From assembly GCF_001717465.1 (NCBI RefSeq), contig NZ_CP017074.1:2928254-2992253 (forward strand): a stretch of DNA of 64,000 bases, given 5' to 3'. How positions within the stretch are numbered: position 1 is the first letter of the stretch; every line of letters starts with the position of its first letter. The notes beneath the pieces are model-generated. The model was not told the origin of the DNA. It did not search any database and saw nothing but the letters and a program-made list of their open reading frames with translations. The DNA comes from Luteimonas sp. JM171. GTDB lineage: Bacteria > Pseudomonadota > Gammaproteobacteria > Xanthomonadales > Xanthomonadaceae. The translations under genes were made by a program, and so were the position numbers. Shown in pieces: positions 1 to 64,000 of the stretch.

Positions 1-2927
1 TCGGTGGGCGTGGTGATGGCCTCGTCGTAGGCATTGGTGTGCAGGGAGTTGGCGTTGTCGAACAGGGCGTAGAGCGCCTGCAGCGTGGTGCGGATGTCGT
101 TGAACTGGATCTCCTGCGCGTGCAGTGAGCGTCCGCTGGTCTGGATGTGGTACTTCATCATCTGGCTGCGCTCGTTGGCGCCGTAGCGCTCGCGCATGGC
201 ACGCGCCCAGATGCGGCGGGCGACGCGGCCGATGACGGTGTACTCCGGGTCCATGCCGTTGGAGAAGAAGAAGCTCAGGTTGGGCGCGAAGTCGTTGATG
301 TCCATGCCGCGCGCCAGGTAGTACTCCACGATGGTGAAGCCGTTGGAGAGGGTGAAGGCGAGCTGGCTGATCGGGTTCGCCCCGGCCTCGGCGATGTGGT
401 AGCCAGAGATGGAGACCGAGTAGAAGTTGCGGACCCTGTTGTCCACGAAGTACTGCTGGATGTCGCCCATCATGCGCAGGGCGAACTCGGTGCTGAAGAT
501 GCAGGTGTTCTGGGCCTGGTCCTCCTTGAGGATGTCGGCCTGCACGGTGCCGCGCACGGTGGCGAGGGTCTCGGCCTTGATGCGGGCGTAGGTCTCGGCA
601 TCGACGAGCTGGTCGCCGGTCATGCCGAGGAAGGCCAGGCCGAGGCCGTCGTTGCCTTCCGGCAGGTGGCCGTTGTAGCGCGGGCGCTCGCGGCCTTCGA
701 AGAAGGCGTTGATCTTCTTCTCGGCCTCGGCCCAGCGCGCGCCGTCTTCCTTCAGGTATTTCTCCACCTGCTGGTCGATGGCGGTGTTCATGAACATCGC
801 CAGGATGATCGGCGCCGGGCCGTTGATGGTCATGGAGACGCTGGTGGTGGGCGCGCACAGGTCGAAGCCGGAATACAGCTTCTTCATGTCGTCCAGCGTG
901 GGCACGTTGACGCCGGAGTTGCCGATCTTGCCGTAGATGTCCGGGCGCGGTGCCGGGTCTTCGCCGTAGAGGGTGACCGAGTCGAACGCGGTGGAAAGCC
1001 GCGCCGCCGGCTGGCCGAGGCTGAGGTAATGGAAGCGGCGGTTGGTGCGCTCGGGCGTGCCCTCGCCGGCGAACATGCGGATCGGATCCTCGCCGGTGCG
1101 CCGGTACGGGTACACGCCGCCGGTGTAGGGGTAATGGCCGGGCAGGTTTTCCTTGCCGAGGAAGGTCAGCAGCTCGCCCCAGCTCTTGTAGGTGGGGGCG
1201 GCGATCTTGGGGATCTTCTGGTGGCTGAGGGATTCGCGGTAGTTCTCCACCTTGATGGCGCGGTTGCGCACCTGGTATTCGGTGGTCTCGTCGGTGATCG
1301 ACTTCAGCCGCTGCGGCCACTCGCGCAGGTTGCGCAGGTTCTCGGCGGTGAGGGCCTGCACGGCGTCGTTGTAGCGCTGGCGCAGGGTGGAGAGCGAGCG
1401 GTCGCCTTCCACGTGCAGGTCGTCGCCGTCATAGAGGTCGAGCTGCTTGGGGAGCTTGGGGTCCTCCAGCTCGCGCAGGGCTTCCCAGAAGGACTGGGCG
1501 CGGTCGGCGGCCTCGGCCTGCTTCCCGATCTCGGCGTTGATCGCCCTGCCCTGCTCGGCGATCTCGGCGAGATACCGCACCCGGGCGCCGGGGATCAGCA
1601 CCGTCGCGCGCGGCTCCTTGAGGCTGGTGTCGATGTCGGGCTGGAAGTCGCAGTGCTCCGAGGCGCCGATCTTCTCCGGCAGCTTCTCGCGCAGCAGGCG
1701 GCACAGGTTGGCGAACATCCAGCTGATGCCGGGGTCGTTGAACTGGCTGGCGATGGTGGGATAGACCGGCACGTCCTCGTCGGCGGTCTTGAACGCCACG
1801 CGGTTGCGCTTCCACTGCTTGCGCACGTCGCGCAGGGCGTCCTCGGCGCCGCGCTTGTCGTACTTGTTGAGCACGATGAGCTCGGCGAAATCCAGCATGT
1901 CGATCTTCTCGAGCTGGCTGGCGGCGCCGTAGTCGCTGGTCATCACGTACATCGGGAAGTCGACCAGGTCGACGATCTCCGAATCGGACTGGCCGATGCC
2001 GGCGGTCTCCACGATCACCAGGTCGTAGCCCAGGCCCTTGAGGAAGCCGATGCAGTCCTTGAGCACGGCGTTGGTGGCCACGTGCTGGCGGCGGGTGGCC
2101 ATGGAGCGCATGTACACACGGTGGCTGCGCAGCGAGTTCATGCGGATGCGGTCGCCCAGCAGCGCGCCGCCGGTGCGGCGGCGGGTGGGGTCGACCGAGA
2201 TCACGGCGATCCGCATCTGCGGGAAACTGGCCAGGAAGCGGTTGAGCAGCTCGTCGGTCACGGAGCTCTTGCCGGCGCCGCCGGTGCCGGTGATGCCGAT
2301 CACCGGGGCGTGTTCGTCGGCGGCGGCCCACTGCTTGCGCAGCATGGCCAGCTCGGCTTCGGTGTGCACGCCGTCCTCGAGCGCGCTGAGCACGCGGCCG
2401 ATGGCGATCTCGTCGTCCATGGCGGGCCTGGTGCTGGCGGGCGCGCGGGCTTCATCGGCGCGCTGGTCGCGGGCCTGGGAAACGCGCTCCACCACGTCCT
2501 CGATCATCTCCACCAGGCCCAGCTTCATGCCGTCGTTGGGGTGGTAGATGCGCTCGACGCCGTAGTCCTCGAGCTCGCGGATCTCCTCCGGGGTGATGGT
2601 CCCGCCACCGCCGCCGACCACGCGGATGTGGCCGGCGCCGCGCTCGCGCAGCATGTCCACCATGTACTTCATGTACTCCACGTGCCCGCCCTGGTAGCTG
2701 GAGAGCGCGATGGCGTCGGCGTCCTCCTGCAGGGCGGCGCGCACCACGTCCTCCACCGAGCGGTTGTGGCCCAGGTGGATCACTTCCGCGCCCTGGGCCT
2801 GGATCAGCCGGCGCATGATGTTGATGGCGGCGTCGTGGCCGTCGAACAGGCTGGCGGCGGTGACGAAGCGCAGCGGGGTCGCCTCGGTGCGGGCTTCGGA
2901 AACAGGCTGGGAGGCGGGAACGCTCAT
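1..2927 (-). CDS. icmF: Fused acyl-CoA mutase IcmF, 5' part (C-terminus beyond window)
   Basis: Fused B12-dependent mutase that interconverts isobutyryl-CoA and n-butyryl-CoA type substrates and carries its own G-protein chaperone. ATG at 2927 opens a frame that stays open to base 1, about 975 codons; the family is usually about 1,090 residues, so roughly the last tenth lies outside. Order of domains: B12-binding domain at about residues 20-150 with DGHDAA near residue 29 (the IcmF form of DxHxxG) and a VVGGGGGT turn; MeaB-like GTPase with P-loop GTGGAGKSS near residue 215; then the mutase barrel, with [16 protein letters not shown] close to the window edge. The in-line fusion of all three separates IcmF from ordinary methylmalonyl-CoA mutase. 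The next gene upstream is a same-strand flavoprotein with no obvious functional link. Confidence 0.95.
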
Positions 2928-2988
2928 GTCGCGGATCCAGAAAAAACCGGGAATCCGTGATTGTATCGCGCCGCCGGGGGCGGCTCCG

Positions 2989-3795
2989 TCAGCCGGCGTG
3001 CTTCCAGTAGCCGGTGGCGCGGATCCAGTCCTTGGGTACGCCGCGCTCCTCGCTGAGCGCGATGCGCATCCGGCGCGCGCGGGCGGATTCGCAGGCGATC
3101 CACCAGAAGGCGTCGCCAGCGGGCGAAACCCCGGCCAGCGCGTCTTCCAGCAGGGTACCCAGCGCCGGATGCCCGCAGTTGCGCGGCAGCCAGGTGATGT
3201 CCGCCTCCGCCCGCGTGGCCAGGGCTTGCTGGTCGCCCTCCTCCGGCACCTCGATCAGCACGATGGCCTTCTGGCCGGCCGGCATTTCCTCCAGCCAGCG
3301 GGCGATGGCGGGCAGCGCGCTTTCGTCGCCCACCAATACGTAATGGTCGAAATCCGGCGCCACCAGGAATGATCCGCGCGGGCCGCCGAAGGCCAGCCGA
3401 TCGCCAGGTTTGGCGGCGGCTGCCCAGTTGCTGGCAGCGCCGTCGCCGTGCAGGACGAAATCGATCGCCAGCGTGTTGGCGTCCGCGTCGTGGAGTCGCG
3501 GCGTGTAGTCGCGCGCCGGCGATGGCGCCTTGCCTTCAGGAAACACCGGCCCGTCCGGCCCCAGCGTGGGCGTTACGAACTCGCCATCCGCGTTGGGGAA
3601 GAACACCTTGATGTGGTCATCGGGCGACGCGCTGTGGAAGCCCTCCAGCTCCGGCCCGCCCACCACGATCCGGCGCATGTGCGGGGTCAGGTCCGTGACC
3701 TCGAGCACTTCAACGCGGCGGAAGACCAGGGGGTGGCGGACGGTACGGTTTTCGTGCTGGGTCAATGCGGGGCGGCCTGGGATGGGGGGCTTCAT
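2989..3795 (-). CDS. Siderophore-interacting protein (FAD-dependent ferric-siderophore reductase family)
   Basis: 268-residue cytoplasmic flavoprotein of the SIP/ViuB/YqjH family, which releases iron from imported ferric siderophores by reduction. The N-terminal half is the FAD-binding beta barrel with the RDYTPR motif (family RxYTxR) and a GGPRGSF phosphate-binding segment. The C-terminal half is the NAD(P)H-type domain, with [15 protein letters not shown] in the middle and ending ATGYWKHAG, typical of the family. I chose the ATG at 3795, just before conserved sequence; the frame is open further upstream but runs into the DUF1328 gene. No Fur box was recognised. The specific siderophore cannot be deduced. 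Confidence 0.9.
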
Positions 3796-3833
3796 TGTAT
3801 CGGCCGCCTGCTGAAGCCCCCCGTGCCACCCGG

Positions 3834-4007
3834 CTACGTGACCTTCTTGAAGATGGTGAAGCCGAGGATGAACAGCACCACCGCAATGATGATGCCGGCC
3901 CAGAACAGGAACTGCGCGATGCCCATGGCGGCGCCGGCGACGCCGGACCAGCCGAGCAGCCCGGCCAGCAGCCCGATGACGGCGAAGATGATGGCCCACT
4001 TGATCAT
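3834..4007 (-). CDS. Small DUF1328 (YtjA-like) membrane protein
   Basis: 57-residue protein of almost only hydrophobic residues: two transmembrane helices (about residues 5-25 and 30-52) joined by a short Gly/Ala-rich turn and ended by a lysine-containing tail (FKKVT). Length and composition match the DUF1328/YtjA family, small inner-membrane proteins of unknown function often linked with envelope or osmotic stress. An excellent Shine-Dalgarno sequence, AAAGGAGGGT on the minus strand at 4020..4011, precedes the ATG at 4007, which supports real translation despite the small size. Confidence 0.85.
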   Translation of the reverse strand: MIKWAIIFAVIGLLAGLLGWSGVAGAAMGIAQFLFWAGIIIAVVLFILGFTIFKKVT

Positions 4008-4105
4008 GCAACCCTCCTTTGCGGATGCCCGCGCGGGATGCGGGCGGTTGCCTGCAGTCTCCCGGCGGCCGCGTGCCGCGGATGTGAATCGGGCGCGGCG
4101 AGGCC

Positions 4106-4819
4106 TCAGGCAGGCCCGGTGTGGGGATGCCAGAGCACCAGCTCGCGGCTGCTGACCACGATGATGGCGCCGCTGGCGGCGTGCGCTTCCGGGTTGTTGA
4201 TGATGTCGTCGATCGTCGCCGCGCTGTCGTCCTGCCCCCACACGCCCACCCAGGCATCGCGGCCGCTTTGCTTGGCGGCATAGAGGGCGCGATCGGCCAG
4301 CGCCACTACATCCTGCCAGTCGCCGCCCGTACTCCGCCCCGCGGGAAAGAACGGGCGGCAGGCGAAGCCGATGGACACCGACATCCGCGGCGGCGCTCCC
4401 CTGCCCCCGTTGGCTCCATTGCCCGCGGGCACGGCCACACCTGCGGCCGCGGTGCGCAGGCGTTCGGCCATCTGCTGGGCCTGGGCCAGGTCCAGGCCGC
4501 TGCGGCCCACCAGGAACTCCTCGCCGCCCCAGCGCGCAACGATGTCATCAGCACGGCAGCAGGCCCGCAGCTCGTGCGCCACCGCGGCCAGCGCGGCATC
4601 GCCTGCGGCGTGGCCGAAGCCGTCGTTGCGGGCCTTGAAGTGGTCGATGTCGATGAGGAACGCCACGTCGCGCTGCCCGGACCCGGGCGTCGCCGCACTT
4701 TCGCGCTGCAGCCGAGCGGTGGCGGCGCAGCGGTTGAGCAGGCCGGTGAGCGGGTCGATCTCGCTCAGGTGGCTCGGGTTCGTCGGGGCATCGCCAGCGG
4801 GCATGGCAGCGGAAGGCAC
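4106..4819 (-). CDS. GGDEF-domain diguanylate cyclase
   Basis: 237 residues from a GTG at 4819 (an in-frame ATG at 4804 is the alternative); neither has a clear ribosome site. It is nearly a bare GGDEF domain: DPLTGLLNR entry motif at 22-30, metal-binding Asp in LIDIDHF (Asp57), signature GGEEF at 98-102, and the product-inhibition site RADD at 89-92 at the usual spacing. It should therefore make cyclic di-GMP from GTP and be feedback-inhibited. A short unassigned C-terminal tail (about 190-237) follows. It lies directly after the bacteriophytochrome and in the same reading frame: only the bphP TGA and 21 open codons separate them. This suggests that it is, or once was, the output of the light sensor. 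Confidence 0.88.
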   Translation of the reverse strand: MPSAAMPAGDAPTNPSHLSEIDPLTGLLNRCAATARLQRESAATPGSGQRDVAFLIDIDHFKARNDGFGHAAGDAALAAVAHELRACCRADDIVARWGGEEFLVGRSGLDLAQAQQMAERLRTAAAGVAVPAGNGANGGRGAPPRMSVSIGFACRPFFPAGRSTGGDWQDVVALADRALYAAKQSGRDAWVGVWGQDDSAATIDDIINNPEAHAASGAIIVVSSRELVLWHPHTGPA

Positions 4820-4882
4820 ATACGTAGCGGCGGCGGGGTGTGTACGGGGCGCGTGCGGCCGGGGCGGGATGAGCCCGACGGC

Positions 4883-6565
4883 TCAGGGTTCTGTTTCGGC
4901 TTCGGCCAGCGCGCCGAGCTCACGTTCCAGCTGCGACAGGAGGCCGTGCACGCGCTTGAGGCGGGCCTGGCCGGGCGCGGCGCCGCCCATCAGCTCCGCC
5001 AGCCGGCGCAGCCGCGCGGCCTGCTCGCGGATTTCCAGCACCGCGGCCGGGTCCCTCGCCAGCCGGGCACGGGCCCCGGCACCGGCGTCCGCTCCCGCGC
5101 GCTCGAACACCAGGCGCAGGCGCTGCGCCAGCTCGATGTCGCGCCGGGTCCACGGGCGGGCCCCGCCTTGCACCTGCTCCTGCCACTCGGCGAAGCTGGT
5201 GCGCGGCCCCACGCGATCGCCGGAAGGGTTGATCTGGAACGGCTGGTCGGGCCGGCCGGCCCAGCGCACGGTCAGGCGCTCTTCGCGCCGGAACAGCAGC
5301 ATCCAGCCGCCCACCCCGCGGCCGAGCGGAACGGCAAGCAGGCCGCAAGCCTCGGCGTGGGGCGTGGGCGACCAGTCGTCGCTGCGGTGGGTGTGAGAGA
5401 CGCCGGAGCGGCCCCGGGTGCGGACCCAGCGCAGGGCGGCGTCGATGCCGCCGCTGTCGGGGACGCTGCCGTGGGCATGGGTGGAACCTTCCACATGCAC
5501 CACGATGCCAGCGGCGGGCACCGCGGCCAGCGCCTGGGGCAGCGCGCGGCCAAGCGCGCGGATGGGATCGGAAGCGCGGTGCAGCCTTGATTCCAGCGTG
5601 TCGCGCTGGGCGCGCATGGCCTCCTCGCGCTCCACGGCCTCGCGCAGGGCGGAGGCGTCCAGGATCATCGAGGCGTGGCGCCCCAGCAGGTCGAGCGTTT
5701 GCCGGGTGCGGGCCGACACCGGACGCGGCTCATGGTGGTGGCAGGCCACCAGGCCCCACAGCCGGCCATCCACCACCAGCGAGATCGACATGGAGGCGGC
5801 GACGCCCATGTTGAGCAGGTATTCCAGGTGCACCGGCGACACCGTGCGCAGCACGTCGAAGCTCATGTCGAGCGGCTCGGCCAGGTCCGGATGCTGGTGC
5901 ACGGGGACCGGCACGTGGCTGGCGTCGGCAATCGCACGCACGCGGTTGCGCAGGTACAGCGCGCGCGCCTGCGGCGGGATGTCGGAGGCCGGATAGCGCA
6001 GGCCGAAGTACGAAGGCAGATCGCCGTCGAGCGCTTCGGCCACCACTTCACCGGTGTCGTCGTGCAGGAAGCGGTAGACCATGACCCGCGAATAGCCGGA
6101 GACGGCCTGCACCTGGGCGGCCAGCGACTGGAGCAGGCTCTCGCGCGGACTGCTGTCGAGCGCCAGCGCGGCCTGGCTTTCATCCGGATCCTGTCCGTCT
6201 CCGCACGGCTCCAGCTCCACGTGCACCAGCTCGCAGGCGGAGTGGGCGCTCACGTGGTGCAGCGCGCCGAGCGCGCCGATGTTGACCATGCCGGCCAGGC
6301 GCGACGGGCCCGGCTCGGCGTTGGCCAGTGATTCGGAGATCAGGCGCAGGACCACGGGATCGAGGAACTTCTGGATCGGCTGGCCCAGCACTTCGTCGAT
6401 GCCCGCGGTCTCGAACAGGCTGGCTGCGTTGGCCGAGGCGGCCATGATCATCTTGCTGCCCCGCTGGTAGACCAGCAGCACGCCCGGGGGCTGGATGCCG
6501 CCGATGATGTGGATCGGCTCGGTGGCGCAGGTTTCCAGCGCGCGACGGTAGGCGTCTTTGTTCAT
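4883..6565 (-). CDS. bphP: Bacteriophytochrome photosensory protein (PAS-GAF-PHY, no kinase)
   Basis: 560-residue red/far-red photoreceptor. Cys13 sits where bacteriophytochromes attach biliverdin, followed by EPIHIIGGIQPPG of the PAS domain. The GAF domain has PASDIP (192-197) and the chromophore-pocket histidines in SPVHLEYL (His246) and VACHHH (His276). The PHY domain has the tongue motifs WAG (435-437) and PRTSF (454-458). These features predict normal photochemistry. The protein ends after a helical, coiled-coil-like tail (about 505-555) with no HisKA/HATPase or PAS output domain. ATG overlaps the bphO stop (ATGA), so the two are translationally coupled and biliverdin supply is tied to the apoprotein. 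The next frame downstream, in phase, is the GGDEF gene. Confidence 0.95.
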   Translation of the reverse strand: MNKDAYRRALETCATEPIHIIGGIQPPGVLLVYQRGSKMIMAASANAASLFETAGIDEVLGQPIQKFLDPVVLRLISESLANAEPGPSRLAGMVNIGALGALHHVSAHSACELVHVELEPCGDGQDPDESQAALALDSSPRESLLQSLAAQVQAVSGYSRVMVYRFLHDDTGEVVAEALDGDLPSYFGLRYPASDIPPQARALYLRNRVRAIADASHVPVPVHQHPDLAEPLDMSFDVLRTVSPVHLEYLLNMGVAASMSISLVVDGRLWGLVACHHHEPRPVSARTRQTLDLLGRHASMILDASALREAVEREEAMRAQRDTLESRLHRASDPIRALGRALPQALAAVPAAGIVVHVEGSTHAHGSVPDSGGIDAALRWVRTRGRSGVSHTHRSDDWSPTPHAEACGLLAVPLGRGVGGWMLLFRREERLTVRWAGRPDQPFQINPSGDRVGPRTSFAEWQEQVQGGARPWTRRDIELAQRLRLVFERAGADAGAGARARLARDPAAVLEIREQAARLRRLAELMGGAAPGQARLKRVHGLLSQLERELGALAEAETEP

Positions 6566-7140
6566 GCAGGGGCCTCCATGGCATCGAGTTGGTGTTCCAC
6601 GAGCCCGAAGCCGCGGCGGGCGCCGCGCAGGGCGTCACTGGCGTCGGCTTCGGGAAGTGCGTCGAGCACCTGCCGGAAGCGCCCCCAGCGGCGGGGGTCG
6701 GCAAGCTGGGAATCGATGAAGCTGCGGGCGTCCGCAACGTGCGGATGCGCCGCCTGGAGGCGATCGAGATCGCGCGCCAGCAGCCGGGCGCCCATGGCGG
6801 AGCCTTCCATCACATAGCTGGCGCCCAGCCATTCGGCTGCGCTGATGGCGTCCGCGGGCAGCTCGAATGCGGTGGGCGTGGTGTCCAGGCGCCTGAGGTC
6901 TTCGCGCAGCTGCTGCGGACGCTCGGGCGCGTGCCAGCAGGCCAGCGCCTGCCAGTCCGGCTGCCAGGCGCGATGCAACCACTGGGCAAGCGGCAGGATG
7001 GCCTGCAGGTAGCGGACGTAGACGGCGGGCGAATCAAGCCCCGCCGGGAAAGCGGCATCCACGTGATCGTGGGTGCCGCGGGTGGCGGCGCGCAGTTGCG
7101 ATGTGAGTCCGGTCGCCGGGCGTGGGGCGGACGGTTCCAT
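6562..7140 (-). CDS. bphO: Biliverdin-producing heme oxygenase
   Basis: 192-residue heme oxygenase-like protein, which opens heme to biliverdin, the phytochrome chromophore. Evidence: LRAATRGTHDHVDAAF near the N-terminus with the likely proximal heme ligand (His24, or His26 as alternative), and WLGASYVMEGSAMGARLL, matching the family GxxYVxEGSxxGG helix, with Ala in place of the last conserved Gly of the motif. First gene of the bphO-bphP-(GGDEF) operon; its TGA overlaps the bphP ATG by four bases. A good Shine-Dalgarno (AGGGGAGG) precedes the ATG at 7140, and a promoter-like pair lies 42 bases upstream. Confidence 0.9.
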   Translation of the reverse strand: MEPSAPRPATGLTSQLRAATRGTHDHVDAAFPAGLDSPAVYVRYLQAILPLAQWLHRAWQPDWQALACWHAPERPQQLREDLRRLDTTPTAFELPADAISAAEWLGASYVMEGSAMGARLLARDLDRLQAAHPHVADARSFIDSQLADPRRWGRFRQVLDALPEADASDALRGARRGFGLVEHQLDAMEAPA

Positions 7141-7181
7141 TCCGTGCCTCCCCTTGGCGTGAATGCGAATCTCGAGCCGCC

Positions 7182-7210
7182 ATATAATCACCCGGGCAGC
7201 TGCCGGTAAA
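7182..7210 (-). promoter_or_regulatory. Predicted sigma-70 promoter of bphO-bphP
   Basis: On the minus strand TTTACC (7210..7205) and TTATAT (7187..7182) are separated by 17 bases and lie about 42 bases before the bphO start codon. The spacing and the AT-rich -10 stand out from the surrounding GC-rich DNA. Confidence 0.5.
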
Positions 7211-7288
7211 CCCCGAAATCCGGTCCAGCCTGAACGGGACAGGCGCGGCAGCGGTGCGCGGCACGGACCCCAACGGCGGGCGCCGGGC

Positions 7289-8035
7289 TCAGCCCTGGCG
7301 CTGGCGGACTGCCTCGAACAGCGCGATGCCGGTGGCAACGGAGACGTTGAGGCTCTCGAAATCGCCGGGCATCGGAATGCGCGCAAGGTGGTCGCAGTAC
7401 TCGCGGGTGAGGCGGCGCAGGCCGTCGGCTTCGCCCCCCATCACCAGGGCGATGTTGCCGGTGAGGTCCAGGCTGTAGAGCGTGGCGTCGGCGTCGCCGG
7501 CCAGGCCGTGGATCCACACGCCCTGCTTCTGCAGCTCGCGCAGGGTGCGGGCCAGGTTGGTGGCGCGCACCACGGGGATGATGTCGGCGGCGCCGGCGGA
7601 GGTCTTGCGCACGGTGGCGGTGACCTGCACCGCCTTGTCCTTGGGAATCACCACCGCGGTGGCGTTGGCGGCCGCGGCGCTGCGCAGGCATGCGCCGAGG
7701 TTGTGCGGATCCTGCACGCCATCGAGCACCAGCACCAGCGCCTGGCCGTTGGCAGCCTCCACCAGGTCGGCCAGGTCCTTTTCGTCCCAGGTCCTGGCCG
7801 CCACGTAGCGCGCGGCCACGCCCTGGTGGCGCAGGCCGCCGGCCACGCCGTCCAGCGCCTGCTGGGTGACGCGGCGCACGTCGATGTCCTTGCGCCGCGC
7901 CTCGGTCTCGATCTCGGCCACGCGCGGGTTCTTGGCGCCGGCTTCCACCAGCACCTCGCGCACGTTGTCGGCGTCGTGCTCCAGCGCGGCCGCCACGGCA
8001 TTGATGCCGGCGATCCAGGGGGATTGCTTGCTCAT
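7289..8035 (-). CDS. rlmB: 23S rRNA (guanosine-2'-O-)-methyltransferase RlmB
   Basis: 248-residue SPOUT-class methyltransferase that methylates the 2'-OH of G2251 in the peptidyl-transferase centre of 23S rRNA. The N-terminal ribosome-binding domain (WIAGINAVAAALEH at residues 7-20) is followed by the SPOUT core: LDGVQDPHNLGACLRSA (motif 1), LVMGGEADGLRRLTRE (motif 2) and IPMPGDFESLNVSVATGIAL (motif 3 knot). Its ATG overlaps the TGA of rnr by one base (TGATG), the usual rnr-rlmB pairing of gammaproteobacteria. Confidence 0.97.
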   Translation of the reverse strand: MSKQSPWIAGINAVAAALEHDADNVREVLVEAGAKNPRVAEIETEARRKDIDVRRVTQQALDGVAGGLRHQGVAARYVAARTWDEKDLADLVEAANGQALVLVLDGVQDPHNLGACLRSAAAANATAVVIPKDKAVQVTATVRKTSAGAADIIPVVRATNLARTLRELQKQGVWIHGLAGDADATLYSLDLTGNIALVMGGEADGLRRLTREYCDHLARIPMPGDFESLNVSVATGIALFEAVRQRQG

Positions 8036-10491
8036 CAGTACGGCTTCTTCTGGCGCTTTGCGGGCTTGCCGCGTTCGGTCAGGTCCTTCGGGGGCCTGGG
8101 AGCCTTCTGGCCCTGCGGCTGGCCCTCTTCCACGATGGCGAAATCGATCTTGCGTTCCTCGAGGCTGGCCTTGAGCACCCGCACGCGGGCGCGGTCGCCC
8201 AGGCGGTACTCGCGGCCGCGCCGGTCGCCGGTGAGGGTGCGCCGGACGGGATCGAAGCGATAGAAATCGTGCGGCAGCTGGGTCACGTGCACCAGGCCGT
8301 TGACCTTCGACTCATCCAGCTCCACGAACAGGCCGAAGCTGGTGACGCCGCTGATCACGCCGTCGAACTCGCGGCCCACGTGCTCCTCCATCCACGCCGC
8401 GCGGTAGCGGTCGTCCACCTCGCGCGAGGCCTCGTCGGCGCGCCGGGCCTTCTCTGAACTCTGCAGGGCCAGGCCCATCATCTCGCGGTTGGTGTACTTG
8501 AAGCTGTGCGCCTTCTTGCCCGCCAGCGCGTGCTTGATGGCGCGGTGCACCAGCAGGTCCGGGTAGCGGCGGATGGGCGAGGTGAAGTGCGCGTACGCCT
8601 CCAGCGCCAGGCCGAAGTGGCCGATGTTGTCCACCGAATACACCGCCAGGCTCTGGCTGCGCAGGAGCACCGATTCGATCAGCGGCCCTTCCGGGCGCTC
8701 GCGCACGCGGTTGAGCAGGTTGGCGAAGTCCTTGGGACGCACCCGCCCCCAGGCCGGCATCCGCAGCTGGAACTCCTTGAGGAACTCCAGCAGGTCCAGG
8801 TACTTGGATTCGGGCGGCTTGTCGTGGATGCGGTACGGCGCCGGGATGTCGGTCTCCAGCAGGAACCTCGCCGCCTCCACGTTGGCCGCGATCATGCATT
8901 CCTCGATCAGCTTGTGGGCGTCGTTGCGCTGGAGCATGCCGGCGCGCACCACCTCGCCGCGGTTGTCGAGTTCGAAGCGCACTTCGGAGGTCTCGAACTC
9001 AATCGCCCCGCGCCGCGCCCGCGCGCGCGCCAGCGCCTTGTACAGGCGGTGCAGGTCGCGGATCTGCGGCATCAGCTTGCCGATCTCCTTCTGCGCCTGC
9101 GGGTCGTCTTCGCCGATCGCGTCCCACACCTGGGTGTAGGTAAGGCGCGCATGCGAGTGCATCACCGCTTCGTAGAACTCCGACTCGTGCACGGTGCCGT
9201 CGCGGCCCACGCGCATGTCGCACACGAAGCACAGCCGGTCGACCCTGGGCTTGAGCGAGCAGATGCCGTTGGAGAGCGTCTCGGGCAGCATCGGGATCAC
9301 GAAGCCGGGGAAATACACGCTGGTGGCGCGCAGCTGGGCCTCGTCGTCCAGCGGCTGCTCCGGGCGCACGTAATGCGAGACGTCGGCGATGGCGACCACC
9401 AGGCGGAAGCCGTCGCGGTCGGCCTCGCAGTACACCGCGTCGTCGAAGTCCTTGGCATCTTCGCCGTCGATGGTGACCAGCGGGAGCTTGCGCAGGTCGC
9501 GGCGGCCGCGGATCTCCGCGTCGCCGACATCAACCGGGATGGCGGCAGCCTCGTCCAGCACCTGCTGCGGGAATTCGTACGGCAGGCCGTGGCCGTGGAT
9601 GGCGGCCTCGACCACCAGCGACGGCTTGAGCACGTCGCCCAGCACCGAGAGCACGCGTCCGATCGGCGGGCGGTGGGTATCGGGCGGGTGCACGATCTCG
9701 CACACCACCAGCTGGCCGTGCTTCGCGTCCTCGGTGGCGTCGTGCGGGATCTGGACGTTGCGCAGGATCCGCTTGTCGTCGGGCACCACGAAGCTGATGC
9801 CCGCTTCCACGTTGAAGCGGCCCAGCAGCCGGGTGGCCCGGCGCTCGAGCACCTCGACGATCACGCCCTCGCGGCGCCCGCGCGAATCGACCCCGGAGAC
9901 GCTGGCCATGACCCGGTCGCCGTGCATGGCCTTGCGCATTTCATACGGCGGCAGGAACAGGTCGTCGCCGGCGCCGCTGTCCGGGCGCAGGAAGCCGAAG
10001 CCGTCGGGGTTGGCGATGACGGTGCCCGAGATCAGCTCCACCTCGCCCGCCGGCACGTGGCCGCCACGCCGGTTGCGCAGCAGCTGGCCGTCGCGGACCA
10101 TGGCCGCCAGGCGCTTTTCCAGCGCATCGAAGCGGTCGGGCTCGGTCAGCCCGAGCATCGCGGCGATCTCTTCCGACTTCTGCGGCCCTTCGGCCTCGGT
10201 CAGGGTGGCCAGGATCGCTTCGCGGCTGGGGATCGGGTTTTCGTAGCGGCCGGCCTCGCGTTCCGCGTAGGGGTCCTGGATCCGCCCCTTGGCATCGCGC
10301 CGCGGTTTGCCAACGTCTTTCATCGGCTTGCCGTCTCGCGGCGGTGCACTGGCCACGTCGGGCATCCAGGGCGGAAGCTTCCGGCCGCCGGCGCCCTTGT
10401 TGCGCTGTCCCTTGCCGCGGGTGGGTTCACCGCCGTTGCCGTGATCTTTTGAAGTGCGCGATCGGCCGCGCTTGCCGGGTGGTTTTGCCAT
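8035..10491 (-). CDS. rnr: Ribonuclease R
   Basis: 818-residue 3'-5' exoribonuclease of the RNB family that degrades structured RNA and takes part in rRNA and tmRNA quality control. The ATG at 10491 is followed by a lysine/arginine/glycine-rich tail (MAKPPGKRGRSR). Then come a winged-helix-like segment near residue 75 (AILATLTEAEGPQKSEEIAA), cold-shock domains, the RNB catalytic domain with TIDGEDAKDFDDAV near residues 338-351 (metal-binding Asp cluster), and a C-terminal S1 domain (GVISGVTSFGLFVELDES) with a basic end. A longer frame exists upstream of this ATG but has no family similarity. Confidence 0.97.
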   Translation of the reverse strand: MAKPPGKRGRSRTSKDHGNGGEPTRGKGQRNKGAGGRKLPPWMPDVASAPPRDGKPMKDVGKPRRDAKGRIQDPYAEREAGRYENPIPSREAILATLTEAEGPQKSEEIAAMLGLTEPDRFDALEKRLAAMVRDGQLLRNRRGGHVPAGEVELISGTVIANPDGFGFLRPDSGAGDDLFLPPYEMRKAMHGDRVMASVSGVDSRGRREGVIVEVLERRATRLLGRFNVEAGISFVVPDDKRILRNVQIPHDATEDAKHGQLVVCEIVHPPDTHRPPIGRVLSVLGDVLKPSLVVEAAIHGHGLPYEFPQQVLDEAAAIPVDVGDAEIRGRRDLRKLPLVTIDGEDAKDFDDAVYCEADRDGFRLVVAIADVSHYVRPEQPLDDEAQLRATSVYFPGFVIPMLPETLSNGICSLKPRVDRLCFVCDMRVGRDGTVHESEFYEAVMHSHARLTYTQVWDAIGEDDPQAQKEIGKLMPQIRDLHRLYKALARARARRGAIEFETSEVRFELDNRGEVVRAGMLQRNDAHKLIEECMIAANVEAARFLLETDIPAPYRIHDKPPESKYLDLLEFLKEFQLRMPAWGRVRPKDFANLLNRVRERPEGPLIESVLLRSQSLAVYSVDNIGHFGLALEAYAHFTSPIRRYPDLLVHRAIKHALAGKKAHSFKYTNREMMGLALQSSEKARRADEASREVDDRYRAAWMEEHVGREFDGVISGVTSFGLFVELDESKVNGLVHVTQLPHDFYRFDPVRRTLTGDRRGREYRLGDRARVRVLKASLEERKIDFAIVEEGQPQGQKAPRPPKDLTERGKPAKRQKKPY

Positions 10492-10561
10492 CGGGCGGAT
10501 GTTACACGGCGCACCGTGCAGCCGGGCGTGAGCGGAACGGACGGCGGCAGTCCCCCAGCCG

Positions 10562-10590
10562 TTGACTTCGCCGGCCGAGGTCAGCAAAAT
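10562..10590 (+). promoter_or_regulatory. Predicted sigma-70 promoter of tRNA-Leu
   Basis: TTGACT (10562-10567) and CAAAAT (10585-10590) are spaced by 17 bases. The -10 ends 14 bases before the mature 5' end of the tRNA, a fitting distance for a short tRNA leader. Confidence 0.6.
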
Positions 10591-10604
10591 ACACGGCTTG
10601 ACCC

Positions 10605-10691
10605 GCCCAGGTGGCGGAATTGGTAGACGCACTAGCTTCAGGTGCTAGCGGGGGCAACCCTGTGGAGGTTCGAGTCCTCTCCTGGGCACCA
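10605..10691 (+). tRNA. tRNA-Leu (anticodon CAG)
   Basis: Complete 87-nt class II tRNA. The acceptor stem GCCCAGG pairs with CCTGGGC and the encoded 3' end is ACCA. The anticodon stem CTAGC/GCTAG encloses the loop TTCAGGT, giving anticodon CAG, which reads CTG, the dominant Leu codon in this GC-rich DNA. A long variable arm and the T-loop GGTTCGAGTCC are present. Flanked by its own promoter and terminator, so it is probably a monocistronic unit. Confidence 0.97.
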
Positions 10692-10710
10692 ATCGGGTCA
10701 ACAGACATCA

Positions 10711-10734
10711 AACCCCGCGCAAGCGGGGTTTTTT
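10711..10734 (+). terminator. Rho-independent terminator after tRNA-Leu
   Basis: AACCCCGC, loop GCAA, GCGGGGTT, then an uninterrupted T-run. The stem is eight pairs with a stable GCAA tetraloop. It lies 20 bases after the tRNA and also faces the 3' end of the kinase pseudogene on the other strand. Confidence 0.9.
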
Positions 10735-10739
10735 GTTGC

Positions 10740-11666
10740 CTACTGCAGCAGCTCCATCAACTGGGAGATCCGGTACGGCTTGGGGAGGAAGACCGCGTCC
10801 TCCGGCAACGGCGGGAGCTGCGCGCGCGACAGACCGGAGACCAGGATCACCCGGGTGGACGGCCCCGACGCCAGCGCGCGCTCGGCGATGTCAATGCCCG
10901 ACACGCCTTCGGGCATGCTGATGTCGCTGACCAGCACGTCGGGCGCCCCGCCATCCTGCAGCGCCTTGGCGCCGCTGGCCATCCGGGTCACCTCGTAGCC
11001 CATGTCCTCGAGCGCATCGCCCACCAGCATCAGCAGCGGCGCCTCGTCCTCCACCAGCATTCGGCCACGTCCACCTTCACGTAGTCGCGCGCCTGGCTGC
11101 CGGGCACGAACGGATTGGCGGCGTGTTCCATCCCGGTGCGGATGACGATGTGCCCGCCCTGCGGCATTGCATCGCAGCTGTTGGCCACCAGGTTGAGCAC
11201 CGCGGCTTCCAGCTGCGCCACGTCCACGGACACCTGGGACAGGCCGGGTGAGCAGCGAAGCCCGCTCGGCGGCGGCCATGGCGGTATCGACCAGGTCGCC
11301 GGTGCGCTGGTCGCCCGCGTGGCGGGCACCGATCAGCTCCAGGCTGTTGACCATGATGGTGTTGAGATTGTTGAAATCGTGGGCCAGGCCGAGGGTGAGC
11401 TTGCCGATGGACTCCATCTTCTGCGCTTCCAGCAGCGCCTTGCGCGCCTGCTCAAGCTCCTGCTCGGCCTCGTAGCGCTCGCTGATGTCGCGCGTGACCT
11501 TGGCGTAGCCCACCAGCTCGCCATCCTCCAGCACCGGATCGATCACCACGCTGGCGCGGAAGCGGCTGCCGTCCTTGCGCACCCGCCAGCCCACGGCCTC
11601 GAAGCGGCCTTCGGCCCTGGCCACCCGCCCGACGGTACCCCGGGCGGGCGCGAGGGTCGCGTGCAT
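10740..11666 (-). pseudogene. Decayed hybrid sensor histidine kinase (PAS-HisKA-HATPase-REC remnants)
   Basis: The frame joins pieces of one hybrid kinase but lacks essential parts. It begins inside a PAS domain (GWRVRKDGSRFRASVV, KVTRDISERYEAEQEL) and continues through the HisKA H-box (KLTLGLAHDFNNL). After SLLTR near 11240-11255 kinase similarity jumps to another frame, and the usual stretch of about 45 residues is missing. The HATPase N-box (LEAAVLNLVANSCDAMPQGG) is in this second frame at about 11235-11065. Near 11055-11065 the G-boxes are missing and the first frame resumes in the receiver domain (MLVEDEAPLL, Asp in VSDISMP, Lys in LPKPY). Two internal deletions plus loss of the N-terminus make a working kinase very unlikely. 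Up to 11838 upstream there is no intact gene. Confidence 0.85.
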
Positions 11667-11838
11667 GGCCCCCGGTTTGCAACCCCCGGCGAGCCGCCGT
11701 GAACGGTTCAGGAGCCCGTGGTTGCGCGGTCAAGCAGTCCAAGTCGGCTGACAGGAAGCAGGGATCCGAGCACCAGCGCGACGAGCGCAAGGGTCGCGAC
11801 GGCAACCGCTGACCGCAGGACGCGGAGGGCACGATCCG

Positions 11839-12609
11839 CTAGAGCCCGGCCAGCTCGCGCAGGCGTGGCGGATCGCGCAGTTCTATATGGTGGGGGTGCT
11901 CGAAATAGAGCACCCCTTCCTGTTTCAGGCGGCTGAAGGTGCGGCTGACGGTCTCGATGGTCAGCCCCAGGTGGTCGCCGATGTCGGCCCGGGTCATGGG
12001 CAGGTCCGCGTGGTTCTCGCGGCCGCCGAGCGCATGCTGGCGCTCGCTCAGGTACAGCAGGAACGCCGACAGCCGCTCCACCGGCGTCATCCGCGCCAGC
12101 GCGGTGAGGTAGGACCCGGCCTTGTCCAGCTCCCCGCAGGCCTGCTTGAACAGATTGGCGTCGAAATCGGGATAACGCTCGCGCAGGCGCCGCACGCTGG
12201 GCAGGCTGAAGGAACACAGCACCGATTCGGTCACCGCCTCCACGCTGTGGCGGTGGTGGGAGGCGGCGCTGAAGCCGATGAAGTCGCCGGGCAGCAGGAA
12301 ACCCGCCACGTGGCGCCGGCCATCGGGCAACAGCCGGACCTGGCGCGCCATGCCGCTCACCAGCGTGTGCACCTCGGTGCGCGCATCGCCCTCGCGCATC
12401 AGGGCGGTGCCGGGCGAAAGCCGGATCTTGCCGCCCAGCTGTTCCAGCTCGTGGAGCTCCCGGGAGGGGATGGCCGAACACGCCGCGATGTCGCGGACCT
12501 CGCAGCCCGCGCAGCTCCCGTACACCCGCTGGCGCTGGGCGCAGTCGGCCGGCCGGCTGAAGGCGATCCCTCCGCTGGTGGCTCCTCCGGTTGGCCGGGC
12601 TGATGACAT
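11839..12609 (-). CDS. fnr: FNR-type Crp-family transcriptional regulator
   Basis: 256 residues: an N-terminal cysteine cluster, a cyclic-nucleotide-like sensory domain and a C-terminal helix-turn-helix. Cys33-x2-Cys36-x7-Cys44 and Cys132 (in ESVLCSFSLPSV, matching E. coli FNR Cys122) could supply the four ligands of an oxygen-labile [4Fe-4S] cluster; Cys23 is extra. The recognition helix GLTIETVSRTFSRLKQEG keeps the FNR E..SR residues, predicting TTGAT-N4-ATCAA targets. ATG 12609 is preferred over the ATG at 12639 because GGAGG lies nine bases upstream of it. Transcribed divergently from parC. Confidence 0.9.
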   Translation of the reverse strand: MSSARPTGGATSGGIAFSRPADCAQRQRVYGSCAGCEVRDIAACSAIPSRELHELEQLGGKIRLSPGTALMREGDARTEVHTLVSGMARQVRLLPDGRRHVAGFLLPGDFIGFSAASHHRHSVEAVTESVLCSFSLPSVRRLRERYPDFDANLFKQACGELDKAGSYLTALARMTPVERLSAFLLYLSERQHALGGRENHADLPMTRADIGDHLGLTIETVSRTFSRLKQEGVLYFEHPHHIELRDPPRLRELAGL

Positions 12610-12670
12610 GGGCAAGTGCCTCCAATGGCAACGGCCCATGATACAGGGCGCCGGGGCCCCGGCCCGCGAT

Positions 12671-12700
12671 TTCGCGCGTTTCGCCCCCTCCTACTAGAAT
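12671..12700 (+). promoter_or_regulatory. Possible parC promoter
   Basis: TTCGCG (12671-12676), 18 bases, TAGAAT (12695-12700), 28 bases before the parC ATG. The -10 is good, the -35 weak. Confidence 0.4.
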
Positions 12701-12727
12701 TCACATCCCTTTCCCCCCGCAGTCCCG

Positions 12728-14970
<2,243 letters not shown>

Positions 14971-14971
<1 letters not shown>

Positions 14972-15630
14972 TGGAACCCGGGTTCTGGCACGAGCGCTGG
15001 CAGCAGGGACGGATCGGATTCCACCAGGACCGGCCGCTCCCGCTGCTGTGCAAGCACTGGCCGGCGCTGGGCCTCCCGGCCAACGCGCGCGTGTTCGTCC
15101 CCCTGTGCGGGAAGTCGCTGGACATGGCCTGGCTGGCCGATCGCGGCCACCGCATCCTGGGCGTCGAACTTTCCGAGCTGGCCGTACAGCAGTTCTTCGA
15201 CGAACGCGGGCTTGCGCCCGAGGTCCGGGACACCCAGTACGGGCGCCACTACACCGCCGGCCCGTACGAACTGATCGCCGGCGACGCGTTCGAACTTGAC
15301 GCCGACGTCCTGGCCGGCTGCAGCGCCGTCTACGACCGCGCCGCCCTCATCGCCCTGCCCCCGGACCTGCGCCAGCGCTACGCCCGGACCGCCTGGCGCC
15401 GCCTGCCGGCCGGATGCACCGGCCTGCTCGTGACCCTGGAATATCCGCAGGAGCAAAAGGACGGCCCGCCCTTCTCAGTGCAGAAGCCCGAGGTCCGCAG
15501 TCTGCTTGAGCCGGAGTGGAGCGTCTCGGTCCTTGAACGCCGCGACATCCTGGCCGACGAAGACAGGTTCCGCGAAGCCGGCGTCACCGCCCTCCATACG
15601 ACCGTTTACCAAGTGTCACTCGCCAACTGA
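14971..15630 (+). CDS. tpm: Thiopurine S-methyltransferase
   Basis: 219-residue SAM-dependent methyltransferase; bacterial members methylate thiopurines and also selenium or tellurium oxyanions. The N-terminal FWHERWQQGRIGFHQD is the family hallmark, followed by the SAM-binding VPLCGKSLDMAWLADRGH and GVELSELAVQQFF, and YDRAALIALPP in the active-site region. The start ATG overlaps the parC stop (TAATG), so the two are probably cotranscribed. Confidence 0.95.
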
Positions 15631-15661
15631 GGCGCTCGCCGCGCACGCTCGCAGGCCCGCC

Positions 15662-15717
15662 CCCGCAATCCCGCAATCCCGTAATCCCGTAATCCCGTAA
15701 TCCCGTAATCCCGTAAT
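15662..15717 (+). repeat. Seven-unit 8-bp tandem repeat
   Basis: Seven perfect-length units: two CCCGCAAT (15662-15677) then five CCCGTAAT (15678-15717). It lies between tpm and bfr, 31 bases after the tpm stop. Units differ only in C/T at position 5. Probably a slippage-prone minisatellite; no function can be assigned. Confidence 0.95.
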
Positions 15718-15733
15718 CGCCGCGAAACCAAGG

Positions 15734-15844
15734 GCCCGGCGGTTCCGGACCCCTTTGCGGGACTGTCCGCGCCATGGACGGCGCGGACAAGCTACATGGA
15801 CGTATTCACGGCGTGTCCCGCAAAGGGGTCCGGGACCGCCGGGC
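15734..15844. repeat. Large palindromic (REP-like) intergenic element
   Basis: The outer arms 15734-15763 and 15815-15844 are inverted repeats matching at 29 of 30 positions (they contain GGACCCCTTTGCGGGAC and its complement). Inside, TGTCCGCGCC and GGCGCGGACA (15764-15789) form a second perfect 10-bp hairpin around ATGGAC, followed by an unpaired stretch with CATGGACGTATTCACGGC. The double-hairpin structure resembles dispersed intergenic repeats of xanthomonads; copy number elsewhere cannot be judged here. Confidence 0.85.
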
Positions 15845-15893
15845 CGCCCGCGAACCCAATCGCACGAAGCAGCCCGGGCCCCACGTGCCGGGA

Positions 15894-16379
15894 TCAGCCG
15901 TGCTCCGGATCCTTCCCCATCCGCGACTGCGTGTAGTTCTCCTCGCCAATCATCTCGATCAGCCGCAGCTGCTTCTCCAGCCAATACATGTGGTCTTCTT
16001 CCGTATCCGCCTGCTGCTTCACCAGGATCTCGCGGGTGATGTAATCGCTGTGCTTCTCCGCCAGCGCAATGCCCTTGGCCAGGTTGTCACGCACCTTGTA
16101 CTCAAGGTCCAGATCCTTGCGCAGCATCTCCTTGAGCGTCTTGCCCGGCTCGATCGGATCCGGGCGCATGTCCGGATCGCCCTCCAGGAATAGGATCCGG
16201 CGCAGGATCGCATCCGCGTGCTCCGTCTCCTCCTCCATCTCGTGGTTGATCCGCTCGTACAGCTCGTACAGGCCCAGGTCCTCATAGCGGCGCGAATGGA
16301 TGAAGTACTGGTCGCGCGCGGCCAGCTCACCGCGGAGCAGGAAATTGAGGTAATCAATGACTTCTGCGTTTCCCTTCAT
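15894..16379 (-). CDS. bfr: Bacterioferritin-family iron storage protein
   Basis: 161-residue four-helix ferritin that would assemble into a 24-mer shell to oxidise and store iron. Diiron-centre ligands are present: Glu18, Glu51, His54, Glu93, Glu127 and His130 (EEDHMYWLE), and Tyr25 is kept. Numbering runs level with E. coli Bfr from the first residue, and the position of the heme-binding Met52 is Thr (EEETEHAD). This subunit may therefore not bind heme in the usual way, or may pair with another subunit. No ferredoxin (bfd) gene is adjacent. Confidence 0.92.
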
Positions 16380-16477
16380 CTCGGGGCTCCTTGGACGTGG
16401 CGGGGCCTCCAGTATGCCGCCACCGGAAAATCCATGGCGGGATGGGAATCAGTTGCTTTTCGGTTCCTGTTTGCCGC

Positions 16478-17734
16478 TCACCCGGCCATCACGCCCACGA
16501 TCACCGCGTTCGCCAGGTCGATGAAAAAGCCGCACACCAGCGGCACGATCACGAACGCCCGCGGCGCCGCCCCGTACTCGCGGGCCACCGCCGTCATGTT
16601 GGCCATGGCCGTGGCCGTGGAGCCCAGCGCAATGCCGCCGAAGCCGGCGCTGACCACCGCCGACTCGTAGTCCCCGCCCATGGCCTTGAACACCACGAAG
16701 ACCGAGAACAGCACCACCAGCGTGACCTGCACCAGCATCGCCACGGTGATGAAGCCCAGCAGCGATTCCAGCACCCACAGCTGCAATCCCATCAGCGCCA
16801 TCACCAGGAACAGGCCCAGGCTGATGTCGGAGATCAGCGCGACGCCGGGCTGCATGGCCTCCGGCTTCCACATCCGCCGCCCGTTGGGCGCAAACAGGTC
16901 GCCCAGCAGGCGCAGCAGGATGCCGGCCATCAGCGCGCCGACGAAACCCGGCAGCAGCATTCCCGCCTCGCTGATCAGGTAGCTGATGCCCTGGCCGAGC
17001 ATCAGCGCGATGTTGAGCCAGAACAGCGCCAGCAGGACCCCGGTGTAGTCCAGTGTGGTGCGCTCTTCCTCACCGTACAGGGTGCCCACTTCCAGCCCGG
17101 CATCATCGGAAGGGCGCACCTGGTGGCGCCGGATCAGCCAGCCGGCGATGGGCCCGCCGACCACGCAGGCCGCGATCATGCCGACCATGTTGGAGGCCAG
17201 GCCAAGCTCCCCCGCGTTGGCGATGCCCAGCTCTTCCACGAAGTGCGGGGTCCAGGCCACGGTGGTGCCCACGCCGCCGGTGAGCGAGATGGACCCGACC
17301 ATCAGGCCGGCGCGCGGATCCATGCCCCACGCGCGCGCCAGGCCCATGCCCACCAGGTTCTGGAAGACGATGTAGAATCCGGCCAGCGCCAGCAGCACCA
17401 CCAGCTTCCAGCCGCCCTTGCGCAGCGAGGCCACGTTGGAGTTGAGCCCCAGCGCGGCGAAGAAATACAGCAGGAACATGTCGCGCGCGCCCAGCTCGAA
17501 ATCCACCTGCAGGCCCATGCCGTAGTAGAGGGCGCACACCACCGCGGCGCACAGGACGCCGCCAACCACCGGCTCGGGGATGCTGTAGCGCCGCAGCACG
17601 GCGATGCGCGCGGTCAGGCCCTTGCCGACGAAAAGCAGCAGGATCGCCAGGGTCACGCTGGGCAGCGCGTCGACGGTGGCCGCCTCCGGCCAGGTGCTGA
17701 TGCCAGGTACGCGGGCGATGGGGCTTTCGATCAT
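16478..17734 (-). CDS. gltS: Sodium/glutamate symporter
   Basis: 418-residue inner-membrane protein with about ten hydrophobic segments. Two inverted family motifs are visible, SISLTGGVGTTVAW in the first half and GFGGIALGSTATAMANM in the second, the re-entrant loops of GltS transporters that import glutamate with Na+. ATG 17734 precedes the first membrane segment (VTLAILLLFVGKGLTA); the open frame further upstream is antisense to the acylase gene and is not part of it. Transcribed divergently from the acylase gene, with 117 bases between starts. Confidence 0.93.
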   Translation of the reverse strand: MIESPIARVPGISTWPEAATVDALPSVTLAILLLFVGKGLTARIAVLRRYSIPEPVVGGVLCAAVVCALYYGMGLQVDFELGARDMFLLYFFAALGLNSNVASLRKGGWKLVVLLALAGFYIVFQNLVGMGLARAWGMDPRAGLMVGSISLTGGVGTTVAWTPHFVEELGIANAGELGLASNMVGMIAACVVGGPIAGWLIRRHQVRPSDDAGLEVGTLYGEEERTTLDYTGVLLALFWLNIALMLGQGISYLISEAGMLLPGFVGALMAGILLRLLGDLFAPNGRRMWKPEAMQPGVALISDISLGLFLVMALMGLQLWVLESLLGFITVAMLVQVTLVVLFSVFVVFKAMGGDYESAVVSAGFGGIALGSTATAMANMTAVAREYGAAPRAFVIVPLVCGFFIDLANAVIVGVMAG

Positions 17735-17851
17735 CCGGTCCGCGCCTTGCGCGTCGATGGGCCTGCGCCGACTGTACTGCACGCGCGCGCGTGCCCGGTG
17801 GCGGGCTGCCGGTGTAAGGTGCGCCGTCGGGACTCCAGGGGGTGATGACCA

Positions 17852-20212
17852 ATGCGCAGGTGGGTTCCCCGCATCCTGGTGGTGGCTGCAGCGCTGGCAC
17901 TGCTGGCGCTGGTTGCGGTCTGGCTGCTGCTGCGGGCAAGCCTGCCGGCGCTGGAAGGCGAACACGCCCTGCCGGGCCTGGCGGCGCCGGTGCGGGTGGA
18001 GCGCGATGCGCTCGGGGTAGTCACCATCGAGGCCGGCAGCGCCGGGGACGCGGCGCGTGCGCTTGGCTGGGTGCATGCGCAGGAGCGCTGGTTCGAGATG
18101 GACCTGATGCGGCGCAGCTCGGCCGGCGAGCTCTCGGCGCTGTTCGGCCCGATGGCCCTGGACGCCGACCGCGAACGCCGCCGGCATCGGCTGCGCGCGC
18201 GCATCGGGCAGCGGCTGCCCGAGATCGCCAGCGGGCGCCTGGCCGAACTGGAGGCCTACGCCGAGGGCGCCAACGCCGGGCGCCAGGCGCTGGGCGCGCG
18301 GCCGTGGCCATACCTGCTGCTGCGCGCGCAGCCGGAGCCCTGGGCCCCGGAGGATTCGATCCTGGCGGCCTACGCCATGTATTTCGACCTGCAGGGCGGA
18401 CGCAACGAGCGCGAGCTGCGCTGGTGGCGCATGGCCCCGCACCTGCCGCCGGCGCTGCGCACACTGCTCGGCCACGACGGCTCGGACTGGGACGCACCGC
18501 TGATGGGCGAGGCGCGCGGCGACGCGGTGCTGCCAAGACCGGACGAAGTGGACCTGCGCAGGCTTCCGTTCCCCAGGGACGGTGATGCCACCCCGATGCC
18601 GGAAGCGGGCACGCCCGGCAGCAACAACTTTGCCGTTGGCGGCGCGCTGACCGCGGATGGGCGGGCGATCGTGGCCAACGACATGCACCTTGGGCTGGGC
18701 GTGCCCAACGTCTGGTTCCGCGTCCGCCTGCGCTGGCCCGATCCCAGTGCGCCGGGCGGACAGGTGGATGTCTCCGGCTTCACCCTGCCGGGCGTGCCGG
18801 CGGTGATCGTCGGCAGCAGCGGCAACGTGGCCTGGGGCTTCACCAACAGCTACGGCGATTACATGGACTGGCGGCTCGAGGTGCCATGCGCCGCAGGTAC
18901 CAACGTGGACTGCGAGCCGGTGGAACGGCACGTGGAGCGGATTGCCGTGGCCGGCGGCGACGCCGTGGAGTTCGACATCGAGGAAACCGCCTGGGGGCCG
19001 GTGGTGGAGCGCCTGGACGATGGGCGGGCGCTGGCCCTGCGCTGGGTGGCGCACCTGCCCGGCTCCATCAACCTGGGCCTGGCCGACCTCGCTACCGCGG
19101 CCAATCTGGACCAGGCGCTGGCCGTGGCCGACCGCACCGCGGTGCCCACCCAGAACCTGGTGATTGGCGACCGCGACGGGCGCATTGCCTGGCGCCTGCT
19201 TGGCCCGCTGGCGCGGCGCGATCCGGCATGCCACCGGCTGCCTGTGGATGCCCCGGCGGACGTGCCCCAGCTTCGATGCGCGCCGTGGTCAATCGCCACC
19301 GACCGCTCGCCGGCCGTGATCGATCCGCCGCACCACCGGCTATGGACCGCCAACTCGCGAGTGGTGGGCGGCGAGCCCGAGGCGCTGGTGGGCGACGGCG
19401 GCTATGCGTTCGGCGCCCGGCAGCAGCAGATCCGCGACCTCCTGTTCGCCGGCCGGTCGTACACCGAACAGGACCTGCTCGCCATCCAGCTCGACACCCG
19501 CGCCCTGGTGCTTGACCGCTGGTGGCACCTGCTCAAGGGCCTGCCGCCGCGCGCAGATGCGCCCGCGCTACTGGCGCTGGCGGCAGCTGCCGCGGACTGG
19601 AACGCCCACGCCGACACCGCTTCCTCCGGCTACCGGCTGGTGCGCGCATGGCGCCTGGCGGTGCATGCGCGGATTGCCGATGGCCTGACCGGGCCGGCGC
19701 AGGTGGCGCTGGGCGACGCGTTCCAGATGCCGGACCTGCCGCAGCTGGAGGGGATCGCCTGGCCGCTGGTGCGGCAGCAGCCGCAGCACCTGCTGCCGCC
19801 GCGCTTCGACGACTGGCACGCGCTGTTCGAGGATGCGGCGCGCGAGGTGCGCGACACGCTCGGCGCCCGCGGGCCGCTGGAGGAGCGCACCTGGGGCGAA
19901 CGCAATACTGCGCGCATCTGCCATCCCCTGGCCGACGCGGTGCCGCTGCTGGGCAGGCGCCTGTGCATGCCGGCCGAGCCGCTGCCGGGCGACGGCTTGG
20001 TGCCGCGCGTGCAGGGCCCGTCGTTCGGCGCTTCGCAGCGGATGGTGGTGGCGCCGGGCCACGAGCAGGACGGCATCGCCCACATGCCCGGCGGCCAGAG
20101 CGGCCATCCGCTGTCGCCGTATTGGGGCGCGGGCCACGACGACTGGGTGCACGGGCGCCCCACCCCGTTCCTCCCCGGCCCCGCCGAACGTACGCTGACC
20201 CTCCACCCGTAG
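17852..20212 (+). CDS. Penicillin acylase family Ntn hydrolase
   Basis: 786-residue precursor of the penicillin amidase / acyl-homoserine-lactone acylase superfamily. Residues 1-30 are a membrane anchor or signal sequence (VVAAALALLALVAVWLLL). The chain is expected to cleave itself before Ser257 in TPGSNNFAVGG, giving an alpha subunit and a beta subunit whose N-terminal Ser is the nucleophile. VGSSGNVAWGFTNSYGDYMD follows at the usual distance, and the C-terminal SFGASQRMV and GGQSGHPLSPYW match the family ending. Substrate (a beta-lactam, N-acyl amino acid or AHL) cannot be told from sequence. The chain looks full length. Confidence 0.92.
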   Translation: MRRWVPRILVVAAALALLALVAVWLLLRASLPALEGEHALPGLAAPVRVERDALGVVTIEAGSAGDAARALGWVHAQERWFEMDLMRRSSAGELSALFGPMALDADRERRRHRLRARIGQRLPEIASGRLAELEAYAEGANAGRQALGARPWPYLLLRAQPEPWAPEDSILAAYAMYFDLQGGRNERELRWWRMAPHLPPALRTLLGHDGSDWDAPLMGEARGDAVLPRPDEVDLRRLPFPRDGDATPMPEAGTPGSNNFAVGGALTADGRAIVANDMHLGLGVPNVWFRVRLRWPDPSAPGGQVDVSGFTLPGVPAVIVGSSGNVAWGFTNSYGDYMDWRLEVPCAAGTNVDCEPVERHVERIAVAGGDAVEFDIEETAWGPVVERLDDGRALALRWVAHLPGSINLGLADLATAANLDQALAVADRTAVPTQNLVIGDRDGRIAWRLLGPLARRDPACHRLPVDAPADVPQLRCAPWSIATDRSPAVIDPPHHRLWTANSRVVGGEPEALVGDGGYAFGARQQQIRDLLFAGRSYTEQDLLAIQLDTRALVLDRWWHLLKGLPPRADAPALLALAAAAADWNAHADTASSGYRLVRAWRLAVHARIADGLTGPAQVALGDAFQMPDLPQLEGIAWPLVRQQPQHLLPPRFDDWHALFEDAAREVRDTLGARGPLEERTWGERNTARICHPLADAVPLLGRRLCMPAEPLPGDGLVPRVQGPSFGASQRMVVAPGHEQDGIAHMPGGQSGHPLSPYWGAGHDDWVHGRPTPFLPGPAERTLTLHP

Positions 20213-20255
20213 GTCCGGCCTGCGTGGCCGACGTGTGGGATCCGCAAACGCGGAC

Positions 20256-21944
20256 TCAATACGCGGCGGCGTGGACGCCGGCGACGGCGCGGCCTGACGG
20301 GTCGGCCGAGGCGTCGAAGGCTGCGTCCCAGGCGATCGCGGTGGCGGTGGAACAGGCGATGGACTTGCCGCCGGGCACCGTCTCGGCCGCGGCGCGGGTC
20401 GGGAACGCCTGCTCGAACAGGGTCCGGTACCAGTACGCCTCCTTGCTCGCGGGCGGATTGACCGGGAAGCGCCGGTGCGCGGCGGCGAGCTCGCGATCGC
20501 TCACCTGCGCTTCGGCGTGTGCCTTCAGCCCATCGATCCACCCGTAACCCACGCCGTCGCTGAACTGCTCCTTCTGCCGCCACAGGATCTCCGCCGGCAG
20601 GTAGCCCTCGAAGGCCTGGCGCAGGATGCCCTTCTCCATCCGCTGCGGGCCGTTGGAATGGCGGAGCACCATCTTCTGCGCGGCATCCATGCGCATGGCC
20701 ACGTCCAGGAACTCGATGTCCAGGAACGGCACCCGCGCCTCCACGCCCCAGGCCATCATCGACTTGTTGGCGCGCAGGCAGTCGTAGTTGTGCAGGGCGT
20801 CGAGCTTGCGCACGGTTTCCTCGTGGAACTGGCGCGCATCAGGGGCCTTGTGGAAGTACAGGTAGCCGCCGAAGGTCTCGTCGCTGCCTTCGCCCGAGAG
20901 CACCATCTTCACCCCCATGGCCTTGATCCGCCGCGCCAGCAGGTACATGGGCGTGGAGGCGCGGATGCTGGTGACGTCGTAGGTCTCGATGTGGCGGATG
21001 ACGTCGGGCAGCGCGTCCAGGCCTTCCTGGAAGGTGTATTCGAAGCCGTGGTGGACGGTGTCGAGGGACTGGGCGGCGACCTCGGCGGCCGCCAGGTCCG
21101 GGGAGCCCTGCAGGCCGATGGCAAACGAGTGCAGGCGCGGCCACCAGGCCTCGGAGTTGTCGTTGTCCTCGATGCGGCGGCGGGCGAAGCGGGCGGCCAC
21201 GGCCGCGACCAGCGAGGAATCCAGGCCGCCGGAGAGCAGCACGCCGTAGGGGACGTCGCTCATCAGCTGGCGGTGCACGGCGGCTTCGAAAGCCTCGCGC
21301 AGCTCGTCCGGCGCCACGTGCGTGCCCTGCACGGCATCGTAGTCGCGCCAGGGGCGGTCGTAGTAGCGGCGCAGCTCGCCGGTCGCGCTGTCGTACCAGT
21401 GCCCGGGCGGGAACTGGGCGACGTCGGCGCAGGTGTCCACCAACGCCTTCATCTCCGAGGCCACGCGCAGCCGCCCCTCGCGGTCGTGGCCCCAGTACAG
21501 CGGCACCACGCCGATCGGATCGCGGGCGATGATCGCGCGGCCACGTTCGCTGTCCCACAGGGCGAAGGCGAAGATGCCGTTGAGGCGGTCGAGGAAGGCA
21601 CCGGGCTCGCTTTCGCGGTACAGCGCGTTGATCACCTCGCAGTCCGAACCGGTCTGGAACGCGTAGTCCTTGCGCAGCTCGCCCTTGAGCTCGCGGTGGT
21701 TGTAGATCTCGCCGTTGACGGCGAGTACCAGGCGGCCGTCTTCGGACTTCAGTGGCTGCGAGCCGCCGGCCGGATCGACGATGGCCAGGCGCTCGTGCAC
21801 CAGGATCGCGCCTTCGTCCACGTGCACCCCGCTCCAGTCGGGGCCGCGGTGGCGCTGGCGCGCCGAGCATTCCAGCGCGTGGCGGCGCAGCGCGGCGACG
21901 TCGTCGCCCGGTTGCAGGTCGAAGATGGAGAAGATGGAGCACAT
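20256..21944 (-). CDS. asnB: Asparagine synthase (glutamine-hydrolysing), class B
   Basis: 562-residue enzyme that makes asparagine from aspartate, ATP and glutamine. ATG 21944 is chosen because it leaves Cys2 (MCSIFSIFD) as the N-terminal glutaminase nucleophile; GAGG lies nine bases upstream. The glutaminase domain has RHRGPDWSG and AVNGEIYNH, and the synthetase domain has the pyrophosphate loop LSGGLDSS and LSGEGSDETFGGY. The 240-base upstream region holds an Asn-rich leader ORF and an intrinsic terminator oriented towards asnB, so expression is predicted to be controlled by attenuation in response to Asn-tRNA charging. Last gene after the map-glnD-dapD-spx-dapE run. Confidence 0.96.
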   Translation of the reverse strand: MCSIFSIFDLQPGDDVAALRRHALECSARQRHRGPDWSGVHVDEGAILVHERLAIVDPAGGSQPLKSEDGRLVLAVNGEIYNHRELKGELRKDYAFQTGSDCEVINALYRESEPGAFLDRLNGIFAFALWDSERGRAIIARDPIGVVPLYWGHDREGRLRVASEMKALVDTCADVAQFPPGHWYDSATGELRRYYDRPWRDYDAVQGTHVAPDELREAFEAAVHRQLMSDVPYGVLLSGGLDSSLVAAVAARFARRRIEDNDNSEAWWPRLHSFAIGLQGSPDLAAAEVAAQSLDTVHHGFEYTFQEGLDALPDVIRHIETYDVTSIRASTPMYLLARRIKAMGVKMVLSGEGSDETFGGYLYFHKAPDARQFHEETVRKLDALHNYDCLRANKSMMAWGVEARVPFLDIEFLDVAMRMDAAQKMVLRHSNGPQRMEKGILRQAFEGYLPAEILWRQKEQFSDGVGYGWIDGLKAHAEAQVSDRELAAAHRRFPVNPPASKEAYWYRTLFEQAFPTRAAAETVPGGKSIACSTATAIAWDAAFDASADPSGRAVAGVHAAAY

Positions 21945-22021
21945 GGGGAAGTTTCCTCGGCTATGGGGATAACGCACGGGCTTCCCGGCTCAGGACAGGC
22001 TGCGGACGCTTGGCGGGCAAG

Positions 22022-22053
22022 AAAAAACCCGCATCGGCGGCCGATGCGGGTTT
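22022..22053 (-). terminator. Attenuator terminator upstream of asnB
   Basis: Read on the minus strand: AAACCCGCATCGG, loop CCG, CCGATGCGGGTTT, running into a six-U tract (22027..22022). It is a perfect 13-bp stem. It lies between the leader ORF stop (22083) and the asnB start (21944), so it would stop transcription before asnB. The plus strand has only three Ts after the stem, so the element works mainly in the asnB direction. Confidence 0.9.
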
Positions 22054-22112
22054 CCTGGTGTCCGGGCGTTCTTGTTTCGGTGCTACGCCTGTCCGCCACC
22101 CCGCATCGGCCG
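22038..22112 (-). promoter_or_regulatory. Predicted antiterminator of the asnB leader
   Basis: On the minus strand CGGCCGATGCGGG (22112..22100, inside the leader ORF at codons 24-28) is exactly complementary over 13 bases to CCCGCATCGGCCG (22050..22038), the 5' arm plus loop of the terminator. Forming this pair prevents the terminator. A competing small hairpin, CGGGCG (22130..22125) with CGCCCG (22116..22111), overlaps the end of the antiterminator strand and could hide it after the ribosome has passed, as strands 1:2 do in the trp leader. Confidence 0.8.
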
Positions 22113-22181
22113 GGCGCGATTATTCGCCCGCGCGTTGTTGCGCGGATTGTTGTTCACGGCGGCGGCGTGGAGCTGCGACAT
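22083..22181 (-). CDS. Asparagine-rich leader peptide of asnB
   Basis: 32-codon ORF: ATG at 22181, TAG at 22085..22083, with AGGA seven bases before the ATG. After MSQLHAAAV come NNN, PR, NN, ARA, NN, then RARPMRGGGQA. Seven of 32 codons are Asn (AAC AAC AAT at codons 10-12, AAC AAC at 15-16, AAT AAT at 20-21). Ribosomes short of Asn-tRNA would stall there, leaving the antiterminator strand at 22112..22100 free (fully so for the first two clusters). The ORF contains the antiterminator and is followed after 29 bases by the terminator. The peptide itself probably has no function beyond attenuation. Confidence 0.85.
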   Translation of the reverse strand: MSQLHAAAVNNNPRNNARANNRARPMRGGGQA

Positions 22182-22248
22182 GGCTTCATCCTGCGCCGTT
22201 TCCGGGGGGCATGCAACCACCGCCCGGGCGTGACGATGGCAATCGCTG

Positions 22249-22273
22249 TAGGAGCGCGCCATGCGCGCGCCTA
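22249..22273. repeat. Short palindrome between dapE and the asnB leader
   Basis: TAGGAGCGCGC, spacer CAT, GCGCGCGCCTA: arms of 11 bases with one mismatch, in the style of dispersed palindromic units. On the minus strand it lies 31 bases after the dapE stop and may act as a transcript end or stabiliser. I saw no convincing promoter between it and the leader ORF, so asnB may be read through from dapE or have a weak promoter. Confidence 0.6.
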
Positions 22274-22303
22274 CCCCAAGGGCAGGGAGATGCATTGCAG
22301 GCC

Positions 22304-23428
22304 TTACAGGAGGCGCTGGATCAGGGCCTGGTAGAGATCCGGCAATGCCTCGAGGTCGGCGACGCGAATGTTTTCGTCGACCTGGTGGATGCTGGCGTTG
22401 ACGGGGCCGATCTCGATGCAGTGGGCGCCGAGGGGGGCGATGAAGCGGGCGTCGGAGGTGCCGCCGCCGGTGCTTTCCTCGGGCGGGGCGCCGGCGAAGC
22501 GGGTGAGGACTTCGCGGGCCGCCTGGCGCAACGGGCCTTCGGGGGTGAAGAAGGGTTCGCCGCTGCGGTGCCAGCGCAGGCTGTGGTCGAGGCCGTGGCC
22601 GGCGAGGAGGGATTCGACCTCGGCTTCAAGCCGCTCCGCATTCCAGTTGGGGTTGTAGCGGAGGTTGAAGGTGGCCTTCAGTTCGCCGGGAATGACGTTG
22701 TCGGCGCCTTCGCCGGCGTGGAGGTCGCTGATCTGCAGGCTGGTGGGGGGGAAGGTTTCGTAGCCGTCGTCCCATTTGCGGGCGACCAGTTCGGCGAGTG
22801 CGGCTGCGGCCTGGTGGATGGGGTTGCGGGCTTTTTCGGGATAGGCAACGTGGCCCTGGATGCCGCGGACTGTGAGGTGGCCGGTGAGCGAGCCGCGGCG
22901 GCCGACGCGCATGAGGTCGCCGAGTTTCTCCTGCGAGGAGGGCTCGCCGGTGATGCAACAGTCGATGCGCTGGCCACGCTGGCGGAAGGTGTCGGCCACG
23001 CGGCGCACGCCGTCGATGGCGTCGCCCTCCTCGTCCGAGGTCAGCAGCAGGGCCAGGGTGCCCTTGTGGTCGGGCTTGGCGGCGACGAAGCGTTCGGCGG
23101 CGACGACGAAGGCGGCAACGCCGCTCTTCATGTCCGCGGCGCCGCGGCCGTAGAGCACGCCGTCGCGGACCTCGGGCTGGAAAGGATCGCTGGTCCAGGC
23201 CTCGCGCGGGCCGGGCGGGACGACATCGGTGTGACCGAGCAGGACCAGCACCGGGCCGCCTTCGCCGTGGGTGGCCCAGAGGTTGTCGACCTCGCCGTAG
23301 CGCAGGTGTTCGCAGGTGAAGCCTGCGCGTTCCAGGCGCTGGGCGATCAGCGGTTGGCAGCCGGCGTCGTCTGGCGTCACCGAGGGTCGCGAGATGAGTT
23401 CCTGCAGGAGATCGAGGACTTCGGACAT
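22304..23428 (-). CDS. dapE: Succinyl-diaminopimelate desuccinylase
   Basis: 374-residue M20-family zinc hydrolase that removes succinate from N-succinyl-LL-diaminopimelate in the lysine/peptidoglycan branch. Metal-site motifs: [35 protein letters not shown] (catalytic Glu) and GGGTSDARF, with [15 protein letters not shown] near the end. It follows dapD and a Spx-like gene with single-base gaps, so it is probably in one operon with them. Confidence 0.97.
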
Positions 23429-23429
23429 A

Positions 23430-23786
23430 TCAGGAGACGCCGAAGCGCTTCTTGAAGCCGTTGTCGGAAAAGCCCTGGCTCATTTCCCCATCATCGGTCA
23501 CCACCACCGGGCGTCGGATCAGCTGCGGGTATTCGCGCAGCAGGAGCTTCCACTCGGCGTCGCTGGCGGCGGCCTTGCGGTTGTCGGGGAGCTGGCGCCA
23601 GGTGGTGGAGGACTTGTTGACCATCTTCTCGAAGCCGCCGAGCTTGCCGGCCCACTCCACCAGCATTTCCGGCGTGGGCTTGTCGTCGCGGTAGTCGACG
23701 AATTCGTGTTCGATGCCGAATCGGTCCAGCCACTTGCGCGCCTTGCGGCAGGTGTCACAGTTCTTCAGTCCGTAGATCGTGGTCAT
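23430..23786 (-). CDS. ArsC/Spx-like thioredoxin-fold protein (YffB family)
   Basis: 118-residue protein with the ArsC-like fold: [18 protein letters not shown] with a CxxC pair (Cys10, Cys13), [11 protein letters not shown] and [11 protein letters not shown]. This is the YffB subgroup, small reductase-like proteins of unsettled function that regularly sit between dapD and dapE, as here. ATG 23786 begins the conserved sequence; single-base gaps to dapD and dapE imply translational coupling. Not a true arsenate reductase by context. Confidence 0.9.
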
Positions 23787-23787
23787 G

Positions 23788-24654
<867 letters not shown>

Positions 24655-24670
24655 GGCTTGGATCCTGTAG

Positions 24671-24688
24671 GGCGGGCCAGGGCCCGCC
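24671..24688. repeat. Short GC palindrome between glnD and dapD
   Basis: GGCGGGCC-AG-GGCCCGCC: perfect 8-bp arms in the 79-base gap between glnD and dapD. Possibly a processing or pausing hairpin; no T-run follows. Confidence 0.5.
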
Positions 24689-24733
24689 GGGTTGTTCCGG
24701 GTCCGGCCAGCGGCCGGGGTCATTCCTGGCGGG

Positions 24734-27376
24734 TCACGCCCCGCCCTGTGGCGCGCTGGCGCCTTCACCGTCCAGGTTGGCCAGCAGCGCCGTCCGCAGC
24801 GCCTGCTGGCGCGTTTCGTCCAGCGGCTGGTTGTGCGCATCGGTCAAGCGGAACACGTCCTCCACCCGCTCGCCAAAGGTGGCGATGCGCGCATCGTGCA
24901 CGCGCAGCTTCTGCTCGCGCAGCACGTGGGCCACATCGGCCAGCAGGCCGGGGCGGTCGGTGCAGACCAGGCTGAAGACGGTGTGGCGACCGTCGGGCGT
25001 GGTGTCGAACGCGATCTGCGGCTCGATGCGGAAATGCCGGAGGTGCCGCGGCTGGTTGCGGCGCGCCGGACGCACGTCGAGGTCGCCGGCGAGCACGCCG
25101 GCCAGCTTGCGCTCGATGGCCGCTGGCTCGGGCATGTAGCGCGCGTCGGTGGGCAGCACCTGGAAGGTGTCGAAGATGGTGCCGTGGGGGCCGTCCAGCG
25201 CGCGCGCCTGCTGGATGGCCAGGCCGGCCCGGTCCAGGGTGATGGCGATGGCGGTGAACAGGCCGTCCCGGTCGGGCGAGTGCACGAACACCTCCAGCGC
25301 CTGCGCGCCCTCCGCCAGCCGCCGCACCTTCACCACGGTGTCGCCCGGCACGGTGCCGCGCAGGGCCAGCGCCTGCCAGGCGATCTGCTCCGGATGCCCG
25401 CGCAGGAACACGCCCTCGGGCATGCGCTCGAACAGCACGTCGGCCTCTTCGTCCTCCACCGAGTGCGCCGACATCAGCCCGCGGGCGCGCTCGCGGATCT
25501 CGGCCACCCGCTCCACCGACGCCACCGGGTTCTCAAGGCCACGCCGCAGCGCCAGGCGGGTGGCGGTGCGCAGGTCGGTCAGCAGCCGGTCCTTCCAGGC
25601 ATTCCACAGCTTGGGCGACGTGCCGGCGATGTCCGCGCAGGTGAGCAGGTAGAGATAGTCCAGCCGTTCGCGGTCGCCCACCTCGGTGGCGAAGGCGTGG
25701 ATCACCTTGGGATCGGAGATATCCAGCTTCTGCGCGGTGGTGGACATCAGCAGGTGCCGGCGCACCAGCCACTCCACCAGCCCGGCATCAGCTTCGCCAA
25801 GCCCGTGGCCAAGGCAGAACTCGCGGGCATCGACCGCCCCCAGCTCCGAATGGTCGCCGCCGCGGCCCTTGCCCAGGTCATGGAACAGCCCCGCCAGCAG
25901 CAGCAGTTCCGGCTTGGGCAGGTGCGGCCAGATCCCGTTGGCCGAGGAAAAGCGCGGGTCCGGGGCCTCGGCGGCAAAGCCTGCGATGTTGCGCAATACC
26001 GCCAGCGTGTGCTGGTCCACGGTGAACATGTGGAACAGGTCGAACTGCATGCGCCCGGTGATCTCGGCGTACTCGGGGATCCACGCACCCAGCACGCCCA
26101 GCCGCGACATCCGCTCCAGCGTGCGCACCGGGGTGGGCCCGCGCAGGAGCTCCACGAAGCGCGCGCGCTCCGGCATTTCCGCATCGCGCCACTCGGGCAA
26201 AGCGTGCAGCGACTCGGCCAGCGCGCGCTCGGTCTGCGAATGCAGGCCGCGCACCTCCGGGTAGTCCGCCCAGCAGGCGAAAAGGTCGAACACCCGGCCG
26301 ATCTCCCCGCCCGGCCAGACTTCGTCGCTGGCCGCCAGGTACCGGCGGCGGGTGACGAACTCGCCCTCCAGCGGCACGTCCTCGCCCTCGCCCTCCAGGT
26401 GCTCCTCGAACCGCTGCGCCAGGCGCTCGCTGATCCGCAGCACTACCGCCGCGCTGCGATAGAACTCCTGCATCATCCGTTCGACCAGCGCGTTGTCGGC
26501 CTCCTCCACGTGCTCAAGGCGCGCGGCCAGGGCCTTCTGGTGATCGAACCGAAGCCGCTCCTCAGCCTTGCCGGCCACAAGGTGCAGGCCAAAGCGCAGG
26601 CGCGAGAGCGTGCGGCGCTCGCGCTCCAGGGTGGCGTGTTCGTCCACCCCCAGCAGGCCCAGGGTGATCAGCTGCTCCATGCTGTGGGCATCCAGCACGC
26701 GCCGCGCCAGCCAGCGCAGCGTCTGCACGTCGCGCAGGCCGCCGGGGCCGTCCTTGATATTGGGCTCCAGGTTGTCCGCCGTATCGCCAAAGCGGGCATG
26801 GCGGCGCCGCTGCTCCTCCAGCTTGGCCGCGTAATATGCCGCCGGCGGCCAGGTGCGCTCCACCGAGATGGCGCTGTTCAGCAGCCGCACTTCCGAAAGG
26901 TTGGCCAGCAGCGGACGCGCTTCCTGCAGCGAGGTCTGCACGCTGATGTCGGCAGCGGCGATGCGGGTGCACTCGGCCGCGCTGCGCACCGCGTGGCCCA
27001 CCGGCAGCCCGGCGTCCCACAGCAGCGCGAACAGGCGCGCCAGCTCGTCGCGATAGTCCGACTGCGAGCCCTCGCCGGCGAGTGCCAGCAGGTCAATGTC
27101 CGAATACGGGAACAATTCCCCGCGCCCGTAGCCGCCCACCGCGAACAGCGCCAGCGGTGCCTCGGCCGGGATGCAGCGCGCCCATGCCTGGCGCACATGG
27201 GCGTCGACCGCGTTGACCCGGTCGGCGAGCAGGCGGTCGATGTCCTCGCCTTCGTCGAACTGGGCGGCCAGTTCGGCGTCATGCTCGGCAAGCGACGCGC
27301 GGGCCTCGGCCGCCCAGGCGGCGTCATCCACCTGCTGGCTGCCGTTACCCGCCTGCGGGGAGCCGGCAGTGGGCAC
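24734..27376 (-). CDS. glnD: Bifunctional uridylyltransferase/uridylyl-removing enzyme GlnD
   Basis: About 880 residues; senses glutamine and adds or removes UMP on PII proteins to set nitrogen assimilation. Domains in order: nucleotidyltransferase with [20 protein letters not shown] (about residues 80-100), HD hydrolase with [17 protein letters not shown], and two ACT domains at the end (for example [18 protein letters not shown]). No ATG fits the N-terminus: GTG at 27376 (or TTG at 27382, overlapping the map stop) are the likely starts, and no clear Shine-Dalgarno is seen, so translation may be coupled to map. The start is uncertain by several residues. Confidence 0.95.
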
Positions 27377-27378
27377 GG

Positions 27379-28158
27379 TCAAAGGAAGGCTTCGTTGTCG
27401 TCGCCGGGGATGCGGGTGAGCACGTCCACCCCGTCGGCGGTCACTGCCACCATGTGCTCCCACTGCGCCGAGAGCTTGCGATCCTTGGTCACCACGGTCC
27501 AGCCGTCGGGCAGCAGCCGGGTGTGGCGCTTGCCCTCGTTGATCATCGGCTCGATGGTGAAGGTCATCCCTTCCTTAAGCACCAGGCCCTCGCCGGGGTT
27601 GCCGTAGTGCAGCACCTGCGGCTCGTCGTGGTAGACCTTGCCGATGCCGTGGCCGCAGTATTCGCGCACCACCGAGAAGCGCTCGGCCTCCGCCACCTGC
27701 TGGATGGCGTGGCCCACGTCGCCCAGGGTCGCGCCGGGCCGCACCGCGTGGATGCCCGCGAACATCGCCCGGCGGGTGGTCTCCACCAGCCGGCGCGCCA
27801 TCACCGAGGGCTCGCCCACGTAGTACATGCGGCTGGTGTCGCCGTGCCAGCCGTCCTTGATGACGGTGACGTCGATATTGATGATGTCGCCGTCCTTGAG
27901 CACCTTCTCGCCCGGGATCCCGTGGCAAATCACGTTGTTGGCGGAGATGCAGGTGGCCTTGGGGTAGCCGCGGTAGCCGATGTTGGCGGGCGTGGCGCCT
28001 TGCACGTTGACGATGTGTTCGTGACAGATGCGGTCCAGCTCGTCCGTGGTCACGCCGGGCTTCACGTGCGGCGCGATCATCTGCAGCACCTCGGCCGCCA
28101 GGCGGCCGGCCACGCGCATCTTCTCGATCTCTTCGGGGGTCTTGAGGTTGATTGCCAT
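27379..28158 (-). CDS. map: Methionine aminopeptidase, type I
   Basis: 259-residue dimetal peptidase that removes the initiator methionine. Family signatures: [13 protein letters not shown], metal ligands in [47 protein letters not shown] and QWEHMVAVT. It lies in the classic map/rpsB divergent arrangement. A GATAAT (28170..28165) ends only six bases before the ATG, so if it is the -10 the mRNA would be almost leaderless; no good -35 supports it. Confidence 0.97.
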
Positions 28159-28175
28159 CGGGACATTATCGCCGA

Positions 28176-28205
28176 TTGCGCAGCCGCCCGCCCGGCCCGT
28201 ATAAT
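28176..28205 (+). promoter_or_regulatory. Predicted sigma-70 promoter of rpsB-tsf
   Basis: TTGCGC (28176-28181), 18 bases, and a perfect TATAAT (28200-28205). Transcription would start near 28212, giving a 5' UTR of about 220 nt before rpsB. Confidence 0.65.
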
Positions 28206-28211
28206 CACCCG

Positions 28212-28433
28212 GTTGCAGCCGGCCCAGCGCCGGCGCAGCCGCCCACGCCGGGCGTCACCGGCGAATACACACCCGCTGCAACCCCCCGTGCCGGGGTGCC
28301 TGCTTCCACGGAAGCCGGTTCGGACACGGAGGCGGCGGGGAGGCCCAACCCCGGAACCCTTTGCCTGCCATCGCGCCGGCAGACCGCCCCTACCCTTTCA
28401 CGGCGGCCGGGTTCCATATCAGGAGTTCCAGCA
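28212..28433 (+). promoter_or_regulatory. Long structured 5' leader of rpsB
   Basis: About 220 bases without a gene between the rpsB promoter and its ATG, containing several GC-rich inverted repeats such as GCTTCC-AC-GGAAGC. In E. coli S2 represses rpsB-tsf through the rpsB leader; a similar role here is inferred from position, length and structure only. Confidence 0.4.
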
Positions 28434-29309
<876 letters not shown>

Positions 29310-29319
29310 CCGGCCCGAC

Positions 29320-29349
29320 ACGCCGCCGCGGCATCCTGCGCGGCGGCGT
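29320..29349 (+). terminator. Hairpin between rpsB and tsf (attenuator-like)
   Basis: ACGCCGCCGCG, 8-base loop, CGCGGCGGCGT: a perfect 11-bp stem starting 11 bases after the rpsB stop, with no T-run. It probably acts as a partial terminator or RNA-stability element that lowers tsf relative to rpsB, rather than a full stop. Confidence 0.5.
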
Positions 29350-29450
29350 CACCCGCAGACGGGCCCCGACCCGTCGCCGCCCACCAGGGCTGCGCATCCA
29401 ATCCCCCGAGGCGGGCCCAGGCCCGCCCACATCCGTATCCGAGGTAACCC

Positions 29451-30332
29451 ATGGCTGAGATCACCGCTTCAATGGTCAAGGAGCTGCGCGAGCGTACCGG
29501 CGCAGGAATGATGGAGTGCAAGAAGGCGCTCACCGAGAGCAACGGCGACATCGACGCCGCCGCCGAGGCGCTGCGCAAGTCCGGCCTGGCCAAGGCCGAC
29601 AAGAAGGCCAGCCGCGTCGCCGCCGAAGGCCGCGTGGCCACCGCCCAGGCTGGCGGCAAGGCGGTGCTGGTGGAAGTGAACTCCGAAACCGACTTCGTGG
29701 CCAAGGATGACAACTTCGTCAAGTTCACCGCCGCCGTCGCCGAGGCCGCCCTCTCCGTTGAAGGCACCGACGTCGAAGCGCTCAAGGACGCCAAGCTGGC
29801 CTCCGGCGAGACCGTCGAGGAGGCCCGCGCCGCCCTGATCGCCAAGATCGGCGAGAACATCCAGATCCGCCGCATCGCCCGCGTGGACACCGGCAACAAC
29901 GTGGCGTCCTACGTCCACGGCGGCCGCATCGGCGTTCTCGTCGAGGTCAAGGGCGGCGACGAGGAGCTGGCCCGCGGCCTGGCGATGCACATCGCCGCCA
30001 TGAACCCGCCGCACAACAAGGCGTCCGACGTGCCGGCCGAGTTCATCGAGAAGGAAAAGGAGATCGAACTGGCCAAGATGTCCGAGAAGGACCGCTCCAA
30101 GCCGGCCGAGATCCTCGAGAAGATCATCAGCGGCAAGATCAACAAGATCGTCAACGAGGTCACCCTCTACGGCCAGCCGTACGTGCTGGACACCAACCAG
30201 ACCGTCGAGCAGGCCCTGAAGGCCGCCGGCGCCGAAGTCATCGGCTTCCAGCGCCTGGAAGTGGGCGAAGGCATCGAGAAGGTGGTGGAGGACTACGCCG
30301 CCGAGGTGATGAAGCAGGCCGGCCTGGCCTGA
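29451..30332 (+). CDS. tsf: Elongation factor Ts
   Basis: 293-residue nucleotide exchange factor of EF-Tu. The N-terminal UBA-like domain ([20 protein letters not shown]) includes the TGAGMM..CKKAL signature. The EF-Tu contact segment [16 protein letters not shown] and the core-repeat sequence HIAAMNPPH follow. The length is close to the family norm. Preceded by rpsB and followed by a strong terminator, so rpsB-tsf forms one unit. Confidence 0.98.
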
Positions 30333-30355
30333 GCCGCCGTACCAGCAACATCCGG

Positions 30356-30384
30356 GGGCCGCGGGAAACCGCGGCCCTTTTTTT
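30356..30384 (+). terminator. Rho-independent terminator after tsf
   Basis: GGGCCGCGG, loop GAAA, CCGCGGCCC, then TTTTTTT: a nine-pair GC stem with a stable tetraloop and seven Ts, 23 bases after the tsf stop. It ends the rpsB-tsf unit. Confidence 0.95.
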
Positions 30385-30481
30385 GCGCGTCCGGCCCGGC
30401 CATGGAACTCAAGTTCCCGCGCATCCGGCCGATCTCCGGAACAGCAGTCCCGGTCGGGACCGATTTCCCAATGGATGGCAC

Positions 30482-31984
30482 ATGGCGTTGATGCAAGCCG
30501 AGACGGTGTTCGACCGGCTCAGGAACTGTCCGGACCTGCCGACGCCGCCCGCTGTCGCGCTGCGGATCATCGAGCTGGCGCAGGATCCCTTTGCCGACCT
30601 GGCCCGCACCGCCGACGAGATCGCGCTGGACCCGGCGCTGAGTGCCCGCATCCTGCGGATCGCCAACTCCCCGCTGTATGCCAGCATCTGCCGGCGTCAG
30701 GTCACATCCCTTCCCCAGGCGGTGACGCTGCTGGGCCTGAACGCCGCGCTGAGCCTGGCCCTGGGCTTCTCGCTTGCCAGCACCCTGCGCGGCCCCGACG
30801 GCATTGCCGAGGAGCGGCAGCGCATCTGGCGCCGCAGCGTGCTGGCCGCGCTGGCAAGCCGGATGCTGGGCGAGGAAGCCGGCATCCGCGAGCTGGAGGA
30901 ACTGATGCTCGGCGCGCTGCTGCAGGACATCGGTGCCCTGGCCCTGTTGCAGGTCTTCCCGGAGGCCTACGCCGGCCTGCTGGCCTCCCCGGCCGGCCCC
31001 GGGGAAGAGTTGCGGCGCGAGCGTGAAGTCTTCGGCGCCGACCACAGCCAGGTTGGCGGGTGGCTGGCGTCGCAGTGGAAGCTGCCCGATTCGGTGGGCG
31101 CGATGATCCGTGACAGCGAATCATGCGCAGCTGGAAACCCGATGTCGGCCTGCGTCGCCGCTTCCGGCCACATGGCGGATCTGTGGCTGGATCCGGCTGA
31201 TGAGCGCAGCCGCGAGCATGCGCTGGAGCAGCTGCTCGCCTGCCGGGACCTGTCGCTGCCGGCCATCACCGAGATGATCGACGCGATGACGGCTGCCCTG
31301 CCGGAAGTGGAAACGCTGTTCGACGTGCGCCTGGAGTGCGCCCACCAGGCTGACGCCATCAAGCGCCAGGCGCGCGAGCTGCTGATCCTTCGCAACCTGG
31401 TGGAGATCCGCAATGCCGCCCAGGCCCGGGAAGCCGCGCGCGAGGCCGAGGCCCGGGCCGCCGAACTCGCCGACCAGGCCCGCCGGGACCCGCTCACCGG
31501 CGCCTACAACCGGGTCCGCCTGGAAGAGGTGCTGCAGCGTGAATTCGACGAGTCCATGCGTACCGGGCGGCCGCTTTCGGTTGCCTTCATCGACCTGGAC
31601 GATTTCAAGCTGATCAATGACCGCCACGGCCACCTGGTGGGGGACGAGGTGCTGCGCAGGTTCAGCGGCACGCTCGAACGGCTGCTGCGCAAGTCCGACC
31701 TGCTGGCCCGCTACGGCGGCGAGGAATTCCTGATCGTGCTGGGCAACTGCGATGCGGCCACAGCCGCCAGGACGCTGCAGCGGATCCTCGAGGAAGTGTC
31801 CCGCGCCCCGCTGCTGGAGGCCGACGGAGAGCCGGTGCGGCTCACGTTTTCCGCCGGAATCGCGTGCCACGGGGACGGCGCGCGGTTCGCCAGCGCCCGC
31901 GACCTGCTCCGGGCCGCCGACGACGCGCTGTACGGGGCCAAGCGCGAAGGCCGCAACCGCATTTCCCCGCAACAGCCCGATTGA
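30482..31984 (+). CDS. HDOD-GGDEF signalling protein (diguanylate cyclase)
   Basis: About 500 residues. The N-terminal HDOD domain (about 15-215: LPTPPAVALRIIELAQDP, ARILRIANSPLY, LPQAVTLLGLNAAL, LLQDIGALALLQVFP) is a non-enzymatic relative of HD hydrolases used as a signalling module. A helical linker (about 305-355) leads to a GGDEF domain with DPLTGAYNR, AFIDLDDFKLIND, signature GGEEF and inhibition site RKSD at the correct spacing. It should synthesise cyclic di-GMP and be feedback-inhibited. The start is not certain (ATG 30482 or 30491; no strong ribosome site). It interrupts the usual tsf-pyrH neighbourhood, isolated from tsf by a strong terminator. Confidence 0.9.
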   Translation: MALMQAETVFDRLRNCPDLPTPPAVALRIIELAQDPFADLARTADEIALDPALSARILRIANSPLYASICRRQVTSLPQAVTLLGLNAALSLALGFSLASTLRGPDGIAEERQRIWRRSVLAALASRMLGEEAGIRELEELMLGALLQDIGALALLQVFPEAYAGLLASPAGPGEELRREREVFGADHSQVGGWLASQWKLPDSVGAMIRDSESCAAGNPMSACVAASGHMADLWLDPADERSREHALEQLLACRDLSLPAITEMIDAMTAALPEVETLFDVRLECAHQADAIKRQARELLILRNLVEIRNAAQAREAAREAEARAAELADQARRDPLTGAYNRVRLEEVLQREFDESMRTGRPLSVAFIDLDDFKLINDRHGHLVGDEVLRRFSGTLERLLRKSDLLARYGGEEFLIVLGNCDAATAARTLQRILEEVSRAPLLEADGEPVRLTFSAGIACHGDGARFASARDLLRAADDALYGAKREGRNRISPQQPD

Positions 31985-32043
31985 TCCCCCGGGCCCGGGC
32001 CATCGGCTAGAATTCCCGCGTTTGCCTGCCCCCGGATCCCCCA

Positions 32044-32766
32044 ATGTCGAATCTTGCCTACCGCCGCGTCCTGCTCAAACTCTCCGGCGAGGCCCTGATG
32101 GGGGATGAGGACTACGGCATCGACCCGAAGGTCATCGGCCGCCTGGCGCGTGAGGTGATCGAGGCCCAGCAGGCCGGCGCGGAAGTGGCGCTGGTGATCG
32201 GCGGCGGCAACATCTTCCGCGGCGCGGGCCTGGCCGCCAGCGGCATGGACCGCGTCACCGGCGACCAGATGGGCATGCTGGCCACCGTGATCAACGCGCT
32301 GGCGATGCAGGATGCGCTGGAGAAGCTCGGCGGCAAGGTCCGGGTGATGAGCGCGATCAAGATCAACGACGTCTGCGAGGACTACATCCGCCGCCGCGCC
32401 ATCCGGCACCTGGAGAAGGGCCGGATCGCCATCTTCGCGGCCGGCACCGGCAATCCGTTCTTCACCACCGATTCGGGCGCGGCCCTGCGCGCCATCGAGA
32501 TCGGCGCGGACCTGCTGCTCAAGGCCACCAAGGTCGACGGCGTCTACGACTCCGACCCGGCCAGGAACCCCGGCGCCACCCGCTTCGACACCCTCACTTA
32601 CGACGAGGTCCTCAACCGCGACCTGCAGGTGATGGACACCGCGGCCTTTGCCCTGGCCCGCGACAGCGACCTGCCGCTGCGCATCTTCGACATGGGCCAG
32701 CCCGGGCAGCTGCTGCGGATCCTGCAGGGCGAGCCGATCGGGACCCTGGTCCAGGGCCGCGGCTGA
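32044..32766 (+). CDS. pyrH: Uridylate kinase
   Basis: 240-residue bacterial UMP kinase that makes UDP from UMP and ATP. It has the amino-acid-kinase fold: [75 protein letters not shown] and [18 protein letters not shown] at 32008-32013 could be the -10 of its promoter, but no -35 is evident. Head of the pyrH-frr-uppS-cdsA-dxr-rseP-bamA-lpx run. Confidence 0.98.
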
Positions 32767-32789
32767 GCGCCGGCGGCACCCGCTGCCGC

Positions 32790-32795
32790 TATAAT
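32790..32795 (+). promoter_or_regulatory. Possible -10 element before frr
   Basis: Perfect TATAAT in the 62-base pyrH-frr gap, 33 bases before the frr ATG; the -35 region is GC-rich and weak. Confidence 0.35.
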
Positions 32796-32828
32796 CCGGC
32801 GGTTATCCGCCAGAGACCGGAGCCGTCG

Positions 32829-33386
32829 ATGCTCAAGGAAATCCAGAAAGACGCCCAGACCCGCATGAACAAGAGCATCGAGTCGCTGCGCCACGACCTG
32901 ACCAAGGTCCGTACCGGCCGCGCCTCGACTGCCCTGGTCGACCACCTGAAGGTCAACTACTACGGCTCGGACGTGCCCCTGTCCCAGGTGGCCACCGTGG
33001 CCGTCAGCGACGCCCGCACCCTGACCATCACCCCGTGGGAGAAGCAGATGGTGGGCCCGGTGGAGAAGGCGATCCTGGCCTCGGACCTGGGCCTGACGCC
33101 CAACACCGCCGGCACCACCATCCGCATCAACATGCCCGCGCTGACCGAAGAACGGCGCCGCGAGCTGACCAAGGTGGTGCACCAGGAAGGCGAGAACGCC
33201 AAGATCGCGATCCGCAACATCCGCCGCGACGCCAACCAGCAGGCCAAGGACCTGCTGAAGGAAAAGGAGATCAGCGAGGACGAGGAGCGCCGCAGCGACG
33301 CCGAGATCCAGAAGATCACCGACCAGGCCATCAAGGCCGTGGACGAGGTGGTGAAGGCGAAGGAAGAGGAACTGATGGCGGTATGA
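32829..33386 (+). CDS. frr: Ribosome recycling factor
   Basis: 185-residue factor that, with EF-G, splits post-termination ribosomes. Family sequences: RMNKSIESLRHDLTKVRTGRAS, YYGSDVPLSQVA, TITPWEKQMVGPVEKAI, TAGTTIRINMPALTEERRRE and IRNIRRDANQQAKDLLKE. Full length (E. coli: 185). Confidence 0.98.
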   Translation: MLKEIQKDAQTRMNKSIESLRHDLTKVRTGRASTALVDHLKVNYYGSDVPLSQVATVAVSDARTLTITPWEKQMVGPVEKAILASDLGLTPNTAGTTIRINMPALTEERRRELTKVVHQEGENAKIAIRNIRRDANQQAKDLLKEKEISEDEERRSDAEIQKITDQAIKAVDEVVKAKEEELMAV

Positions 33387-33408
33387 GGAGCCGCGCCCCG
33401 GCTTCCCC

Positions 33409-34158
33409 ATGAATGTGCCACGCCACATCGCCATCATCATGGACGGCAACGGCCGCTGGGCCGCCGGGCGCAAGCGGCCGCGCATGATCGGCCACCGCGC
33501 GGGCGCGCGCGCGGTCAACATCTGCATCGACTTCTGCCTCGAACGCGGCATCCAGGCGCTGACCCTGTTCGCCTTCTCCAGTGAGAACTGGGGCCGGCCG
33601 CAGGAAGAGGTGAGCGCGCTGATGAAGCTGTTCCTCAACGCCCTGGAGCGCGAGGTGGTCGAGCTCGAGCGCCGCGGCGTGCGCGTGCGCTTCATTGGCG
33701 AGCGCGCGCCCTTCAGCGACGCGATCCGCCAGCGCATGGCGGAAGCCGAGGCCCGCACCGCCGGCAACGACCGGCTGCACCTGAACGTGGCCGCCAGCTA
33801 CGGTGGCCGCCAGGACATCGCGGCCGCGGCCCGCTCGCTGGCCGAGGACGTCGCCGCCGGCCGCCTGCGCCCGGAGGATATCGACGAGGCCGCGGTGGCG
33901 GCGCGGGTGGCCCTGGCCGACCTGCCCCCGCCGGACCTGTTCATCCGCACCGGTGGCGAGCTGCGGGTGAGCAACTTCCTGCTCTGGCAGCTGGCCTACA
34001 CCGAACTGTGGTTCACCGATACCCTGTGGCCGGAATTCAACGCCGCCACCCTGCAGCGCGCGATCGATGATTACGCCGCGCGCGAGCGCCGTTTCGGCTT
34101 GACCGCCGAGCAGCTGGCCGCTTCCGCGCAGGAGCCCGAGGAACAACGCCCCGCATGA
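33409..34158 (+). CDS. uppS: Undecaprenyl diphosphate synthase
   Basis: 249-residue cis-prenyltransferase that elongates farnesyl-PP to the C55 carrier lipid for peptidoglycan and LPS. The start HIAIIMDGNGRWAAGR holds the catalytic Asp12; TLFAFSSENWGRP, LHLNVAASYGGRQDI and RTGGELRVSNFLLWQLAYTE are the remaining family motifs. Its TGA overlaps the cdsA ATG by four bases. Confidence 0.98.
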   Translation: MNVPRHIAIIMDGNGRWAAGRKRPRMIGHRAGARAVNICIDFCLERGIQALTLFAFSSENWGRPQEEVSALMKLFLNALEREVVELERRGVRVRFIGERAPFSDAIRQRMAEAEARTAGNDRLHLNVAASYGGRQDIAAAARSLAEDVAAGRLRPEDIDEAAVAARVALADLPPPDLFIRTGGELRVSNFLLWQLAYTELWFTDTLWPEFNAATLQRAIDDYAARERRFGLTAEQLAASAQEPEEQRPA

Positions 34159-35003
34159 CCAGGACCCGTGTACTCGCCGCCCTCGTGATGGCGCCCGTGG
34201 CGATCGCCGCCGTGCTCCTGCTGCCAACCCCGTGGCTGGTGGCCGCGGCCATGGTGGTGTTCCTGGGCGGCCTGTGGGAGTGGCTGCGCCTGGCCGGCCT
34301 GGACGACGGCGTGGCCCGCAGCGCCCTGCTGGTGGCCAACCTGCTGCTGATCCTGTCGCTGGTGTGGGCGTCGGCCAGCGATCCGAACGCGTCGCTGGTG
34401 CTGCTCAAGCTGTTCAGCGTGGCCGCTGTGGTCGGGTGGCTGCTGGTGGCCATGTGGCTGCGCAACCCCGCCCTGGGCTCGAGAAACAGCCCGCGCTGGC
34501 GCACCGTGAAGCTGGGCGTGGGCACACTGGTGATGGTGCCGGCCTGGTGCGCGCTGGCGCTGATCCACGCCGGCGAGAACGGCAACCGCTGGCTGCTGGT
34601 GGCGCTGTTCATCGTCTGGGCGGCGGATACCGGGGCCTATTTCACCGGCAAGCGCTTTGGCGACAAGTGGTTCAAGGGCCACAGGCTGGCGCCGTCGATC
34701 AGCCCCAACAAGACCATCGAGGGCCTGCTGGGCGGGATGCTGCTGGCGGTGCTGGTCGGCATCGTCGGGGGCTGGCTGGCGGGCGCCGCTGCCGGTGAGC
34801 TGCCGCTGGTGGCGCTGGTGGCGCTGGTGGCCGCGATCTTCTCGGTCATTGGCGACCTGTTCGAAAGCATGATCAAGCGCCATGCAGGCGTGAAGGACTC
34901 CGGCAACCTGATCCCCGGCCACGGCGGCCTGCTGGATCGCATCGACGGCGTGGTCGCGGCCCTGCCGGTCTTCGCGGTGGGCCAGATCTGGCTCGGGTTC
35001 TGA
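34155..35003 (+). CDS. cdsA: Phosphatidate cytidylyltransferase
   Basis: 282-residue integral membrane enzyme making CDP-diacylglycerol. About eight hydrophobic segments precede the C-terminal signature [20 protein letters not shown], the metal- and CTP-binding site of the family. [12 protein letters not shown] is a second conserved stretch. ATGA overlap with uppS. Confidence 0.96.
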
Positions 35004-35016
35004 CCGTGGCCCGATC

Positions 35017-36198
35017 ATGACCGCCCTTCGCAACGTCGCCGTGCTCGGCGCCACCGGGTCCATCGGCACCTCGGCGCTGGATGTCATCGCCCGCCACCCC
35101 GGCCGGCTGCGCGCATCTGTGCTGGCCGCCGGCAGCAACGTGGAGGCGCTGGTGGCGCTGTGCCGCGAACATCGGCCGGACCATGCGGCGATCGCCGACC
35201 CCGAGCGCTTCCAGGCCCTGCGCGACGGCCTGCGGGCGGCCGGGCTGCAGACCCGGGCCCATGCCGGCGCCGGGGCGATCGCGGACCTGGCCGCTGACCC
35301 GTGCTGCGACACCGTGCTGGCGGCCATCGTTGGCGCGGCGGGCCTGGATTCCACGCTCGCCGCCGCGCGCGCGGGCAAGCGCCTGCTGTTGGCCAACAAG
35401 GAATCGCTGGTGCTGGCAGGCGAACTGGTGATGTCGGCCGCAGGCGCGGCCGGCGCCACGGTGGTGCCGATCGACAGCGAGCACAGCGCGGTCTTCCAGT
35501 GCCTGCCGGAAGGGCGCATGGGCCCCGGGGTCGGCAGGGTCATCCTGACCGCCTCGGGCGGGCCGTTCCGCGGTCGCAGCCGCGCCGAACTGGCCGCGGT
35601 GACGCCCGCGCAGGCCGTGGCCCATCCCAAGTGGACGATGGGGCCCAAGATTTCGGTCGACTCGGCCACGCTCATGAACAAGGGCCTGGAAGTCATCGAG
35701 GCCCACCACCTGTTCGGGCTGCCGGCAGCCAGGATCGACGTGCTCGTGCACCCGCAGAGCCTGGTGCACGCGCTGGTCGAGTTCCAGGACGGCTCCACCC
35801 TGGCCCAGATGGGCCTGCCGGACATGCGCACCGCGCTGGCGGTGGGCCTGGGCTGGCCGGAGCGGATCGATTCGGGCGTGGCGGGCCTGGACCTGCTGGC
35901 GCACGGGCGGCTGGAGTTCGAGCCGCCGGACCTTGAGACCTTCCCCTGCCTGGCGCTGGCGCGCCAGGCCATGGAGGCCGGTGGGACCGCACCCGGAACC
36001 CTCAACGCCGCCAACGAAGTGGCGGTGGAGGCGTTCCTGGAAGGCCGCATCGGCTTCCTGGACATCCCCTGCGTGGTCGAAGGCGCGCTGGAAGCGCTGC
36101 CGGCCGCGCCCGCCGCCTCCGTGGAGGCCCTGCGCGAGGCCGATGCGCAGGCGCGCAGGCTCGCGCGGGCCGCCCTGCCCCGGTACGCTGCGCGATGA
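35017..36198 (+). CDS. dxr: 1-deoxy-D-xylulose 5-phosphate reductoisomerase
   Basis: 393-residue enzyme of the MEP isoprenoid pathway, forming 2-C-methyl-D-erythritol 4-phosphate with NADPH. Motifs: [15 protein letters not shown] (NADPH), [28 protein letters not shown] (metal and substrate), [30 protein letters not shown] and [17 protein letters not shown]. Supplies precursors for uppS, two genes upstream. Confidence 0.98.
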
Positions 36199-36244
36199 TG
36201 CCCGCTCTCCCCTCTCCCTCCGCTTCCTCCAGGGCCCGGCCCGC

Positions 36245-37606
36245 ATGAGCGCGTTCTTCGGCTCCGTGTGGTGGCTGATCGTCAGCCTGGGCGTGCTCGT
36301 GACATTCCACGAGTTCGGCCATTACTGGGTGGCCCGGCGCAACGGGGTCAAGGTGCTGCGCTTCTCGGTGGGCTTCGGCAAGCCGCTGTGGTCGCGCCGC
36401 GGCCGCGACGGCACCGAGTGGGTGATTGCGGCGATCCCGCTGGGCGGCTACGTGAAGATGCTCGACGAGCGCGAAGCGCCGGTGGTGGAGGAGCAGGCCG
36501 CCCAGGCCTTCAACCGCAAATCGGTCTGGCAACGCATGGCCATCGTGGTGGCGGGGCCGGTGGCCAACCTGATCCTCTGCGTCGCCCTGCTCTGGGCCAT
36601 GTTCGTGATTGGCCGCCCCGACTATGCGCCGGTGGTGGGCGTGTCCGATGCGATTGCGGCCGAGGCCGGCGTTGAGCGCGGGGATGTCATCCAGGCCGTG
36701 GGCGAGCGGGAAACGCCAACCTGGAACGAGGTGCAGCTGGCGCTGCTGCCGGCCGCGCTTGACCGCAGCGATGTCCGCCTGGAGGTCACCGACGCCCACG
36801 GCAACGCCCGTACCCGCACGCTGCCGCTCTCACGGCTCCCGGAGGAACTGGACGATCGGATGCTCCTGCCTTCGATCGGACTGCTGCCGCGCCATTTCCT
36901 GGCGCCGCCGGTGGTGGGCAACGTGCGCGAGGGCACGCCGGCGCACGGCGTGCTGGCCGCCGGCGACCGCATCACCGCCGTGGATGGACACGCGGTGGAA
37001 ACCTTCGAGCAGATCGGCCCGCTGGTGCAGGCCCTGGGCCGGGCCGGCGGCACCGGCATGATCGAGGTCGAGCGCGACGGCGAGCGGCTGGCGCTGGAAG
37101 TTGCGCCGGAGTTGGTGGACGACCCGGCGCGCGGCGAGTTCTGGATGCTCGGCATCGAGGCAGACCGCAGCCAGGCGCCGCCCCGCGATGCGCTCCAGCG
37201 CTACGGCCCGGTGGCCGCGGTGCCCGCGGCCCTGCGCGAGACGGCGCACCTCACCGGGCAGCTGTTCGGGATGATCGGCCGCGCCTTCAGCGGCCGGGTA
37301 GCGATCGAGAACACCGTCGCCGGCCCCATCACCATCGCCCGCGCCACCAACGCCTATGCCAGCCAGGGCGCGGCCTGGTACCTGACCATCCTCGCCCTGC
37401 TCTCGCTGAGCCTGGCGATCCTCAACCTGCTGCCGATCCCGCTCTTGGATGGCGGCCACCTCCTGTATTACCTTATCGAGTTGGTCAAGGGCAGCCCGTT
37501 AAGCGAGCGTGCCATGGTCGCCGGGCAGTATGTCGGGCTGGCGCTCCTTGCCGGCCTCATGGGGCTGGCGTTCTACAACGACATCCTGCAACTGATCCAA
37601 CGCTAA
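36245..37606 (+). CDS. rseP: Site-2 metalloprotease RseP
   Basis: 453-residue intramembrane protease that cuts anti-sigma factor RseA and signal-peptide remnants. HEFGH at 22-26 in the first membrane helix provides the zinc site, and NLLPIPLLDGGH (Asp402) in the C-terminal helices completes it. Two PDZ domains lie between (about 125-200 and 205-285), gating substrates. ATG 36245 precedes the first membrane helix; the longer open frame upstream overlaps dxr. Located directly before bamA, fitting its envelope-stress role. Confidence 0.97.
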   Translation: MSAFFGSVWWLIVSLGVLVTFHEFGHYWVARRNGVKVLRFSVGFGKPLWSRRGRDGTEWVIAAIPLGGYVKMLDEREAPVVEEQAAQAFNRKSVWQRMAIVVAGPVANLILCVALLWAMFVIGRPDYAPVVGVSDAIAAEAGVERGDVIQAVGERETPTWNEVQLALLPAALDRSDVRLEVTDAHGNARTRTLPLSRLPEELDDRMLLPSIGLLPRHFLAPPVVGNVREGTPAHGVLAAGDRITAVDGHAVETFEQIGPLVQALGRAGGTGMIEVERDGERLALEVAPELVDDPARGEFWMLGIEADRSQAPPRDALQRYGPVAAVPAALRETAHLTGQLFGMIGRAFSGRVAIENTVAGPITIARATNAYASQGAAWYLTILALLSLSLAILNLLPIPLLDGGHLLYYLIELVKGSPLSERAMVAGQYVGLALLAGLMGLAFYNDILQLIQR

Positions 37607-37671
37607 CCACACGCCCCCGCCAGCGCTGCGCGACCGCCGCAGCGCCGGTGGAACTGAGACGGACGCAACAG

Positions 37672-40194
37672 ATGACGCGATATCCCAGCCGCCACCTGCT
37701 CGCCCTTGCCCTTGCGGCGGCACTGGCCTCCCCGGCGATGGCGCAAGACGAAGGCGCGCCGCCCCCGGCCGCGGCCACGCAGGCACCCGCCGAGGCGGCT
37801 TTCACCGTCAGCGACATCCGGGTGGATGGCCTGCAGCGCATTGGCGCCGGCACCGTGTTCACCTACCTGCCCATCGAGCGCGGCGACCGCGTCGATCAGA
37901 CCCGCGTGGGCGAGGCGATCCGCGCCCTGTACCGCACCGGCTTCTTCGAAGATGTGAGCATGGGCCGCCAGGGCGACATCCTGGTGGTGTCGGTCACCGA
38001 GCGCCCGGCGATCAACAGCCTGACGCTGACCGGCAACAAGGACATCAAGACCGAGGACCTGATGCAGGGCCTTCAGGAGATCGGGCTGGCCGAGGGCGAC
38101 ACCTTCGACCGCCTGGCGCTGGACCGCGTCACCCAGGAGCTGACCCGCCAGTACAACAACCGCGGCAAGTACAACGTCCAGATCACGCCCACGGTCTCCA
38201 ACCTCGACCGCAACCGCGTCAACGTCACCATCGCCGTGGACGAAGGTTCGGCCGCGAAGATCCGCCACATCAATATCATCGGCAACGAGTTGTACGACGA
38301 GGAGCAGCTGCGCGAGAGCTGGGAATCGGGCACCAGCAACTGGCTCAGCTGGTACCGCCGCGACGACCAGTACTCGCGCGAGAAGCTCGACGGCGACCGC
38401 GAGAAGCTGCACAACTTCTACCTTGACCGCGGCCACCTGGACTTCAGCGAGGACAGCATCCAGGTCTCGATCAGCCCCGACCGCCAGGACATGTACATCA
38501 CCGCCGGCATCACCGAGGGCGAGGTGTACACCTTGTCAGAGGTGGAGATCACCGGCGACACGGTGCTGCCGGTGGAGGACCTGGAGTCGCGGCTGTTCAT
38601 CCGCGAGGGCCAGACCTTCTCCCGCGCCCTGCTGGAGCTGAGCTCGGATTCGATCGTCGCCACGCTGAGCAACATCGGCTACGCCTTTGCGCAGGTGAAC
38701 CCGGTCCCGGAGGTCAACCGCGAGGACCGCACGGTCAAGATCAACATGCAGGTGGTGCCGGGCCCGCGGGTGAACGTGCGCCGGATCGTGTTCCGCGGCA
38801 ACACCCGCACGGCGGACGAAGTGCTGCGCCGGGAGATGCGCCAGTTCGAGGGCGCCTGGTATTCGCAGGCCGCGCTGGACCGCTCGCGCGTGCGCCTGCA
38901 GCGCCTGGGCTTCTTCGAGTCCGGCAGCGTGAGCGTGGAGACCGAGCCGGTCCCGGGGACCCCGGACCAGGTGGACGTGGTCGTCAACGTCACGGAAACG
39001 GCGTCGGGCAGCTTTGTCTTCGGCCTTGGCTATTCGCAGCTGGCGGGCGTCACCACCTCGGTCCAGCTCTCGCAGAACAACTTCCTGGGCAGCGGCAACC
39101 GGGTCTCGATCGAGGCCAGCCGCAACCTGTACCTCCAGCGCTACGCGTTCTCCTATCACAACCCCTATTTCACCGACGAGGGGCTGTCGATGGGCTACAA
39201 CCTGTGGTGGCGCGAATTCGACAACTCCGAGTTCAACACCGCCCAGTATTCGTCCACCAGCGCCGCCGGCCAGTTCTTCTTCGGCGTGCCGATCAGCGAG
39301 CACGACAGCTTCTCGGTGCTGTTCGGGCTGGACCGCAACGAGATCCATGCCTGGCGCGGCGCGACCCCGGATTCGATCGTCGACTACATCGACGCGTTCG
39401 GCTCCCGCACCTTCCATGCCTGGCGCACCGAGCTGGGCTGGGCCCGCGACACCCGCAACGACTTCCTGCAGCCGACCCGCGGCACCTACCAGCGGATCGC
39501 GGCGGAAGTCACGCTGCCGGGCTCCACCGCCGAGTACTACAAGCTCAACTACGAGTTCTCCAAGTACTGGCCGCTGCACCGCACGATGGTGCTCAACACG
39601 CGGACCGAGATCGGCTACGGCGACAGCTACGGCAGCGACGTCACGCGCGACGTGTGCTACAGCCCGCCGCCGCCACCCACCCAGGACAACCCGTTCCCGC
39701 CGGCCCCGCCGCCGTCCGACCCGTGCACGCCCGGCTCCGATGACTACGTGCGCACCCTGACGGCCAGCGGCCTGCCGTTCTACGAGAACTTCTACGCCGG
39801 CGGCACGCGCTCGGTGCGCGGTTTCCGCGACAACACCCTGGGCCCGCGCGAATCGGTGGCCGGCAGCAATTACCTGCAGCCGCTGGGCGGCGCGCTCAAG
39901 ACGGTGGGCTCGCTGGAGATGTACTTCCCGACCCTGCTCGATTCCCCGGCCGCGCGCATCTCCGCGTTCGTGGACTTCGGCACCGTGTTCGCCGACGCCG
40001 ATGCCTTCGACGCGAAGGATTTCCGTGCGTCGGTGGGCGTCGCGCTGATGTGGCGCGCGCCGGTCGGCCCGATCTCGATCAGCTATGCCTATCCGATCCG
40101 CAAGCAGGACGACGTGTTTGGCGGCTCGGGGGACCTGATCCGCCGCGGCGATGAGGTCGAGCGCCTGCAGTTCACCTTCGGCGGCGCGTTCTGA
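37672..40194 (+). CDS. bamA: Outer membrane protein assembly factor BamA
   Basis: 840-residue Omp85 protein, the core of the beta-barrel assembly machine. Signal peptide at about residues 1-24 (LLALALAAALASPAMA/QDE), five POTRA domains (to about 425), then a 16-strand barrel ending in FTFGGAF with the C-terminal Phe. The barrel-loop motif TRSVRGFRDNTLGP (VRGF of L6) is present. Just before it, an extracellular insertion between Cys662 and Cys685 has 12 prolines in 22 residues. No skp/ompH gene lies between bamA and lpxD. Confidence 0.97.
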   Translation: MTRYPSRHLLALALAAALASPAMAQDEGAPPPAAATQAPAEAAFTVSDIRVDGLQRIGAGTVFTYLPIERGDRVDQTRVGEAIRALYRTGFFEDVSMGRQGDILVVSVTERPAINSLTLTGNKDIKTEDLMQGLQEIGLAEGDTFDRLALDRVTQELTRQYNNRGKYNVQITPTVSNLDRNRVNVTIAVDEGSAAKIRHINIIGNELYDEEQLRESWESGTSNWLSWYRRDDQYSREKLDGDREKLHNFYLDRGHLDFSEDSIQVSISPDRQDMYITAGITEGEVYTLSEVEITGDTVLPVEDLESRLFIREGQTFSRALLELSSDSIVATLSNIGYAFAQVNPVPEVNREDRTVKINMQVVPGPRVNVRRIVFRGNTRTADEVLRREMRQFEGAWYSQAALDRSRVRLQRLGFFESGSVSVETEPVPGTPDQVDVVVNVTETASGSFVFGLGYSQLAGVTTSVQLSQNNFLGSGNRVSIEASRNLYLQRYAFSYHNPYFTDEGLSMGYNLWWREFDNSEFNTAQYSSTSAAGQFFFGVPISEHDSFSVLFGLDRNEIHAWRGATPDSIVDYIDAFGSRTFHAWRTELGWARDTRNDFLQPTRGTYQRIAAEVTLPGSTAEYYKLNYEFSKYWPLHRTMVLNTRTEIGYGDSYGSDVTRDVCYSPPPPPTQDNPFPPAPPPSDPCTPGSDDYVRTLTASGLPFYENFYAGGTRSVRGFRDNTLGPRESVAGSNYLQPLGGALKTVGSLEMYFPTLLDSPAARISAFVDFGTVFADADAFDAKDFRASVGVALMWRAPVGPISISYAYPIRKQDDVFGGSGDLIRRGDEVERLQFTFGGAF

Positions 40195-40222
40195 CGGCGC
40201 GCTGCTCGAACAGGGAACGCTG

Positions 40223-41245
40223 ATGGAAACGAAGGTGTACACGGCCGGGCAGATCGCGGACCGGCTCGGCCTGGAACTGCGCGGCGATGGCGGGGTACGC
40301 ATCTGCGGCGTGGCCAGCCTGGGCGCGGCCGGACCGGATGAACTGGGCTTCATGGCCAATCCGCGCTATCGCGACCAGCTGGCCGCGAGCCGCGCCGGGG
40401 TGGTGATCCTGCGGCCCGAAGACGCCGACAGCCACGCCGGCACGGTGCTGCTCGCGCCGGACCCGTACGTGGCCTACGCCCGCGCCGCGGCGCTGTTCGA
40501 GGTCCGGGAAGCGGCCGCGCCCGGCATCCATCCCAGTGCCGTGGTGGATCCATCTGCCGAGGTTGACCCGGGCGCCCACGTGGGCCCGCTCTCCACGATC
40601 GGCCCGCGCACGCGGGTCGCCCGCGGCGCGGTGATCGGCCCGGGCTGCACCATCGGCGAGGACTGCGAGATCGGCGAAGGCACCGAGCTGGTGGCGCGGG
40701 TGAGCCTGGTGCGCCGCGTGCGCATCGGTGCGCGCACCGTGGTCCACCCCGGCGCGGTCCTGGGTGCCGACGGCTTTGGCCTGGCGATGGAAGCCGGCCA
40801 GTGGATCAAGGTGCCGCAGCTGGGCGGCGTGCGGATCGGCGACGACTGCGAGATCGGCGCCAATACCACCATCGACCGTGGCGCCATCGACGACACCGTG
40901 CTGGAAGACAACGTGCGCCTGGACAACCTGATCCAGATCGCACACAACGTCCACGTGGGCGCGCACACCGCCATGGCCGGCTGCGTGGGCGTCGCCGGCA
41001 GCACCCGGATCGGGCGCTACTGCATGCTGGCCGGGCAGGTCGGCGTGGCCGGCCACCTGGAGATCTGCGACCGGGTCACGGTGATGGCCAAGAGCATGGT
41101 CTCCCACTCGATCACCGAGCCGGGCGAGTATGCTTCCGGCATCCCGGCGACGCCGGCGCGCGACTGGCGCCGCAACGCGGTCCGCATCCGCCAGCTGGAC
41201 ACGCTCGCACGGCGCATCAGCGCATTGGAAAAGGAAGGGGAATGA
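40223..41245 (+). CDS. lpxD: UDP-3-O-acyl-glucosamine N-acyltransferase
   Basis: 340-residue third enzyme of lipid A synthesis, adding the N-linked hydroxyacyl chain. Uridine-binding N-terminal domain, then left-handed beta-helix hexapeptide repeats (HPSAVVDPSAEVDPGAHVG onward), catalytic His in NLIQIAHNVHVGAHTAMAG and a C-terminal helix. ATG 40223 follows AGGGA; the longer frame upstream overlaps bamA. ATGA overlap with fabZ. Confidence 0.97.
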   Translation: METKVYTAGQIADRLGLELRGDGGVRICGVASLGAAGPDELGFMANPRYRDQLAASRAGVVILRPEDADSHAGTVLLAPDPYVAYARAAALFEVREAAAPGIHPSAVVDPSAEVDPGAHVGPLSTIGPRTRVARGAVIGPGCTIGEDCEIGEGTELVARVSLVRRVRIGARTVVHPGAVLGADGFGLAMEAGQWIKVPQLGGVRIGDDCEIGANTTIDRGAIDDTVLEDNVRLDNLIQIAHNVHVGAHTAMAGCVGVAGSTRIGRYCMLAGQVGVAGHLEICDRVTVMAKSMVSHSITEPGEYASGIPATPARDWRRNAVRIRQLDTLARRISALEKEGE

Positions 41246-41700
41246 GCAAGACACAGCCATCGATGCCGATGGACATCACTGCGATCCAGGCGCTGCTGCC
41301 GCACCGCTATCCGTTCCTGCTGGTCGACCGCGTGGTCGAGGCGGAACCGGGCAAGCGGGTGCTGTGCTACAAGTCCGTGAGCGGCAATGAACAGTTCTTC
41401 CAGGGGCATTTCCCCGGCCAGCCGGTGATGCCCGGCGTGCTGGTGATCGAGGCCCTGGCCCAGGCCGGCGGCATCCTCAGCCACCTGAGCCGCGAAGAGG
41501 ACACCAGCGGCCGGGTGTCGTACCTGGTCAAGGTGGACAAGGCCCGCTTCTCCAACATGGTGGTCCCGGGCGATCGCCTGGACCTGGAGGTGGAAATCCG
41601 ACGCGAGATCCGCAACATGACGCTGTACGCCGGCACTGCCAGCGTCGATGGCAAGGAGGTGGCCTGCGCCGAGATCCTGTGCGCGGAGGTCGATTCCTGA
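41242..41700 (+). CDS. fabZ: (3R)-hydroxyacyl-ACP dehydratase FabZ
   Basis: 152-residue hot-dog fold dehydratase of fatty acid elongation, sharing 3-hydroxyacyl-ACP with the Lpx enzymes around it. [14 protein letters not shown] opens the domain; the catalytic pair is in [20 protein letters not shown] (His and Glu). The ATG overlaps the lpxD TGA by four bases. Confidence 0.97.
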
Positions 41701-41701
41701 C

Positions 41702-42490
41702 ATGTCTGCCGGCGGCCAGGTGCATCCCAGCGCGATCGTCGACCCGTCGGCCCGGCTGGGCGAAGGTGTCTGCGTCGGGGCATTCACCATCATCGGCCCC
41801 GGCGTGGAGATCGGCGACGGCACCCGCATCGGCCCGCACTGCAGCATCCACGGCCCCACCCGCATCGGCCGGGACAACGTGATCCACGGCCACGCCGCCA
41901 TCGGCGGCGATCCGCAGGACAAGAAGTACGCCGGCGAGACGGTGCGCCTTGAAATCGGCGACGGCAACGTCATCCGCGAGTTCACCACCATCAACCGCGG
42001 CACCGGCGGTGGCGGCGGGGTCACCCGCATCGGCGATGGCAACTGGCTGCTTGCCTACACCCATATCGCCCACGACTGCATCGTCGGCAGCCACTGCGTG
42101 TTCTCCAACAACGCCACGCTCGCCGGGCACGTGGAAATCGGCGACCACGTGATCCTCAGCGGGTTCGTGGGCATCCACCAGTTCTGCCGCATCGGCAAGC
42201 ACGCTTTCATCGGCATGGGCGCGTTCGTCAACGGCGACGTGCCGCCGTTCCTGATGGTGGCGCAGGAAAGCTATGGCCGCCCGCGCGGGATCAACAGCGA
42301 GGGCCTGAAGCGGCGCGGCTTCGACCCCGGACGGACCGCCGCCATCAAGCGCGCCTACCGTGCGCTGTACATGTCCGGCGCCGACCTCGCCCAGGCGCGC
42401 GAGCGGCTGGCGGAGTTGGCCGGCGAAAGCGAAGACGTGCGCGCCATGCTGGAATTCATCGACTCGGGCCAGCGCGCCCTGCTCCGATGA
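41702..42490 (+). CDS. lpxA: UDP-N-acetylglucosamine O-acyltransferase
   Basis: 262-residue first enzyme of lipid A synthesis. Hexapeptide beta-helix ([36 protein letters not shown]), catalytic His in [16 protein letters not shown], and substrate-site sequences [17 protein letters not shown] and [11 protein letters not shown] lies one base after the fabZ stop; its end overlaps lpxB by four bases. Confidence 0.98.
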
Positions 42491-43656
42491 CCCTGGAGCA
42501 GGCGCGTCCGCCACGGTTCGCGCTGGTTGCCGGCGAGGCGTCGGGGGACCAGCTTGGCGCCGGCCTGGTCAGCGAACTTTCCCGGCGGTTTCCCGGCGCC
42601 CTGTTCGCAGGGGTTGGCGGGGCGAAGATGCGCGATGCCGGGCTGGATGCCTGGCACGACGCCTCCGAACTCGCGGTGATGGGCCTGAGCGAAGTGCTCT
42701 CCCACCTGCCACGCCTGCTCGCGCTGCGCTCGCGGCTGCGCAAGCGGTTGCTGCAGTGGCAGCCGGACGCTTTCATCGGCATCGATGCCCCCGACTTCAA
42801 CCTGGGCCTGGAGCGGCAGCTCAAGCGTCGCGGGGTGCGCACGGTCCACTATGTCAGCCCCTCGGTGTGGGCCTGGCGCGCCGGCCGCGCGCGCACCATC
42901 GGACGCAGCGCGGACCGGGTGCTGTGCCTGTTTCCCATGGAACCGGAGATCTACGCCGCCCATGGCGTCGACGCGCGCTTCGTCGGCCATCCCATGGCCG
43001 ACGAGATGCCTCTCAACCCCGACCGCAAGGCCGCGCGGGCGCGCCTGGGCCTGCCACGGGAGGGCACCGTGCTCGCGGTGCTGCCCGGATCGCGGCTGGG
43101 CGAGATCGGCCGGCTGGGGGAACCCTTCCTGCGGGCGGCCCGGCAGGTTGCCGCGCAGGTGCCCGGCTTGCGCGTGGTGGTGCCCGCCGCGAACCCGGGC
43201 TGCCGTGAAGCGATCGACGCGCTCGCCGCGGGCGCCGGCTTTGGCCCGGAGGCGTTGGCGGTGATCGATGGCCAGGCCCGCGAGGCGATGGTGGCATCGG
43301 ACGTGGTGCTGCTCGCCTCCGGCACGGCCACGCTGGAAGCGCTGCTGGCCAAGCGCCCCATGGTGGTGGGCTACAAGGTTGCCCGCGGGACCGAGGTGCT
43401 GGTGCGCTCGGCCGGACTGCTGCGCACCGACCGCTATTCGCTGCCCAACGTGCTGGCGGGCGAGCGCGTGGTGCCGGAACTGATCCAGGAGGACTGCACG
43501 CCCGAGCGGCTGGCGGAAGCGCTCCTGGGCTGGCTGCGCGACCCGGAAGCGGTGGCAGCGCTCGAACCCCGGTTCCGCGATATCCACATGGACCTGCGCC
43601 GCGATGCCTCGGCGCGGGCGGCTGACGTGGTGGAAGCGCTTGTGGTGCGCAAATGA
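42487..43656 (+). CDS. lpxB: Lipid-A-disaccharide synthase
   Basis: 389-residue GT19 glycosyltransferase joining UDP-2,3-diacyl-glucosamine and lipid X. Motifs: [67 protein letters not shown] and [24 protein letters not shown] overlaps on both sides (lpxA, rnhB). Confidence 0.98.
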
Positions 43657-44243
43657 GCCTGCTGGTGGCGGGCGTGGACGAAGCCGGGCGCGGCCCGCTT
43701 GCCGGACCGGTGGCGGTGGCGGCGGTGATCCTGCGTGAGGGCCATGCGCTGGACGGCCTGGATGACTCCAAGCGGCTGACCGAGGCGCGGCGCGAAGCCC
43801 TGTACCCCCAGATCATCGCCTCTGCGCTGGCGTGGCGGGTGGAGTTCGTGGAGTGCGACGAGATCGACCGCCTCAACATCCTCCAGGCCACGCTGGCCGG
43901 GATGTGCCGGGCGCTGCGCGCGCTCTCTCCGGCCGCGCAGCTGGCCAGGATCGACGGCAACCAGATGCCGCGCGACCTCCCCTGCCCGGCCGAAACCGTG
44001 GTCGGCGGCGACGGCCTGGAGCCGGCGATCATGGCCGCGTCGATCCTGGCCAAGGTCTCGCGCGACCGCCTGATGCGCGAGCTGCACCTGAAGTACCCGC
44101 AGTACGGTTTCGACCGGCACAAGGGCTACGCGAGCCGCGAGCACCTCGCGGCCCTGGAAGCGCACGGCCCCTGCCCGGCGCACCGGCGCAGCTTCATGCC
44201 GGTGCAGATGTCGCTCACACTGGATCGACCGGTCCCCGGATGA
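43653..44243 (+). CDS. rnhB: Ribonuclease HII
   Basis: 196-residue RNase H type 2 that nicks RNA in RNA-DNA hybrids and at misincorporated ribonucleotides. [15 protein letters not shown] holds the DE catalytic pair; [26 protein letters not shown] and [11 protein letters not shown] are family motifs. Its last 29 bases overlap the end of the convergent hypothetical gene. Confidence 0.97.
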
Positions 44244-44619
44244 TCACCGCCATCATCACGTTGACCAGCAGGGCGCCGTGGCCTTCCGGCGGATCCTTCC
44301 CTTCGAGCAACGTCACCTGATACGGGTATTCGTCGGACGCTTTGGCGTGGATCGTCGCTTCGGCAACGCCATGGTCGTCGGATTGGATGACATCCGGCTC
44401 CTTGACTTCCCTGTCGGGCGGCCGCGGCTTCGACGGGTCAGTTGCCTTGAACGTGACCCGGAAGCTCCGACCGGGCCATTCCCAGCGCACCTTGTCGCCG
44501 CTGCGCAATCCAAGGATCCTCGGCTTCATCGCCAGGACCCCATTCCCCATGTCGCCGATCCGGATGACGAAATCGATTTTCGCCCCAAGCTCGCCCGGGT
44601 TCGTGTCATCGTTGCTCAT
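44215..44619 (-). CDS. Hypothetical protein, partner of the CadC-like regulator
   Basis: 134 residues from ATG 44619, which lies inside the end of the upstream regulator gene (14-base overlap), suggesting a two-gene unit. No signal peptide or membrane segment. The middle looks like a small all-beta domain ([53 protein letters not shown]) with an acidic/charged stretch ([18 protein letters not shown]) between strands. I recognise no family; a cupredoxin-like or PilZ-size fold is only a guess. The 3' end overlaps rnhB on the other strand. Confidence 0.7.
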
Positions 44620-46804
44620 CTGCGCTCTCCAGCTTGGCGCCCTCCCCCCGGGCGGGTTTGTCCACCCCTGTACCGGCTGTTCCACTGCCGCCTGCGGCGC
44701 TGACGATGCGCGCCAGCAGCGGGTTGGAACGGATGCGTGATTCCGGCAAACCCGATTCGCGCGCACGGTCGAGCCAGTCCAGCGCGGCGGCGCGGTCGCC
44801 GGCAGCGGCCGTCGTCAGCGCGTTGAAGACCGCGACGTCCGCCCGGCGGTCGCCCAATTCCGAGGAGCGCTGCACGAGTGCAAGCGCGCGCCGCTGCTCG
44901 CCCAGGTTCACCCGGTACCAGCCCAGGGCCGCAGTCATGGTGGCGTCGCCGGCGTTGATCTGGAGGTATTCGTCCGCGATCCCGGCCGCGCGGGCGTAGG
45001 CCGCCGGGGCCTGGCCCGCGGTCACCGGGTTCGCCAACAGGGCATCGCCCAGGTTGCCCCAGATCAGCGGATCGTCAGCATCCAGCTCCAGCGCCCGCCT
45101 CAACAGGGTCACGGCCGCGTCCAGGTCACCCTGTTGCGCCTGCAGGTCTGCGTAGTTGCTCAGAACCGGGGCGGTTGGCCGGATTGCAAGGGAGCGCTCG
45201 AAGGCCTGTTCGGCAAGTTCATTGTGCCCGGCCACCAGGTACACGCCGCCCAGGCTGCTCCACAGCAGCGGATCCTCGGGCCGCAGTTCCACGGCCCGGC
45301 GAAATGACGAGATCGCTGCGTCCAGGTTGCCGGCCAGGTAATGCTCCACCCCCAGCCGGCCGTGGATGATACCGTTGCCGGGGCTCAGCGCCAGGGCCTG
45401 GTCGAAGTACTCCGCCGCGCGGGCGTGCTCGCCGCGCGCGGCATGCAGCCGGCCCAGGCCGACCAGCGCTGCGGGCGCCCGCGCCGGATCACGGCGCGCC
45501 CTGGCATAGTGCGCCAGCGCCTGCTCGAAGTCGCCGCTGACGCGGTGCAGGTCGCCGAAGGCCAGGTCGATCTCCGCCGAGGCGGGCGCCATCTCCCGCG
45601 CAAGGGCGCACGCGGTCTGCGCGTCCCGGAACGCCTGGGCGTCGCGGACATCGGCAAAGCGGACCAGCCGCGAGCGGCAGATCCCCGCCTGGGCCCGGAT
45701 GAATCCGCCGTCTTCCTCCAGCGCCTGGCCGAACCAGTTGATCGCGCTGTCCACCCCGCCACCGGCGCCGCCGCCCAGGCGCAGCTGCTGCAAGCCGCGC
45801 AGGTAGGCATCGAAGGCGGCGGTGCTGCGGGTCGGCTGCAGGCGCCCGGCGAGCCGCTCGCGCTGGCCGGGCATGGCCCCCAGCAGCGACTGGACCACTT
45901 CGCCGGCGATCTCGGCCTGGGTATCGAAGATGTCCGAGAGTTCCCGGTCGTAGCTCTGGCTCCACAGGGTGAAGCCGCTGGCGCAGTCCGACAGTCGGGT
46001 GGTGATCCGCACCCGGTTGCCTTCGTGGCGGACGCTGGCGTTGAGGACCGTGGCCACGCCCAACAGCGCCCCGAGACGGCGCACGTCCGTGCCCAGTTCC
46101 ACGGCGTCGGCAGGCGAGACGGGCGCCGCCACCTTCAGGCCCTCCACCCCGGCCAGCGCGTCATGCAGCTCCACCGCCAGGCCCTCTGCGAAGTAGTCCC
46201 GGTCGCGGTCGGCCCCCAGGTTGATGAACGGCATGACGGCGATCGAGGGCTCGGCTGGCCGGACCGGGGCGGCCCGGCGCTCGCTCCACCACAGCGCACC
46301 CGCAAGCACGAGTGCGGCCAGCACCGGCAGCACCCAGGATGGGCGCAGCCAGCGGGCGACCAGCACGCCCGGCGCCCTGTCCGGACCCGCGGCCTGGATG
46401 AGGCCGGGTGGCGGGGCCGGAGCGGCTTCAAGCGCAGGTTCCGGCCGCCGTTCCATTGGCGGCGGCTCCAGCTCGCCGATGAACGCGTAGCCCAGCGCGT
46501 GCCGGGTCTGGATGTAGCGCGGATGGTGCGAATCGTCGTCCAGCGCGGCCCGGAGCTGGGCGATCGCCCTTGTCAGCACGCCCGGAGTCACATGGCGGTG
46601 GCCCCACACCTGATCGAGCAGTTCGTCGCGGGGCACCAGTTCGCCGGGGCGCTCGAGCAGGGCCAAGAGGACGGCGAACGCCTTGGGCTCGACCTGCTGG
46701 GGAACCCCGGCGCGAGTCAGGACGTGGCCGGCGGCATCGACCTCCACGTCCCCGAAGCGGAAAAACCGCGCCGGCGGATTTGCACCGCCTGAATGGGGCG
46801 CCAT
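44606..46804 (-). CDS. CadC-like membrane-anchored winged-helix/TPR regulator
   Basis: 732 residues. Residues about 12-110 form an OmpR/PhoB-type winged helix (VEPKAFAVLLALLERPGELV, LDQVWGHRHVTPGVLTRAIA, YIQTRHALGYAFIG) used for DNA binding. A proline-rich linker and one transmembrane helix (about 155-175, WVLPVLAALVLAGALWW) follow. The periplasmic part begins with a TolB/adenylate-cyclase-associated-like domain (SIAVMPFINLGADRDRDYF, FTLWSQSYDRELSDIFDTQ) and continues with about seven tetratricopeptide repeats. This is the one-component ToxR/CadC plan without a recognisable ligand. A ribosome site (GAGGAAAAGG) precedes ATG 46804. Confidence 0.9.
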   Translation of the reverse strand: MAPHSGGANPPARFFRFGDVEVDAAGHVLTRAGVPQQVEPKAFAVLLALLERPGELVPRDELLDQVWGHRHVTPGVLTRAIAQLRAALDDDSHHPRYIQTRHALGYAFIGELEPPPMERRPEPALEAAPAPPPGLIQAAGPDRAPGVLVARWLRPSWVLPVLAALVLAGALWWSERRAAPVRPAEPSIAVMPFINLGADRDRDYFAEGLAVELHDALAGVEGLKVAAPVSPADAVELGTDVRRLGALLGVATVLNASVRHEGNRVRITTRLSDCASGFTLWSQSYDRELSDIFDTQAEIAGEVVQSLLGAMPGQRERLAGRLQPTRSTAAFDAYLRGLQQLRLGGGAGGGVDSAINWFGQALEEDGGFIRAQAGICRSRLVRFADVRDAQAFRDAQTACALAREMAPASAEIDLAFGDLHRVSGDFEQALAHYARARRDPARAPAALVGLGRLHAARGEHARAAEYFDQALALSPGNGIIHGRLGVEHYLAGNLDAAISSFRRAVELRPEDPLLWSSLGGVYLVAGHNELAEQAFERSLAIRPTAPVLSNYADLQAQQGDLDAAVTLLRRALELDADDPLIWGNLGDALLANPVTAGQAPAAYARAAGIADEYLQINAGDATMTAALGWYRVNLGEQRRALALVQRSSELGDRRADVAVFNALTTAAAGDRAAALDWLDRARESGLPESRIRSNPLLARIVSAAGGSGTAGTGVDKPARGEGAKLESADEQR

Positions 46805-46934
46805 CGCCTTTTCCTCATGGCCTCACCGTTCCCTCGGCATTGGTTCATGCGTGCGTCGCGCTTACTTCATGACTTAACGCGGCCCTGCAACGAATCTGGC
46901 CATGCGCCACCCGGCGCCCCCTCAGGAGACCGCC

Positions 46935-47561
46935 ATGAACGCCATTGCCGATTCGATCCTGCCCCTCTCACCGGTGCGCCCGCATCGCCGCTTCCATGTC
47001 GGCGCCCATGCCCTGCGACCCGCTGCGGTAACGGGCTTCAACCGGCTCCTGGAGCAGTTGCAGACCGCGCCCCTGGACGAGGACCAGATCGCCTCCTTCA
47101 GCCGTACAGTGAGCCCGGCCCGCAACGCCACCGCCGTGCCGCCGTGGATCCTGTTGCACATGCGCGATGCGGCCGCCGTCCGGCTGATGCTCGGGGACCC
47201 GGGCTGGGAACCGCTTGATTGCGCCGCCGGGCCCGCCCGCCTCGTCAGCGACTACCTGCGCGACCACGACGGCCTGGTCCCGGACCGCCTCCCGGTCCTG
47301 GGCCGGCTGGACGATTCGATTGTGGTCGAAGCCGCCTGGCCGCACATCGGCGCCGAGGTGCTGGACTACCTGGATTACCGCCGCCTGCGCAGGCTGGAAG
47401 CTTCCCTGCGCGGATGCGACGAGCGCGGTTTCCGGTTCAGCCGCGCCGACTGGGAGGAAGCCCGGCAGGCCGAGGCCGCGCTGGTCCGGCACCTGCGGGA
47501 AGTGGGTACCCGCAGCTACCTGCCGGCAGCTGGCGGGCCCGGCCGGTTCCGCATCAACTGA
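46935..47561 (+). CDS. DUF1232-like protein of unknown function
   Basis: 208 residues. The one recognisable segment, DRLPVLGRLDDSIVVEAAW (about residues 118-136), resembles the DUF1232/YkvA core (PDxxPxxGxxDD), but the hydrophobic helices of typical members are weak here, so it is probably soluble. The C-terminal third is charged and helical. AGGAG lies six bases before the ATG at 46935. Transcribed divergently from the CadC-like regulator, and followed by a hairpin. Confidence 0.75.
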   Translation: MNAIADSILPLSPVRPHRRFHVGAHALRPAAVTGFNRLLEQLQTAPLDEDQIASFSRTVSPARNATAVPPWILLHMRDAAAVRLMLGDPGWEPLDCAAGPARLVSDYLRDHDGLVPDRLPVLGRLDDSIVVEAAWPHIGAEVLDYLDYRRLRRLEASLRGCDERGFRFSRADWEEARQAEAALVRHLREVGTRSYLPAAGGPGRFRIN

Positions 47562-47577
47562 CGTGCGCGCAACGCCA

Positions 47578-47605
47578 GCGGGCGCGCCACGGAAGGCGCG
47601 CCCGC
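47578..47605 (+). terminator. Hairpin after the DUF1232-like gene
   Basis: GCGGGCGCGCC, loop ACGGAA, GGCGCGCCCGC: a perfect 11-bp stem 17 bases after the stop. There is no T-run, so it may be a Rho-assisted end or RNA stabiliser before dnaE. Confidence 0.55.
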
Positions 47606-47657
47606 CCTGCTGTCAAGCCTTGTCCCCGCCTGCCCCGCCGCCTACGCTGCATGGGCC

Positions 47658-51185
<3,528 letters not shown>

Positions 51186-51221
51186 CCCCGCCTCCGGCCG
51201 GCTCCTCCCGAACCTGCCCCG

Positions 51222-53573
51222 CTAGCCCTTGCTTCCACCGGCGTGCTCATCGAGCACCGGCTGCACCCGCTCGTCCCAGAATTTGCGCACCGCCTTGGTG
51301 AGCGCCTCGCGGCCGGCATCGTTGACGATCACCGCGTCGGCGATCTCCCGGTATTCGGCGTCCGAAGGCTGGGCGTCTATCCGCTCCCAGGCCTCCTCGC
51401 GGGTCATGCCGCGCACGTTGACCAGCCGCTCCACGCGTACCTCGGCAGGCGCCTCCACCACCAGCACCAGGTCCAGCCCGGCCCGCGGCTGGTCGGTCTC
51501 CGCCAGCATCGGCATGTCGGCCACCACCACCGCGTCCGGCCCCGCCTGCGCTGCGAGCCGCGAGAACTCGGCGCGCACGCGCGGGTGGATGATCTGGTTG
51601 AGCCGGGCCCGCGCGGTATCGTTGCCCGAAACCAGCCTGCCCAGCGCGGCACGGTCGACGTTCCCGCCGGGGGCGATCACCTCATCGCCGAACAGCTCCC
51701 TGATCTCCGCGACCGCGTCGGTGCCCGGACCGATCAGACGTGCGACCAGTTCGTCGGCGCTGATCACCACCGCCCCAAGCGCGCGCAGGTCCTCGGCCGC
51801 AAGCGTACGGCCGGAACCGATCCCCCCCGTCAGCCCGATGGTCAGCAGCGCCGCGCCGTCGCGGAGCTGCCGGCCCAGACGGGTGGCCGGCGGATGGGTG
51901 TCGTGCTCGGGCTCCGTGCCCGGCTCGTACTCGGGCCGGATCACGTACTCGGCCATGTCGTGCTCGTCCTCGCGGGCCCGGCGCCTGTACTCCTCCACCG
52001 GCAGCACCTGCTTCCATTGCCGGGTGCGCAGCGGCTTGAGCGTCCCCGCGTCCTCGCGCAGCGCGCGCAGCAGCAGCAGGCACAGACCCATCACCAGCAG
52101 CATCACCGGCGCACCGATGACGATGATGACTTCCTGCAGCGCGGCCAGCCCGTGTTCGCCCGAGGTCACCAGGATCACCGCGCACACCACCCCCACCGAC
52201 ATCGCCCACAGCACCCGCTGCCGCTTCGGCCCCACGTCCCCGTGCCCTGACGCGAGGTTGTCGAGCACCAGCGCGCCGGAGTCCAGCGATGTCACGAAGA
52301 AGATGGTGATCACCACCAGCGCCAGAACCGCGGTGAAGCCGTAGAACGGAAACGACTGCAGGAACTGGAACAGCGCCGCCTCCACATTGCCGTTGGTGAC
52401 GATGGTTTCGGTGAGGCTGCCGGCGGTCTCCGGCGCCCGGTCGATCCGGAACGCGCTGAAGCCCCAGGTGCCCATCCAGATGATGACGAAGGCCGTCGGC
52501 AGGCCGATCGATGCGGTGACGAACTCGCGGATCGAGCGGCCGCGCGAGATGCGGGCGATGAACAGCCCCACGAAGGGCGACCAGGTGACGGTCCACGCGT
52601 AGTAGAAGACGGTCCAGTCCCCCGACCACCGGCCGCCACCAAAGGAATCGTTGAAGAACGAGAGCGCCGGGAGGTGCGACATGTATGCGCCGGCCGACTC
52701 CACGATGCCGCGGATGGTATCCATGCTTGCGCCCCACATGAGCACGAACAGCATCAGGGCCACGGTGAGCACGATGTTGAGGTAGGACAGCCGCTTGACC
52801 CCCTGGTCCAGGCCGGCCAGCGCCGACGCCAGCGCGAGCGCCGTGATCACCGCGATGATCCCCGCCTGCAGCACGCCGTTCATGGGAACGCCCATGACGT
52901 AGTTCATGCCGGCGTTAATCTGCATCGCGCCAAGGCCCACCGACACCGCCAGCCCGAACACCGTGGCCACCACGCAGGTGATGTCCACCGCCCTGCCCCA
53001 GGGGCCGTGGATGCCCTCGCCGATCAGCGGCTGCAACGCCGACGACACCCGCGGCGGCAGCCGGCGCTTGTAGGTGAAGTAGCCGAAGCACATGCCCGGG
53101 ATCACCAGCAGGGCCCACATGTGGATGCCGAAGTGGAAGTTGGCGATCGCCAGCGCCTGCATCGCCGCCATGTCGGTGGCGGGCTCGGTACCGTAGAGCG
53201 GCGGATTGGCGTAATGGTTCATGGGCTCGGCCACGCCCCAGAACATCAGCACGGCGCCCACCCCGGCGGCGAACAGCATGCCGAACCAGGCCACCCCGGA
53301 AAACTCAGGCTTGGCATCGTCCGGCCCGAGCTTCGCCCGGCCGTAGCGGCTGGCCGCCAGCCCGAACGCGAACAGGACCAGCGCGGTCGTCCCCAGGGTG
53401 TACATCCAGCCCAGCTCGTAGCGCAGCCAGCTGGCCACCACGCCGAACGCGCTCTGGACGGGGCCGGGGAACAGGGACATCGCGGCTGAGAACGCGGCGA
53501 TGATCAGCAGTGAAATGAAGAATGTCGCAGGGCCGGTGCGAAGGCCGAGGAAATCGTGCAGCCGGGTCAGCAT
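51222..53573 (-). CDS. BCCT-family transporter fused to a CoaE-like domain
   Basis: 783 residues in one uninterrupted frame. Residues 1 to about 530 are a betaine/choline/carnitine transporter with about 12 membrane helices: [37 protein letters not shown] and [18 protein letters not shown] are family signatures. A charged cytoplasmic linker (about 530-580) leads to a full-length dephospho-CoA kinase-like domain (about 580-775): [52 protein letters not shown] and [17 protein letters not shown]. The Walker A Lys is Arg589 and the usual DAD is SAD, so kinase activity is doubtful. The domain's end (KFWDERVQP) recalls actinobacterial CoaE. No start codon lies near the domain junction, so this is a real fusion. 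Substrate not determinable. Confidence 0.9.
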
Positions 53574-53752
53574 GGGCCGTCCGTTGGTCAAGATCCCGGC
53601 ACATGGTGCCACGCACGCGTGATGGCGCCGTACCCGGCGGGCCGCAGGCGATCCGGCTCGGGAAGGGGGGAACGCCCCCACACACGCTCCGGTACGGTGC
53701 CCCGGCGGCCGGTCCGATAGACTGTCGGGATTGTTTCCGGCCTTCGTACCCG

Positions 53753-54712
53753 ATGAATCCGAATTACCTCGATTTCGAACAGCCCATCGCCGATCTTGAG
53801 GCGAAGATCCACGACCTGCGCCAGGCCAGCACCGGCCCCGGGGTCAACATCGACGCCGAGCTGCGCACCCTGCAGGACAAGCTGCGCCGGCGCACCGCGC
53901 AGATCTTCCGCGACCTCACCCCCTGGCAGGTGGCCAAGCTGGCGCGCCATCCCGCACGCCCGTACACCAGCGACTACATCCGGGTGATGTGCGACGAGTT
54001 CGAAGAGCTGGCGGGCGACCGCGCGTTTGCCGACGACCCGGCGATCATCGGCGGCCTGGGGCGCATCAACGGCCGCAGCGTGATGATCATCGGCCATGAG
54101 AAGGGCCGCGACACCCGCTCCAAGGTGCGCCGCAACTTCGGCATGCCGCGCCCGGAGGGCTACCGCAAGGCGCTGCGGCTGATGAAGATGGCCGAGCGCT
54201 TCGGCCTGCCGCTGCTGACCTTCATCGATACCCCGGGCGCGTACCCCGGCATTGGCGCCGAGGAGCGCGGCCAGTCGGAGGCCATCGCGCGCAACCTGAT
54301 GGAGATGGCCGAGCTGAAGATCCCGGTGCTGTGCACCGTGATCGGCGAGGGAGGCTCGGGTGGCGCGCTGGCGATCGGCGTGGGCGACCGGACCCTGATG
54401 CTTGAATACAGCACGTATTCGGTGATTTCGCCCGAAGGCTGCGCCTCGATCCTGTGGAAGGATGCGGACAAGAAGCGCGATGCCGCCGAACAGCTGGGGC
54501 TGACCGCCAAGCGTCTGGTCGAGCTGGGCCTGGTGGACAAGCTGGTGCGCGAGCCGATCGGCGGCGCCCACCGCAACCCCACCCAGACCGCCATCCGCCT
54601 GAAGGCTGTGCTGCTCAACCAGCTTGATGCGCTTGAAGACCTGCCGGTGGTTGACCTGGTGGAGCGCCGCTACCAGCGCTTGCGCGGATACGGCGCCTAC
54701 GAAAACGGCTGA
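53753..54712 (+). CDS. accA: Acetyl-CoA carboxylase carboxyltransferase subunit alpha
   Basis: 319-residue alpha subunit that, with AccD, transfers carboxyl from biotin to acetyl-Co[20 protein letters not shown] is the typical N-terminus, and [75 protein letters not shown] and [13 protein letters not shown] follow. ATG 53753 is chosen by this similarity. Head of an accA-tilS pair. Confidence 0.98.
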
Positions 54713-54731
54713 TGCGCCGGCTGTCCGGCCC

Positions 54732-56045
54732 ATGATCCGGTCCCCCGCCCTGCCGCCGATGCCGCTTCCGGGCCCGGTGCTGGCGGGTTTCAGCGGCGGG
54801 CTGGACTCCACCGTACTGCTGCACCTGCTGGCGGCCGACCCGGGCATCCGGCAGCGGGGGCTGCGCGCCATCCACGTCCACCACGGGTTGGCGCCCCAGG
54901 CGGATGCCTGGGCCGCGCACTGCCACCAGGTGTGTGCAAACCTCGGCGTGCCGCTGCAGGTTGCGCGCGTGGATGTGCCCCGCGACACCGGGCTGGGCTT
55001 GGAGGGCGCGGCCCGCCAGGCGCGTTACGCGGCGTTCGCAAACGTCCTGGCCGAAGGCGAGATCCTCGCCCTGGCCCATCATCGCGATGACCAGGCCGAA
55101 ACCTTCCTCCTTCGGGCGCTGCGCGGCTCGGGGGTGGAAGGCCTGCGGGCGATGCCCGCATGGCGCCGGCTGGGACGCGGCTGGCTGTGGCGTCCGCTGC
55201 TGGAGGCGCCCCGCGAACGCCTCGCGACCTATGCCCGCGAAGCGGGCCTGGAATGGGTGGAAGATCCTGCCAACGATGCTGGCACCCACGAGCGCAACTT
55301 CCTGCGCCAGCAGGTGATGCCACTGCTGCGCGAGCGCTGGCCCCAAGCCGATGCGATGTTCGCCCGCAGCGCCACGCTGGCCGGCGAGGCGACCCGGCTG
55401 CTCGCCACCGGAGACGCGGACGCACTGGCCGATTCGACAACCGCCCGGCCCGGCCTGATCCGGATCGAACGGCTCATGCGCCACCCCGTCGAGCGCCGGG
55501 CCCGGGTCCTGCGGCTGTGGATCGAGCGGCTGGGGCTGCCTCCCCTGCCGGGGGAAGGCGTGGCACAGATCGAGGCCATGCTGGCGGGACCTGATCGCGA
55601 CACCATCCCGGAATTCGCGTGGTCAGGCGCACTCGTGCGGCGCTGGCGCGGGCAGCTGTATGCGTCGCGCGTCCGCCCCCCGCTTCCGCGGGATTTCCAC
55701 GCGTCCTGGGATGGCCGCGCGCCGCTGCGGCTCCCGACCGGCGCCGTGCTCGAACTGCACCCTGCCCCGGTGGAGGCGCCGCTGGGCCCACCCTGGCCAG
55801 TCTGCGCGCGTGCGCGCCAGGGCGGCGAGCGTATCACCCTCGCCGGCCGCGGCCATTCGCACGCGCTCAAGAACATCCTGCAGGAGCGCGGCGTCCCGCC
55901 CTGGTTGCGCGCGGGGCTCCCGATCCTGTGTGAGGAGGATGGAACCATCCTGGCGGCCGGGGACCTGGTCCTTTCGCACGTGTTTGAACGGCAGCTGGCA
56001 GGAGCAGGCCTGCGGCTGCGCTGGCGCTGTCCGGACGGCGGCTGA
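54732..56045 (+). CDS. tilS: tRNA(Ile)-lysidine synthase
   Basis: 437-residue N-type ATP pyrophosphatase that converts C34 of tRNA-Ile(CAU) to lysidine. PP-loop LAGFSGGLDSTVLLHLL at about residues 18-34, then HVHHGLAPQADAWAAHC, EGAARQARYAAF, LALAHHRDDQAETFLLR (HxxDDxxET) and DPANDAGTHERNFLR, followed by the TilS C-terminal domains. The ATG lies 19 bases after the accA stop, the usual accA-tilS order. Confidence 0.96.
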   Translation: MIRSPALPPMPLPGPVLAGFSGGLDSTVLLHLLAADPGIRQRGLRAIHVHHGLAPQADAWAAHCHQVCANLGVPLQVARVDVPRDTGLGLEGAARQARYAAFANVLAEGEILALAHHRDDQAETFLLRALRGSGVEGLRAMPAWRRLGRGWLWRPLLEAPRERLATYAREAGLEWVEDPANDAGTHERNFLRQQVMPLLRERWPQADAMFARSATLAGEATRLLATGDADALADSTTARPGLIRIERLMRHPVERRARVLRLWIERLGLPPLPGEGVAQIEAMLAGPDRDTIPEFAWSGALVRRWRGQLYASRVRPPLPRDFHASWDGRAPLRLPTGAVLELHPAPVEAPLGPPWPVCARARQGGERITLAGRGHSHALKNILQERGVPPWLRAGLPILCEEDGTILAAGDLVLSHVFERQLAGAGLRLRWRCPDGG

Positions 56046-56182
56046 TTTGCGTATGTATCCGGTAAGGGGCGAAGAAACGCCCCGGTGATCCGGCACCTTG
56101 CCGGCCAGCCAACCCACCGCGCGGCAGTCCCTGCGCGCATGGCCAGGAACGGCCGATACCGCTGCTCCCAACGGCCGCCCGA

Positions 56183-57088
56183 ATGAATATCCGGTACCCG
56201 CAATCGCCAGGATCCATACAATCGTTTGACCCACACTCTGCTAACGTAACCCCACCCTCCGAAGGACCCGGGTCGCCAGTGGTTGACGCAGACGCACAAG
56301 ACTTCGCGGACGACGTTCGCGCCACCACTCCCCACGCTGCAGAATCCATGCAGGACGCACCCGCCACCGACCGCGGCATCCGCCTGGTCGAATTCGGGCA
56401 CCTGACCCACGTGGGCCTGCGGCGCGACCTCAACGAGGACACCTATTACGGCGACAGCGAACTGGGCCTGTGGCTGGTGGCCGATGGCATGGGCGGCCAT
56501 GAGTACGGCGAGGTCGCCAGCGCCCTGGCCCGGGAGACCATCGTGCGCGAGACCCGCCAGGGCACGCCGCTGGCCCAGGCCATCCGCATCGCCGATGAGG
56601 AAATCATCCGTGCCTCCCGCCAGCGCCACGACACCCTGCCCATGGGGACGACGGTGGTGGCGGCGCGCATCGGCAACGACCGTTTCGAGGTCGCCTGGGT
56701 GGGCGACAGCCGGGTGTACCTGTGGCACGACAACCGGCTGACCCAGCTGTCGCAGGACCACAGCTACGTGCAGGAGCTGATCAGCCAGGGCACGATCAGC
56801 GTGGACCAGGCCCGCAACCATCCCCACCGCAACGTGGTCACCCAGGCGCTGGGCATCACCGATCCCAAGGCGCTGAACGTGGAAACGATGACCGGCGAAC
56901 TGCTGCCGGGGATGCAACTGCTGTTGTGCAGCGACGGCCTGACCGAGGAAGTCGACGACGCCAGCATCGCCCGCGTGTTATCGCACACCGAGTGCAGCGC
57001 GCAGGAGTGCGTGGACGGGCTGGTGGCAGCGGCCCTGGACAACGGCGGCTCGGACAACGTGACCGTTGTGCTGGTGCGCCGGGCCTGA
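56183..57088 (+). CDS. PP2C-type Ser/Thr protein phosphatase
   Basis: Up to 301 residues. The metal-dependent phosphatase core starts at about residue 68: FGHLTHVGLRRDLNEDTYY, LWLVADGMGGHEYGEVAS (metal-binding DGMGGH), MGTTVVAARI, WVGDSRVYLW, LLCSDGLTEEV and GGSDNVTVVLV, all Stp1/PrpC-type motifs. No kinase gene is adjacent. The first 55 residues have poor codon bias and no family similarity, so translation may really start at ATG 56348; neither start has a strong ribosome site. Confidence 0.92.
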   Translation: MNIRYPQSPGSIQSFDPHSANVTPPSEGPGSPVVDADAQDFADDVRATTPHAAESMQDAPATDRGIRLVEFGHLTHVGLRRDLNEDTYYGDSELGLWLVADGMGGHEYGEVASALARETIVRETRQGTPLAQAIRIADEEIIRASRQRHDTLPMGTTVVAARIGNDRFEVAWVGDSRVYLWHDNRLTQLSQDHSYVQELISQGTISVDQARNHPHRNVVTQALGITDPKALNVETMTGELLPGMQLLLCSDGLTEEVDDASIARVLSHTECSAQECVDGLVAAALDNGGSDNVTVVLVRRA

Positions 57089-57106
57089 GCTGCGGGCCCG
57101 TCGGGC

Positions 57107-57841
57107 TCAGGCCGGCTCGGCCTCGGGCTGCGGCTCCCTGGCTTCTTCCGCCAGCTCCCAGAGGTTGCGCCCGGCACGGGCACTGATGGCCTCGACGCGG
57201 GCGGCATGCAGCGCCAGATCTTCCGGCGAGGGGACCACCCGCGGCCGCGGCCCGGCCGGTGGCGCGGACGAGATGATCGCCGTGGCGGCGGCGGGCTCCG
57301 GCGCGCCGAAGCCGATCTCGCCCTGCCCGGCGGTCAGTGCCAGGTAGACCTCGGCCAGCAGCTGGGCGTCGAGCAGCGCGCCGTGGAGCTGGCGATGGGC
57401 GTTGTCCACCCCCAGCCTGCGGCACAGCGCATCAAGCGAATTGCGCTGGCCGGGATAGCGCTGGCGGGCCAGTTCAAGCGAGTCCAGCACCGTGGTGCAG
57501 TCGGCCATGCAGCCGCGTTCCGGGCCCAGCCGCGCGAGCTCGGCATCCAGGAAGCCGATGTCGAACGCCGCGTTGTGGATCACCAGCTCGGCGCCGTCCA
57601 CGAAGGCCAGGAATTCGTCGGCCACCTCCTCGAACAGTGGCTTGTCAGCCAGGAATTCCAGCGTCAGCCCCGTCACTTCCTGGGCCCCCGGCTCGAACTC
57701 GCGCTGCGGGTTGATGTACTGGTGCCAGGTGCGGCCGGTGGGGCGGCGCTCCACCAGCTCCACGCAGCCGATTTCAACCACCCGGTTGCCCTTCTTCCAC
57801 TCCAGCCCGGTGGTCTCGGTATCGAGGACGATCTGTCGCAT
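57107..57841 (-). CDS. dnaQ: DNA polymerase III epsilon subunit (3'-5' exonuclease)
   Basis: 244-residue proofreading exonuclease. Exo I VLDTETTGLEW (catalytic Asp/Glu), Exo II IHNAAFDIGFLDAEL and Exo III HRQLHGALLDAQLLAEVY are complete. The C-terminal 70 residues form the flexible tail that binds the polymerase. It follows rnhA on the same strand, four bases after the rnhA stop, the reverse of the E. coli divergent pair. Confidence 0.97.
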   Translation of the reverse strand: MRQIVLDTETTGLEWKKGNRVVEIGCVELVERRPTGRTWHQYINPQREFEPGAQEVTGLTLEFLADKPLFEEVADEFLAFVDGAELVIHNAAFDIGFLDAELARLGPERGCMADCTTVLDSLELARQRYPGQRNSLDALCRRLGVDNAHRQLHGALLDAQLLAEVYLALTAGQGEIGFGAPEPAAATAIISSAPPAGPRPRVVPSPEDLALHAARVEAISARAGRNLWELAEEAREPQPEAEPA

Positions 57842-57845
57842 GCCG

Positions 57846-58313
57846 CTAGCCTATCGCATCGGCCGCGGCGGCCTTGATGCGCTCGGCCTCGGTGCGGGCC
57901 AGCGTATCGACCCGCTCGTTGTCAGGATCGCCGGCGTGGCCCTTGACCCAGCGCCAGTCCACCTCGTGGCGCTGCGCGGCGGCGTGCAGGCGCTGCCACA
58001 GGTCCTTGTTCTTGACCGGGGCGCCGGCCGCGGTGCGCCAGTTGCGGCGCAGCCAGTTGGGCATCCATTCGGTGATGCCCTTGCGCACGTACTGTGAATC
58101 GGTGTGCAGGACGACCTCGCAGGATTCGGTCAGGGCTTCAAGCGCGCGGATCGCGGCCATCAGCTCCATGCGGTTGTTGGTGGTGGGCGACTCGCCGCCC
58201 ACCAGCTCACGCTCGCGCACGCCGTAACGCAGCAGCGCCGCCCAGCCGCCCGGGCCAGGGTTGCCCAGGCAGGCGCCATCGGTGTGGATGTGGACTTGCT
58301 TGAGGGCGCTCAT
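57846..58313 (-). CDS. rnhA: Ribonuclease HI
   Basis: 155-residue RNase H with the four carboxylates in [16 protein letters not shown] (Asp), [14 protein letters not shown] (Glu), [12 protein letters not shown] (Asp) and [16 protein letters not shown] (His and Asp). ATG 58313 overlaps the stop of the yafS-like gene by four bases. Confidence 0.98.
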
Positions 58314-58966
58314 CCGGTGCTCAACCCATGCTGCAGGCGGATCCGGTGCGCGCTCGCCGCCGCGGGAGTGAGCGGCGCCACCCGCTTGTGGGCCGCCACC
58401 ACATAGGCAGCCGCCAGGCCGGGACCGCTGCGCGTTTCCTCCCGGGCCTGGACCTTCCAGACCGGCCCCACGCCCTGGGACACCGGATCCGGCTCCAGCC
58501 CGGCCCGGCGCAGGCGCCGGCGCCAGGTCAGCGGCTCGCCGGCCGACAGCCCCGCGCCCTGCCAGCGCAACCGGTAGGGAGAGAGCGGATTGAGCACCAG
58601 CAGGTGCAGCTTGCCGCCATCGACCAGGACGCGCGCGCACTCATCAAGCAGTTCCTCCACCGGACCCGCAACTGACGGCGCATGCTGCAGCACCACCGTG
58701 GACAGCGACTCAGTCGCGAAGGGGAGTGGCAAGCCGCAGCGCACCGCGCCCTCCCAGGCACCTTCGCCTGCCACCAGGCAAGCGCCCCGGCCGCAGTCGC
58801 CGGCATCCACCGGGCACGGCGCGAACCACGCCCAGGGCGGCGCCGGCCGATCGCGCAGGGCACGCCGGATCAGCGGGATTTCACTGTGGACCAGGGCCTG
58901 GCCCGCTTCGGAAGCGAACCACTGCTGGCCGGGTGCGGGTTGACCGTTCGGGGAGGGCGCGGGCAT
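58310..58966 (-). CDS. YafS-like SAM-dependent methyltransferase
   Basis: 218 residues resembling E. coli YafS, which is also placed between gloB and rnhA. Visible are a poor SAM-binding N-terminal part, [20 protein letters not shown] (post-motif of class I methyltransferases), [19 protein letters not shown] and a C-terminal end with [14 protein letters not shown]. Substrate unknown. The canonical GxGxG is degenerate. It is translationally coupled to rnhA and divergent from gloB, with 36 bases between starts. Confidence 0.85.
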
Positions 58967-59002
58967 GGTCCCATTCTACTGGGAGTCCGGGAGAGCCGGC
59001 CG

Positions 59003-59767
59003 ATGCAGCCCACGCCACTGGCGGCGCTGTCCGACAACTACATCTGGACCCTGCCTGGCGCCGATGGGCAGCTCCTGGTGGTGGACCCGGGCGAGGCCGC
59101 GCCGGTGTTCGACGCCACGGGTGATCGCGCGCCCGCCGCGATCCTGCTCACCCACCATCACGGCGACCACATCGGCGGGGTCCCGGCGCTGCTGGAGCGC
59201 TGGCCGGGCGTGCCCGTGTTCGCGCCCGAGGACGAGCGGATCCCAATCGCGATCCATCGGGTGCGCGGCGGACAGACACTGGACACAGGCGACTGGCGAT
59301 TCGACGTGATCGATGTGCCCGGCCACACGCGCTCCCACATCGCCTACCACGGTCATGGCGCGCTCTTCAGCGGGGACACGCTGTTCAGCCTGGGTTGCGG
59401 AAGATTGTTCGAGGGTACGCCGTCGCAGATGCTTGGGTCGCTGGACCGGCTCGCCCGGTTGCCTCCCGGGACCCTGGTGTGCTGCGGCCACGAATACACG
59501 CGCAGCAATGCCGCCTTTGCCCTGGCGGTCGAGCCCGGGAACCGGGCGCTGCGCGAACGCAGCGAGGAGGTTGAACGCATGCGCGCGCAGGACCGGCCGA
59601 CCGTGCCGACCACGCTGGCCAGCGAACTGGCCTGCAATCCCTTCCTGAGGGTGGATGCCGCCGAGGTCCGGGAATCCCTGGCGGCGCGGATGGGTGCTGC
59701 CCGGGCGGCGGATCGCGTGGCGAGGTTTGCCGAACTGCGCGCGTGGAAGGACGGGTTCCCGGCATGA
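59003..59767 (+). CDS. gloB: Hydroxyacylglutathione hydrolase (glyoxalase II)
   Basis: 254-residue metallo-beta-lactamase-fold enzyme that splits S-lactoylglutathione in methylglyoxal detoxification. Metal motif THHHGDHIGG near residue 51, then VPGHTRSHIAYH, LFSGDTLFSLGCGRLFEGTP and CGHEYTRSNAAFA, ending in the C-terminal glutathione-binding domain. Its TGA overlaps the mltD ATG by four bases. Confidence 0.97.
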   Translation: MQPTPLAALSDNYIWTLPGADGQLLVVDPGEAAPVFDATGDRAPAAILLTHHHGDHIGGVPALLERWPGVPVFAPEDERIPIAIHRVRGGQTLDTGDWRFDVIDVPGHTRSHIAYHGHGALFSGDTLFSLGCGRLFEGTPSQMLGSLDRLARLPPGTLVCCGHEYTRSNAAFALAVEPGNRALRERSEEVERMRAQDRPTVPTTLASELACNPFLRVDAAEVRESLAARMGAARAADRVARFAELRAWKDGFPA

Positions 59768-61008
59768 CCACGCAGCGCAAGCGGGGCGTCCGCGCCATGG
59801 CGGCCGCGGCCCTGGTGACCCTGGCGTCTGCCCTGCCGGCCTCAGCCGCCGCCCCCATGCTGGCGGTGCAATTGCCCGCCATCGCCGAGGGCGCGGTGCG
59901 CACCACCGAGGCGCTCCAGCCGGTCACCCGCAGCGGCCGCGAGATCTACACCAGCTTCCGCCGCGGCCTGTCCGATGGGCAGTGCCCGGCGGATACGAGC
60001 GACCGCTGGCGAAAGCACTTTGCCCACGTGCCGGGCGACCTGGCCAGCCGGCCCGAGAGGCTCCTGCCGCTGTTCGGCTACGTGGTCGATTCCCTGCGCG
60101 AGTACCACCTGCCGTCCGAGTATGCGCTGATCCCGTTCGTCGAAAGCGGCTACCGGCCCGGTGCGCGCAGCCCTTCCGGTCCGGCGGGGCTGTGGCAGTT
60201 CATCGCCGTGACCGCCCGCAACCACGAGATCACGATCCGCCCCGGATATGACGGGCGCCTGTCCCCGGTGGAATCGACCTCCGCGGCCGTTCGCTACCTG
60301 CGCACGCTGCACGGGATGTTCGCCGGCGACTGGCGGCTGGCGGTGATGGGCTACAACGCCGGGGAGTACCGCATCTTCGGCGCGCTGCGCAAGGCGGGCC
60401 AGCGTGCAATGGACGCCGAACCCGACCAGCTGGCGGTCCCGGGGATCACCCGCGCCTACGTGCGCAAGCTGCAGGCGCTGGCCTGCCTGCTGGTGGAGGC
60501 CGGCGAGGATCCGGAGTGGCTTGAGGCCATCGACCAGCCGGTGCCGGTGCTCACGAGCACCACGCTGCCCTCCCACGCCAGGCGGATCGACCGCTGGGCG
60601 GCCCGCAACGGCCACGATCCGGCGCTGGTACGGCATTTCAACCCGGCGTTTGCCGAAGGCCGCGTGGACCGCGCGGACCGCGGCGTGGAAATCATGGTGC
60701 CCGCGAGGCCCCGGGACGCCCTGGTGGCGTTCCAGCAGGCCCCGGCGGCGTCCGGCCTGGCGGACGGTGAGCGGCCGGTATTCCTTGCCGACGCCACCGG
60801 GCTGCTGGCCGATGAGCCCGCAGGCGGGCCGACGCGCACCCACACCGTGGCCCGCGGCGAGTCGGCCTGGAGCATCGCGCGACACTACGGCGTGGACATG
60901 GCCGGCCTGCTGCGGCGCAACGGGCTGGAGCGGGACGCCGTGTTGCACCCCGGCATGGAGCTGCGCATCGACCCCGGCCCCGGCGATGCGCCGGCCGTGG
61001 CAAACTAG
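59764..61008 (+). CDS. mltD: Membrane-bound lytic murein transglycosylase D
   Basis: 414-residue peptidoglycan-cleaving enzyme. Signal peptide about 1-32 ([20 protein letters not shown]), then a family 1D SLT domain: [20 protein letters not shown] with catalytic Glu127, [15 protein letters not shown] and [15 protein letters not shown]. One LysM domain at the end ([20 protein letters not shown]) binds peptidoglycan; E. coli MltD has two. No lipobox Cys is seen, so it may be periplasmic rather than lipid-anchored. ATGA overlap with gloB. Confidence 0.95.
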
Positions 61009-61037
61009 GTCGTTGCTCAACCGCGAGACAGACACAC

Positions 61038-61835
61038 ATGGGTTTCCTGCAAGGCAAGCGCGCCCTGATCACGGGCATCGCCAGTCAGCGCTCGATCGCC
61101 AACGGCATTGCCGAGGCGATGCACCGGGAAGGTGCGGAACTGGCTTTCACGTACCAGAATGAAAAGCTGCGCTCGCGCGTGGAGGACGTCGCCTCGCGCC
61201 TTGGAGGCGGGCCCTCCTTCGCGCTGGACGTGACCGACGACGCGCAGATCGAGGCGCTGTTCAACGACCTGGGCAAGCACTGGAGCGACGGCTTCGACAT
61301 CCTCGTCCACGCCATCGCCTTCGCGCCGCGTGAGGCAATTGCAGGCCAGTTCCTGGACGGGCTCTCGCGCGAGGCCTTCGCCACCGCGCAGGATATTTCC
61401 GCCTATTCGCTGGCAGCGCTGGCCAAGGGCGCGCGGCCGCTGATGCAGGGCCGCAACGGCTCCATCCTCACCCTCACCTACCTGGGCGCAGTGCGTACGC
61501 TGCCCAGCTACAACGTGATGGGCGTGGCCAAGGCGAGCCTGGAGGCAACCATGCGCTACCTGGCCTACAACCTCGGCCCGGAAGGCATCCGGGTGAACGC
61601 CATCTCCGCCGGGCCGATCAAGACCCTGGCGGCATCGGGCATCGGCGGCTTCCGCAAGATCCTGGGGCACGTGGAAGCCGAGGCGCCGCTGCGGCGCACG
61701 GTGAGCATCGAGGATGTCGGCAACGTGGCCGCATTCCTGTCGTCGGACCTCGCGGCGGGCATCACCGGCGAGGTGACCTACGTGGACGGCGGCTACAACA
61801 TCGTCAGCATGACGGGCATCGAAAGCCCGCAGTAA
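61038..61835 (+). CDS. fabI: Enoyl-ACP reductase FabI
   Basis: 265-residue short-chain-dehydrogenase-type reductase of the last step of fatty acid elongation, the triclosan target. [20 protein letters not shown] (NADH-binding), [13 protein letters not shown], and the catalytic [12 protein letters not shown] (Tyr-x6-Lys) with [20 protein letters not shown]. Full length. Convergent with ppiD, with a shared hairpin between them. Confidence 0.97.
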
Positions 61836-61845
61836 ACACTCAGAC

Positions 61846-61873
61846 TGCGGCGCGCCCCTTGAGGCGCGCCGCA
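61846..61873. terminator. Hairpin between convergent fabI and ppiD
   Basis: TGCGGCGCGCC, loop CCTTGA, GGCGCGCCGCA: perfect 11-bp stem 10 bases after the fabI stop and 25 bases beyond the ppiD stop. No T-run on either strand, so it is a probable but weak bidirectional end. Confidence 0.6.
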
Positions 61874-61898
61874 AACAGCACCGGCACGCGCAGCCCCG

Positions 61899-63881
61899 TC
61901 AGAGCTGCGCCTCGATCACCGTGATCTTCATGCGCTCGCGCAGGGCGCGCAGCACCGCGGCGACCGACTCATTGCCGGCCAGCATCGTCAGCTGCTGGCG
62001 CAGCAGTTCACGCTCCTGCGCCATGGCCTCTTCCGGATTGCCCGGGGTCACGCCCGTGACCGCGAAGACCACGATGCTGCCATCCTCCAGCTGCACCTGG
62101 CCCGCGCTGGCGCCACCCTCTTCCGGCACCTCGGCGGCGAAATAGGCGTCGACGGCCTCCGGGTGCGGGATCGGGGTGCCACGCGGCACGTCCGGCACCT
62201 GCTGCACGGCCAAGCCCTCTTCCCCGGCGATTGCCGAGAACTCCTCGCCCTGCGCGACCCGTTCCACGATCGCATCGGCTGCGGCAGCCACGCGGCGGGC
62301 ACTGCGATCCTGGCGGACCGCGGCAATGACTTCCTCGCGCACCTCGTCCAGCGGCCGCGCACGCTCCGGGGTGTGTCCGACCACGCGGATCAGTACGCTG
62401 TGGTTGGTGTCCACCTCAATCGGATCGCTCACCGTGCCATCCTCGATCAGGCTCTCGGTGAACGCCGCGCGCTGGACCGCCGGGTGGGCGATCACGCCCT
62501 CGCCCTCGCCACGGGCGAACGGCCCCGCGGTCTGGACCTCAACGCCGCCCGCGGCGGCTGCAGGCTCCAGCGAGTTCGGTTCGCGATACGCCTGGTCGAC
62601 GACCGCGCCGACCAGCTCGCTGAAAGCGCGCTCGCGGGCGCTGCCCGTGAGTTCGCGCGCCAGTTCCTCGCGTACCGCCTCGAACGGGCGCGCTTCCTCG
62701 CCGCCGCGGATGTCACGCAACTGCAGGATGTGCCAGCCGAAGTCGGTGCGCACCGGATCGCTGACCTCGCCCTCCTCCATCTCGAACAGGGCCTGCTCGA
62801 ACTCGGGAACCATTGCGCCAGGTTGCACCCAGTCCAGGTCCCCTCCCGACTCGGCCGACCCGAAGTCATCCGAGTGTTCCCGGGCCAGGGCGGCGAAGTC
62901 GGCGCCCTCGGCCTGGGCCATCGCCGCCAGCTCACGCGCGCGCGTCTCCGCTTCCCGGGCGGTGGCCTCATCGGCGTCGGCCGGGACCTCAATGAGGATG
63001 TGCGATGCCAGCCGCTCTTCGTCACCCGCGAAGCGGGCGCGCTGGCTGGCATAGGCCTCGCGCAGCTCTTCCTCGCCCGGCATGTCCTCCACCGTCACGG
63101 CGGAATCGTCGATCTCCACGTATTCGATGGTGACGGTCTCCGGCGCCCGGAAATCCTCCGGATGGGCGTCGTACCAGGCCTGGATCTCGTCATCACCAAC
63201 GGGCCCGGAGTCAGGCTCCGGCGCCGGCATGATGGCGAACTCGACGTCGCGGCGCTCACCCAGCAGCACCAGGAGGCGATCGACCTGCGAGGCGGTGGCA
63301 AAGGCCGATTCCCCCACGTGGACCGGGATCAGGGACTGCTCGAGGCTTTCGCGGACCGCGGCTTCGAACTGGCGCGGCGTCTGCGCCGGCACCTGGGTCT
63401 GCAGCGCCAGCTGGTAGCGCTCCAGGTTGAACTGGCCGTCCACCTGGAACGCCGGGATCTGCTGGATCTGCGCGGCCACCTGGGCATCGCCAACGGCAAT
63501 GCCGCGGTTCTGGGCCGCCAGGCGGAGCACGGCCTGGTCAACCAGGCCCTCGGCGACCCGCCGCCGGTTCTCGATGGCTTCGAACGCGCGCGGATCGTAG
63601 TCGTCGCCCATTTCGATGCGGGTCTGCTGGCGCCGCTGCTCGAAGGCGCTGCGGAAGTCGTCGACCGAAATCGTCTCGGCGTTCCAGGCCAGCTTTCGCA
63701 CCGGCCAGAAGTCCGGCGCGCTGCGCCACCACGACGGCGGGGCCTCGACCCGGGCCACATAGCTCGCGCCGCTCTGGAACAGGTACTGCTCCATGCCGAA
63801 GAAGGCGAACGGAATCGCCAGCAGCATCACGATCCCAATCGCGATCCAGCCGGACATCTTTTCTCGGAGTGCTTGCAGCAT
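61899..63881 (-). CDS. ppiD: Periplasmic folding chaperone PpiD (parvulin-type)
   Basis: 660-residue inner-membrane-anchored SurA-like chaperone/peptidyl-prolyl isomerase working at the Sec translocon exit. MLQALREKMSGWIAIGIVML is the typical start: a cytoplasmic tail and one membrane helix (about 10-30). SurA-N-like chaperone helices follow, then a parvulin domain at about 285-390 (ASHILIEVPADADEATAREA, HSDDFGSAESGGDLDWVQPG, FGWHILQLRDI), then a second degenerate half. ATG 63881 is preferred to ATG 63914 by family similarity; neither has a strong ribosome site. Confidence 0.95.
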   Translation of the reverse strand: MLQALREKMSGWIAIGIVMLLAIPFAFFGMEQYLFQSGASYVARVEAPPSWWRSAPDFWPVRKLAWNAETISVDDFRSAFEQRRQQTRIEMGDDYDPRAFEAIENRRRVAEGLVDQAVLRLAAQNRGIAVGDAQVAAQIQQIPAFQVDGQFNLERYQLALQTQVPAQTPRQFEAAVRESLEQSLIPVHVGESAFATASQVDRLLVLLGERRDVEFAIMPAPEPDSGPVGDDEIQAWYDAHPEDFRAPETVTIEYVEIDDSAVTVEDMPGEEELREAYASQRARFAGDEERLASHILIEVPADADEATAREAETRARELAAMAQAEGADFAALAREHSDDFGSAESGGDLDWVQPGAMVPEFEQALFEMEEGEVSDPVRTDFGWHILQLRDIRGGEEARPFEAVREELARELTGSARERAFSELVGAVVDQAYREPNSLEPAAAAGGVEVQTAGPFARGEGEGVIAHPAVQRAAFTESLIEDGTVSDPIEVDTNHSVLIRVVGHTPERARPLDEVREEVIAAVRQDRSARRVAAAADAIVERVAQGEEFSAIAGEEGLAVQQVPDVPRGTPIPHPEAVDAYFAAEVPEEGGASAGQVQLEDGSIVVFAVTGVTPGNPEEAMAQERELLRQQLTMLAGNESVAAVLRALRERMKITVIEAQL

Positions 63882-63914
63882 CTTGTAGGACTGGCCGTGG
63901 ACGTAGCCGGTCAT

Positions 63915-64000
63915 TCTAACCGGATTCAGCCATCCACCGGCCGCGCGCTGTGGGCACCGGGGTCATTCCCATGGCAGCCAAAAGGCGGCAAAAGAAAAGG
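63915..64000. other. Window end, no gene seen
   Basis: 86 bases upstream of ppiD with no tRNA, ORF or clear promoter; the AG-rich end runs out of the window. Confidence 0.6.

Follow-up and report, generated by a model that had tools for sequence, protein, structure and literature searches.

Upstream of asnB in Luteimonas sp. JM171 there is very probably a ribosome-mediated transcription attenuator, which would sense the charging of tRNA-Asn and control the gene; this reading is drawn from sequence comparison and folding of the leader. The window mentioned below is the whole stretch of 64,000 nucleotides that was analysed. An asparagine-responsive attenuator of asnB was put forward in the original prediction and is supported by the conserved Asn clusters, the terminator and the complementary strand, with the amendment that the leader is now considered to be probably leaderless. 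The parts of the locus, all on the minus strand, are as follows.

20256..21944, minus strand: asnB, glutamine-hydrolysing asparagine synthase B of 562 aa, the gene presumed to be regulated (NF006949, 874 bits, cut-off 499)
21953..21958, minus strand: Shine-Dalgarno sequence of asnB, GAGGAA, read from the sequence
22022..22037, minus strand: strand 4, terminator 3' arm (22037..22025) with the U run (22027..22022)
22038..22053, minus strand: strand 3, terminator 5' arm (22053..22041) and loop (22040..22038); its part 22050..22038 is the putative 3' strand of the antiterminator
22083..22181, minus strand: leader ORF, 32 codons and a stop, 7 Asn codons, predicted to be leaderless (basis: sequence, conservation, Asn statistics, promoter)
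22100..22112, minus strand: strand 2, putative 5' strand of the antiterminator, within the ORF; 13-nt complement of 22050..22038 with conserved and co-varying columns
22119..22124, minus strand: Asn codons 20-21, from the sequence
22134..22139, minus strand: Asn codons 15-16, from the sequence
22146..22154, minus strand: Asn codons 10-12, from the sequence
22188..22193, minus strand: predicted -10 element CAGGAT, which contains AGGA, with a 17-nt spacer to the -35 element and 6 nt before the ATG
22211..22216, minus strand: -35 element TTGCAT of the predicted leader promoter (TTGC here in 125/128 scored regions; alignment of 23 regions)

The minus strand carries, in this order, glnD, dapD, an arsC/spx-like gene, dapE and asnB, whose ATG is located at 21944. 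The end of dapE (22304, same strand) is separated from asnB by a gap of 359 bp (22303..21945). This asnB is the sole full-length copy found in the genome (E <= 0.001), asnA was not found in this genome, and asparaginyl-tRNA synthetase (AsnRS, asnS) exceeded its cut-off in 58/60 genomes of the family, this one included. Since AsnRS is present together with one asnB and no asnA was found, charged tRNA-Asn should follow free asparagine, with asnB as its main source.

The leader ORF, its codons, the terminator and the complementarity of the strands are read directly in the sequence, and their conservation in that of the relatives. The ORF runs from ATG at 22181 to TAG at 22085..22083 and encodes the peptide MSQLHAAAVNNNPRNNARANNRARPMRGGGQA; the claimed 32 codons with seven Asn codons at positions 10-12, 15-16 and 20-21 agree with the sequence. 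Codons for the product amino acid of the downstream enzyme are clustered here (7 Asn of 32, before asnB), and the clusters are conserved. Asn makes up 1.94% of the codons in five genes of the window, and the probability of at least 7 in 32 is 2.3e-6. The window has 1206 readings from start to stop that are 20-60 codons long; only four of these contain 7 Asn codons, all of them nested starts of the leader frame, and the runner-up has 5. The motif AAYAAYN{3,9}AAYAAY occurs seven times in the 2.99-Mb genome, two of these occurrences being in the leader. Because the frame stays open further upstream, with another ATG at 22295, it is conservation and the predicted promoter that point to 22181 as the start.

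An intrinsic terminator is present between the ORF and asnB: AAACCCGCATCGG (22053..22041), the loop CCG (22040..22038) and CCGATGCGGGTTT (22037..22025) form a hairpin of 13 bp with a U run. Together with its surroundings, 58 nt in all, it has a folding energy of -27 kcal/mol (z -4.1), and none of 200 shuffles was as good; a consensus terminator scan did not have the window hairpin among its minus-strand matches. It had been described as 13 bp followed by six Us, of which the 13-bp hairpin stands and the six Us after it do not, because three of the six belong to the 3' arm and were counted twice. The 13-nt strand in the ORF said to be complementary to the terminator 5' arm and loop was found as claimed, 22112..22100 being an exact complement of 22050..22038, and it begins 6 nt past the last Asn codon.

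Conservation was followed in 152 asnB upstream regions, namely the window, 43 regions (L004-L046) of 80 contig loci and 108 from genomes of the order; 145 distinct regions were left after removal of 7 duplicates, and L117 was left out. At least five Asn codons within 14 open codons occur in 112 of the 145, and in 110 of these 112 the Asn count was unreached by 200 dinucleotide shuffles each (L134 was reached by 1/200 and L170 by 4/200). Exactly four Asn codons were counted in 12 regions, 10 of which were reached by some shuffles. The 21 regions with fewer than four comprise 15 loci of outgroups or other families, L129 from the window's own family, where the leader is absent, and five loci of the same anatomy with 3 Asn; in family f9 none of the 11 loci (L182-L192) exceeds 3 in 14 codons. 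The 124 regions with four or more Asn and the five with 3 Asn, which were added by hand (L014, L023, L109, L172, L176), gave 129 retained regions. In 127 of the 129 the ORF stop is followed by a hairpin with a T run (4 or more T in 8 bases), a count that includes the different and poorer hairpin of L169. This region was left out later, as were L020 and L022, where the rule gave no hairpin, and L131 (no in-frame start codon).

The expectation that relatives would carry conserved Asn-rich ORFs upstream of asnB was borne out by this comparison in many genera: the Asn clusters, the terminator and the complementary strand are found together in Xanthomonas, Stenotrophomonas, Pseudoxanthomonas, Luteimonas, Lysobacter, Thermomonas, Arenimonas, Rhodanobacter, Dyella and others, and Fulvimonas and Frateuria are further named genera of the set. 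Among 30 more distant AsnB loci 28 do not exceed 3 Asn in 14 codons and the other two reach 4, a tally in which the value of L224 comes from a wrong position (3 Asn at the correct start). The two with 4 are L196 and L198, and L198 looks like a separate attenuator. On reading the upstream regions of 38 loci (L045 and L047-L083) the architecture was not seen; short ORFs with at least 3 Asn occur in several AT-rich loci of this group. AsnB at E <= 1e-100 was found in 7/370 genomes of the class, four of the seven being Lysobacteraceae, own genome included. When 24 leader sequences were made into a covariance model and 200 genomes of the order were searched with it, there were 27 strong matches (E < 1e-13), one per genome and all just upstream of asnB, several of the 27 being sequences of the model itself. 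Weaker matches elsewhere, among the matches listed, include those in the genomes G054 (6.2e-9) and G002 (4.3e-8); that of G054 ranks, among the matches listed, above the genome's own asnB leader (2.7e-8).

It could be argued that the hairpin is the terminator of the upstream gene, here dapE, and that the Asn-rich ORF arose by chance. The hairpin is a good terminator and dapE ends nearby at 22304 on the same strand; however, the leader is kept with asnB though the upstream neighbour varies between loci, and the element is found where the dapE motif was not (the motif is upstream of asnB in 21/67 loci, the window not counted and 2 of the 67 being too short to judge). The Asn codons, the ORF and the predicted promoter are conserved, against a chance ORF, and the match of an ORF strand to the terminator arm goes against a plain dapE terminator. 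This explanation is most improbable, and it was rejected on Asn conservation, the genome-wide rarity of the motif, the change of neighbour and the ORF statistics of the window.

The original prediction also gave the ORF a ribosome site, a claim that the comparison calls into question, since the AGGA concerned falls in a probable -10 promoter element. In an alignment of 23 regions TTGCGC-like and TANNNT-like elements stand 17-18 nt apart and end 6-7 nt before the conserved ATG. With the best in-frame start scored, a spacer of 17/18 together with a gap of 6/7 was obtained in 118/128 regions. The promoter arrangement precedes 116/128 leader starts and 7/2059 other starts, a comparison that favours the leader starts because these were picked with the promoter score. 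In a repeat by frame, made without such a choice of start, the strict promoter pattern (TTGC, 17 or 18 nt, the -10 element, 6 or 7 nt, start) was found for the ORF frame in 119/128 regions, compared with 2 and 1 regions for the two alternative frames of the span. A 4-mer resembling a Shine-Dalgarno sequence precedes 22/128 leader starts, as against 122/128 asnB starts, and a CAGGAT -10 element like that of the window accounts for 16 of the 22. A generic sigma-70 promoter scan gave none in 19500..24500.

Given promoter-like elements conserved at such a distance, transcription should start at the AUG; in the window (TTGCAT-N17-CAGGAT-N6) the predicted +1 at the usual distance is the A of the ATG, 22181. 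It can be said that the leader ORF is probably leaderless, with no start driven by a Shine-Dalgarno sequence, and that what was read as a ribosome site probably represents the -10 box; AGGA could act as a Shine-Dalgarno sequence if transcription started further upstream. A transcript start downstream of 22022 had been named as a finding that would speak against attenuation, and the predicted start is located upstream of the terminator.

Pairing between the strands was followed in 126 regions, in which strands 2, 3 and 4 were aligned with the register chosen for best pairing. Core columns 0 to +4 pair between strands 2 and 3 in 120-124 of the 126, column +2 being G-C in 117 and A-T in 3, and in many species neighbouring columns of the two strands co-vary: at column -1 there are 70 regions with C-G and 30 with T-A, and at column +5 there are 47 with G-C and 45 with T-A. 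L032 and L134 have GCAGGCC with GGCCTGC, as against GCGGGCC with GGCCCGC in others, so that pairing is maintained. The flanking columns -4 to -2 pair in just 17, 51 and 55 regions and columns +6 to +8 in 66, 72 and 80. Strand 2 scored a mean of 25.4 with its own strand 3 and 20.8 with re-paired ones (sd 0.41, maximum 22.3, 5000 re-pairings), a control that ignores descent, and because of this an AsnB tree of 66 sequences was built. In 28 independent pairs from the tree the own partner was better in 11.8 on average, the swapped one in 3.0, and 13.2 were ties; the pooled test gave a median p of 0.035 (range 0.035-0.057), while single columns offered too few independent contrasts and were underpowered. 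The predicted covariation of terminator and antiterminator in relatives is seen in own partners pairing better than re-paired ones, with modest support once descent is considered. The strand match of the window was reached by 0/500 shuffles of codon order and by 2.8% of synonymous recodings (0.028); across the regions 76/126 fell under 0.05 by codon-order shuffling and 49/126 by synonymous recoding, a moderate excess.

Stalling was modelled by folding the RNA free downstream of the ribosome with strand 4 not yet made, the RNA upstream of the ribosome being treated as unavailable. In the window the antiterminator is predicted to fold for all six stalls tried (codons 10, 12, 15, 16, 20 and 21), at codon 21 with 10 of its 13 nt, and it is absent from the fold with the ribosome at the stop codon. 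As far as sequence and folding go, there is a strand that competes for the terminator 5' arm and that a stalled ribosome would leave free. Across 125 regions, with pairing of 60% or more of strand 2 to strand 3 taken as an antiterminator, it was predicted in 119 for a stall at the first Asn, in 121 at the middle Asn, in 95 at the last Asn and in 0 at the stop, the last value being zero by construction because the RNA behind the ribosome is left out of the fold. Strand 2 ends a median of 7 nt before the stop codon in the 125 regions and 14 nt before it in the window, so that a ribosome halted on the stop codon there would mask strand 2 only in part. When strand 4 is included, the antiterminator in the window is still the best predicted fold for stalls at codons 12 and 20, and for codon 10 it reaches -54.2 when enforced versus -56.6. 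The two folds are close in energy with strand 4 made, and the switch would therefore rest largely on the order of folding. In the naked leader, before strand 4, strands 2 and 3 are predicted to pair in 104/125 regions, window included, and no dominant protector hairpin (strand 1:2) as in trp is predicted; an untranslated leader is therefore predicted to read through.

The proposed mechanism can be described as follows, stalling, read-through and the asparagine response being the steps that we infer. RNA polymerase would start at or beside the AUG of the short Asn-rich ORF, and a ribosome would load onto the leaderless leader RNA. When Asn-tRNA is plentiful, the ribosome would cross the antiterminator strand and run on to the ORF end, the terminator would fold and transcription would end near 22022. 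When Asn-tRNA is scarce, the ribosome would stall in the Asn clusters and 22112..22100 would pair with the terminator 5' arm once it is made, which would block the terminator and allow asnB to be transcribed.

Two further explanations have to be weighed against attenuation. The peptide of the ORF might itself be functional, or the attenuated RNA might act in trans, the terminator just ending a small mRNA. The leader ORF has its own predicted promoter, and trans roles of attenuator products are known from the RNA and peptide of S. meliloti trpL (PMC7298713). Against this, the leader peptide varies in length (20 to 45 codons, 125 regions), its sequence is variable except at the Asn clusters and where strand 2 is encoded, and the strong matches of the covariance model lie one per genome at asnB. 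A known peptide family was rejected for the leader, since the four leader peptides tried matched neither Pfam nor NCBIfam. As a replacement for attenuation such a role is very unlikely; in addition to attenuation it could exist.

The other explanation is a tRNA-binding T-box, or another ligand-binding riboswitch, next to a chance ORF. Firmicutes possess Asn-specific T-boxes that sense Asn-tRNA charging upstream of Asn genes, T-box riboswitches reading uncharged tRNA directly and without translation, and a terminator/antiterminator pair before an amino-acid gene fits riboswitches too. What is conserved at asnB, however, are codons and simple complementary strands. At gathering thresholds a tRNA was the sole Rfam match in the window, and a relaxed search of 21900..22320 gave 11 matches to E 5, all below gathering scores and no T-box among them. 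A plus-strand match to RF02424 was set aside (27.7 bits versus a threshold of 70), Thr_leader reached 14.2 bits versus 55 and Leu_leader 13.9 versus 50 in the relaxed search. A T-box or other Rfam element was rejected, as no Rfam match above the gathering score lies at the leader, and it is an extremely improbable account of it. The asnB leader is like the Asn T-boxes of Firmicutes in sensing, as proposed, the charging of Asn-tRNA upstream of an Asn gene, and unlike them it would do so via translation.

Ribosome-mediated attenuation by a leader ORF with a terminator and antiterminator is an established model (PMC1183508). Like the trp, his, leu, thr, ilv and phe attenuators of E. coli and Salmonella, the asnB leader combines a short ORF rich in product codons, an intrinsic terminator and an excluding antiterminator before a biosynthetic gene; unlike them it uses Asn, has a predicted leaderless start and carries the antiterminator strand inside the ORF. 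In the trp design a protector hairpin (strand 1:2) causes termination when translation does not occur, unlike the asnB leader, with no dominant predicted protector and with predicted read-through when untranslated. The protector hairpin is a feature of the trp design and is not taken as required for a ribosome-mediated transcription attenuator. The differences in design are thus the antiterminator strand within the ORF, which is seen in the sequence, and the leaderless start and lack of a dominant protector, which are predicted. Mycobacterial leaderless short ORFs with poly-Cys were reportedly called attenuators by Canestrari et al. in 2020; judged by title alone, they resemble the asnB leader in being leaderless with runs of a single residue and differ in using Cys.

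Leader ORFs at the RNA 5' end have been described before amino-acid genes of Streptomyces lividans (LeuL1, LeuL2, TrpL1, IlvL, ThrL and others; PMC8079986), an arrangement predicted for asnB as well, although those leaders serve other amino acids in another phylum; asparagine is absent from the main text of that paper. The trpL RNA (rnTrpL) of Sinorhizobium meliloti begins directly with the ATG of its leader ORF (PMC7298713), as is predicted for asnB, whereas trpL is a Trp leader, belongs to Alphaproteobacteria and has trans roles shown in the same source. AsnB2, XCV1533, is named in a Xanthomonas (PMC3771888). Asparagine terms were found neither in PMC1262725 nor in PMC4833913, nor "asparagin" in the main text of PMC2965389. 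The statement that no described Asn-leader attenuator is known holds so far: Rfam 15 has no family matching the asnB leader, and no Asn leader attenuator of asnB was found, among the matches listed, in full-text searches of the main texts of mostly open-access papers. With neither an Rfam family nor a literature match, the leader is to be filed under the textbook principle of ribosome-mediated attenuation, Asn being a new amino acid for a known kind. The chances are evenly balanced that it represents a new class of attenuators of Asn-tRNA charge in Lysobacteraceae and Rhodanobacteraceae, with leaderless mRNA, a coding antiterminator strand, no protector hairpin and, in reverse of trp, read-through as the default when no ribosome translates.

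If the attenuator is true, asparagine joins the amino acids under the control of leader-peptide attenuation. The predicted read-through default offers a clear test of the need of attenuators for a protector hairpin, and an antiterminator within codons places one RNA stretch under both coding and pairing constraints. With a leaderless leader, as predicted, the ribosome could begin at almost the same time as the polymerase. The attenuator, if true, would also explain the control of an apparently sole asparagine synthetase in a large group of bacteria which includes Xanthomonas and Stenotrophomonas.

Scanning of the regions upstream of asnB for Asn codons did not reveal a leader at three of the compared loci (L019, L025 and L042), where AsnB is 75-80% identical to that of the window and the records are labelled Holophagales, Rhodococcus and Deltaproteobacteria; asnB may have been transferred there without the attenuator, or the contigs may be misplaced. 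The leader was also absent from the scanned region upstream of asnB at locus L129 (genome G280, family f1). CCCCAGT repeats lie at the end of this region, which gives the impression that the attenuator was replaced. A leader-like frame and hairpin are retained at L131, which shares the genus code g15 with L129. At L020 and L022 Asn-rich ORFs upstream of asnB precede a strong hairpin, AAACCCGCGCCGAAAGCGCGGGTTT, whose T run is interrupted, and termination may be different at these loci.

Among the matches listed, weaker ones to the covariance model of the leader located away from asnB include G054:C1:112851-113023 (6.2e-9) and G002:C4:114825-114950 (4.3e-8); these and the others are probably similar terminators. 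Besides asnB, the search of the own genome (G000) gave a distant AsnB-like frame (L002/L003) that is 670 codons long and matches in two pieces with 37-45% identity. A gene converging on asnB in the window matches a PvdQ-type acylase model weakly (25 bits, cut-off 950):

G000:C1:2171441-2172529, plus strand: second AsnB-like frame, outside the window
17852..20212 of the window, plus strand: 786-aa gene, convergent with asnB, weak PvdQ-type acylase match

At locus L198 (genome G082, family f7), AsnB is 64% identical and the following elements precede its gene:

TTGACA-N17-GATAGT, upstream of asnB: promoter-like element
3' of this element, before the hairpin: ORF of 22 codons, MFAIYNTINTTNNRLLRSAGSF
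after the ORF, upstream of asnB: hairpin with a long T run

This arrangement makes L198 a possible separate Asn attenuator of asnB; the ATG lies 25 nt downstream of the -10 element, and therefore its leader would not be leaderless.
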